Assembly (NCBI GenBank): GCA_944386095.1
Contig: CALWZU010000010.1
Location: 1-43,105, forward strand
DNA length: 43,105 nt
DNA from: an uncultured Clostridia bacterium
GTDB taxonomy: Bacteria > Bacillota > Clostridia > Peptostreptococcales > Anaerovoracaceae
Direction: 5' to 3'
A model generated the notes under the pieces. That model was not told the DNA's origin. It was given only the letters and a program-made list of their open reading frames with translations, and searched no databases. Positions 1 to 43,105 of this stretch are shown piece by piece. Every line of letters begins with the position of its first letter. Position 1 is the stretch's first letter. Position numbers and translations under genes: made by a program.

Positions 1-52
1 CGGGACGCGTCTCCTTTCCATGGCAATCAATTTTCTGGATGCGAATGTTTTT

Positions 53-81
53 ATTATAATCCAAAATGTATATATATGCAA
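53..81 (-). promoter_or_regulatory. Promoter of a gene reading out of the left edge
   Basis: On the minus strand a TTGCAT -35 (76-81) and a perfect TATAAT -10 (53-58) are 17 bases apart. Further along the same strand a strong ribosome binding site (GGAAAGGAG, complement of about 12-20) lies roughly ten bases from the window edge. A minus-strand gene should therefore begin just outside the window, divergent from cotJ. Its product cannot be seen. Confidence 0.5.
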
Positions 82-346
82 TATTTTATCAACAAATCTC
101 CTTTTTCGCCCTTCTGCTGTTCTTCTCTGCCCCGTGCCGTTCCTTTTATCTCCCAATCGGCCTGAAGCAACGTTTTTGGGCTCCGAAAAGCCCTTCCTCC
201 TTCTCTGCCTGCCTTCAAAAATTTTGCCGGAAAAGAAATTTTTTCTCCCCCTGTGGCAATTTTCTCCCTTCCTCATACTCTGAAAGCACAGTTAGAATTT
301 TTGCGGGCATTATCCGTCCGCAAGCGCAGAAAGGATGAACGCTGCT
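82..346. other. cotJ upstream region, no gene recognised
   Basis: This stretch precedes cotJA and holds no convincing coding sequence: the open frames here lack ribosome binding sites and protein-like composition. In Bacillus the cotJ operon is transcribed by the mother-cell factor sigma-E. The octamer CATACTCT at 274-281 resembles a sigma-E -10 element, but I see no well-spaced matching -35, so a specific promoter is not called. Confidence 0.3.
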
Positions 347-529
347 ATGAAACAAACCCTATCCCAATCCCAGAGCGCGGCCTTCCCCGATCCGGTCCTG
401 GCTATGGCCTACGTGCTCATGCAGCCCTGGGAACAAACCTACGACCTTCAAACCGCTCTTTGCCGGGGAACCCTGTTTCCCTCTCTGGATAAACCGTTTC
501 TGGGAAAAGAGGTGACGCCCCGTGGATGA
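347..529 (+). CDS. cotJA: Spore coat associated protein CotJA
   Basis: A 60-residue protein with the short proline- and aromatic-rich core of CotJA (AMAYVLMQPWEQTYD..TALCRGTLFPSLDKPF, here abbreviated). It is the first gene of cotJABC, whose products enter the inner spore coat. An ATG at 335 lies in the same frame, but an AAGG ribosome binding site abuts it with no spacer, so the ATG at 347 is preferred; this is not certain. The 3' end overlaps cotJB by 8 bases, indicating translational coupling. Small size alone would be weak evidence; the cotJB and cotJC neighbours make the assignment firm. Confidence 0.85.
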   Translation: MKQTLSQSQSAAFPDPVLAMAYVLMQPWEQTYDLQTALCRGTLFPSLDKPFLGKEVTPRG

Positions 530-773
530 GAAAAACAGGCTCCTGGAACAGATCCGCCTTTCCAGCTTTGGAATCAACGAGCTGAATCTGTATCTGAACA
601 CCCATCCGGAGGATCAGACGGCTCTGGCTCACTACCGGCATTATAAAAGCATGCGGGATCAGGCCATGAAAGAATATACCGTAAAATACGGCCCGCTGAC
701 ACCTTACGACAGCGCCGACACCGCTTCCTGGACCTGGGTGGATACCCCCTGGCCCTGGCAGTGCGAGAAATAA
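522..773 (+). CDS. cotJB: Spore coat protein CotJB
   Basis: An 83-residue protein starting at GTG, with an AGAGGTG ribosome binding site seven bases upstream inside the end of cotJA. It shows the CotJB pattern: an N-terminal helix (LLEQIRLSSFGINELNLYL), a THPED turn and a YGPLTPYD segment followed by a tryptophan-rich tail (WTWVDTPWPW). CotJB is a structural spore-coat component made in the mother cell. It is the middle gene of the operon; cotJC begins 14 bases after its stop. Confidence 0.9.
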   Translation: MDEKNRLLEQIRLSSFGINELNLYLNTHPEDQTALAHYRHYKSMRDQAMKEYTVKYGPLTPYDSADTASWTWVDTPWPWQCEK

Positions 774-787
774 GGAGGGCATCGATT

Positions 788-1384
788 ATGTGGACTTATG
801 AAAAACGGCTGCAATATCCCGTCAATATCAAAAAACCCAATCCCAAGCTGGCAAGCGCCATCATTTCACAAATGGGCGGACCCGACGGCGAATTGGGCGC
901 TTCCCAGCGTTACCTGAGCCAAAGGTACGCCGCCCCCTACGAAGAAGTCATCGCCACTTTATCCGACATCGGCACGGAAGAGCTTGCCCATATGGAAATG
1001 GTTTCCGCCATGGTCTATCAGCTGACCCGGAACCTGACCATGGAACAGATCAAGGAAAGCGGCTTTGACGCTTACTATGTGGATCATACCACCGGCGTCT
1101 ATCCCCAGTCGGCAGCAGGCATTCCCTGGACCTCCGCCTATATCGGCGTAAAAGGCGACATCATCACCGATTTAACAGAGGACATGGGCGCCGAACAAAA
1201 AGCCCGGACCACCTACGACAATCTGATCCGTCTGGCCGATGATCCCGACGTGCTGGATGTTCTGAAATTTCTCAGAGAGCGGGAGCTCGTTCATTTTCAA
1301 AGATTCGGTGAGGCCCTCAGGCTCACCACGGACAGATTGAATGCGCAGAATTTTTACGCCTTCAATCCCTCCTTCGACAAATAA
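788..1384 (+). CDS. cotJC: CotJC, manganese-catalase-family spore coat protein
   Basis: A 198-residue member of the ferritin-like manganese catalase superfamily found in the spore coat. The four-helix di-manganese ligand pattern is visible: EELAHMEMV in the N-terminal half, and ERELVHFQRFGEAL in the C-terminal half. A TAAGGAGGG ribosome binding site nine bases before ATG 788 fixes the start; an earlier in-frame ATG at 761 lies upstream of that site inside cotJB and is rejected. It is the last gene of cotJABC and is followed by a strong terminator. A role in peroxide protection of spores is inferred from the family; catalase activity of CotJC proteins is not assured. Confidence 0.93.
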   Translation: MWTYEKRLQYPVNIKKPNPKLASAIISQMGGPDGELGASQRYLSQRYAAPYEEVIATLSDIGTEELAHMEMVSAMVYQLTRNLTMEQIKESGFDAYYVDHTTGVYPQSAAGIPWTSAYIGVKGDIITDLTEDMGAEQKARTTYDNLIRLADDPDVLDVLKFLRERELVHFQRFGEALRLTTDRLNAQNFYAFNPSFDK

Positions 1385-1406
1385 AAATCGCTTCCGCAAA
1401 AAAAAT

Positions 1407-1463
1407 CATCCGGATGCCGGCGCCCGGCTTTCCTCAGCCGGTGCGCTTCCATCCGGATGTTTT
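1407..1463 (+). terminator. Terminator after cotJC
   Basis: A nested hairpin: outer arms CATCCGGATG (1407-1416) and CATCCGGATG (1450-1459), themselves palindromic, enclosing GCGC and CCGGCT/AGCCGG inner stems, followed by TTTT. An A-run just before the left arm gives a T-run on the other strand, so it may also serve the convergent ACT gene. Confidence 0.8.
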
Positions 1464-1561
1464 ATAATTTGGATATTTCAGCCCCTTTACCGGGTCAGGC
1501 AGGTTTCCGGCCTTGCCTTACAGCCCGCTTTTAAAAGCCGGCCCTTTGTTTTTATGAATCC

Positions 1562-1999
1562 CTACGCGTTGGCGCTGAGCAGTTCATCCTGGGAAAGCAG
1601 CCTTACGTTGTTTTTGGACAAGGCCTCAATAGCCTTTTCGTTGTCTCCTACCCGGAACACCATATAAGCGGCCTCGGCTTTTCTGGAATTGAACGCATAG
1701 GTATATTCGATGTTGATCTGGTTTTCTCCCAGGATTTTTACCACCTCATACAGTCCGCCGGGGTGATCGGGGATCTCCACCGCCAAAACAGGTGTAATGG
1801 AGCAAACATAGCCGGCGTCCTTCAGGGTTGTGGCCGTTTCGTAGGAATCCTCCACAATGATCCTGAGAATGCCGAAATCCGGGGTCTCCGCAAGGGAAAG
1901 GGCCCTCATGTCAAGATTGTGTTCTGCCAGCACCTTGGTGAAATCAGCCAGGGAGCCGGGACGGTTTTCCACAAAAACAGAAATTTGTTTTACGGTCAT
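1562..1999 (-). CDS. Tandem ACT-domain protein
   Basis: A 145-residue protein made of two ACT domains. The first begins with VKQISVFVENRPGSLADFTKVL, the second near VLAVEIPDHPGGLYEVVKIL; both carry the glycine-containing loop (RPGSL, HPGGL) where ACT domains bind amino acids. The start at 1999 is chosen because AGAGGTG lies six bases upstream; an in-frame ATG 21 bases earlier precedes that site. It follows the phenylacetate-CoA ligase gene by 71 bases on the same strand, a pairing common in anaerobes that ferment aromatic amino acids. A regulatory amino-acid-sensing role is inferred. Confidence 0.85.
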   Translation of the reverse strand: MTVKQISVFVENRPGSLADFTKVLAEHNLDMRALSLAETPDFGILRIIVEDSYETATTLKDAGYVCSITPVLAVEIPDHPGGLYEVVKILGENQINIEYTYAFNSRKAEAAYMVFRVGDNEKAIEALSKNNVRLLSQDELLSANA

Positions 2000-2070
2000 C
2001 TTTCTCACCTCTTCTACCATATCGCCCTGTTTTCAGGCGATGGGATTTGTCACGATTTCGATAAGGGACA

Positions 2071-3378
2071 TTAGTACAGATTCCGCTTGTCGATGATCCT
2101 GACAGCCTTTCCTTCGCTTCTTGTAATGGTCTTGGGCGCTACCAGCTTGACGTTGGCGTAAATGCCCAGCATGGACTTAAGGGCGCCTACCAGTTCTCTT
2201 TCTCTGGTGGAAACCTCGCTGACCGCATCGGAGAACATCTCCGGCGTCATTTCTACCTGAACATCCAGGATATCGCTGTTGTTTTCCCTGCTGACCACGA
2301 TCTGATAGTTAGCGGGATAGCCTTTGTTCAGCAAAACGGTTTCGATCTGAGAGGGGAATACATTTACGCCCTTTACGATCAGCATGTCATCGCTTCTGCC
2401 CATGGGCTTGCTCATTTTCACATGCGTCCTGCCGCAGGAGCATTTTTCTCTTGTCAGAACGCAGATATCCCTTGTTCTGTAACGGATCATGGGGAAGGCT
2501 TCCTTGGTGATCGTCGTAAATACCAGTTCGCCCTTTTCTCCCTCCGGCAATACCTCTCCCGTTTTCGGATCGATGATCTCCGCGATAAAATGATCTTCAT
2601 TTATGTGCATACCGGTCTGTTCGCTGCACTCAAAGGCCACGCCGGGGCCTGCGATTTCCGTAAGACCGTAAATATCATATGCTTTGATTCCCAGCTTGTT
2701 CTGGATATCCTGACGCATTTCCTCGCTCCAGGCCTCCGCCCCGAAGATACCCGCCTTCAGCTTGATCTGATCCTTCAGCCCTCTTTCGCAGATGGATTCA
2801 GCCAGGAAAGCCGCATAGGAAGGGGTGCAGCACAAAATGGTAGAGCCCAGGTCGCACATGAACTGGATCTGTCTGTCCGTATTGCCGGAAGACATGGGCA
2901 GCGTCAGAGAGCCCAGCTTATGGGAGCCGCCGTTGAGCCCGGGGCCGCCTGTAAACAGCCCATAGCCATAGCACACATGAACCACATCCTCCTTTGTTCC
3001 GCCGGCGGCAACAATGGCTCTAGCGCAGCAGTCTTCCCATAGATCCAGGTCATGCTGGGTGTAAAAGGCCACGACTCTTCTTCCCGTGGTGCCGCTTGTG
3101 GACTGGATCCTGACCGCCTCGCTCACCGGAAGGGCCAGCATTCCGTAAGGATAGGCTTCTCTCAGATCATCCTTGGAAATAAAGGGAAGCTTGTGGAGGT
3201 CGTCTACAGATTTGATATCTTCAGGTTTTACGCCCTTTTGATCCATCAGATTCCTGTAATAGGGCACGTTTTTGTAAACATGGGCAACGGTTTTGACCAG
3301 TCCCGCATCCTGCCAGGCTCTGATTTGTTCCCTGGATGCGCATTCGATCTCAGGGTGAAAATAACGTTCCATTTTCAT
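2071..3378 (-). CDS. paaK: Phenylacetate-CoA ligase
   Basis: A 435-residue adenylate-forming enzyme that activates phenylacetate or a related aryl acid with ATP and coenzyme A. The phosphate-binding loop STSGTTGRR sits near residue 94, and the AMP-binding YGLTE-type motif (DIYGLTEIAGPG), RYRTRDI and the C-terminal AMP_C domain (DDMLIVKGVNVFPSQIE) follow in the expected order. Length is typical. Two ATGs (3378, 3372) and a TTG (3381) follow the AGAAAGG site; 3378 gives a four-base spacer and 3372 ten, so the start may be two codons later. With the downstream ACT protein it probably belongs to anaerobic aromatic amino-acid catabolism; the true substrate may be phenylacetate, indoleacetate or a hydroxylated analogue. 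Confidence 0.9.
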   Translation of the reverse strand: MKMERYFHPEIECASREQIRAWQDAGLVKTVAHVYKNVPYYRNLMDQKGVKPEDIKSVDDLHKLPFISKDDLREAYPYGMLALPVSEAVRIQSTSGTTGRRVVAFYTQHDLDLWEDCCARAIVAAGGTKEDVVHVCYGYGLFTGGPGLNGGSHKLGSLTLPMSSGNTDRQIQFMCDLGSTILCCTPSYAAFLAESICERGLKDQIKLKAGIFGAEAWSEEMRQDIQNKLGIKAYDIYGLTEIAGPGVAFECSEQTGMHINEDHFIAEIIDPKTGEVLPEGEKGELVFTTITKEAFPMIRYRTRDICVLTREKCSCGRTHVKMSKPMGRSDDMLIVKGVNVFPSQIETVLLNKGYPANYQIVVSRENNSDILDVQVEMTPEMFSDAVSEVSTRERELVGALKSMLGIYANVKLVAPKTITRSEGKAVRIIDKRNLY

Positions 3379-3443
3379 CAATCCTTTCTGTTTTTGCTCT
3401 CAATATTCCCATTTTTGTTTCGAGCCAAGTCATTTTCATTTTT

Positions 3444-3472
3444 ATCATACCATCTTCAAAACCTGTCGTAAA
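3444..3472 (-). promoter_or_regulatory. Promoter for paaK-ACT operon
   Basis: On the minus strand TTTACG (3467-3472), a 17-base spacer ending in TGG, and TATGAT (3444-3449) form an extended -10 promoter about 65 bases before the paaK start. Confidence 0.5.
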
Positions 3473-3548
3473 CAAAAAATTCCATTTCAAAACCCCTGCC
3501 TTTACGAAAAAAGCATTCTTTCTGGAAAATTGATCCGGCAATAAAAAA

Positions 3549-3572
3549 GACGCCGGCGAAGCTGCCGGCGTC
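3549..3572 (-). terminator. Terminator after foldase lipoprotein gene
   Basis: A perfect nine-base stem GACGCCGGC/GCCGGCGTC with a six-base loop, followed on the minus strand by TTTTTTATT. It lies 51 bases past the stop of the lipoprotein gene and separates it from paaK. Confidence 0.9.
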
Positions 3573-3623
3573 ATAAACGCACTGTTGGCCTGTCAGCCGG
3601 GCCGGGGAGCCCCCTTTGGCCTT

Positions 3624-4754
3624 TTACTGGGCGCTCTCAGGCGCTGCTTCCACTGCGGCGTCCGTTGCCGTATCGTCCGTCTGTGAAAGCTGATCCACGA
3701 CCTGAGCGTTATCCATCAGAAACTGCAGGGTCTTATCCCACAGCAGGCTCTCATAAAGAACATCCACCGTATAATACTCTTCCAGCTGTTCCTGGCTTTC
3801 CGCCCCGAACATTTCCACGTATGCGGCGACGCCCTCGTCATACTCGCTCTGGGACAAGGACAGATCCTCGGCTCTGACGATGGCATAAAGCACCAGTTCG
3901 TCTCCTACCATAGACTGGGCATAGGCCAGAGCCTGTTCATTGAAGGTATCTTCCGTCATTCCCATGGATTCCAGCACATCGGCAAATTCCATCCCGTAGG
4001 TTTCTGCATACTGCTGATAATAGGTGGTCATCTGTTCTACGTAAGAATCCACTTCCTCCTGAGGATAATCCAGGATCTGGGCGTTTTCCACCGCCGTCAT
4101 CCAGGCGGAGGATTTCATGGACTGATCCGCCGTTTCCGCAGCCTGTTCTTCCAGATAAGCCCTCACTTCTGCCCGGAATGCATCCACCGTTTCAGATTCC
4201 TGGGAAACCCTCTGGACAAATTCGTCCGTCAGCTCCGCATCCACCTGCCGGCTGGCAGATTTTACCGTTACGGTAAAAACAACAGGCTTTCCCGCAAGCT
4301 CCTCATTTCTATAATCCTGGGGGAAGGTCAGATTCAAATCCAGGGTGCTGCCGATAGCCGCTCCTACCAGGCCATCGTCAAAGCCATCGATATAACCGCT
4401 GCTTCCCAGCAGTATGGTCTGTCCTTCCGCAGTTCCGCCGTCAAAGGCTTCCCCGTCGATCTTGCCTTCATAATCGATGGTGACCGAATCTCCCAGTTCT
4501 ACCGCAGCCCCCTCTTCCAGGGCCTGGGTTTCGGGATTGCTTTGCAAAATGACGATGATTTCCTCTTCCACCGCCTCATCGCTGATTTCAAGAGGCTCCA
4601 CCTTTTGCACTTCGATTCCTTTATATTCGCCAAGGGTTACGTACTCTGCCAGATCATACTCCTGATACCGCTCGTCTACCTCCACCTTGCCGCAGCCTCC
4701 GGCGATCAGCACGGCACTCAAAGCGATCAGGAAAAAAATCATTTTCTTTTTCAT
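3624..4754 (-). CDS. Trigger-factor-like peptidyl-prolyl isomerase lipoprotein
   Basis: A 376-residue exported foldase. Residues 1-21 form a lipoprotein signal peptide with a lipobox-like AGGC ending at C21. Residues about 90-170 are an FKBP-type prolyl isomerase domain (GDSVTIDYEGKIDGEAFDGG, then GYIDGFDDGLVGAAIG). The remainder, rich in glutamate and glutamine and helical, resembles the C-terminal chaperone arm of trigger factor. The N-terminal ribosome-binding domain of true trigger factor, with its GFRxGxxP signature, is absent. It is therefore not the cytosolic tig product but an envelope foldase, comparable in role to PrsA. It has its own promoter and terminator. The C-terminal tail is rich in alanine and glutamate. 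Confidence 0.85.
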   Translation of the reverse strand: MKKKMIFFLIALSAVLIAGGCGKVEVDERYQEYDLAEYVTLGEYKGIEVQKVEPLEISDEAVEEEIIVILQSNPETQALEEGAAVELGDSVTIDYEGKIDGEAFDGGTAEGQTILLGSSGYIDGFDDGLVGAAIGSTLDLNLTFPQDYRNEELAGKPVVFTVTVKSASRQVDAELTDEFVQRVSQESETVDAFRAEVRAYLEEQAAETADQSMKSSAWMTAVENAQILDYPQEEVDSYVEQMTTYYQQYAETYGMEFADVLESMGMTEDTFNEQALAYAQSMVGDELVLYAIVRAEDLSLSQSEYDEGVAAYVEMFGAESQEQLEEYYTVDVLYESLLWDKTLQFLMDNAQVVDQLSQTDDTATDAAVEAAPESAQ

Positions 4755-4822
4755 TTCCCTTGTTTCCTTTCGTTCCTTTTCAATTTCTTAAATTTCATCT
4801 TTTTCGCAACAGCCAACAATTC

Positions 4823-4851
4823 TTTATATCACATTTTTTTTATCCTGAAAA
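4823..4851 (-). promoter_or_regulatory. Promoter for the foldase lipoprotein
   Basis: On the minus strand TTTTCA (4846-4851), a 17-base spacer ending in TGA, and TATAAA (4823-4828) make an extended -10 promoter about 70 bases before the start. Its -35 overlaps the hairpin that ends the arsR gene. Confidence 0.5.
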
Positions 4852-4869
4852 GCCCCGACGGGCATTTTC
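4847..4869 (-). terminator. Probable terminator after arsR
   Basis: Hairpin GAAAA-GCCC / GGGC-TTTTC with a short loop, about 80 bases past the arsR stop. The T-rich part lies mostly within the stem, so it is weaker than the other terminators here. Confidence 0.45.
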
Positions 4870-4951
4870 ACAAAACCGTAACACAAAAGAGCCGCTTCCT
4901 TTTATTTCCTCTTTTTCCCTTCCTTTTCCTTTTTCCGCCTTGCCGCCTGCT

Positions 4952-5332
4952 TTATTCCAGGACATGCTCAAGCCCCTGGTTGAACATGGTGCGGATATGA
5001 TCGTCCGCCAAGCCGTAGATCATGGACTTTCCCTCTCTTTTGTAGCGCACCAGCCGGGCCTGCTTTAAAACCCGCAGCTGATGGGAAATCGCCGACTGAG
5101 ACATATCCAGCTTTTTCGCGATATCATATACGCAAAGCTCCGAGGTAAACAACAGATACAAAATCTTGATCCTTGTGGTGTCGCCGAAAACCTTGAACAG
5201 CTCCGCCATATCATACAGGATCTCATCATCCGGCATATCCTCTCCCAGATCTCTTTTCATCTCTTCAACCGCGTCCTCCGGCAGGCCTTCCTTTTTTTTC
5301 GTCTGTTCTGTTTTTTCCTTATACTCCGGCAT
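4952..5332 (-). CDS. ArsR/SmtB-family metal-sensing repressor
   Basis: A 126-residue winged-helix repressor with a charged N-terminal extension. The recognition helix region reads DIAKKLDMSQSAISHQL (about 70-86). Two metal-site regions can be judged. The alpha-5 pattern D110-x-H112-x10-H123-x2-E126 reproduces exactly the spacing of the zinc site of SmtB (D104, H106, H117, E120) and of the related CzrA. The alpha-3 region ELCVYD keeps a single cysteine (C67), not the paired cysteines of arsenic sensors. Zinc or cobalt sensing is therefore inferred. The start at 5332 has GGGAGG seven bases upstream, inside the end of idi, which it overlaps by 14 bases. No metal transporter is adjacent. Confidence 0.85.
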   Translation of the reverse strand: MPEYKEKTEQTKKKEGLPEDAVEEMKRDLGEDMPDDEILYDMAELFKVFGDTTRIKILYLLFTSELCVYDIAKKLDMSQSAISHQLRVLKQARLVRYKREGKSMIYGLADDHIRTMFNQGLEHVLE

Positions 5333-5948
5333 ACGTCCGCCTCCCTTCCCTTCGGCCCTCCCGCCGTTTTCCATAGCCCAGGGGCCTTCCATTCCCTATC
5401 ATGGACAGAACCCGGGGCGCCGCCACCTCAAACCAGCAGGCAAAAGCGCCGGGCCGGGTCTTGAGCAAAAACGAAAGCTTTTTCATCTCCAGCCACCAAA
5501 GCTCCTGTATTTCCCGCGGGTCCGGCCTGAGCGGTCCATGAAGACTTTCATCATAACGCATTAGAAACACATGGTCCAGCTCATATTCAAACAGCTGAGG
5601 AGAAAATTCATGACGATAAATAAAAGAAAACCATTCACAGGGAATACGGCAGTCCTTTTTCCCATATGCTCCTTTTGGAACCTTTATGCCCAGCTCCTCA
5701 AACAAACGCCTTTCCACCGCCGTCCCAAGGGCTTCCCCCTTTCGCGGATGAGAGCAGCAGCCATTGGCCCAGAGCCCTCCTGAATGATATTTCTCTTTGG
5801 CTCTTTTTTGTATCAGCATCCTTCCATTTTTGTCTATGATAAATACGGAAAAGGCCCGGTGCAAAAGCCCCTCCCTATGAGCCCGTTCCTTGCTGCAGCA
5901 GCCCACCGGCCGGTCTTTTTCATCTACCAGAATTATTTCCTGCTCCAT
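5319..5948 (-). CDS. idi: Isopentenyl-diphosphate delta-isomerase, type I
   Basis: A 209-residue Nudix-fold enzyme interconverting IPP and DMAPP. The catalytic cysteine motif is NGCCSHPRKGE (near residue 65) and the catalytic glutamate lies in FEYELDHVFL (near 120). The Nudix helix AVERRLFEELGI is clear. Most enzymes of this family end near residue 170-180; here the last 35 or so residues form a basic, low-complexity tail (KRREGRREGRR) that overlaps the start of arsR. GGGAG lies nine bases before the ATG. Many Firmicutes use the unrelated type II flavoenzyme, so a type I enzyme is less usual. It leads a two-gene unit with arsR. Confidence 0.88.
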   Translation of the reverse strand: MEQEIILVDEKDRPVGCCSKERAHREGLLHRAFSVFIIDKNGRMLIQKRAKEKYHSGGLWANGCCSHPRKGEALGTAVERRLFEELGIKVPKGAYGKKDCRIPCEWFSFIYRHEFSPQLFEYELDHVFLMRYDESLHGPLRPDPREIQELWWLEMKKLSFLLKTRPGAFACWFEVAAPRVLSMIGNGRPLGYGKRREGRREGRRTYAGV

Positions 5949-5969
5949 ACTGTTTTTCTCCCGAATTTT

Positions 5970-5978
5970 TGGTATAAT
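5970..5978 (+). promoter_or_regulatory. Extended -10 promoter for cls
   Basis: TGGTATAAT (5970-5978) is a perfect extended -10 element about 110 bases before the cardiolipin synthase start, in the divergent region with idi. No clear -35 is visible, which is tolerated by extended -10 promoters. The same AT-rich block could also supply an idi promoter on the other strand. Confidence 0.45.
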
Positions 5979-6088
5979 AATATAATTGCGCAGCGGTATT
6001 TTTCCTTCTCCAAAAAGCGCTGTCAGCTGAAGGAACCGCCGGATAAAACCGTATCATTTTATTATACACCGGAAAGGAGGCCTTGAAA

Positions 6089-7666
6089 ATGAAGAAACTC
6101 ATAAAACTTTTGACATCCCGTGTTTTTATCGTAGGTATGCTGATGATGCTTCAGGCGGCCTTTCTGGTCATCGGGCTTCATTTTCTCACAGGCTATTTTG
6201 TGTATATGCAGTCCATCCTGGATCTGATCAGCCTTCTGGTGGTTTTTTATCTGATGAACAAAGAGGAAAACCCCTCCTACAAGCTGGCATGGGTCATCCC
6301 CATCCTGCTCTTCCCTCTGTTCGGAGGCTTGTTTTACGTTTTGCAGGGAATGCAGCGCACCAATAAAAGGCTGAAGGAAAACACCGCCAAAACCTTTACG
6401 GACACCGTTTCCCTTCTTCCCCAGGAAGCCTCGATCCTCCATGAACTGAAGCGGGAAGACCCCGCCGTTTATAACCAGGTCTGCTACATGGGCAAAAAGC
6501 AGGAGAATTTTTTTGACGAATCCAAAAGCGTCCCTCCCTATCCGATCTACAAAAACACAGAAACCACCTATCTGACACCGGGAGAAGCCTTTTTCGACAA
6601 GCTGACGGAAGCCCTGGAAAAAGCGGAGCATTATATCTTTTTGGAATATTTCATTATCGAAGAAGGGGTTATGTGGAACTCCATTTTGGAGATTCTGGAA
6701 CGGAAGGTCAGGCAGGGAGTCGAGGTACGCCTTATTTACGACGATATGGGCTGCCTGATGAAGCTCCCAGAAAACTACGATTCCTACCTGCGCTCCAAGG
6801 GCATCCGGTGCCGGGTCTTCAATCCCTTCCGGGCCCACATTCTGCGTACCACCATCATGAACAACCGGGATCACCGCAAAATCGCCGTTATCGACGGCCA
6901 TACAGGCTTTACCGGCGGCGCCAACCTGGCAGACGAATACATCAACGTCACCCATCCCTTCGGCCACTGGAAGGACGCCTCCGTCATGCTCAAGGGGGAA
7001 GCGGTCTGGAGCCTGACGGTGATGTTTTTCCGAACCTGGAACCTGACGGGGAAATACGAAAAAATCAATTACGAAAAATACCGGCCCCATATTTTCCACA
7101 GAGGCGGCTTTAAAAGCGACGGCTATGTCCAGCCCTACGGAGACAGCCCCTTTGACAGCGAAACCGTAGGAGAGATGGTATATCTGAACATCATCAACCG
7201 GGCCACCCGCTACGTATACATCGCCACCCCCTATCTGGTCATCGATCACGAGCTTACCACAGCCCTGATCCTGGCCGCTAAAAGCGGCGTAGACGTGCGG
7301 ATCGTCACGCCCCATAAATACGACAAATGGTATGTGCACATCGTTACCCAAAGCTATTATACGGAACTGATCCGGGCAGGTGCCAGGATCTATGAGTATA
7401 CGCCGGGCTTCGTCCATTCCAAAACCTTTATCAGCGATGACACAAAGGCCACGGTGGGCACTATCAACCTGGACTACCGGAGCCTGTATCTGCATTTCGA
7501 ATGCGGCGTCTTTTTTTACCGCTCCCGGGCCGTTTCCCAGCTGAAGGAAGACTATTTGCAGATGCTTTCTCTTTCCCGGGAAATCACCCCCAGGGAATGT
7601 CTCAACGTCAGATGGTATGTCCGGCTTTTACGCAGCATCTTCAAAATGTTCGCCCCCTTGCTGTAA
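6089..7666 (+). CDS. cls: Cardiolipin synthase
   Basis: A 525-residue membrane phospholipase-D-family enzyme joining two phosphatidylglycerols into cardiolipin. Two N-terminal membrane segments (about 10-32 and 38-58, then a loop and PILLFPLFGGLFYVL) anchor it. The two HKD catalytic motifs are HRKIAVID starting at H262 and HSKTFISDD starting at H443. GGAAAGGAGG lies eight bases before ATG 6089; an upstream TTG at 6083 is too close to that site. Length is typical. A paralogue elsewhere in the genome cannot be excluded. Confidence 0.95.
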   Translation: MKKLIKLLTSRVFIVGMLMMLQAAFLVIGLHFLTGYFVYMQSILDLISLLVVFYLMNKEENPSYKLAWVIPILLFPLFGGLFYVLQGMQRTNKRLKENTAKTFTDTVSLLPQEASILHELKREDPAVYNQVCYMGKKQENFFDESKSVPPYPIYKNTETTYLTPGEAFFDKLTEALEKAEHYIFLEYFIIEEGVMWNSILEILERKVRQGVEVRLIYDDMGCLMKLPENYDSYLRSKGIRCRVFNPFRAHILRTTIMNNRDHRKIAVIDGHTGFTGGANLADEYINVTHPFGHWKDASVMLKGEAVWSLTVMFFRTWNLTGKYEKINYEKYRPHIFHRGGFKSDGYVQPYGDSPFDSETVGEMVYLNIINRATRYVYIATPYLVIDHELTTALILAAKSGVDVRIVTPHKYDKWYVHIVTQSYYTELIRAGARIYEYTPGFVHSKTFISDDTKATVGTINLDYRSLYLHFECGVFFYRSRAVSQLKEDYLQMLSLSREITPRECLNVRWYVRLLRSIFKMFAPLL

Positions 7667-7772
7667 AATCCGGCGGCAGGCTCTGCTTTTGGATCCTTTC
7701 GGGCATCAACCGGGCACCGATGAGATTTCATGGAGAATATAACGATCATTCGCTTATCGGGAGGGATCAAAC

Positions 7773-8291
7773 ATGACAGGACACAAGGTAATCGGAAAAC
7801 AATTCAACAGCAAAAAATGCATCGTCTGCGGCATGGACAATCCTCTGGGACTGAAAACCCGGTTTTATGAGCTGGACAACGGAGAGGTGGCAGGCATTTT
7901 CACCATTTTGGAGGAACACCAGAGCTATCCGGGCAGAATGCACGGCGGCGTTTCCTCCGCGGTGCTGGATGAAACCATCGGACGGGCTATCATGATCACA
8001 GAGCCCCATGTATGGGCGGTTACGGCAGAGCTGTCCGTAAAATACCGGCAGCCGGTACCCCTTGACACCACCCTTATCTGCATCGGCCGGATCACCCGCA
8101 ATACCCGGCTGATTTTCGAAGGAGAAGGGGAAATCCTCCTGCCCGACGGAACCGTCGCCGTCACCGCCAAAGGGAAATACCGCAAGCTGGACTTGCGCAA
8201 AATCACTTCCGAAGAGGAGGCTCACGGCCAGGAAAACTGGATCGTCTGGCTGGAAAAGGAGGCCCGGGATCCGGAGGAGATCTTTTATTGA
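7773..8291 (+). CDS. PaaI-type hotdog thioesterase
   Basis: A 172-residue single hotdog domain. The family motif around the active site is visible as MHGGVSSAVLDETIGRA (about 57-73), with the catalytic region HGG and the acidic D/E of the long helix. An N-terminal KCIVCGMDNPLGL segment has the CxxC pair seen in many PaaI-like proteins of this subgroup. It probably hydrolyses an acyl- or aryl-CoA; the substrate is unknown. GGGAGG seven bases upstream fixes the start. It lies 106 bases after cls on the same strand, without a clear terminator between. Confidence 0.85.
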   Translation: MTGHKVIGKQFNSKKCIVCGMDNPLGLKTRFYELDNGEVAGIFTILEEHQSYPGRMHGGVSSAVLDETIGRAIMITEPHVWAVTAELSVKYRQPVPLDTTLICIGRITRNTRLIFEGEGEILLPDGTVAVTAKGKYRKLDLRKITSEEEAHGQENWIVWLEKEARDPEEIFY

Positions 8292-8709
8292 TCTCCTTCT
8301 TGCTTAAATAAAGCGGCCCTCTTTGTCAGAGCCCATCGACTGCCTGACCGGCCGAACGGTTTTCCGGATTCCTTTGCAAAGGCTTTTTCAAAGACTGTTC
8401 TTCATTTCTTCAAAAGCCTTTCCTAAAAGGAACACAAAGCTGTCACATTTCTCCTTTACCATGTAGTTGTTGCAATCAATACAACCACCCTAAAACAACG
8501 ATTCATTTAAAGGCTATTTCCACTCCCCCCATTTCGGAAATAGCCTTACTCCTTTTTTGACCCGCTTCAAAGGATCTGACCCTGTCCCCGCCCTTGCATA
8601 CAAAAATTCCCGGGAAGCGGCGGCAAAACCGTCTCCCGGGACCGTCAAAATCCCCTTTGGCCTTATTAAACTTCATGAGAGCCGGCCCGCTTAGGCCGGA
8701 TAATGTTTT
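8292..8709. other. Intergenic region with several hairpins, no gene
   Basis: About 420 bases between convergent genes. AAAGGCTTTT (8378-8387) pairs with AAAAGCCTTT (8412-8421). AGGCTATTTCC (8511-8521) pairs with GGAAATAGCCT (8536-8546) with TTTTTT at 8553-8558, a candidate terminator for the thioesterase. A further stem CCGGCC/GGCCGG spans 8682-8699. No coding sequence is convincing. Confidence 0.5.
8608..8641 (-). terminator. Terminator of the pyr operon
   Basis: TCCCGGGA (8608-8615) and TCCCGGGA (8634-8641) pair around an inner GGCGG/CCGTC stem; on the minus strand TTTTT follows. It lies 70-100 bases past the last flavodoxin-fold gene and is the first good minus-strand terminator after the recJ-ctpA-pyr run. 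Confidence 0.7.
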
Positions 8710-9348
8710 TCACGGCGCTTTATAATACCCTTCCTTCAGCTCCCCCTTGGTCAAGCCCCGTTTCTTTCCCACCTGTATCCACAGATTGTTGGATCTTGAC
8801 ATAAACAGGAATTTGGGCATCTTCACATTCAGGGAAATCACCTCCGCCAAAGGCTCCCTGCCCTCAATGGTGCGGGCAAGCTGGCACATCGCCCTTTCCA
8901 CCAGGCTCTTTTGTCTGGTTTCAAGGATCATGGCCCCCGAGCCGATGCTCACGGCCTGGCGCAGACGATATCCCACCCGCTGGCAAAACCGGCCCACGAT
9001 TTCAATTGCCGTATTGTTCTGAGAGGCTTCCATGAAGCCGCAGTTGATGATCAGATAACATGCGGGCTTCGTTTCGTAAAAGGTTTCCTTTGTAAACTGT
9101 TCCATATCCTCAAACAGCTCCAGCACCTTGGCAGGCAGGCAGTCGATATAAAGAGGCGTGGCCAGGATCACAATGTCTGAGGTGGCGATCTGCTCAAACA
9201 GATATTTGGAATAATTCAGTTCGTACAAATAAACCTTGTCGATATCATAGCTCCCCTCATCCAGATGCCGTAAAAGCTCCGCCGTAAAGCGTTCCGACTG
9301 GGATTTACGCTTTTTAGGGCTGGCGTTGAGAATCAGCAGCTTTTTCAT
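8710..9348 (-). CDS. Flavodoxin-fold NAD(P)H oxidoreductase-like protein
   Basis: A 212-residue protein beginning MKKLLILNASPKKRKSQSE, the FMN-phosphate-binding start of the NADPH-dependent FMN reductase/flavodoxin family (NASP loop then S/T-rich). The second flavin loop is TPLYIDCLPAKV near residue 84. GGAGG eight bases upstream supports ATG 9348, whose ATG overlaps the TGA of the upstream flavoprotein (TGATG). The pair closes the pyr operon. Substrate unknown; a link with dihydroorotate oxidation or general redox balance is only inferred from position. Confidence 0.75.
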   Translation of the reverse strand: MKKLLILNASPKKRKSQSERFTAELLRHLDEGSYDIDKVYLYELNYSKYLFEQIATSDIVILATPLYIDCLPAKVLELFEDMEQFTKETFYETKPACYLIINCGFMEASQNNTAIEIVGRFCQRVGYRLRQAVSIGSGAMILETRQKSLVERAMCQLARTIEGREPLAEVISLNVKMPKFLFMSRSNNLWIQVGKKRGLTKGELKEGYYKAP

Positions 9349-9890
9349 CACAGATCCCTCCATGCCCGGGCAAGCTTGGCTTGGATGTCCTCGCCGCCCT
9401 CTACGAAAATGGTTTTATGACGCTTCATATCCAAATTGATGGCGTTGCGTTTGATCAGCTGGTTATATACAATACAGTCATCCGGATCCAGACTGTCTCC
9501 GTAGGCTACCGCCAGAAGGCGGCGCTGCCGGGGATAGCGGGCGGTCATATGGACTTCTCCGTCCACCCCCCGTAAAAAAGGCGTTTCCAGGGGAATGGTT
9601 CTGTCCAGAAAGCATTTTGTCACGCTGGAATGACACCCATATTTCATAGCCGTCAATATAATCAAAGCGTCGCAGTCCACATAGGCCCGCAGTATCTCAT
9701 CCATATCGTCCTCGAAAATGCACTTGCCCGGCGTCTTGACCCGGCAGGCAAAGCAGCCGATACAATAGCCGATCCTTGCCTTTGCCGCATTAAAGCAAAG
9801 CACCTGATCCTTTTGAAAGAAATCGCAGATGCTCTTTTCCAGAAGCCTTCCCCGCATTTCCGAAGCATCGCTGACGATCACAATCTTCAT
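9348..9890 (-). CDS. Flavodoxin-fold reductase with CxGCxxC motif
   Basis: A 180-residue protein with the signature of iron-sulfur-flavoprotein-like reductases: C43-IGCFAC-RVKTPGKC-IFEDDM, that is CxxC-spaced cysteines followed by a GxCxxxDDM loop, then LIILTAMKYGCHSS in the flavin-binding region. It starts one base after the pyrE stop with only a weak ribosome binding site, so translation is probably coupled to pyrE. The MR.GRLLEK start of helix 1 departs from the usual serine-rich phosphate loop, so FMN binding should be tested rather than assumed. Function unknown. Confidence 0.75.
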   Translation of the reverse strand: MKIVIVSDASEMRGRLLEKSICDFFQKDQVLCFNAAKARIGYCIGCFACRVKTPGKCIFEDDMDEILRAYVDCDALIILTAMKYGCHSSVTKCFLDRTIPLETPFLRGVDGEVHMTARYPRQRRLLAVAYGDSLDPDDCIVYNQLIKRNAINLDMKRHKTIFVEGGEDIQAKLARAWRDL

Positions 9891-9891
9891 C

Positions 9892-10527
9892 TTATCTCAT
9901 CCAATCTTCATTTCTCGGATCTTTTTTCCAGGCTAAAAGCTTTTCAAGAGAATGGGCTTCAATGTCATTTCTTTCGATCGCCGCCCGGATTAGTACATCA
10001 TAGCTGCTCAGAGTGCAGAAGGGAACGCCCATACGGGCAAAATTTTCTTCTGAATCCTTCAGCCCATAGGTAAAAATCGCCGCCACGCCCAGCACATCGC
10101 CGCCGGCCTGCCGCAGGGCCTCTACCACGGCTCCCACGCTGCCGCCTGTGGAAATCAGATCCTCCACGATAACCACTTTTTGTCCCGGACGCAATCTGCC
10201 CTCTATCTGGTTTTGCTTTCCGTGCTTTTTCGCATCTCCTCTCACATAGCCCATAGGCAGCTCCATCGCCTGGGCGCTGAGAGCGGCCATTGGGATCCCG
10301 GCGGTAGCCGTTCCCATGATCACCTGGACCTGGGGATACTGCTTTCGGATCATGTCCACCAGGGCGTCTCTGACGATGGTCCTTTCCTCAGGATAGGAAA
10401 GGATCAGCCGGTTATCACAATAAATCGGCGATTTGATGCCGCTTGCCCAGGTAAAGGGCTCCTCCGGCCTGAGAGAAACCGCCTGTATATCCAGCAAAAG
10501 CTGCGCTATCCGTTTTTCCGTATCCAT
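9892..10527 (-). CDS. pyrE: Orotate phosphoribosyltransferase
   Basis: A 211-residue enzyme converting orotate and PRPP to orotidine 5'-monophosphate. The PRPP-binding motif VVIVEDLISTGGS lies near residues 118-130, and the YVRGDAKKHGKQNQIEG loop carries the catalytic lysine and flexible-loop residues. AAAGGAG eight bases upstream selects ATG 10527 over a GTG at 10536 that the site would abut. It follows pyrF by five bases and is the last de novo pyrimidine gene of the run. Confidence 0.95.
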   Translation of the reverse strand: MDTEKRIAQLLLDIQAVSLRPEEPFTWASGIKSPIYCDNRLILSYPEERTIVRDALVDMIRKQYPQVQVIMGTATAGIPMAALSAQAMELPMGYVRGDAKKHGKQNQIEGRLRPGQKVVIVEDLISTGGSVGAVVEALRQAGGDVLGVAAIFTYGLKDSEENFARMGVPFCTLSSYDVLIRAAIERNDIEAHSLEKLLAWKKDPRNEDWMR

Positions 10528-10532
10528 CCTTT

Positions 10533-11261
10533 TCACTCCTTTCCCTTCCCCGGGATGCCTTCCAGCTCCCTGAGGATGTTTTCATATGCCGCCGCTTTAT
10601 CCTCCGCCTGGGTAATGGGCCTGCCCACCACCACATAGTCGCAGCCCTGTTCTCTTGCATAGGCGGGGCTGGCCACTCTCACCTGGTCGTCAGCGGACTG
10701 GCCCGCCGGCCGAATACCCGGCGTAACCGTAAGAAAACCCTCTCCGCAGACCTGGTGGATCCGCTTTGCTTCATGGACAGAGCAAACCACCCCGTCAAGT
10801 CCCGCTTCCTTTGCCATGCGGGCATAATGCTCTACCGTCTCCGTCAGGGACGCTCCGATCAAAAGCTCTTTATGGAGCATGTCCTCTCCGGTGGAGGTCA
10901 GCTGGGTGACAGCAATGCAAAGAGGCCGTTTCCCTCTTTCCCGGCTTCCCTCCTCAAGCCCCTCCAGAGCCTGCCTCATCATCTTAACGCCCCCCGCTCC
11001 GTGAAGATTGACCATGTCCACCTCATGGAAAGCCAGGTTCCGCATGGCGCTTTTGACCGTATTTGGAATATCATGCAGCTTCAGATCCAGAAATATCCGG
11101 TGTCCCCGTGCTTTGATTTTTTGAAGGATCGCCGGTCCTTCTCTGTAAAACAGCTCCATTCCTACTTTTACATAAGCTGGCTTCTTCAATTGGTCGAGAA
11201 ACGCCAGGGTTTCTCTTTCCGAAGGAAAATCCAGCGCGATAATCAATGTTGGTCCTGCCAT
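10533..11261 (-). CDS. pyrF: Orotidine 5'-phosphate decarboxylase
   Basis: A 242-residue TIM-barrel enzyme making UMP from OMP. The catalytic D-K-x-D signature reads LDLKLHDIPNTV (about 57-68), and the C-terminal phosphate-binding segment is VVVGRPIT. AAAGGAG precedes two ATGs; the second (11261) has a nine-base spacer and begins at the canonical MAGPTLIIALD, so it is preferred over 11267. It sits between pyrD and pyrE with spacings of a few bases. Confidence 0.95.
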   Translation of the reverse strand: MAGPTLIIALDFPSERETLAFLDQLKKPAYVKVGMELFYREGPAILQKIKARGHRIFLDLKLHDIPNTVKSAMRNLAFHEVDMVNLHGAGGVKMMRQALEGLEEGSRERGKRPLCIAVTQLTSTGEDMLHKELLIGASLTETVEHYARMAKEAGLDGVVCSVHEAKRIHQVCGEGFLTVTPGIRPAGQSADDQVRVASPAYAREQGCDYVVVGRPITQAEDKAAAYENILRELEGIPGKGKE

Positions 11262-11267
11262 CTGCAT

Positions 11268-13006
<1,739 letters not shown>

Positions 13007-13018
13007 TTGCCTCCACTC

Positions 13019-14314
13019 CTATTTCCTCTTTTGTTCTTCCCAGACCACCTGGCCCCGGGCGATGGTTAAAACGGGAAAGCCGGACAAAAGCCACCCCTGA
13101 AAAGGGGTGTTCTTCCCCTTGGATAAAAACGTCTCTTTTTCCACGGCCCGCTCTTTTTCCGGATCCACCAGCACCAGATCCGCCGCCATTCCTTCCTGGA
13201 GCCGTCCCCTGTCGGCAAATCCGAAAATGGAAGCCGGCCGGGCCGACATGGCTTCCACCAGTCTTTCAAGAGACAAAACGCCGACCTTGACCAGCTTCGT
13301 ATACAAAAGGGGAAAAGCTGTCTCCAGTCCCACGATCCCGAAAGGCGCAGCAGAAAGCGTCCTGTTTTTTTCCGCCTGGGTATGGGGCGCATGATCCGTG
13401 GCGATGATATCCAGCGTTCCATCTATAAGCCCCTCCACCAAAGCCAGCCTGTCCACCTCCTCCCGAAGGGGCGGATTCATTTTTTCCATAGGCCCCTTTA
13501 CATCCTCATCCCGCAGTAAAAGATGATGGGGCGTTACCTCCGCCGTAACAGGCAGGCCTTCTTTCTTTGCCTGGCGGATCAGCGCCACGCTTTCCTTGGC
13601 GCTTACATGGCAGACATGATAGGCGCAGCCGGTTTTTTTGACAAGAGCCAGATCTCTTTGGATCTGGGCGTATTCACAGGCGGAAGGAATGCCTGTCCAT
13701 CCCCTTTTTTCCCCAAAGGCGCCCTGATGCACATACCCGCCGTTTTTTAAAGCGTTATCTTCCGTATGAGCGGCGATCACCGCTCCCAGAGACGCAGCCT
13801 GCCTCATGGCTTGCTCCATGACCTCTTCGGACTGGACGCCTACACCGTCGTCGCTGAAGGCTCTGGCTCCGGCCAAAAGCATTTTGCCCATCTCCACCAC
13901 CTTCCGGCCTTTTTCTCCTTCTGTGATACAGGCATAGGGTTCGGTTCTGATTACGGCTTCTTTTTCCAAAAGCGCCTTGTATTCCGCCATCGTCTGAGGA
14001 TTGTCCGGGGCGGGGCGAAGATTTGGCATGGGCATCACGGTAGTAAAGCCTCCCCTGGCCGCCGCCAGCGTCCCTGTCCGTATGGTTTCCTTTTCCTCAA
14101 AGCCTGGCTGGCGCAGGTGGACATGGGCGTCCACCAGCCCGGGCAGCGCCAGAAGGCCATCTCCCCGAATCACCTCCGCCGGCTCCGGCAAGGACCTTCC
14201 GGCGGCAGCCAGCCCTTTGCCGATCGCCAGGATCTTTCCCTTTTCAATCAGGATATCCTCCTGCTTTTTCACGCCTCCCGCCTTTATGAGGGTGCTGTTT
14301 TGGATCAAAATCAC
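13019..14314 (-). CDS. pyrC: Dihydroorotase
   Basis: A 431-residue amidohydrolase that cyclises carbamoyl aspartate to dihydroorotate. Metal ligands are visible in DAHVHLRQPGFEEKET (near 60), IAAHTEDN, HVCHVSA and the catalytic aspartate in IIATDHAPHT. This is the long class I type found in Gram-positive bacteria. The start is GTG, with GGAAAGGAAC six bases upstream. It opens the pyrC-K-D-F-E block, 48 bases after the protease gene, with no terminator between. pyrB and carAB are not in the window. Confidence 0.95.
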   Translation of the reverse strand: MILIQNSTLIKAGGVKKQEDILIEKGKILAIGKGLAAAGRSLPEPAEVIRGDGLLALPGLVDAHVHLRQPGFEEKETIRTGTLAAARGGFTTVMPMPNLRPAPDNPQTMAEYKALLEKEAVIRTEPYACITEGEKGRKVVEMGKMLLAGARAFSDDGVGVQSEEVMEQAMRQAASLGAVIAAHTEDNALKNGGYVHQGAFGEKRGWTGIPSACEYAQIQRDLALVKKTGCAYHVCHVSAKESVALIRQAKKEGLPVTAEVTPHHLLLRDEDVKGPMEKMNPPLREEVDRLALVEGLIDGTLDIIATDHAPHTQAEKNRTLSAAPFGIVGLETAFPLLYTKLVKVGVLSLERLVEAMSARPASIFGFADRGRLQEGMAADLVLVDPEKERAVEKETFLSKGKNTPFQGWLLSGFPVLTIARGQVVWEEQKRK

Positions 14315-14362
14315 CTTGACGTTCCTTTCCCTTTCTTATTTTCCATTTTCTGCGGAAAAGCC

Positions 14363-15571
14363 CTATTCCCGCGCCCGGTCCTTCAAAAGCTTTACCGCCT
14401 CCTCCAGTTGCCGGTCATTTACGATATAATTTCCCTCTACGTCTGATTCTTCCAGCTCTACCACCACATCCGGCGTAATTCCCACCCCGTGGATAACCTT
14501 TCCGGAAGGGGAATAATACTGGGCGAATGTAATTTCAATACCATCGCCGTTTTTCAATCCCCAGGTTTTCTGCATGATCCCTTTTCCGTAGGTCTGGGTT
14601 CCCAAAATCACGCCTTCCTCATTATCCTGGACTCCGGCCACCAGCACCTCAGAAGCGCTGGCCGTGGCGCCGTTGACCAAAATCACGTAATCCAGAGGAG
14701 TTCTGCCATCCTCTGTACGATAATATACTCTCTCCCCGTGTCCGTCCTCCTGATAGACCACAACGCCCTCGTCCATAAGCATATCCGCGATTTCCACGCT
14801 CTGATCCACAATGCCGCCGATGTTGGCCCGCAAATCGATCACAAGGCCTTCCACACCGGCCTCCTCCATCTGGGTCAGCGCTTCCCGGAACTGCTGTGCT
14901 GTATTCATGTCAAAAGAGGCAAGACGGATATAGCCCATATGATCCTCTGTTACCTGACCATAGGCGGAGGTTTCTTCAATGGTTTCCCGCTCCATGGTAT
15001 AACGCAGCATTTCTCCCTCTCTGAGGATCACAAGAGAAACCGCCGTTCCCACCTGTCCCTTTACCAGGGCGGAAACCTCTTCTGCGGACAGATCCCGGCT
15101 GTCCTGGCCGTCCACCTCAATGATCACGTCTCCCGGCAGGATGCCGGCTTTATAGGCAGGCCCCTCCTCCGTCAGGGACACCACCGTCACATAGCCGTCC
15201 TCGCCCACGCTCATGCTGATGCCCACGCCGCCAAAGGAGCCGGCGCTACCCTGCTGCAAAAGCTGATATTCCTCCTTGCTCAAATAACGGGTATAGGGAT
15301 CTCCCGCTCCTTCAAACAGGCCCTTGTACAGGCTCAGGCGCATCGCCTCGTCATCCAGCTGCTGATAATAGTTATCCTCTAAAAAAACCTTCAGTGAAGG
15401 AAGCATCCCAAATTCTTTCTCAAAGGACTTCATCTGCTGGTATTCCATTTCCGAAACATAGACCTTATGGCCGATTGGAATTTCAAATACGCTCAGCACC
15501 GTCACCGTCAGAAGGGCCGTTATGATAATCAATGCCACGCCCACGGCGATGGCTCTTTCTTTTTTGATCAT
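14363..15571 (-). CDS. Carboxy-terminal processing protease, S41 family
   Basis: A 402-residue membrane-anchored serine protease. Residues about 8-30 are a signal anchor. A PDZ domain lies about 95-180 (GSFGGVGISMSV ... GILPGDVIIEVDGQD). The catalytic serine is in NGATASASEVLVAG and the catalytic lysine in TQTYGKGIMQ, the Ser-Lys dyad of CtpA/CtpB. AAAGGAG eight bases upstream selects ATG 15571, four bases after the recJ stop. In Gram-positive bacteria these proteases act outside the membrane on cell-wall or sporulation proteins; its closeness to the ftsEX-PcsB-like module fits a wall role. Whether it is CtpA- or CtpB-like cannot be told. Confidence 0.92.
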   Translation of the reverse strand: MIKKERAIAVGVALIIITALLTVTVLSVFEIPIGHKVYVSEMEYQQMKSFEKEFGMLPSLKVFLEDNYYQQLDDEAMRLSLYKGLFEGAGDPYTRYLSKEEYQLLQQGSAGSFGGVGISMSVGEDGYVTVVSLTEEGPAYKAGILPGDVIIEVDGQDSRDLSAEEVSALVKGQVGTAVSLVILREGEMLRYTMERETIEETSAYGQVTEDHMGYIRLASFDMNTAQQFREALTQMEEAGVEGLVIDLRANIGGIVDQSVEIADMLMDEGVVVYQEDGHGERVYYRTEDGRTPLDYVILVNGATASASEVLVAGVQDNEEGVILGTQTYGKGIMQKTWGLKNGDGIEITFAQYYSPSGKVIHGVGITPDVVVELEESDVEGNYIVNDRQLEEAVKLLKDRARE

Positions 15572-15575
15572 GGCT

Positions 15576-17288
15576 TCAGCTCCTTTCCCGCTCTTTTTCC
15601 TGATGCTTTCTGATATCTTCCAGTACGAACTGTACATGATATGAGCGGCCCCGGCGATTCATGTTCAAAACCCCTGCAACATCGATGATATTTCCCTGCA
15701 GCTCCCATTCTCTGAACTGTTTTCCCGCGCCGAACATAACGCATTCCACGGCATGGCCCTTATGGTCTCTGGTATACAGGCGCACATGCTCTTTTTCCTT
15801 TCCCATAAACTGCACCTGGACCACATACAGGTTTTCACAGGAAAACACCGGTTTTTCATTCTGATATCCAAAAGGCTCCAAAGCGTTGATCTCTTTTACC
15901 AGCTCTTCCGTAATATCCTCCGCCCTCAGGCTTTGATCGATCAGAAGCGTTTCCTCAAACCACTGAGGATGCTCTTTTCGGATTTTTTCTGTTTCCTCTT
16001 CCAGCGCCTTTCGAAAGGCCTCAAGCTTTTCCTCCCGGATGCTGAAGCCGCAGGCGGCCTTATGTCCGCCGAAGTTTTCCAAAAGCCCTTCCTGGGTTTT
16101 CAAAAGCCGGTACAAATCCAGCCCCCTGACGCTTCTGCCGGTTCCCTTCAAAAGCCCCGGCTCCTTTCCCTGGGTCACGATCAGAACCGGGCGGCAATAT
16201 TCCTCCTTCAGCTTTCCGGCCACAATGCCCGCGATACCTTCATGAATGTCCCTTCCTCTGATAACCAGGATCCCCTTCGAAACACCCTCTTCGATCTGGG
16301 CCTTGGCCTCCTGATAACCCCTGGCCTGCAGGGCTTTTCTCATATTGTTATTATACACCAGTTTTTCGGAAAGCTCCCGTATTTTATGGGCGTCCGAGGC
16401 TCTCAAAAGCTCCATGGCCTCCTGGGCGCTGTCCACTCTGCCCCCCGCATTGATCAAGGGCCCGATAATAAAAGCGATCTGCTCCGCGCTTACCATTTTA
16501 TCCTCCAGGCTGATTTCCCGCAAAAGTCCTCTCAGGCCGGGCCTTTTCCGGGAATTGACCCGCCTCAGCCCATGCTTGACGATGGTGCGGTTTTCGTCCA
16601 CAAGAGGCACGATGTCCGCCACCGTAGCGATGGCCACCAGATCCAGCCCCCTGGCAATGGTGCTTTTGGGAAGCCCTGCGGTTTTCTGGAAGGCTTGAAT
16701 CAGCTTATAGGCCACGCCGCAGCCGCACAGCTCTTTAAAAGGATACCGGCAGCCCGGCTGCTTGGGGTTGATAACGATACACTCCGCCAGCTTTTCTCCA
16801 GGCGTATGGTGATCCGTCACGATCACCTCCATCCCAAGGGACTTTGCATAAGCCACCTCTTCCCAGGAAGAAATACCGCAGTCCACCGTGATGATCAGAT
16901 CCGTTTTTTCTCTGTGCAGCCGCTGGATCGCGCCCTTGTTGACGCCATAGCCTTCTTCTGTCCGGGAGGGGATATAGCTGATCACATTAGGCGTCAGATT
17001 CTCTAAAAATTCCGTAAGCAAACATACCGCAGTGATCCCGTCCACGTCATAATCGCCGTACACGCAGATCCGGCTGCGGTTTTCAATATGCCATTTGATC
17101 GTCTGTATTGCCTCTCTGACTCCCTTCAGCAAAAAAGGATCATATGTCAATACCGGATGCTCCGAAAGAAATTCCTCCATGGCCGGCTTTGTTTCCACTT
17201 TGCGGCTTCGGAGAATTTCCTGAACCTCTTTGCGGATGCCTGGAAAAACCTCCCCCTCCATCCGGGGCTGGTATACCCATTTTTTCAT
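15576..17288 (-). CDS. recJ: Single-stranded-DNA exonuclease RecJ
   Basis: A 570-residue DHH-family 5'-3' exonuclease used in recombination and mismatch repair. Motif I is YGDYDVDGIT with aspartates at about 79, 81 and 83; motif III is VTDHHTPG at about 158-165; the DHHA1 domain shows NFGGHKAACGFSI, and an OB-type C-terminal domain follows. Length is normal. ATG 17288 and TTG 17297 are both possible starts; spacing does not decide. It lies between the cell-division module and ctp, directly after the terminator of the PcsB-like gene. Confidence 0.93.
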   Translation of the reverse strand: MKKWVYQPRMEGEVFPGIRKEVQEILRSRKVETKPAMEEFLSEHPVLTYDPFLLKGVREAIQTIKWHIENRSRICVYGDYDVDGITAVCLLTEFLENLTPNVISYIPSRTEEGYGVNKGAIQRLHREKTDLIITVDCGISSWEEVAYAKSLGMEVIVTDHHTPGEKLAECIVINPKQPGCRYPFKELCGCGVAYKLIQAFQKTAGLPKSTIARGLDLVAIATVADIVPLVDENRTIVKHGLRRVNSRKRPGLRGLLREISLEDKMVSAEQIAFIIGPLINAGGRVDSAQEAMELLRASDAHKIRELSEKLVYNNNMRKALQARGYQEAKAQIEEGVSKGILVIRGRDIHEGIAGIVAGKLKEEYCRPVLIVTQGKEPGLLKGTGRSVRGLDLYRLLKTQEGLLENFGGHKAACGFSIREEKLEAFRKALEEETEKIRKEHPQWFEETLLIDQSLRAEDITEELVKEINALEPFGYQNEKPVFSCENLYVVQVQFMGKEKEHVRLYTRDHKGHAVECVMFGAGKQFREWELQGNIIDVAGVLNMNRRGRSYHVQFVLEDIRKHQEKERERS

Positions 17289-17327
17289 TTTGCCCAAGCC
17301 TGCTTTCCAAGTTTGTTTTTAAAAAAA

Positions 17328-17349
17328 AGGGCGAATCAACATTCGCCCT
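17328..17349 (-). terminator. Terminator after the PcsB-like gene
   Basis: Perfect nine-base stem AGGGCGAAT/ATTCGCCCT with a CAAC loop, followed on the minus strand by eight Ts, seven bases past the stop. recJ starts 40 bases beyond it, so recJ either has a promoter in this short space or depends on read-through. Confidence 0.93.
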
Positions 17350-17355
17350 GATGGA

Positions 17356-18501
17356 TTAACCTCCCAGATAGGGTGTGGGATTTGTATGAGATCCGTTCAC
17401 ACGCACTTCGAAATGACAGTGTGGCCCGGTGGAATTGCCCGTCGATCCGATCTTTGCGATCTGCTGGCCCTGGGTCACCTGCTGGCCCTTGGAAACCAGA
17501 AGGGCGCTGTTATGAGCGTAAAGCGTGGTAATGCCGCCGCCATGGTCGATGATGACCGTATTCCCATAGCCGCCGTACCAGCCCGCATAAATAACGGTTC
17601 CGCTGCCTGCCGCAACGCATTTGGTTCCCATCGCCGAAGCCAGGTCAAGTCCGGTATGTAATTTCCTGGTGCCGGTAATGGGGTGGATCCTGTATCCGTA
17701 GGGAGAGCTGATCCTTGTATACTGGGGCGCCGGATTGATAAAGGTGCCCCCCACAAAGGTCGTGCTGCTGCCGGAAGAGGACGCCCGGATCAGGGATGTG
17801 ATCTGTTCTGCCGTAGCATTCAGATCATCGATCATTTTTTCGTACTCATCGATATCGCCCAGGATCTCTTCTCTCATAGCCTGCGCCTGCGCTTTATCGC
17901 TGCTCAGGGAAGCCTTTTGCTGCTCCAGCTGGTTTTGCTGCTGAGAAAGGTTTTCCCGCAGATCCTCCAGCTCCTTCTTGACCGCCGCGATCTGATCGTA
18001 CTGCGCCTGAAGAAGATTCAGATACTCCTCATCCATTTCGTAGATCCTTGAGATCATATCGATGTTATTCATCAGTTCCGTAAAGCTGCTGGAGCCCAGG
18101 AGCACTTCAAGATAACCTACCTCGCCGTTTTTATACATGGTCCGCAGCCTCAGATTCAGGCTTTCATCCTGCTCTCCGATCTGCACCTGCTTTTCGTCAA
18201 GCTCTTCCTGCTTCTGAGAGATCTTTCCCTGTGTTTCGGAGATCTCTACCTCCAGCACTCCGATGGAAGCTTCCTTTTCGTTGATCTGCTGATCCAGCTC
18301 CACGATCTGGCTGGCAAGATCCTTTTCCTGATTTTTACTGTTTTGCAGGGCTTCCTTTGTGTCGTTTAGCTTCTGATTGACTTCATTGAGCTTTTCCTGG
18401 TTGGTCTGCTCACCGAAGGCAAGTCCTCCGGTAAAAACCCCCGCCGCCAGAAAAACGCTCAGTCCTATGATAAAATAGCGCTTAAAACGATTTTTCTTCA
18501 T
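17356..18501 (-). CDS. PcsB/EnvC-like murein hydrolase activator or M23 peptidase
   Basis: A 381-residue exported protein: signal peptide (1 to about 30), long coiled coil rich in Q, E and K (about 35-250), a short serine/glycine linker, then a LytM/M23 domain (about 265-381). The zinc ligands appear intact: H-x3-D in LHTGLDLA and H-x-H at 361/363 (PHCHFEV), so it may itself be a peptidase rather than only an activator. It follows ftsE and ftsX; FtsEX controls PcsB, EnvC or CwlO-type proteins through their coiled coils, and that partnership is inferred here. Confidence 0.92.
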   Translation of the reverse strand: MKKNRFKRYFIIGLSVFLAAGVFTGGLAFGEQTNQEKLNEVNQKLNDTKEALQNSKNQEKDLASQIVELDQQINEKEASIGVLEVEISETQGKISQKQEELDEKQVQIGEQDESLNLRLRTMYKNGEVGYLEVLLGSSSFTELMNNIDMISRIYEMDEEYLNLLQAQYDQIAAVKKELEDLRENLSQQQNQLEQQKASLSSDKAQAQAMREEILGDIDEYEKMIDDLNATAEQITSLIRASSSGSSTTFVGGTFINPAPQYTRISSPYGYRIHPITGTRKLHTGLDLASAMGTKCVAAGSGTVIYAGWYGGYGNTVIIDHGGGITTLYAHNSALLVSKGQQVTQGQQIAKIGSTGNSTGPHCHFEVRVNGSHTNPTPYLGG

Positions 18502-18592
18502 TTGCCGCTCCTTTCGTTGTTTGATCCCTTCCTGCGCCTTTGCCCTTTTGATCCGGTCCGGCTTCAGGCCTGTACCGGATACGGAAGGAAGC

Positions 18593-19486
18593 CTAGGTAT
18601 CCAGGAACCTTCTCATGGACAGAATACTGCCAAGCGCGCCTATGCTGATACCGATGGCTACGAAAATGATGATCAGGTTGATCATAATGAATTCAAAGGG
18701 TACCATTCCGCTGGAAAACAGGATCAGCAGCCGCTGCTGGAAGGACTCCACAAACTGATAGTAAGCAAAGCCTACAATACCGGCGCTGATCACCGAGGAA
18801 AGGATTCCGATGATTATGCCCTCTACCAGGAAAGGCCCCCGGATAAACCAGTTGGTTGCGCCCACGTATTTCATGATGTTGATTTCCTGCGCCCTGGCAT
18901 GAACGGTCAGCTTGATGGTATTGGAAACCACCACAATGGATACGATGATCAAAATCCCGATCAGAATCAAAGCGCCGGTTTGGATATAATTTGTAATGGA
19001 AAGGATTTTCCCCACCATTTCCTGATAATATTTGATGTCCTCGATTCCCTCCATGCCCTCCAGCTGATCCACGATATCCCCCTCTACGGAAAGATCTGTA
19101 GCGGTGATAATGATGGATGCGGGGAAGGGGTTGTCCACAAGGCCGTCCAGCAGGTAGGCGTTTTCGCCCCATCTGGATTTCATTTCCTCCATGGCGTCAT
19201 CCTTGCTCATATAATAAGCCCTTGCCACGCCGTCAAAGTCTTCGATTTCCTCCAGCATTTCTTCGGCCTTTTCCTGGGTGACCTCGTCAAGCAGATAGAC
19301 CTCTATGGAATCAAACTGATCCTCCGCGCTGGAAGCCAGCAGGTTCACGTTCACCACCAGCATGAAAAAAAGGCCTAAGATCAGCATCATCGCCGTAATG
19401 GAAAACACCGAGGCGGTGCTCATGTTTTTATTTCGAAAAAGCTGCACGAAGGCTTGCTTGATCGTATATCCGAATGCTCTAATCAT
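18593..19486 (-). CDS. ftsX: Cell division permease-like protein FtsX
   Basis: A 297-residue membrane protein with the FtsX plan: cytoplasmic N-terminus, first membrane segment (about 25-48), an external domain of about 120 residues (SIEVYLLDEVTQEKAEEML, YMSKDDAMEEM), then three membrane segments in the C-terminal half and the SNTIKLTVHARAQEINIMKYVGAT coupling region. Its start overlaps the end of ftsE by eight bases. With FtsE it forms a complex that transmits ATP hydrolysis to an external peptidoglycan hydrolase, probably the product of the next gene, 91 bases downstream. Confidence 0.96.
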   Translation of the reverse strand: MIRAFGYTIKQAFVQLFRNKNMSTASVFSITAMMLILGLFFMLVVNVNLLASSAEDQFDSIEVYLLDEVTQEKAEEMLEEIEDFDGVARAYYMSKDDAMEEMKSRWGENAYLLDGLVDNPFPASIIITATDLSVEGDIVDQLEGMEGIEDIKYYQEMVGKILSITNYIQTGALILIGILIIVSIVVVSNTIKLTVHARAQEINIMKYVGATNWFIRGPFLVEGIIIGILSSVISAGIVGFAYYQFVESFQQRLLILFSSGMVPFEFIMINLIIIFVAIGISIGALGSILSMRRFLDT

Positions 19487-20159
19487 CTTCCCTGTAAGCC
19501 CCCTCTGCGTCTCTTACGATTTTTCCCTTATTGATGGCCACCACCCGTTTTCCCATTCTGTCCACGATATCCTTGGCGTGGGTAACCATTACGATGGTGG
19601 TTCCCCGATTATTGATGGTCTGAAGGATGTTCATGATTTCTTCAGCCGTATCCGGGTCAAGGTTTCCCGTAGGCTCATCGGCTATCAGAACCGGCGGGTT
19701 GTTGACGATGGCTCTGGCGATAGCGACTCTTTGCTGTTCGCCTGCGGACAGCTGATGGGGATATTGGTTTGCCTTGGAGCTGATCCCCACAAGGCTCAGC
19801 ATCAAGGGAACTTGTTTTTTGATTACTTTTCTGGGGGCATGGAGGATTTCCATGGCGAAAGCCACGTTTTCAAATACGGTTTTTTTGGGCAAAAGCCGGA
19901 AATCCTGAAAGACGATGCCGATATTTCTTCTGTGCTGAGGAACCAGTCGATTCGACAGGCTGGTGACCTCCCTGTCGGCAACGGTGATGGTACCCTCATC
20001 CGCTTCGATCTCCTTGAGCATGAGCTTGATAAAGGTGGATTTTCCCGCGCCGCTTGGGCCTACCAGAAAAACGAATTCCCCTTTTTCAATGGTAATGTCG
20101 ATGTTCTCTACTCCCACATTGCTGCCATACATTTTTGTGACGTTTTTGAACTCAATCAT
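19479..20159 (-). CDS. ftsE: Cell division ATP-binding protein FtsE
   Basis: A 226-residue ABC ATPase. Walker A is GPSGAGKS (34-41), the signature LSAGEQQR (137-144), Walker B VLIADEP (157-163), and the H-loop is in VMVTHAKD. The Q-loop VFQDFRLLP is the FtsE form. AAAGGT eight bases upstream supports the start. It is the first gene of the ftsEX-PcsB-like unit and is read from a promoter overlapping that of the divergent folate gene. Confidence 0.97.
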   Translation of the reverse strand: MIEFKNVTKMYGSNVGVENIDITIEKGEFVFLVGPSGAGKSTFIKLMLKEIEADEGTITVADREVTSLSNRLVPQHRRNIGIVFQDFRLLPKKTVFENVAFAMEILHAPRKVIKKQVPLMLSLVGISSKANQYPHQLSAGEQQRVAIARAIVNNPPVLIADEPTGNLDPDTAEEIMNILQTINNRGTTIVMVTHAKDIVDRMGKRVVAINKGKIVRDAEGAYREDD

Positions 20160-20221
20160 ACTTTGTTACCTTTTGCTCTTCCTGATTTTTACGCCCTGAA
20201 AAGGACGTTTTATCGAAATCA

Positions 20222-20249
20222 TTGACATGTTTCCCGAATATTATATAAT
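20222..20249 (+). promoter_or_regulatory. Consensus promoter for the formyl-THF cyclo-ligase gene
   Basis: TTGACA (20222-20227), 16 bases, TATAAT (20244-20249): both hexamers are perfect. It gives a leader of about 165 AT-rich bases before the start codon. The leader contains a TTCCGG/CCGGAA hairpin (20349-20376) but no riboswitch I recognise. Confidence 0.75.
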
Positions 20250-20268
20250 TACCGGGATAAGATTTCCA
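20240..20268 (-). promoter_or_regulatory. Promoter for ftsE
   Basis: On the minus strand TGGAAA (20263-20268), 17 bases, TATAAT (20240-20245), about 75 bases before ftsE. Its -10 overlaps the -10 of the divergent promoter by two bases. Confidence 0.55.
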
Positions 20269-20420
20269 CAAAATCGGTCATTTTTTTCGAAAGTCAACAA
20301 ATTTTAAAACGTTTGTAACACTTTTTTCATATTGCGCTTTTTCAATTTTTCCGGAAATTTTACGAAAAACCCGGAATTTATTCGATTTTTTCAAAAAATA
20401 AATGCGTGAAAAGGAGAACC

Positions 20421-21056
20421 ATGAAATCCCAGATCCGAAAGAATATGCTGGGGCGGCGAAACAACCTGCCCCTTGAATATATACAAAAAAGCGGGGCAGC
20501 CTTTTATGAAAACCTTCTGAAATCAGGCTGTCTGCCCTCCGTAAATCCCATGCAAAAAAAGCTCCGCCAAACAGAGGCCCTGGGAAAAATCCTTTATCCA
20601 AAACCGCCTCTTGTCATGCTGTATCATTCCTTCCGGAAAGAAGCCTCCACCATGACCATCAAAGACCGGCTCCTTGAAAAAGGCTTTGATCTGTGCCTTC
20701 CCGTTACCTTTTCGGGCGCCGGCTCTCAGCCGGACATGCAGGCCTACCCCATTACCCGCAAAACCCGGTTTGCGCCTGACGCCTTCGGCGTACCCACTCC
20801 CCTCTGCCAGGATGTTTTGCCGGTGGATCCCTCCCAAATCAGCCTGATTATCGTTCCCGGCGTCGCCTTCGATCCCCAGGGCAACCGTCTGGGCTTTGGA
20901 AAAGGCTTTTACGACCGCTTCCTGCCCCGGGCGCCCCAGGCTCTCAAGGTCGCTTTAGCTTATGATTTTCAGCTCATCCATCGCCTCCCCAGAGAGCCCT
21001 GGGATATCAAAATGGATTATATCATCACCGAAAGCCGCATCATCAGCTGCATCTGA
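20421..21056 (+). CDS. 5-formyltetrahydrofolate cyclo-ligase
   Basis: A 211-residue enzyme that converts 5-formyl-THF to methenyl-THF with ATP. The nucleotide and folate motif RLGFGKGFYDRFL is in the C-terminal third, preceded by LIIVPGVAFDPQGNRLG, both diagnostic. The N-terminal KSQIRKNMLGRRNNL matches the family start. AAAAGGAG precedes ATG 20421; a GTG at 20406 lies upstream of that site. The insertion around residues 40-65 makes it slightly longer than usual. Its last 40 bases overlap the end of the convergent gene. Confidence 0.92.
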   Translation: MKSQIRKNMLGRRNNLPLEYIQKSGAAFYENLLKSGCLPSVNPMQKKLRQTEALGKILYPKPPLVMLYHSFRKEASTMTIKDRLLEKGFDLCLPVTFSGAGSQPDMQAYPITRKTRFAPDAFGVPTPLCQDVLPVDPSQISLIIVPGVAFDPQGNRLGFGKGFYDRFLPRAPQALKVALAYDFQLIHRLPREPWDIKMDYIITESRIISCI

Positions 21057-21709
21057 GGCTCCATTTCCATAAAGGGGAAATAAACGGGAAAATACGCCGC
21101 CAGCTCCGACGTTTCTGTCTGCGTTTTCTCTGCCTGGCGGGTTTCTTTTTGGCCTTCTTCCCTTTCCATGCGGGAATCGTTATTTTCCGCCCGGTTTATC
21201 ACCAGCAAAAACGGCTGTTTTTTTTGTTCCAACGCGGCCAGACGGGAAAGATACCGCCTTCTCTGCATTTCCGACCGTTCCCTCCAGCCCTGCTGGTCCG
21301 CCACCACCAAAAGCAGATCCATTTTTTCCTTTCCCGGCTCTTCCCTTCCCAGATCGTAAAGCCTGAGGTTTTCCCACCTGACCTTTCTCAACGTCCAGGA
21401 AAGCCACCCAAACAGAAAGCTGGCTCCGGCTCCTTCCCAAAGCCCTATGATCCCCACCTTTTTTAGTCCATCCCCGTTTCCTTCTCTTCTCCCTTCGGTT
21501 TCGTCAGCATACGGCAGAGGAGATATTTCTTCCTCCTGCCTGCAGGCCTTTTCCTCCAAAGGCGCCTCCCTCTGAAGAGGCTGGGTATCGGCGCTCCATG
21601 CTTCCACCTGGCTGATCAGCTCTTCCGCCAGAAAATAGGCCTGGCGCTGTTTTCCCTCCGCTTCCTGTTCCCACTGAAGACCGGCTTCTTTCTCCTTCGT
21701 CTTTCTCAC
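21017..21709 (-). CDS. Uncharacterised protein with degenerate P-loop
   Basis: A 230-residue protein not recognised as a named family. Residues 1-80 are charged and low in complexity. From about 82 it resembles the start of a ParA/MinD-like ATPase: strand KKVGIIGL, loop WEGAGAS (91-97), a helix, strand LRLYDLG, and strand MDLLLVVADQQ followed by LVINRAEN. The invariant P-loop lysine is absent (GAGAS where GxGKS/T is expected), so ATP binding is doubtful. The last 60 residues are again charged. The start is GTG with a ribosome binding site almost touching it. It has a strong promoter of its own and overlaps the folate gene tail to tail by 40 bases. Confidence 0.65.
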   Translation of the reverse strand: MRKTKEKEAGLQWEQEAEGKQRQAYFLAEELISQVEAWSADTQPLQREAPLEEKACRQEEEISPLPYADETEGRREGNGDGLKKVGIIGLWEGAGASFLFGWLSWTLRKVRWENLRLYDLGREEPGKEKMDLLLVVADQQGWRERSEMQRRRYLSRLAALEQKKQPFLLVINRAENNDSRMEREEGQKETRQAEKTQTETSELAAYFPVYFPFMEMEPQMQLMMRLSVMI

Positions 21710-21741
21710 TCCCTTTCTTTCCCTTATACATCAAAGGGCTT

Positions 21742-21789
21742 TTTTACCATCTTTTTTACATCTATTTTACATATATGCAATTTTTACAT
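21742..21789 (-). repeat. TTTTACAT repeats in the leader
   Basis: TTTTACAT occurs exactly at 21754-21761, 21765-21772 and 21782-21789, with a variant TTTTACCAT at 21742-21750. Start-to-start distances are 12, 11 and 17 bases. They lie between the -10 box and the start of the degenerate P-loop gene, a position suited to a repressor or RNA-binding protein. Confidence 0.5.
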
Positions 21790-21819
21790 ATTATACCATT
21801 TTGTTCCATTTCATGGCAA
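21790..21819 (-). promoter_or_regulatory. Promoter for the degenerate P-loop gene
   Basis: On the minus strand TTGCCA (21814-21819), an 18-base spacer ending in TGG, and TATAAT (21790-21795): an extended -10 promoter with a near-consensus -35, about 80 bases before the GTG start. Confidence 0.7.
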
Positions 21820-21849
21820 GCAAAAATTCCTTTTTTCCCCACGCAAAAA

Positions 21850-21876
21850 CCCGCGGTTCTTACATATCACCACGGG
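21850..21876 (-). terminator. Terminator after the PhnX-PhnW-like gene
   Basis: CCCGCGGT (21850-21857) pairs with ACCACGGG (21869-21876) with one G-T wobble; TTTTT follows on the minus strand. It lies about 50 bases past the stop and upstream of the next promoter. Confidence 0.8.
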
Positions 21877-21926
21877 CCTTATCTTTTTTCGGGCTCTGTC
21901 AGTTTTGTTTTGTCAATTTCGCTCCG

Positions 21927-23531
21927 TCAATTTCTCTCCGCCATCTCTCCTGCTCTTTGCAGATAATCCTCCATTGCCAGGCAGAAATTCTCTATATCCC
22001 GGCTGTTCAGATTTCCGCAGGTACCGATCCGAAAGGTCGAGATCCGGGTAAGCTTGCCGGGATCGATTACAAATCCCCTGCGTCTGAGAAAATGATACAG
22101 ATTTGCAAAATCCAGCGCTCCCAGTTCGAAGGTCATGGCGATACAGGACTGATCCTCCTCCCTGACGATGGATCGGATTCCAAGGCGTTTCATTCCCCGA
22201 GCCAGTGTCTGTCTGTTTTCCTCATAGCGCTGTCTTCTGGCCGTCATTTCCCCTTCCTTTCTGTATTCGTCGATGGCCTGACGCAAAGCCAGAAGAATAT
22301 TGGTGGGAGAGGTAAAGCGGAATTTCCCGCCGCTTCCGGAAAATTCTCTGTACTGCAAATGCAGATCCATACACAGAGAATGAGCCACATCCTTTGCTTT
22401 TTCCAGTATTTCTTTTTTCGCTACAACAAAGGCTATGCCCGGCGTTCCCTCCAGACATACGTTAGCGCAGGCCGCCACCGCATCCGCGCCCAGCGGTCCG
22501 CCAAGAGGCAGCTCATAAACCCCAAAGCTGGAAATACAATCGATGAGCACCTGCTTTCCCCTGGCCTTGGCCGCCGCAGTGATTTCCCGCGCCGGATTCA
22601 TAACCCCGGAGGAGGTTTCACAGTGGACGAACATCACGGTACGAATCCCGGGATTACGGGCAAGATACCCCTCTACCTGATCGGGATCGATTCCCCTGCA
22701 GGGAGGAAATTCCAGAACCGAAAAGGTTTTCCCCGCTCTTTCCGCCAGGCTGACCATCCGTTTGCCATATTCGCCGTTGACCAGAAACAAAATCCTCTCC
22801 CCATCCCGGCACAGAGATTGAATCATGGATTCTACTCCATAGGTACCGCTTCCCTGCAAAAGCACGGTAGTAAACCCATCATCAGCGTAAATGGCCGTCA
22901 GGTCGTCGATCACGGAGCGGGTAATGCTTCTGTATTCTTCATCCCAGCTGCAATGATCCGCCATCATGGACTGTTTTACCCGTCTTCTGGTCGTAACGGG
23001 TCCAGGTGTTAAAAGGGTATGACCGGCAAGCCGGGCAGCCCGGTAATTGATATCGCTGATTACAGCGGAAAGCTCCCAAATATCCTGTATCACGTAATCC
23101 GCCTGGGCTGTGTGATACTGTTTTCTTGCCTCCATCTCTCTTTCCCGGGGAGAAGAAAACAGCCCCTGGGAAAATCGGGAAATGACGCCAACCGTCCAAA
23201 GCCCCGCCTGAATACCTTCTTTTACCTCTTCTGCGCTGAAAGCCACCTTTACGGCATTGAGGGGCTGAGAGACGCCAAATTCCATGAGATTTTTCCAGAT
23301 CATAAAGGGCTTTGGCCTGCCCTGGCTCACCTCCGCCGCGCAGACAGCATAATCCGGCACATTTCCTTCCTGCTCTGCCAAAGCGAGGATCTGCTTCAGC
23401 TCATCTTCTCCGCATTGAGAAGTAGATCCGATCCGGATCCCGCGTTTTCTGAAAAAATCCAGCAATTCCTTTACATCGGCGTTTTTTCTGCCGGCAATAT
23501 GGGTCCAATCAAATATAATCGCTTCAACCAT
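21927..23531 (-). CDS. PhnX-PhnW-like fusion, both active sites apparently lost
   Basis: A 534-residue fusion. Residues 1 to about 158 match phosphonoacetaldehyde hydrolase (HAD fold): IIFDW with D8, RGIRIGSTSQ (30-39), AEVSQGRPKPFM, VKEGIQAGLWTVGV. The cap domain that should follow motif I, carrying the Schiff-base lysine, is absent, and the GDT metal motif is A97-F98-S99. Residues about 165-534 match 2-aminoethylphosphonate-pyruvate transaminase: LLTPGPVTT, LLQGSGTYGVE, HCETSSG, D331 in IDCISSFG, and R501 in FRIG. The PLP lysine of the usual NKC motif is V358 (codon GTA, in CANVCLEGTPG). No other phosphonate gene is near. The frame is intact with a good ribosome binding site, so it looks like a maintained pseudoenzyme. 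Function unknown. Confidence 0.8.
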   Translation of the reverse strand: MVEAIIFDWTHIAGRKNADVKELLDFFRKRGIRIGSTSQCGEDELKQILALAEQEGNVPDYAVCAAEVSQGRPKPFMIWKNLMEFGVSQPLNAVKVAFSAEEVKEGIQAGLWTVGVISRFSQGLFSSPREREMEARKQYHTAQADYVIQDIWELSAVISDINYRAARLAGHTLLTPGPVTTRRRVKQSMMADHCSWDEEYRSITRSVIDDLTAIYADDGFTTVLLQGSGTYGVESMIQSLCRDGERILFLVNGEYGKRMVSLAERAGKTFSVLEFPPCRGIDPDQVEGYLARNPGIRTVMFVHCETSSGVMNPAREITAAAKARGKQVLIDCISSFGVYELPLGGPLGADAVAACANVCLEGTPGIAFVVAKKEILEKAKDVAHSLCMDLHLQYREFSGSGGKFRFTSPTNILLALRQAIDEYRKEGEMTARRQRYEENRQTLARGMKRLGIRSIVREEDQSCIAMTFELGALDFANLYHFLRRRGFVIDPGKLTRISTFRIGTCGNLNSRDIENFCLAMEDYLQRAGEMAERN

Positions 23532-23666
23532 GTTTCTTCCTTCTTTTCTTTCTTTTTCATTCGTCTATACAGCTTCATCCTAACAGGATCTTTTCCGCTA
23601 TTCTATGACTCTTTCTTCAGATTTTTGTAAAATCTTTGCATATACCCGGTCTCTCAAAAGAAAAGA

Positions 23667-23691
23667 AGGGCCGCTTCTGTCCCGAAGCCCT
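23667..23691 (-). terminator. Probable terminator after the PrcB-like gene
   Basis: AGGGC-CG-CTTC pairs with GAAGCCCT with a small bulge; on the minus strand a T-rich tract (TTCTTTTCTTTTG) follows, 12 bases past the stop. Confidence 0.5.
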
Positions 23692-23703
23692 CATGCTGGT
23701 TTC

Positions 23704-24168
23704 TCAGTCCTCATACCGTACCTTCAGCTCGATTTCATCGGGCAGCTCCTTCAGCTGCGTCAGGGCCACCGCATAAGGGTAGTTCAGCTCCTGATTCAAA
23801 AGTGCGCCGCTTTCCGGATCCCCGAAGATCGCATGGACTGTCATTCTGGTCAGGCCGTCGATCTCCTGCAGGGTAATATCTTCGATCCCAACCGTATAAC
23901 CTGTGGTGGTTTTTTCTCCTCTTGTGGCAATCACATATACCTGTTCCTCTACAATGCAGGCCAATGCCCTTTCCAGCTGCTGATACTGCGGAAGGATCTC
24001 CTCCACAAGAGCCGCCGGCAGCTGCTCCTTCTCCACCTGCGTAAATTCGATGGAACCGTCTCCCCGCAGCTGGCCGCAGCCCCATATGCAGCCCGCCGCC
24101 AGGACGGCAAGCAATAAAATACCGACCACCGCTTTTTTCCCCGGTTTTTTCAACGACAGCTTTTTCAA
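23704..24168 (-). CDS. PrcB-like exported protein, probable lipoprotein
   Basis: A 154-residue protein. A basic N-terminus and hydrophobic segment end in LAVLAAGC, a lipobox-like site with C27, so membrane anchoring outside the cell is likely. The C-terminal half resembles the PrcB domain: RGEKTTTGYTVGIEDI, then MTVHAIFGDP and LNYPYAVALTQL. PrcB-type proteins were first linked to surface proteases; the activity is unknown. Two TTG starts are possible; 24168 has GGAGGG nine bases upstream and is preferred to 24174. The gene precedes the PhnX-PhnW-like gene on the same strand but is separated from it by a probable terminator. Confidence 0.65.
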   Translation of the reverse strand: MKKLSLKKPGKKAVVGILLLAVLAAGCIWGCGQLRGDGSIEFTQVEKEQLPAALVEEILPQYQQLERALACIVEEQVYVIATRGEKTTTGYTVGIEDITLQEIDGLTRMTVHAIFGDPESGALLNQELNYPYAVALTQLKELPDEIELKVRYED

Positions 24169-24513
24169 TATCAAACTCCCTCCTTCATCGGACCGCTTCT
24201 TAGCAATCTTTTCGGATGAAAAAAGGCTTTTGAAAACGGCTTTGCAAAGCCTGGAAGTTCCTTCTGAACCCTGTGAAAAACCTTCTCCCCGTCAGTTTGG
24301 CCCAAATCACCCGATCGGATTTTCCAATTGCTAAATTAAACCTATGAAAAAGGAGCCTCGTTTATGCGTTTAAATCAATGGCCCGGTGAAACGTTTCAAA
24401 AATGAAAAAGGATGCCTCTTTTGACAAACCCTGCGGTTTATCGTTTTAAGACATCCTCTAAGGAAGCATATCCTTTCGTTTTTCAGGACTTTTCCGCCCT
24501 TCAAGCGGTTTCT
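24169..24513. other. Intergenic region, no convincing gene
   Basis: About 345 bases. It holds the transketolase terminator and, on the plus strand, a 13-codon open frame (24364-24405) with a good AAGGAG site but no clear promoter. An imperfect stem with AGGCTTT/AAAGCCT lies near 24225-24260. Confidence 0.4.
24410..24456 (-). terminator. Terminator of the transketolase genes
   Basis: On the minus strand GGATGTCTT pairs with AAGAGGCATCC, with an inner AAACC/GGTTT stem, followed by TTTTT. It lies about 60 bases past the stop of the C-terminal subunit gene. Confidence 0.65.
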
Positions 24514-25455
24514 TTATTTCAGAAGGGATAGAAGGGACAGACAGGCCTGTCTGATGTTTTCCCAGGTGATTTCATATTTTTCCATCAGCTGATCGGGCTT
24601 TCCCGATTCTCCAAAGGTGTCCTTCAGGCCAACCATGCGCATTTTAACAGGCGCCTCCTGACAAAGCACTTCCGCAACGGCGCTTCCAAGCCCGCCGATC
24701 ACGCTGTGCTCCTCTGCGGTCACAATGCCGCCGGTTTCCTTTGCCGCCCGGATCAGGATCTCCCTGTCGATGGGCTTGATGGTATGTATATCGATCACTC
24801 TGGCGCTCACGCCTTTTTCCTTCAGGGCTTCCGCCGCCTTCAAGGCTTCGTTCACCATAATACCGGTGGCCACGATGGTCACATCCTTACCATCTCTGAG
24901 CAAAATTCCCTTTCCGATCTGATACTGCATGTCTTCCGGATAAATGACCGGAACCGCCGCCCTGCCGAGGCGGACATAGCAGGGGCCGTCCATTTCCACC
25001 GCCGCCTCCACCGCCTTTCTGGCGCTTGTCCCATCAGAAGGATTCAGCACCGTCATGCCGGGGATGCTGCGCATCAGAGAAATATCCTCTACCGCCTGAT
25101 GGCTGGCTCCGTCCTCTCCTACGGTGATTCCCGCATGGGTGGCGCAGATCTTTACATTCAATTTGGGATAGCAGATGGAGTTTCTGATGATCTCAAAGGC
25201 TCTGCCCGCCGCGAACATGGCGAAGGTACTGGCTACCACCACCTTGCCGCTGGCGGCAAGCCCGGCGGCTGCGCCATACATATTCTGCTCCGCGATACCC
25301 ATATTAAAAAACCGTTCCGGATACGTCTTTCCGAAATTTGCGGTCATGGTAGACTTGGACAGGTCGGCGTCCATGACCACCAGATCCTTTCTTTTGGCTC
25401 CCAGCTCTACAAGGACTTCTCCGTAAGCCTGTCTTGTCGCCATTTTCTCTGCCAT
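24514..25455 (-). CDS. Transketolase, C-terminal subunit
   Basis: A 313-residue protein carrying the pyrimidine-binding and C-terminal domains of transketolase. The catalytic glutamate that activates thiamine diphosphate is in FFNMGIAEQNMYGAAAGLA (near 57), with FAMFAAGRAFEIIR, THAGITVGEDGASHQ and the C-terminal IDIHTIKPID/TAEEHSVIGGLG segments following. Split transketolases of this kind are common in Clostridia and Archaea. It begins inside the stop of the N-terminal subunit gene (TAATG), so the two are cotranslated. Together they run the non-oxidative pentose phosphate pathway. Confidence 0.93.
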   Translation of the reverse strand: MAEKMATRQAYGEVLVELGAKRKDLVVMDADLSKSTMTANFGKTYPERFFNMGIAEQNMYGAAAGLAASGKVVVASTFAMFAAGRAFEIIRNSICYPKLNVKICATHAGITVGEDGASHQAVEDISLMRSIPGMTVLNPSDGTSARKAVEAAVEMDGPCYVRLGRAAVPVIYPEDMQYQIGKGILLRDGKDVTIVATGIMVNEALKAAEALKEKGVSARVIDIHTIKPIDREILIRAAKETGGIVTAEEHSVIGGLGSAVAEVLCQEAPVKMRMVGLKDTFGESGKPDQLMEKYEITWENIRQACLSLLSLLK

Positions 25456-26276
25456 TACCGCTCACCTCCCAGCTCTGCAAGGGCTTTTTCCGTTTCTTCC
25501 TGATTGGGCGCTTTTCCATGCCAGCCCGCTTCATCCTCCATAAAGGAGACTCCCTTGCCCTTTACGGTATGGGCGATGATGATGGTGGGCCTTTCCTGAG
25601 CCTCATCCGCCTGATCCAGGGCCTCTGCGATCGCTTCGATGTCGTGGCCGTCTACCTGCATCACATCCCATCCGAAGCTTTCAAATTTTTCGTAAATCGG
25701 CTCTACCGTCATAACGTCATCGTTCCTGCCGTCGATCTGCAGGCCGTTATTGTCCAGGATCGCCACCAGGTTGTCCAGCTTATAATGAGCCGCGCTCATG
25801 GCCGCTTCCCAGACGATCCCCTCCTGGATCTCTCCGTCTCCTAAAAGCACATATACCTTTGATTTTCTATGATCCAGCTTTCCCGCCAAAGCCATCCCCA
25901 CCGAAGCGGAAAAGCCCTGCCCCAGGGATCCTGTGGACATTTCCACGCCGGGTACCTTTTTCATGTCCGGATGGCCCTGGAATATGGACCCCAGCTTTCT
26001 GAGAGAATACATTTCTTCTCTTTCAAAAAAGCCCTTTTCCGCCAAAGCCGCATAAAGAGCCGGAGCGGCGTGTCCCTTGGACAAAACGAACCGGTCTCGT
26101 TCCTCCATCTGCGGATTTTTCGGATCTACCTTCATTTTGTAAAAATAAAGGGTCGCGATGACATCCGCTGCGGAAAGGGATCCGCCCGGATGGCCTGAGC
26201 CCGCGGCGGATATGGCTTTTATGATGTCTATTCTCATATTCCTTGCCGCCTGGGCTACCGAATCAACATTCAGCAT
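25455..26276 (-). CDS. Transketolase, N-terminal subunit
   Basis: A 273-residue thiamine-diphosphate-binding half of transketolase. Visible are SAAGSGHPGGSLSAAD (about 24-39), FVLSKGHAAPALYAAL, GSLGQGFSASVGMAL, and the ThDP/magnesium motif GDGEIQEGIVWEAAM followed by LDNNGLQIDG. GGAGGATAAG precedes the ATG. It is the upstream partner of the C-terminal subunit gene. Confidence 0.95.
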   Translation of the reverse strand: MLNVDSVAQAARNMRIDIIKAISAAGSGHPGGSLSAADVIATLYFYKMKVDPKNPQMEERDRFVLSKGHAAPALYAALAEKGFFEREEMYSLRKLGSIFQGHPDMKKVPGVEMSTGSLGQGFSASVGMALAGKLDHRKSKVYVLLGDGEIQEGIVWEAAMSAAHYKLDNLVAILDNNGLQIDGRNDDVMTVEPIYEKFESFGWDVMQVDGHDIEAIAEALDQADEAQERPTIIIAHTVKGKGVSFMEDEAGWHGKAPNQEETEKALAELGGER

Positions 26277-26299
26277 TTTGACTTATCCTCCTACTATTT

Positions 26300-26313
26300 G
26301 CCGGTTTCCCGGC
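26300..26313 (-). promoter_or_regulatory. GAAA-tetraloop hairpin before the transketolase start
   Basis: On the minus strand GCCGG-GAAA-CCGGC forms a short perfect stem with a GNRA tetraloop. It lies between two ribosome-binding-like sites: AAGGAGGG upstream and AGGAGGA next to the start codon. Confidence 0.4.
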
Positions 26314-26368
26314 CCTCCTTATATCGCGGCGATCCGGGGGCAGGGCCCTTCGTCAAGCGCCGCTTTTC

Positions 26369-26428
26369 AAAAAAGCCCGGCCTCAGTCCTTTTCCCTCTC
26401 AGGCCCAAAATCCTGGACCGGGCTTTTT
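26369..26428 (-). terminator. Terminator overlapping the end of tagA/wecG
   Basis: AAAAAAGCCCGG (26369-26380) pairs with CCGGGCTTTTTT (26418-26429), with further inner pairing. On the minus strand T6 follows. The upstream arm lies inside the last codons of the glycosyltransferase gene. Confidence 0.75.
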
Positions 26429-27147
26429 TTTGAAAACATGACTCGAATCATAAAAAGGGGCAAAGCCGCCATTCGCTTATATCGGGAAGGTTCCTGCATC
26501 AGCCGGTAAAGCCACTCCAGTCCGTGCCTGCGATAAAACTCCGGAGCCCGCTTAAGCTCTCCCGACCATACATCCAGACTTCCGCCCACGCCGATGGCCG
26601 CCTTGACCTGTAATCGTTTCTGATATTTTAACACAAAAAGCTCCTGCTTGGGAGACCCCAGCGCCACGCACAGAAGATCCGGCCTGGCCCGGTTGATTTC
26701 CTCCAGGATCTCTTCTTCCTCCTGGGGCGAAAAATATCCATTTCTGGTGCCCGCTACCACCAATCCGGGATATGCCGCCTGCATATTGGCTCCCGCCCTT
26801 TCGGCGATCCCCGGTTTGCTGCCAAACAGGAACACCGATCCGCCGGTTTTTGCCAGGTGCTCCAAAGCCTTCCCCAGAAAATCGATACCCGTCACCCTTT
26901 CCTTCAGGGGATGCTTTAAAATCCGGGAAGCATACACGATGCCGATCCCGTCCGGGATCACCAGGGAAGCCTGTTCGATGGCATATTGCAAATCTTTGTT
27001 TTTTCCTGCGTTGATGACGATTTCCGAATTGGGCGTTACGATCAGATCACACCCTTCTTGCTCCAAAAACGCCTTGAATCGCTCAAGAGCCTCCCCGGTA
27101 GTCACCATATCCACCGGCACGTTCAGGATTCTGATTCGTTCACTCAT
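26383..27147 (-). CDS. WecG/TagA/CpsF-family glycosyltransferase
   Basis: A 254-residue GT26 enzyme, the family that adds N-acetylmannosamine or a related sugar to a lipid-linked GlcNAc. Family motifs are ILNVPVDMVT at the start, LIVTPNSEIV (about 35-44, with the conserved TPN), IPDGIGIVYASR, and LLCVALGSPKQELF. The C-terminal RAPEFYRRHGLEWLYRLMQEPSRYKR is diagnostic. It begins within the csaB stop (ATGA), so it is cotranslated with csaB. It probably builds the linkage unit of a secondary cell-wall polymer. The 3' end forms part of a terminator. Confidence 0.93.
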   Translation of the reverse strand: MSERIRILNVPVDMVTTGEALERFKAFLEQEGCDLIVTPNSEIVINAGKNKDLQYAIEQASLVIPDGIGIVYASRILKHPLKERVTGIDFLGKALEHLAKTGGSVFLFGSKPGIAERAGANMQAAYPGLVVAGTRNGYFSPQEEEEILEEINRARPDLLCVALGSPKQELFVLKYQKRLQVKAAIGVGGSLDVWSGELKRAPEFYRRHGLEWLYRLMQEPSRYKRMAALPLFMIRVMFSKKSPVQDFGPEREKD

Positions 27148-28250
27148 GGCCTTTCGCCCTCCAACAGCTTTTTGATAAGTTCCTCGTTTAAATTCAGCCG
27201 GCTGATCAGCATACTCCGATTACGCCGGATTTTTTCCAGGATCTTTTCCCGGTTTTTTTCGATCCGTTCATATTCCTCCGCCAGATACTCTCCCTCAAAA
27301 TCGTAAACGCTGCAAAGGGCCTTTAGTCCCATGGATTTCATAAAGGAATTGACCTTGGGATCATAGGATATCCCGATCATGGGCACATCCATGATCGCTG
27401 CGTGAATCAGGGAATGCAGCCGGACGCCGATCAAAACATCCATATTTCCGATGATGGAAAGCATTTCCTCTGTAAGATATTTTTGCCTCAGGCAGGTCAC
27501 CCGGTTTCCCAGCTGTTCCGTAACAGCTTCGGTAATGGCCATGTCCTCTGAAAAATGAAAAGGTATCAACACGATCCTGGCTCCGTAACGCTCCTGCAGC
27601 AGCCGGATGCCCTGGCACAGCTCCTGCTGAAAGGCCAGGTCGTTTTTCCTGCCCTTGATGGCGATTCCGATAGCAGGCCCTTCTTCCCTTTCCGGAAAGC
27701 CGGCTTCCTGCAGGATCTTTCTGCCGGTTTCCAGGCCCGGCCTGCGAATGCGGATCACCGGATCCGCTGTAACAAAAATCCGGCTGTCCGAGAGCCCCTC
27801 TTCCAGCAGAAATTCCCTGGAGCCTTCATCTCTGACAACGATATAATCCACCCTTCGAAGGGTTTTCACCATCAGCCTTCTGTTGAACTTGGAATTGATC
27901 GGCCCGATCCCCTGACTGTAAATCAGGATCTTTTTGCGAAAAAACAGGGCGATCCACATCACCGCCAGATAATACAAAATGCTGCGCTTGCTGGTTACAT
28001 CCTGCAAAAGGCTCCCGCCTCCGCTGATTAAAAGATCGCTCCTTGCCACCGCCCAAAGCACCTGAAAAAAGCTTTTTCTGTCCCTGGCGCAAACGCCGTA
28101 TTTTTCCGCCGTAGCCTGGGGATTTTTGGAAAGCACCGTAATTTCGATCTGCTCCAGTCTTTCCCTGAGATTATCGATCACAGCCTTCAGGATCGATTCA
28201 TCCCCGATATTATTAAAGCCATAATAGCCGGATATGACGATCCTATGCAT
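27144..28250 (-). CDS. csaB: Polysaccharide pyruvyl transferase CsaB
   Basis: A 368-residue enzyme that adds ketal-linked pyruvate to cell-wall polysaccharide. It begins IVISGYYGFNNIGDESIL, the family signature, with SGGGSLLQD near 90, ILIYSQGIGPI, RDEGSREFL, and IGVRLHSLIHAAI in the C-terminal half. Pyruvylated polymers bind S-layer-homology domains in Bacillus and relatives. The start overlaps the upstream DUF5693 gene by eight bases. Spacings show an operon DUF5693-csaB-tagA. Confidence 0.93.
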   Translation of the reverse strand: MHRIVISGYYGFNNIGDESILKAVIDNLRERLEQIEITVLSKNPQATAEKYGVCARDRKSFFQVLWAVARSDLLISGGGSLLQDVTSKRSILYYLAVMWIALFFRKKILIYSQGIGPINSKFNRRLMVKTLRRVDYIVVRDEGSREFLLEEGLSDSRIFVTADPVIRIRRPGLETGRKILQEAGFPEREEGPAIGIAIKGRKNDLAFQQELCQGIRLLQERYGARIVLIPFHFSEDMAITEAVTEQLGNRVTCLRQKYLTEEMLSIIGNMDVLIGVRLHSLIHAAIMDVPMIGISYDPKVNSFMKSMGLKALCSVYDFEGEYLAEEYERIEKNREKILEKIRRNRSMLISRLNLNEELIKKLLEGERP

Positions 28251-30408
28251 GTTTCCCGATCCCTTTCCGTTTCAAAAGCCTCCAGATCCATTCCAAAACG
28301 GCTCCATAAACGATGGCCAAAACGATGCCGAAAAGCACTGCGTACGCCGTTCTCACAAAACCCAGCTCAAGAGGCGTCCTGATGTGCATAAAGGTATTCA
28401 CAATCGATGTGAAACCGATAACCCCCGCGGTTCCAAACAGGAAGCTAAACACCTTCCAGTTTCTGACCATGCTGTAAACAAACAGGATCACCGCCGGGAA
28501 GGCGATCAGGAATTCCTTGGTCCTGGGTCTGGCGTAAAGAACCTCCTCCAGGAAGTTTCTTCCCAAAAGCTCCAGCGTACTGGCGGAAACGTTGGTTTCA
28601 TGACCGGTCCTGGCAAGATATACATAACCCGCCGCAGCCATCACCATGCCCACAAAGACGATCCATATTTTCAGATTGCCAAATAAAAGGCTTTTCAGAT
28701 CGGACACCGCCAGACGGCTGTCCTTTTTGTCTCCCCACAGGTAGAAATAAAACATCAAAAACAGCAGAGCGTAAAATCCCAAGGGCAAAAGCTGAGCGGC
28801 TTTCACGCCCCGGAAAATATCCAGCTCAAGCATGTAATTCACATCGGAAATAGGCGCCGCCGTCATCAGTGCGCCAAACAGCGAAATAAGGACGCATGCC
28901 AGCAATACCCCCGTCCCGGCAAGCATCAGCCGCCCAAAGCCCATATCCGCGCTTTGGGTTTTTTTGATTTCCGTCCCCTTTTGCATCATAAATGCGGCCG
29001 CCAGACAGGGCAGCGCCACCGAAGCGCCCATACTGGTCAAAAGCGCCGCCATATTGGGAGCCATGTAATACGCGCCTAAAACCCCGGCGCAGCCAAGGGC
29101 AAACAGCGCCCACTTGTAGGTTTCCTTTAAACGGAAGATTTCCGCAAGCAAAATCAGAGCCGCCGTTCCCGCGCCGATGGCGGCAAGGATCTTGACCCAA
29201 AGGGAAACGAAGAAGGGCTCCTGAGCCTTGACCGGCCCGATGCGGATGCCGTGTCCGGCAAGCCTTTCCTCCAGGGCAGCAAAGGAATCCCGGTATTCCT
29301 GGGGATCCGTAATATACCGGTAATCATCGTCGGTATATTTCATAGGCTTATAGTAAATCAGGCGGATATTTCTTTCCACCACCGCCCGGAACAGGGAATT
29401 GTCGATCTCTTCCGGACCTTCATAGCCATAATACTGATAACGGTTCTGAATATAGCCCCATACGCTGAAAACCCTGATGGTATTGTAATCCGTCCCCTCA
29501 ATAACCGCCTCCAGGCCGTCCGGATCCAGATTCTGTCTTTGCGTGGTATCCTCTACGATGCCTACGATGGTATCATGCTCATTGAGATAGTCTACGATGA
29601 AATCCGTTCCCTCTTCATAGCCGGGGACCTGTGTTCCCGCCATGATCCAGTAATCCGGCGCGCCGCAGACAGCTTCGTACTGTTCTACCACATCCCTGGC
29701 GAAACGGGTATCATTCCAGCCGCTGTATTCGATGGTCCTGGGCAGCACCTTCATGCCCGCCTGTTCAATGATCTGCACCTTTTCCGGCAAAAGTCCCAGA
29801 TTCAGATACAGGATCTTCGAGGAGGCCATTTCGCTGACCTGTGTAAAGCCCTCTCCTTCGGTGTCCAGATAGCGGTAAGTCTCCTGGTAGATGGAATCCT
29901 CCACTGTCCCGTCGATGAAATAATAGGTTTCATCCTCTCCCTGATAGATCAGCGTACGCTGGGGATCATAGCGCTGGGTAAAGGCTCTTGTGAGAAAATC
30001 CGCCATTTCCGGAGAACCGGCGATGGCGATGACGTCAAAATCATCCTTTGCGTTTTGCTGGATCATAGAAACGAATTCCGCCGGAAAACGCTCCTGCCAG
30101 TTGACCTCCTGACGGATGTCCTTCAAAAGGCTGGCCTCTACCGGCAGCTCCGACTGGGTCAGGCTCAGAAGGCTTTCCTCCTGGAGGCCCGCCTGGCTGA
30201 CGCCCATTTCCCGGAATTCCTCCAGCCACCACAAAGTATCATGCTGGGACTGCTCCGCCAGTTTTTTCACTTCGTTATAATCTATGACGATATCTGCGGT
30301 TTTGGCCTGCGCCTCCACCCCCATTCGCTGAAAACAGGCGATGGAGGAGGCTATGACCGCCACGAGGATAACCAAAATAAAGATTCTGTTTTCTCTTAAA
30401 ACCCGCAT
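28243..30408 (-). CDS. DUF5693-family membrane protein
   Basis: A 721-residue protein of a family without known function. One N-terminal membrane segment (about 9-28) is followed by an external domain of about 380 residues (starting ADIVIDYNEVKKLAEQS), with TDDDYRYITDPQEYRDSF near its end, then eight or more membrane segments to the C-terminus. The strict association with csaB and a TagA-type glycosyltransferase suggests a part in exporting or assembling the same wall polymer; this is inference. An ATG at 30408 gives a typical membrane start but a long 14-base spacer from GGGAGG; a GTG at 30441 is the alternative. Confidence 0.88.
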   Translation of the reverse strand: MRVLRENRIFILVILVAVIASSIACFQRMGVEAQAKTADIVIDYNEVKKLAEQSQHDTLWWLEEFREMGVSQAGLQEESLLSLTQSELPVEASLLKDIRQEVNWQERFPAEFVSMIQQNAKDDFDVIAIAGSPEMADFLTRAFTQRYDPQRTLIYQGEDETYYFIDGTVEDSIYQETYRYLDTEGEGFTQVSEMASSKILYLNLGLLPEKVQIIEQAGMKVLPRTIEYSGWNDTRFARDVVEQYEAVCGAPDYWIMAGTQVPGYEEGTDFIVDYLNEHDTIVGIVEDTTQRQNLDPDGLEAVIEGTDYNTIRVFSVWGYIQNRYQYYGYEGPEEIDNSLFRAVVERNIRLIYYKPMKYTDDDYRYITDPQEYRDSFAALEERLAGHGIRIGPVKAQEPFFVSLWVKILAAIGAGTAALILLAEIFRLKETYKWALFALGCAGVLGAYYMAPNMAALLTSMGASVALPCLAAAFMMQKGTEIKKTQSADMGFGRLMLAGTGVLLACVLISLFGALMTAAPISDVNYMLELDIFRGVKAAQLLPLGFYALLFLMFYFYLWGDKKDSRLAVSDLKSLLFGNLKIWIVFVGMVMAAAGYVYLARTGHETNVSASTLELLGRNFLEEVLYARPRTKEFLIAFPAVILFVYSMVRNWKVFSFLFGTAGVIGFTSIVNTFMHIRTPLELGFVRTAYAVLFGIVLAIVYGAVLEWIWRLLKRKGIGKHA

Positions 30409-30493
30409 TTTGCTCTTCGCTGCCTCCCTTTGTTTTTGCACATATCTTTCATAAGTTTATCCCATGGAGGAAGAATTGTCCAGTACGAAAAAA

Positions 30494-30542
30494 GCCATCC
30501 GGAAGGCAGGCTCTGAGCTGCGGATCCTGCCGACCGGATCGC
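30494..30542 (-). terminator. Terminator after the exported-protein gene
   Basis: On the minus strand GCGATCCGG-TC-GGCAGG pairs with CCTGCC-TT-CCGGATGGC, followed by TTTTTT. It lies about 40 bases past the stop, ending the mazF-exported protein unit before the DUF5693 operon. Confidence 0.88.
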
Positions 30543-30583
30543 TTTTGCATTTCCTTTTCTGTTAAATTTTCCAGCAGAAGGCT

Positions 30584-31021
30584 TTACTGCAGGGTATAGG
30601 AGCCTCTGACCATAATATACAGCTCTGACTGGGCCTGGATGCCCCGGCCATCGTTTCTGGGCACCAAAAGCAGATGATCCAGCTGGGCCCGCTGCCCGGT
30701 TTTCAGATCTATACCGGAGGAAAGATCAGAAACGCCGTTTACGCCGTTATCAATAGCGGTTGCATCCCCCGAACGGACGATGATTTCCGTGCCTTCTCCC
30801 CCCAGGACCTTCTGCCCCGCCTTTACCGTAACCACGGAAAAGGCTGCGCCGCTGCCGGAGCTTGCGATTTGACTTTTCAGGCCCTCGATCTGAGCGTCTA
30901 CATAGCTTTGGCTTACCAAAGGATCCTCCTGGGTTCCCGGAGCCGCCGACGCTGCGAAAAAGCCGCCGGTAAAAACAAGCAAAAATGCTGCGCAAATCAA
31001 AATTTTGTTTTTTACTTTCAT
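30584..31021 (-). CDS. Exported protein of unknown function
   Basis: A 145-residue protein with a signal peptide (MKVKNKILICAAFLLVFTGGFFAASA, cleavage near residue 27) and a mature part beginning with a short helix (SYVDAQIEGLKSQI) followed by a serine/glycine linker and a beta-rich region: FSVVTVKAGQKVLGGEGTEIIVRSG, then LDHLLLVPRNDGRG, ending LYIMVRGSYTL. I do not recognise a named family. GGAGG five bases upstream selects ATG 31021. It starts 44 bases after the mazF stop, with no terminator between, so both are probably read from the mazF promoter. Confidence 0.7.
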   Translation of the reverse strand: MKVKNKILICAAFLLVFTGGFFAASAAPGTQEDPLVSQSYVDAQIEGLKSQIASSGSGAAFSVVTVKAGQKVLGGEGTEIIVRSGDATAIDNGVNGVSDLSSGIDLKTGQRAQLDHLLLVPRNDGRGIQAQSELYIMVRGSYTLQ

Positions 31022-31065
31022 CCTTTCCTCCTTCTGCATCCCTCTTTCCGGCCGCCTTTTTTCCG

Positions 31066-31410
31066 TCAGTGGCGCATACCCAGGCTCACCGTCAGGGCGC
31101 TTTGCACTCTTTGGATCGCAGGCTCGTCGATATGCCCGATCTTCTCCTTAAGCCTTCTTTTATCAATGGTTCTCAGCTGCTCCATCAGCACCACGGAATT
31201 TTTCGTCAGCCCGTTTCCCAGGGCGCCGATCTCTACGTGGGTAGGCAGCTTCGCCTTGTTTACCTGAGAAGTGATGGCCGCTACAATAACCGTGGGGCTG
31301 TATTTATTTCCCACATCGTTTTGAATGATCAAAACCGGCCTCATGCCTCCCTGCTCCGAGCCCACAACCGGACTCAGATCTGCGAAAAATATATCTCCTC
31401 TTTTTATCAT
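31066..31410 (-). CDS. mazF: MazF/NdoA-type endoribonuclease toxin
   Basis: A 114-residue protein very close to B. subtilis NdoA (MazF). It starts [22 protein letters not shown] and continues [32 protein letters not shown], and [12 protein letters not shown]; the catalytic arginine and threonine regions (QGGxRPV; AAIT) are intact. Such toxins cut mRNA at UACAU-type sites. The ATG at 31410 matches NdoA's start although the ribosome binding site is distant. No antitoxin gene lies on either side: only 104 bases separate it from the NnrE/NnrD gene, too few for an antitoxin. Confidence 0.93.
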
Positions 31411-31484
31411 CAAGTCACTCACTCTCCGATGCTGATTCTGTTTTACGGAAGATCCGGCATCAAGACCGGCGTGACTTTGGCATT

Positions 31485-31513
31485 ATTATAATCTTTATTT
31501 TGTTTTTCGTCAA
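31485..31513 (-). promoter_or_regulatory. Promoter for mazF
   Basis: On the minus strand TTGACG (31508-31513), 17 bases, TATAAT (31485-31490): five of six and six of six matches. It gives mazF its own promoter about 70 bases before the start, right after the NnrE/NnrD stop. Confidence 0.75.
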
Positions 31514-31514
31514 T

Positions 31515-33110
31515 TCACACTGGCCTGTGCCTGCCCGAAGCCTCCGATCCGGCAAGAACCAGCCTGATTGCCTGCGCTACACCCCTTGCAATATCCGAAG
31601 CCACCATGCCGTATTCTCCCATCGCTTTTTCCTGTTCATCTCCGGCAAGTCCATGGATATAGGCTCCCAGGCAGGCCGCCTGCTGCGGCGTTTTTCCTCC
31701 GGCAAGGAACGCTCCCACGATCCCTGTCAGCACATCTCCGCTGCCTGCTGCGGCCATTCCGGGATTTCCCGTGCCGTTGATGTACATTCTACCCTCAGGA
31801 GAGGCAATCAGACTGTCCGCTCCTTTGAGTATCAGCGTTACATTATATTCGGAAGAAAAGCTTTTTGCGATTCCGATCCGTTCTTCATTTACCTCCTTTG
31901 CGCTTTTTCCGATCAGCCTGCCCATTTCTCCGGGATGAGGGGTCAGCACCAGGGGACAGGACGCCTTCTTCAGGATTTCAGGCCTTTGGCCGATCACGTT
32001 GATGCCGTCCGCATCCAGCACCACCGGCCGGCTTACCCGGGCCAGTATATGTTTCACAAGGCTTTCGGTCTCCTGGCTCCTGCCAAGCCCAGGCCCGCAG
32101 GCTACCGCGTCAAAAAGCTCCGCTTCTCTTACAACCGTCTCACAATTAGTATGGACATCCTCTCCCAGAATTAAACATGTCGCTTCCGGCACCGCCACCT
32201 GCACGACCCGGACTACCTCCAAAGCCCCGCAGACCTTCACAAGACCGGCTCCGGCCCGCAGCGCGGCTCTGGCCGACAAAACCGCAGCGCCCGCCATACC
32301 CGGCGAACCGGCGATCAAAAGCAGTTTTCCCGCATCTCCCTTGTTCATGGTTCTGGGTCTTTTAGGCAGCATTTCCGCCGCGTCCGCCATTTCAAGCTGA
32401 AAAAAATCAGAAGCGGCATCCCGGCAGATCTCCTCCGGGATGCCGATGTCCGCGACCCGCACCAGCCCGGCATGAAAGCGGCCCGGCTCCACCATCATTC
32501 CCACCTTCGTCCTTTGAAAGGTGACAGTCCTGTCCGCCTCTACAGCGCAGCCCATCACCGACCCGTCATCGGCGCAGATGCCGGAGGGAATATCCGCGGA
32601 AATCACCAGCTTGCGCCGGTGAGAAAAAGGATCCCTTCTCCATAGATTGACCATCTGGATCCCTTCCTTCATCAGCCCCTCTACCGGCCTTGTAATGCCC
32701 GTGCCAAGAAGGGCGTCCACCACGATATCCGCAAGCGCAAGTCCGTTTTCCAGCCGCTTCAGATCCTTCGCGTCCCTTATCAGATCAGCCCTTCCTCCCG
32801 CGCCTTCAAATCTTCTCCAGCTTTCCGCCGCATCCCCCGAAAGCTTTTCGGGATCGGAAAGGGCAAACACCTTCACAGGAATACCTCCCCCGGCAAGGAG
32901 CCTTGCCGCCACGTACCCGTCTCCTCCGTTGTTGCCTGCGCCGCATAAAATCAAAACCTCTTTGCCAAAGCTCTTTTCCGCTGACTTTTCCACCTCTGCG
33001 GCCAGGGCTCTGCCTGCCGTTTCCATCAGGGTCATGCCCGGAATGCCCCGTCCCTGTATCGCGGCCTTATCCGCCTGTCTCATTTGAGTCCCTGTGGCGA
33101 TCTGTATCAT
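31515..33110 (-). CDS. nnr: Bifunctional NAD(P)HX epimerase/dehydratase
   Basis: A 531-residue metabolite-repair enzyme. Residues about 1-215 are the epimerase (YjeF_N) domain: LMETAGRALA, LCGAGNNGGDGYVAARLL, DALLGTGITRPVEG, and DIPSGICADDG. Residues about 235-520 are the ADP-dependent dehydratase: KGDAGKLLLIAGSPGMAGAA, CGPGLG, VLDADGINV, LTPHPGEMGRL and the nucleotide motif GNPGMAAAGSGDVLTGIVGA. It repairs hydrated NADH and NADPH. GGGAGGG eight bases before ATG 33110 fixes the start. In many Firmicutes this gene lies close to alr and mazEF; here alr and mazE are missing. Confidence 0.95.
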   Translation of the reverse strand: MIQIATGTQMRQADKAAIQGRGIPGMTLMETAGRALAAEVEKSAEKSFGKEVLILCGAGNNGGDGYVAARLLAGGGIPVKVFALSDPEKLSGDAAESWRRFEGAGGRADLIRDAKDLKRLENGLALADIVVDALLGTGITRPVEGLMKEGIQMVNLWRRDPFSHRRKLVISADIPSGICADDGSVMGCAVEADRTVTFQRTKVGMMVEPGRFHAGLVRVADIGIPEEICRDAASDFFQLEMADAAEMLPKRPRTMNKGDAGKLLLIAGSPGMAGAAVLSARAALRAGAGLVKVCGALEVVRVVQVAVPEATCLILGEDVHTNCETVVREAELFDAVACGPGLGRSQETESLVKHILARVSRPVVLDADGINVIGQRPEILKKASCPLVLTPHPGEMGRLIGKSAKEVNEERIGIAKSFSSEYNVTLILKGADSLIASPEGRMYINGTGNPGMAAAGSGDVLTGIVGAFLAGGKTPQQAACLGAYIHGLAGDEQEKAMGEYGMVASDIARGVAQAIRLVLAGSEASGRHRPV

Positions 33111-33188
33111 GCTTTTCACCCTCCCTTTGCGAACCGGTTTACTTTCATTTATATACACTGGAAACCTATAAAAATTTTTATGAAAAAA

Positions 33189-33217
33189 GAGCCGCCGGAA
33201 GCAGGTTCCTTTGACTC
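33189..33217 (-). terminator. Terminator after mgtE
   Basis: On the minus strand GAGTC/GGCTC outer pairing (one G-T) and GGAA/TTCC inner pairing, followed by TTTTTT, about 20 bases past the mgtE stop. Confidence 0.75.
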
Positions 33218-33237
33218 TTGCTTGTTTGTTTTTACGT

Positions 33238-34608
33238 TTACAGCCCTAAAATCAGAGAAGCCAATATGAAGTACAGCAGGGCGGAAACCATATCGGTAAT
33301 GGAAGAAATCAGAGGCGTAGCCATCAGGGCAGGGTCGATGCCCAGCTTCTTGGCCGCCATAGGCAGCATTCCTCCCAATACCTTGGCAAACATCACTACG
33401 GAAAGCAGCGCCGAGCAAACCGTCAGGGCGATCAGAACCGGCTGTCCGTCCAAAAACAGGATCTTGGCGAAATTCAGGGCACTCAGAACAAGGCCGATTA
33501 TAAAGCTGATGCGGATTTCCTTCCAAAGGACTTTTCCTGCGTCCTTCAGCTCTACATCTCCCACCGTCATACCGCGGATAATCAGCGTGGCCGCCTGAGA
33601 ACCGGAATTCCCCCCGGTCCCCATCAAAAGCGGCAGATAGGAAACCAAAGAGATCACCTGGGAAAGCAGGGCCTCAAACCGGGTCAGGATCGCGCCGGTG
33701 ATCATCAGGGAAACCGACATCAACAGCAGCCAGGGCAGCCGGTTTTTAATGTGCTGTCCTACGCTCAGATTAAAATAGTCCTTGTCGGAATCATCGAAAA
33801 CACCGGCCATTCTTTCAAAGTCTTCCGTATTTTCTTCTTCGATAACGTCCATTATATCGTCGAAGGTGATAATGCCTACAAGGCGGTTTTCCTTATCCAC
33901 CACAGGCAGAGCCAAATAGTCGTATTTTTGAAACAGCTGGGCTACATCCTCTCTGTCGTCCATCACGTTGACGCTGATAAAGTCCTCGTGCATCAGATCT
34001 TCGATTTCTTCCTCGTCGTCGCTGACCACCAGCGTCCTTAAGGACACGATGCCCTCCAGATGCCGCTGAGAATCCATGACATAACAGGTGTAAACCGTTT
34101 CCTGATCCATTCCGTGCACCTTGATATAGGAAAGGGCCTTTCCCACTGTCATTTCTTTTTTCAGCCCGATGTAATCGATGGTCATCAGGCTGCCGGCACT
34201 GGATTCAGGATAATTGAGGAACTGATTGATCAGCTTGCGGGTTTCCTTGTCGGTACGCATGAGGATTTTATCCACCACGTTGGCGGGCAGTTCCTCTAAA
34301 ACGTCGATCATATCGTCAAAGGACATTTCCTCCATGACGTTTTGCACCTCTTTTACAGTGATGCCGTTGACAATGTCCCTCTGACAATCGGAAGAAATAT
34401 AGGAGAACACCACTGCGGAAATATCCTTGGGCAGCAAACGGAATAAAATGACCGCCTTTTCAGCGCCCAGCTCTTCGTCCACCTCTTCCAGGATCTCGCC
34501 GATATCCGCCTCATTGCACTGGAGAAGCTCCGTCCTGACAAGGGCGTATTTTTTTTCTTCGATCAGCTCAAAAATCTGTTCAAGGGTCTGCTGAAAATTC
34601 TCCTGCAT
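33238..34608 (-). CDS. mgtE: Magnesium transporter MgtE
   Basis: A 456-residue magnesium channel. Order: N-terminal acidic superhelical domain (about 1-130, LLPKDISAVVFSYISSD, LEELPANVVDKIL), two CBS domains (about 135-260, DYIGLKKEMTVGKAL; DFISVNVMDDREDVAQLFQKYDYLALPVVD), then five membrane segments with the MGTGGNSGSQAATLIIRGM pore signature. Magnesium gating by the cytoplasmic domains is a family property. AAAGGAGGAGG selects ATG 34608; a longer reading frame upstream runs through the promoter and is rejected. No M-box riboswitch fits the leader of about 40 bases; a palindrome spans the -10 box instead. Confidence 0.95.
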   Translation of the reverse strand: MQENFQQTLEQIFELIEEKKYALVRTELLQCNEADIGEILEEVDEELGAEKAVILFRLLPKDISAVVFSYISSDCQRDIVNGITVKEVQNVMEEMSFDDMIDVLEELPANVVDKILMRTDKETRKLINQFLNYPESSAGSLMTIDYIGLKKEMTVGKALSYIKVHGMDQETVYTCYVMDSQRHLEGIVSLRTLVVSDDEEEIEDLMHEDFISVNVMDDREDVAQLFQKYDYLALPVVDKENRLVGIITFDDIMDVIEEENTEDFERMAGVFDDSDKDYFNLSVGQHIKNRLPWLLLMSVSLMITGAILTRFEALLSQVISLVSYLPLLMGTGGNSGSQAATLIIRGMTVGDVELKDAGKVLWKEIRISFIIGLVLSALNFAKILFLDGQPVLIALTVCSALLSVVMFAKVLGGMLPMAAKKLGIDPALMATPLISSITDMVSALLYFILASLILGL

Positions 34609-34646
34609 GGGCGTCCTCCTCCTTTCCCTGTCGCTTTCTCCGCCAG

Positions 34647-34668
34647 CTTTCCTCATTATAGAGGAAAG
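34647..34668 (-). promoter_or_regulatory. Palindrome centred on the mgtE -10 box
   Basis: CTTTCCTC (34647-34654), ATTATA, GAGGAAAG (34661-34668). The arms are perfect inverted repeats of eight bases and the six-base centre is the TATAAT -10 of mgtE on the minus strand. This is the geometry of a repressor operator. Confidence 0.6.
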
Positions 34669-34683
34669 GCAAAAATCTAGCAA
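34655..34683 (-). promoter_or_regulatory. Promoter for mgtE
   Basis: On the minus strand TTGCTA (34678-34683), 17 bases, TATAAT (34655-34660), about 50 bases before the mgtE start. Confidence 0.65.
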
Positions 34684-34731
34684 CCATTTCCCTTGATATT
34701 CCCTTAATAAAAATTTTTGCCAAGTTTTTGA

Positions 34732-36174
<1,443 letters not shown>

Positions 36175-36216
36175 TCCCAGGCCCCACTGACATCTCTTAA
36201 AAATAAACCATTAAAA

Positions 36217-36240
36217 AGGACGTCTTCGGACGTCCTTTTT
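36217..36240 (+). terminator. Terminator of gdhA
   Basis: Perfect stem AGGACGTC/GACGTCCT closed by a TTCG tetraloop, with flanking A-run and T-run extending the stem and giving at least six Ts. Confidence 0.95.
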
Positions 36241-36296
36241 TCTTTCCTTTTTTCGACTCTCCACCAGGGCTCCTTTATACCTTTATAGCGGCCCTT

Positions 36297-36488
36297 TTAT
36301 CCCATCCCGTGCTCCCGGGCCAGACGCTCCAGCTCCTCCCGGTTTCCGCTGCGAATCCGATCCTCATCCAAAAGCAGCTCCGGCATCCCGGCGGCAGCCC
36401 CTGCGTACACATCATCCAGCAGCCGGCTTCTTAGATCCTCCGTCCTTTTTTCTTCGGCGGTTTGATTCCCCTCATCCCTTGGATGCAT
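36297..36488 (-). CDS. Small charged protein of unknown function
   Basis: A 63-residue, highly charged protein without membrane segments; likely all helical (LRSRLLDDVYAGAAAGMPELLLDEDRI, then NREELERLAREHGMG, given here in parts). A strong GGAGGAAGGGAA site before the ATG supports translation. It follows addA by 47 bases on the same strand, with no terminator visible between, so it is probably the second gene of that unit. I do not recognise a family. Confidence 0.6.
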   Translation of the reverse strand: MHPRDEGNQTAEEKRTEDLRSRLLDDVYAGAAAGMPELLLDEDRIRSGNREELERLAREHGMG

Positions 36489-36535
36489 TTCCCTTCCTCC
36501 TTTTTCTCCTTTTCATTTCTTTTTCTGTTATCTTT

Positions 36536-39500
36536 TCAATCTATTTTGACGGCGTCTCCGCTGTCAAGAAAATACAGATAGGCTTCCTTCACCGGCATTC
36601 CCATGGAACATTCCACCGCATTGTGGTAAAGTCCCATCTGGATTTCATACTGCTTCTTTTTTTCCATCAAAAAAGCCGCTTTCTTTTCCGGTCCCTGATC
36701 CTTTCCCTCGATCCGGTCGGTTTTATAGTCGATCAGCACATAGCCCTCTCCCTCCCGGAAAAAGCAGTCGATGGTCCCCTGAATCATGATCTGGTTTTCC
36801 CTCTCATCCTCTTCCCTATCCAAAGTCTGCTTTAAACTGACGTTCCCTTCGATTTGCCGGATCTCCAGCCTTTCCTCCGGCAGCCATTTTTTTGCCTCCC
36901 CCATCAGGTTAAAGGATTGCTCTTTGTAAAGACGGCCCTCTTTTTCCGCCTTCACGACCCTGCGGCCAAGCCCGCTTATGAGAAAGCGGGTCAGCTGAGC
37001 CTGATTCGCCGCCTTCGCCTCTTCTTCTGAAAGCAGTTTTCTTTCTACCATTTTCCGGATCTGCTCCCTGAGAGCCTCCGCTACAGCAGCCTCTCCCTTT
37101 TCCGCCTCCGGAAACTGTGAAAAGGATAGCTGCTGCAAAATATAATGGGTGATGGTTCCTTTTTCCGCTCCGGTCAAAGCGCTTCCCTTTTCCCTTTCCT
37201 CCGGCAAAAGAAGATCTCTTTCCAGAGAGGGGATCTCCCGCTCCGGGAAAGACGCTTTTTCCTTTCTTCCCAGCCGGTTCAGCTCGGAAACCGTGAATTT
37301 AGACGGCATTTGCGCTGCTCTTTGGAAAGGATAAGAAAAATCCATCTGCGCAAACACCCTTTGCTGGATCGCTTTCCCAAGGGGCGTGTGTATCTGAAAG
37401 CCCCGCTGCAAATCTCCCGCAAAAGCCTCTTCTCTCTTTTCTTCATGCCCAAGGGCTTCCGCCGCTTCCTGGCGGCTCCATTGCCGGATTTCCATCATCT
37501 GGGGCGACTCCTGCGCAAAATCGGAAAGAGGGGGTAAAACCCAGTCCAGACAGCAGGATGCCTTCTGAGGCGCAGTGGGCTTTTCCAAGGCCTGAGAAAG
37601 GCTTTTTTTAGCGCTTCCCACAAGCAGCAGCCGGTCCCTGGCCCGGGTCATGGCAACATACAGGATCCGCATTTCCTCCGCCAGGTCTTCTTTGCTTTTT
37701 TTCTCATCGATGGTTCTTTGACGGAGGGTTTTACTGTAAAAACCCCCCTCCGGATCCCTGTAGCGCATTCCCAGTCCCAGCTTCCGGTCAAAGCTCAACG
37801 CCGCCGAAGGACGGCTCCGGTTAAATCGCTTGCCCATACCGGCAAGGATTACCGCCGGAAATTCCAATCCCTTGCTTTTGTCGATGGTCATGATCCTCAC
37901 CACATCGTCCCCTTCTCCCAGAAGCTTCATTTCTCCCATCGGAGATTTGGTTTCCTTCATTCTTTCCAGGTATTGCAAATATCCAAACAGCCCCTGTGCC
38001 AAGCCGCTCTGAAAAGAAGCCGCCCGCTCAAACAAAAGCCGCAGGTTCGCCTGCCGCCGGGGGCCTCCTGGCAAAGCGCCCACATATTCATAATATAAAG
38101 AAGTCTCAGCCAAATGCCACAGAAAATCCCGCAGGGGCATCTGCTTTTCCAGCTGCCGCCACCGGGACAGGCGTTCCAGAAAGGCCTCTCCCTTTTGCCG
38201 CAGCCCCTCTTCTTTTTCAAAATAAGCGGCGTCTTCTTCCTTTTCCGGCGCCTTTCCAAGGCAAAAATCCAAAAAAGCTTCCGCAAAAAGACCCTGGGAA
38301 GAATAAGCCCGTATTTTTCCGATTTCCTCCAGAGTAAATCCGCCGATCACCGAACGTAAAACGCTGAGAAGGGGAATATCCTGCCGCCGGTTGTCGATGA
38401 TTTTCAGCAAATTGATAAAAACCTGAATCTCCACCGTGTCAAAATAACCGTCCCCGCCCTCCGCATATGCCGGGACTCCCGCCTTCTGCAGCGTTTCCTG
38501 ATAAATCTGAGCGCTGGATTTAAAGCTTCTCATCAGGATCACAATGTCTCTGTAGGTAAAATCCCGCACCACGCCCTGCTTGGTATCATAAAAGGCCTTT
38601 CCCACAAGCTCCCTGACAAGGCTTGCGCAGATCGCCGCTTCCAGCTCTTCCCGCTTCATTTCCTCCATATCCGCCCCGGCCTTTTCCTGGGAAGCACTTT
38701 CATCCAAAAAATGCAGCCCGCAGGGCCAGTGGATATCCTTTTCATCGGAAAGCCCCTGATACAGCCTGGCGTTTCCGTCATAATCCATCCCGCAGGTTTC
38801 CTTTGTCATAACGGCGGAAAACACCCGGTTGACACATTCGATCACGTTTCTTTTACTGCGGAAATTCCGGTTCAGATCAAGCTTCAGGCTCTCCGGCTCC
38901 TGTCCTGTGCGACATCGTTCATATTTCTCCAGGAAAATTCCCGGCTCCGCCAGCCGGAACTGATAAATGCTCTGCTTCACATCTCCCACCATGAAAAGGT
39001 TATCCGCTCTTTTGATCCGGTCGATCAACGCTTCCTGCACCACATTGCTGTCCTGGTACTCATCGATGAAAATATAGCGGAACTGCTCCCTGCATTCTCC
39101 GCAGACGCCGGGATCCTTCAGAATCTCCAGAGCCCTGTGTTCTATATCCCCAAAATCCAGCACACGCCGCCGCTCCTTTTGAAGGCGATAAAGCTGCTCA
39201 TAACGCTTCACCAGCTTTTCCAGCACCAGGGCGTCCGGATACAGACGCCGCTCCCACTCATCCTCGCTGGTTTTCATCCTTTCGATATTTTCGGAAAGCC
39301 ACGCAAAGGGCTCCGGCAGGCCCTGGATAAAATCATAGGTCTGCTCCACCATGATCCGGATTTCTCTTTCATTTCCCGCCTTCGCGAATCGTCCGGCAAA
39401 AGCCTCAAAGCCTTCCTCCCAAGGCCATTCAAAGGCCTCCTCTATAAGGCGGTCCATCGCCGCCGCCTGAAACACGCTTTTCTGAATATCATCGCAGATC

Positions 39501-39883
39501 CCGAAAACAGGGGACATATCGATCAGATAAAAATACCGGCGGATCAGCTCCAGACAAAATCCATGAAAGGTACTGATATTAGCCGAAGGGATCTGACTTA
39601 GCTGCCGGCGCAAAAATCCCTGCCTCTGCTCCGAAAGGCCCTTTTCCCGGCCTTCCTCCGCCGCCTCGGACACAGCCTTATAAATCCTTTCTCTCATTTC
39701 GGAGGCCGCCCCGTTGGTGAAGGTCACAATCAGCATCCGGCTCACATCCACGCCTTCTTCCACGATCAGCCTTCGTATTCTCTCCACCAGGACCGCTGTT
39801 TTCCCGGAGCCGGCCGCTGCCGATACCAGCAAATTTTTTCCTCTGATCTCTATGGCCTGTTTTTGCGCTTCATTCCACTTCAT
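36536..39883 (-). CDS. addA: ATP-dependent helicase/nuclease subunit AddA
   Basis: A 1115-residue UvrD-type helicase-nuclease that processes double-strand breaks for recombination. Walker A is SAAAGSGKTAVLVERI (AAGSGKT at 23-29); further helicase motifs are FIDEYQDSN, GDVKQSIYQFRLAEP, LNRNFRS, MTIDKSKGLEFPAV and LYVAMTRARDRLLL. The C-terminal RecB-type nuclease keeps YVLIDYKTDRIEG near 1052 and QMGLYHNAVE. Slightly shorter than typical AddA (about 1200). GGAG seven bases upstream supports the start. The partner addB, normally directly upstream, is not here: the divergent gpmI occupies that place. Confidence 0.95.
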   Translation of the reverse strand: MKWNEAQKQAIEIRGKNLLVSAAAGSGKTAVLVERIRRLIVEEGVDVSRMLIVTFTNGAASEMRERIYKAVSEAAEEGREKGLSEQRQGFLRRQLSQIPSANISTFHGFCLELIRRYFYLIDMSPVFGICDDIQKSVFQAAAMDRLIEEAFEWPWEEGFEAFAGRFAKAGNEREIRIMVEQTYDFIQGLPEPFAWLSENIERMKTSEDEWERRLYPDALVLEKLVKRYEQLYRLQKERRRVLDFGDIEHRALEILKDPGVCGECREQFRYIFIDEYQDSNVVQEALIDRIKRADNLFMVGDVKQSIYQFRLAEPGIFLEKYERCRTGQEPESLKLDLNRNFRSKRNVIECVNRVFSAVMTKETCGMDYDGNARLYQGLSDEKDIHWPCGLHFLDESASQEKAGADMEEMKREELEAAICASLVRELVGKAFYDTKQGVVRDFTYRDIVILMRSFKSSAQIYQETLQKAGVPAYAEGGDGYFDTVEIQVFINLLKIIDNRRQDIPLLSVLRSVIGGFTLEEIGKIRAYSSQGLFAEAFLDFCLGKAPEKEEDAAYFEKEEGLRQKGEAFLERLSRWRQLEKQMPLRDFLWHLAETSLYYEYVGALPGGPRRQANLRLLFERAASFQSGLAQGLFGYLQYLERMKETKSPMGEMKLLGEGDDVVRIMTIDKSKGLEFPAVILAGMGKRFNRSRPSAALSFDRKLGLGMRYRDPEGGFYSKTLRQRTIDEKKSKEDLAEEMRILYVAMTRARDRLLLVGSAKKSLSQALEKPTAPQKASCCLDWVLPPLSDFAQESPQMMEIRQWSRQEAAEALGHEEKREEAFAGDLQRGFQIHTPLGKAIQQRVFAQMDFSYPFQRAAQMPSKFTVSELNRLGRKEKASFPEREIPSLERDLLLPEEREKGSALTGAEKGTITHYILQQLSFSQFPEAEKGEAAVAEALREQIRKMVERKLLSEEEAKAANQAQLTRFLISGLGRRVVKAEKEGRLYKEQSFNLMGEAKKWLPEERLEIRQIEGNVSLKQTLDREEDERENQIMIQGTIDCFFREGEGYVLIDYKTDRIEGKDQGPEKKAAFLMEKKKQYEIQMGLYHNAVECSMGMPVKEAYLYFLDSGDAVKID

Positions 39884-39970
39884 CCTGCTTCTCCGTCTGT
39901 TTTCTTCCCTTTCCTTCCCGCCGCCTGTTTATTTTTCCGCCGGTTCCATCGGTTCCATCTTTTCATCATT

Positions 39971-40000
39971 TTAGCATATCCCCTGTATTTGTGCTATAAT
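39971..40000 (+). promoter_or_regulatory. Promoter for gpmI
   Basis: TTAGCA (39971-39976), an 18-base spacer ending in TGC, and TATAAT (39995-40000): extended -10 promoter, about 40 bases before the start. Confidence 0.6.
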
Positions 40001-40042
40001 GGTCACAGCAAAATCCCTACTCAGTAAAAGGAGAACCGCTTT

Positions 40043-41581
40043 ATGAGAAAAAAACCCACCATGCTGATGATCCTGGATGGCTACGGCCAAAACCCCGATA
40101 CCCGCGGCAACGCTGTAGCAGCCGCCCATACACCTCATATCGACGCCCTGTTTCAAGCCTATCCCCATACCACATTGGGAGCCAGCGGCCTCTCTGTGGG
40201 CCTTCCGGAAGGACAGATGGGCAATTCGGAAGTGGGGCATTTGAACATCGGCGCGGGACGCATCGTATACCAGGATCTGACCCGTATCACAAAATCCATT
40301 CAGGATGGGGATTTTTTTGAAAACCCCGCCTTTTTAAAAGCCGTTTCCCATGTAAAAGCCCACAATTCCGCCCTTCATATAATGGGCCTGCTTTCCGACG
40401 GCGGCGTTCACAGCCATATATCCCATCTGTTTGCCCTGATCCAGCTTGCCAAAAAACATGGTCTGAAAAAGGTCTACATCCATGCCTTTCTGGATGGCCG
40501 GGACGTACCTCCCAAATCCGCCGGAATTTTTCTAAAAAGCCTTGAGGAAGAGCTGAATCGCCAGAATACAGGCGTCATCGCTACCATCTGCGGAAGATAC
40601 TACGCCATGGATCGGGATAATCGCTTTGAAAGAGTACAGCTGGCCTATGACGCCCTGACTCTTGGCGCAGGGGAGCTTGCCGCCTGTCCGGAGGAAGGTC
40701 TTTCCAGCGCCTATGCCCAGGAAATGACCGATGAATTTGTCAAACCCATCATCCTTACCGATGCGCTTGGAAAGCCCCGGGGACTTGTCTGCGAACACGA
40801 CGCCATCATCATGTTCAATTTCCGCCCCGACCGGGCAAGAGAAATCACCCGCTGCTTTGTAGACCCCGGTTTTTCCGGCTTTCAGCGGGATGAGAGCTTT
40901 CAGGATCTGTGCTATGTATGCATGACCCAGTATGACGCCGCCATGCCCCGCGTTCTTTTGGCCTATCCTCCGGAGCATCTGACCAACACGCTGGGAGAAT
41001 ACCTCTCCAAACAGGGGCTGACCCAGCTTCGGATCGCCGAAACAGAAAAATACGCCCATGTAACCTTTTTCTTCAACGGCGGCGTAGAAGAGCCCAACAA
41101 AGGGGAAGACCGGATCCTGATCCCCTCCCCCAAAGTGGCGACCTACGATCAAAAGCCTGAAATGAGCGCCTTTGAAGTGACCCAGGCCGTTTTGGAAGAG
41201 ATCGAAAAAGATCATTATGACGTTATCATTCTCAACTTTGCCAATCCCGACATGGTAGGCCATACCGGGGTTTTCAGCGCGGCGGTCGCGGCCCTGGAAG
41301 CCCTGGATCAGTGCGTGGGAAAAATTTTTAAAGCCGTCAGCGAAAAAGACGGCCTGATCCTGCTCACCGCCGACCATGGTAACTGCGACTGTATGCTGGA
41401 CAAGGAAGAAAACCCTGTAACCGCTCATTCTCTGAATCCCGTCCCCTTCCTGATTTCCTCCAAAGCCCCTCTTTCTCTGCGAAAAGACGGCGTACTGGCG
41501 GATATCGCCCCTACCATGCTGGAGCTTCTGGAACTGCCCCAGCCAAAAGAAATGACCGGCCGCAGCCTGATTCAGAAGTAA
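40043..41581 (+). CDS. gpmI: 2,3-bisphosphoglycerate-independent phosphoglycerate mutase
   Basis: A 512-residue glycolytic enzyme of the alkaline-phosphatase superfamily that needs manganese. Catalytic serine motif MGNSEVGHLNIGAGR (serine near 62), DGGVHSH, FLDGRDVPP, GRYYAMDRDNRFER, NFRPDRAREIT, NFANPDMVGHTG and TADHGNCD all match the family in order. Length is normal. AAAGGAG lies about seven bases before the ATG. Transcribed alone from its own promoter and ended by a long hairpin. Confidence 0.97.
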   Translation: MRKKPTMLMILDGYGQNPDTRGNAVAAAHTPHIDALFQAYPHTTLGASGLSVGLPEGQMGNSEVGHLNIGAGRIVYQDLTRITKSIQDGDFFENPAFLKAVSHVKAHNSALHIMGLLSDGGVHSHISHLFALIQLAKKHGLKKVYIHAFLDGRDVPPKSAGIFLKSLEEELNRQNTGVIATICGRYYAMDRDNRFERVQLAYDALTLGAGELAACPEEGLSSAYAQEMTDEFVKPIILTDALGKPRGLVCEHDAIIMFNFRPDRAREITRCFVDPGFSGFQRDESFQDLCYVCMTQYDAAMPRVLLAYPPEHLTNTLGEYLSKQGLTQLRIAETEKYAHVTFFFNGGVEEPNKGEDRILIPSPKVATYDQKPEMSAFEVTQAVLEEIEKDHYDVIILNFANPDMVGHTGVFSAAVAALEALDQCVGKIFKAVSEKDGLILLTADHGNCDCMLDKEENPVTAHSLNPVPFLISSKAPLSLRKDGVLADIAPTMLELLELPQPKEMTGRSLIQK

Positions 41582-41617
41582 AAACGATATAAGCGTTTTT
41601 TCAGGCCTTCGCAAAAA

Positions 41618-41695
41618 GGGCATTCCTCATCGCCTCCAAGCGCTTTCCGTTTTACAAGCTGCGCTTTGAAGGGCGAAAGGAATGCCCAGTTTTTT
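41618..41695. terminator. Long bidirectional terminator hairpin
   Basis: GGGCATTCC (41618-41626) pairs with GGAATGCCC (41679-41687); inside, CGCC/GGGCG and CAAGCGC/GCGCTTTG also pair, giving an imperfect stem over about 70 bases. TTTTTT follows on the plus strand and TTTTT on the minus strand, so it serves both gpmI and the convergent phosphatase. Confidence 0.8.
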
Positions 41696-41720
41696 GGGAT
41701 GAAATAAGGATTTCCGGCTA

Positions 41721-42323
41721 TTAAAAGCCCTCCGGCCATTCATAGGGGATCATCCCCTTTACGGCTCCATAGCCATTTTCATAGTCCAGGCAAATGATCA
41801 TGCAGGGCTCGATCCGAAACCGCCACATCACATCCAGATCCAAATTCAGCAAATAGGACATGGCCGAATGGATAAACATAGCGTGGGTCACCACCAGACA
41901 GGCGCCCTCCTGCTCTTTTATCCCGTCAAAAAAGCTTTCGGCCCGTCGCCGCACATCCAGACTGCTTTCTCCCTGCGGCACCGTGAAGGATCGGAAATCC
42001 GAAAACAGATGCTTCATGATTTCTCCGTGCTCCTTTTTTGCCTGCGCAAAATCCATGCCCTCCAGAATACCGTAATTCATTTCCTTGATTCGATCATCAC
42101 AGATCACCGAAAGCCCTTTTTCCCTTCCGATGGCCTCCGCCAGCTTCCTGGCCCGGCCCAGAGGGCTTGCGTAAATCCGGTCAAAAGAAAGGCCCGCCGC
42201 CCGGCGGGGCATGGCTTTCAGCATTTCCTCTCCCTTTTCCGTATAATCATAATCCGTCCATCCGTAAATCAGACCCTTTTGATTGGCAATGGTCTGGGGA
42301 TGTCTTAAAAAATAAAATCTCAT
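41721..42323 (-). CDS. Histidine phosphatase, possible alpha-ribazole phosphatase
   Basis: A 200-residue phosphoglycerate-mutase-like phosphatase. The catalytic histidine is H8 in LRHPQT (the family usually has RHG or RHA, so P9 is a change), followed by YASPLGRARKLAEAI with the second arginine, EMNYGILEGM, PQGESSLDV and the second histidine in VVTHAMFIHSAM. Its place two genes after cobS suggests CobC, which removes phosphate from alpha-ribazole phosphate in the late cobalamin pathway; a general phosphatase is possible. Confidence 0.8.
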   Translation of the reverse strand: MRFYFLRHPQTIANQKGLIYGWTDYDYTEKGEEMLKAMPRRAAGLSFDRIYASPLGRARKLAEAIGREKGLSVICDDRIKEMNYGILEGMDFAQAKKEHGEIMKHLFSDFRSFTVPQGESSLDVRRRAESFFDGIKEQEGACLVVTHAMFIHSAMSYLLNLDLDVMWRFRIEPCMIICLDYENGYGAVKGMIPYEWPEGF

Positions 42324-42394
42324 GCTGTTTCCTCTTAATGAATCGTTTTTCTGCGATTTCTATGTACTTTTGATAAAGCGGCGCTTTATGGCTT

Positions 42395-42634
42395 TCATCT
42401 GTTTCCTTTGTTTTTCCGCTGTTTGATTTTCCCCATCAACCAGAATAGCCCTTCCATCACAACCCAGGCGATCAATCCCCCTATCGCCGCCGAAGCAAAA
42501 ACCGCCGCCGGCGCATTTGCGCCTCCGGTTGGGATCCCTTCCTCCTGCGCCGGGATCCAAAGGCCCCGGAGAAGCAGAAGCACAAATACCCCTCCCGCCG
42601 CCAGACAGACCGCCCATTTTTTTCCTTTGCTCAT
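42395..42634 (-). CDS. Small two-helix membrane protein
   Basis: A 79-residue protein with two predicted membrane segments (about 7-27 and 44-68) joined by a loop rich in glycine, proline and alanine, and a basic C-terminus (KIKQRKNKGNR). AAGGGTGG precedes the ATG. It sits 18 bases after the cobS stop and 71 before the phosphatase gene, all on one strand. Not recognised as a family; its place in the cobalamin gene run suggests, but does not show, a link with CobS in the membrane. Confidence 0.6.
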   Translation of the reverse strand: MSKGKKWAVCLAAGGVFVLLLLRGLWIPAQEEGIPTGGANAPAAVFASAAIGGLIAWVVMEGLFWLMGKIKQRKNKGNR

Positions 42635-42652
42635 CTTCCACCCTTTTCCTTC

Positions 42653-43105
42653 CTAAAAGCCTCCCGATAAAACACCCTCCGCTACGTACCAGGTGAAAAA
42701 AGCGCTCGCCGCAAAAAGGATCTGGGACCATTCGCAGATAAAGCCCAGGGTATCTCCCGTCAGCCCTCCCAGAGTGCGTTCAAATTTTTTCCTTGCGGCG
42801 AAAGCGCCCCCAAGCGCAATCCCTCCGGCAAGCAAAAGCCCGGGCTCCATCAGAAGGATCACCAAAGGCACAACCGCCAAGGCCCAGAAAAGCTCTGTTT
42901 TCCCGACCCGGGTGATAAATCCGTAGCCCATCCCTTCTTTTCTGGCGCAGGGGGCCTTCCAGGAGACCATCCCCATCGCCCCCTTTCCCACCACCGGCAT
43001 GCACAGCTGCGCCGGGGGATGGTGCTTTCCCACCTCTCCCAAATAGACAACATAATCTAACAGCAGAAGAACCAGATCCACCACGCCAACGGTCTCGATA
43101 TGGCT
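42653..43105 (-). CDS. cobS: Adenosylcobinamide-GDP ribazoletransferase CobS, C-terminal part
   Basis: The frame is open to the window edge, giving the last 150 residues of cobalamin synthase, a polytopic membrane enzyme joining the lower ligand to adenosylcobinamide-GDP. Diagnostic are GVVDLVLLLLDYVVYL, the basic ARKEGMGYG turn (family APREGLG-like), and GGLTGDTLGFICEWSQI, which carries the conserved GD and E residues near the C-terminus. The N-terminal half, with the DGLADT-type motif, lies beyond the edge. Confidence 0.9.
   Translation of the reverse strand, partial: SHIETVGVVDLVLLLLDYVVYLGEVGKHHPPAQLCMPVVGKGAMGMVSWKAPCARKEGMGYGFITRVGKTELFWALAVVPLVILLMEPGLLLAGGIALGGAFAARKKFERTLGGLTGDTLGFICEWSQILFAASAFFTWYVAEGVLSGGF

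Follow-up and report, generated by a model that had tools for sequence, protein, structure and literature searches.

A PhnX-PhnW fusion protein of an uncultured Clostridia bacterium predicted to have lost both active sites

The analyzed window, a 43,105-nucleotide stretch of one contig of an uncultured Clostridia bacterium, encodes on the reverse strand a protein in which a remnant of the phosphonatase PhnX precedes a homolog of the 2-aminoethylphosphonate (AEP):pyruvate transaminase PhnW (Table 1). The initial annotation of this DNA described an intact frame of 534 codons with a good ribosome binding site and a terminator, and all three were recovered: the open reading frame starts with ATG and contains no internal stops, the ribosome binding site lies directly upstream of the start codon, and the terminator hairpin carries a run of T on its 3' side. 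The AlphaFold2 model of the entire protein is confident (pLDDT 94.4, pTM 0.86). A search for sigma-70-like matches 5' of the fusion gene yielded no promoter, a second upstream hairpin (23645-23710) folds no better than its shuffled versions, and no Rfam elements were found in the window. The gene is flanked by genes for a PrcB_C-domain protein and for a protein matching no known family, and genes for 5-FTHF cyclo-ligase, FtsX and a split transketolase are located nearby. A promoter-like site (21790-21819) separates the fusion gene from a neighboring gene (21017-21709, reverse strand), the 230-residue product of which has no Pfam matches and contains a P-loop-like motif, GLWEGAGAS.

Table 1. 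Features of the fusion gene and its flanks (positions in the window).
Feature	Position	Strand	Basis
Putative PhnX-PhnW fusion pseudoenzyme gene	21927..23531	-	534 aa; NCBIfam, alignment and AlphaFold2 model
Ribosome binding site GAAGGAAG	23536..23543	-	Sequence, just 5' of ATG
HAD (PhnX) remnant, residues 1-167, core Rossmann fold, no cap	23031..23531	-	TIGR01422; alignment; model
Cap-domain loss point, ~85 residues absent	23478..23504	-	Alignment vs fusions
Former HAD motif IV, GDT to AFS, residues 97-99	23235..23243	-	GDT in 24/24 fusions
PLP fold type I (PhnW) half, residues 168-534	21930..23030	-	TIGR03301; Foldseek
GSGT PLP-phosphate motif, residues 227-230, kept	22842..22853	-	Alignment
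HCETSSG motif, residues 303-309, kept except T307S	22605..22625	-	Alignment
D331, pyridine-N aspartate, kept	22539..22541	-	Invariant in alignment
Codon 358, GTA (Val), replacing Schiff-base Lys	22458..22460	-	Lys in 109/109 relatives
Y490 of invariant YPGK motif, replaced by Asp	22062..22064	-	Tyr in 109/109
R501, substrate-binding arginine, kept	22029..22031	-	Invariant in alignment
Intrinsic terminator hairpin, then TTTTT	21846..21878	-	Fold -16.1 kcal/mol, z = -4.8

Residues 173-523 belong to the PhnW-AepZ family of NCBIfam, with a score that passes the equivalog cut-off of TIGR03301 (371.1 vs 360.8 bits) and the cut-off of PRK13479 (368 vs 296) but misses that of TIGR02326 (357 vs 400.8). 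The best Foldseek matches of this half are 7E7G, 9KKA, 9KK8 and 1M32, with rmsd of 1.2-1.3 A and 38% identity. The active site was examined in an alignment of 110 sequences that included the window protein, 24 fusions and 85 stand-alone PhnW. As the initial annotation had pointed out, Val358 takes the place of the PLP lysine, and the GTA codon is indeed two base changes away from any lysine codon; the N-V-C motif that marks this replacement, which the relatives might have shared, is present in none of the 109. The residues and motifs listed there as retained (D331, R501, GSGTY and HCETSSG) were all found, together with N357, Y255, R405 and T407, and the distance from the aspartate to the lysine position, given as about 26, is 27 residues (D331 to V358) because of a one-residue insertion that precedes GAD.

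The description of the pocket as conserved holds only in part. An AEP-transaminase pocket without its lysine is recognizable, but, besides V358, approximately a dozen near-invariant PhnW residues are altered, including Y490D, A332C (Ala in 106 of the 109 relatives) and M333I, S355C and I505C, where the replaced residue is found in each of the relatives. Relocation of the active-site lysine was considered and rejected given that no lysine is new in the active-site motifs and each PLP-half column with a lysine in the window protein contains Lys in some of the relatives. Separately, we observed that the three new cysteines (A332C, S355C and I505C) fall in motifs that surround the former active site and are close to the conserved C359.

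Judging from its sequence, the phosphonatase half is dead alongside the transaminase half, which was overlooked in the initial annotation. Residues 18-158 score below the cut-off of the phosphonatase family TIGR01422 (100.7 vs 220 bits), with the match covering model positions 101-251 only. After IFDW, the window protein reads IFDW-THIAGRKNADVKELL, whereas the fusions L003, L004 and L005, with which it was aligned, continue with IFDWAGTTIDYG, about 85 residues and VKPGV. In PhnX, the cap holds the catalytic lysine (Lys53 in B. cereus numbering), which is lost with it. The excision appears clean because all six core Rossmann strands remain in the model (E4-7, E33-38, E61-64, E93-97, E112-116 and E146-148). 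In addition, residues of HAD motifs II and IV are lost: the metal-site motif GDTxxD is replaced by AFSxxE (AFSAEE), and STTGYT of the intact fusions by STSQCG. Truncation of the cap and loss of the phosphonatase catalytic residues, the features by which the PA2803/PcrP type is defined (PMC12632274), are both present in this half, and its score against NF053741 (24.6 vs a cut-off of 240 bits) does not place it in that subfamily.

The search for relatives covered 350 family genomes and about 400 genomes each of the same order and class; a further 80 loci were identified in a collection of 84,980 species using the alignment as the query, whereas the window protein alone yielded no matches in genome contigs. 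No close relative was found in its own genus, which comprises one genome. A comparable fusion is encoded in just 3 other genomes of the 350 in the family, representing three genera, all of them intact, and the intact fusions of this family and other Clostridia carry every catalytic residue. No other copy with both halves dead was detected in the family, order and class genomes or in viral contigs. The window protein departs from 28 of the 137 columns that are invariant among the fusions, compared with 0-5% for the other fusions in leave-one-out comparisons of the 24. It groups beside L003 and L032 in the tree, at the end of a long terminal branch (1.61 changes per column vs a median of 0.28 for the whole protein, and 1.05 vs 0.25 for the PLP half).

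The clostridial fusions (L003, L004, L005, L032-L041 and L045) have the same domain order as the window protein, 45-52% identity to it and the shared PLP-half motifs NGEYGKRM, KFRFTSPTN and CLEG; unlike the window copy, they keep the PhnX cap, GDT..D, STTG (STSG in L032) and the PhnW lysine. An intermediate condition is seen in a fusion from another family of the same class, L140 (L140:1423-3069; G882:C64:79139-80692), in which the PhnX cap is cut out as in the window copy, such that the phosphonatase is presumably dead, but GDTT is retained, as is the entire transaminase site with its lysine. By eye, no phosphonate transporter was recognized in the neighborhood of this gene (L142). Given that the boundaries of the deletion differ and that L140 belongs to a different, well supported clade (98/99), its cap loss appears independent, which, on the alignment and tree, makes at least two such losses among the fusions. 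Apart from these, the fusions L116-L123, from one genus of the same order, group with stand-alone PhnW of Bacillaceae and a Brevibacillus fusion (L042) rather than with the main clostridial fusions; this placement suggests more than one origin of the PhnX-PhnW fusion.

The intact clostridial fusions are mostly encoded in operons with phosphonate or AEP ABC transporters of the PhnD/PhnC/PhnE or PhnS type, whereas the window copy lies outside any phosphonate operon. Some of the operons with intact fusions also include a gene for an iron alcohol dehydrogenase-like protein, which directly precedes the fusion in three loci (L039:6756-7733, L034:2619-3653 and L144:6870-7847), has PsrA as its nearest NCBIfam family, below the cut-off, and possibly reduces a pathway aldehyde. 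The source genome is a draft of 128 contigs and 94% completeness; in this assembly, neither another PhnX nor PEP mutase nor a PhnD-type binding protein was detected above the cut-offs, and PhnJ was not found. There is no second PhnW in the genome either, the other match being a class V stretch with 21% identity (E 9.5e-5).

Whether the gene evolves under selection was assessed by simulations on one sequence with assumed mutation spectra, none of which is strong alone: neutral drift requires about 170 substitutions to reach the observed count of broken invariants, and the same drift predicts 3.9-5.5 stops on average, with a probability of 0.0045-0.025 for the zero observed. This simulation includes substitutions alone; by alignment, all indels relative to the fusions are in frame. 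At the changed clade-invariant sites of the PLP half, the replacements are conservative (mean BLOSUM62 0.28 vs -0.58 under neutrality, P 0.006-0.007), and the codon usage of this half is ordinary, with 24 of 90 neighbor windows scoring as low. The HAD half shows no conservative bias at its changed invariant sites (P 0.16-0.17), its codon usage scores lower than all 243 neighbor windows, its invariant columns are changed as often as the variable ones (0.37 vs 0.31-0.59), and a greater fraction of its invariant sites is changed than in the PLP half (14/41 vs 14/96, Fisher P 0.019). We read the PLP half as probably still selected for its fold and the HAD half, indistinguishable from neutral on both tests, as a probable near-neutral remnant. 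The GC3 of the whole gene (0.56) is under that of all comparable windows; relaxed selection or acquisition of the gene by transfer could explain this.

The explanation that we favor, and consider just about probable, is that an AEP-degrading PhnX-PhnW fusion gave rise to this protein as a bifunctional pseudoenzyme, with the PLP-fold half selected for a non-catalytic function and the HAD half a relic. The ancestral type joins phosphonatase and AEP transaminase, and its gene is mostly found next to those of an ABC transporter for phosphonate or AEP; the window copy lies outside such an operon and has lost the PhnX cap, the metal-site motif and the Schiff-base lysine of PhnW. The chemistry of both enzymes is known (PMC10574752), and for this reason the window protein should run neither reaction: AEP transamination and phosphonoacetaldehyde hydrolysis appear impossible by the known mechanisms. 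Purifying selection would maintain the PLP-fold half as a folded protein, and the HAD half would be carried along. Because the residues that contact the PLP phosphate, the pyridine nitrogen and the substrate (its arginine) remain, PLP or an AEP-PLP adduct might still be held non-covalently, and the role could be ligand binding or, by analogy with PcrP, protein-protein contact. Such a role is plausible given that the K193M mutant of Vibrio vulnificus PhnW, as far as entry 9KKA describes it, was crystallized with PLP and AEP and that PcrP of Pseudomonas aeruginosa has no phosphonatase activity and binds two protein partners (PMC12632274). This explanation is supported by the stop-free frame with in-frame indels, the conservative changes and ordinary codons of the PLP half, the confident PhnW-fold model with the ribosome binding site and terminator, and the absence of the lysine here alone (1 vs 109) together with the broken invariants; the neutral-looking HAD half, the lowest GC3 and the failure to find a promoter upstream count against it, as does the occurrence of the dead form in one species, from which conservation cannot be shown.

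The initial annotation had suggested binding or sensing of a PLP- or phosphonate-like ligand. Loss of the lysine from a recognizable pocket, the signs of selection on the PLP half and the precedent of 9KKA, within what that entry describes, are consistent with binding, whereas the altered pocket residues, the dead, near-neutral HAD half, the lack of pathway and transporter and the possibility of decay weigh against it, and ligand sensing is allowed but unsupported. A more specific version, in which the pocket without lysine was kept to bind PLP or the PLP-AEP adduct, either as a signal or for storage, and a catabolic fusion thereby became a protein that responds to B6 or phosphonate and has no DNA-binding domain, appears unlikely.

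The main rival explanation is a slowly decaying gene, in which the transporter and the pathway were lost and both halves drift with no stop fixed so far. We regard it as a real possibility, short of probable, because the phosphonate pathway and transporter are absent above the cut-offs and the genome lacks a further PhnW, the terminal branches exceed the medians several-fold, the HAD half combines a near-uniform excess of changes with eroded codon usage in a gene of the lowest GC3, and the dead form is confined to one species; the lack of stops and frameshifts over 534 codons, the conservative replacements and ordinary codons in the PLP half and the heavier damage to the HAD half at invariant sites argue against it. 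Some fold type I enzymes lack the lysine, such as ColD, which uses a histidine, and D331, GSGT, N357, T407 and R501 are kept; nevertheless, an active enzyme, with new lysine-independent chemistry or another lysine as a substitute, seems distinctly improbable when a valine replaces the base, no lysine is new in the active-site motifs, the YPGK tyrosine and S355 are lost as well and the genomic context suggests no substrate. The lysine-independent reaction proposed in the initial annotation accordingly finds no support, N-V-C being shared by none of the relatives.

Two further explanations are, in our view, highly unlikely. A dead subunit could pair with an active paralog in the same cell, for which SPTLC1 is a precedent, and the active sites of PhnW are shared between subunits. 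PhnW is a homodimer (PMC10574752), but a heterodimer is hardly to be expected because the 94% complete assembly holds no paralog. A sequencing or assembly artifact, conceivable in a draft of 128 contigs, would have to explain changes in 28 of the 137 invariant columns, the clean removal of the cap and indels that stay in frame, together in a single open frame, as well as a valine codon two base changes from lysine.

The fusion is a natural example of a two-domain catabolic enzyme in which, as far as can be predicted, both active sites were lost while the frame stayed open, and it can be compared with intact sisters and the half-dead L140. Should a new role indeed account for the retention of the PLP half, the protein would join the rare class V PLP proteins without the lysine, and the fusion family would allow the transition from enzyme to pseudoenzyme to be followed step by step, from intact fusions through a dead PhnX to two dead halves. 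For annotation, it is a warning that a protein without the catalytic lysine passes the PhnW equivalog cut-off.

Among the known systems, the HAD half resembles the PcrP/PA2803 subfamily and PSPTO_2114 (2ODA) of Pseudomonas, which are phosphonatase-derived HAD proteins in which the cap is truncated and catalytic residues have been lost; for PcrP, a role in protein binding rather than catalysis has been demonstrated (PMC12632274). Unlike the window fusion, these proteins are stand-alone and have no PLP domain. The PLP half has the fold and most of the cofactor residues in common with PhnW (1M32, 7E7G, 9KK8 and 9KKA) but differs in the missing Schiff-base lysine and in Y490D, S355C, M333I and I505C. 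The MocR/GabR regulators employ an aminotransferase fold for sensing rather than catalysis; however, they carry a GntR DNA-binding domain (PMC5320631), which the window protein does not have.
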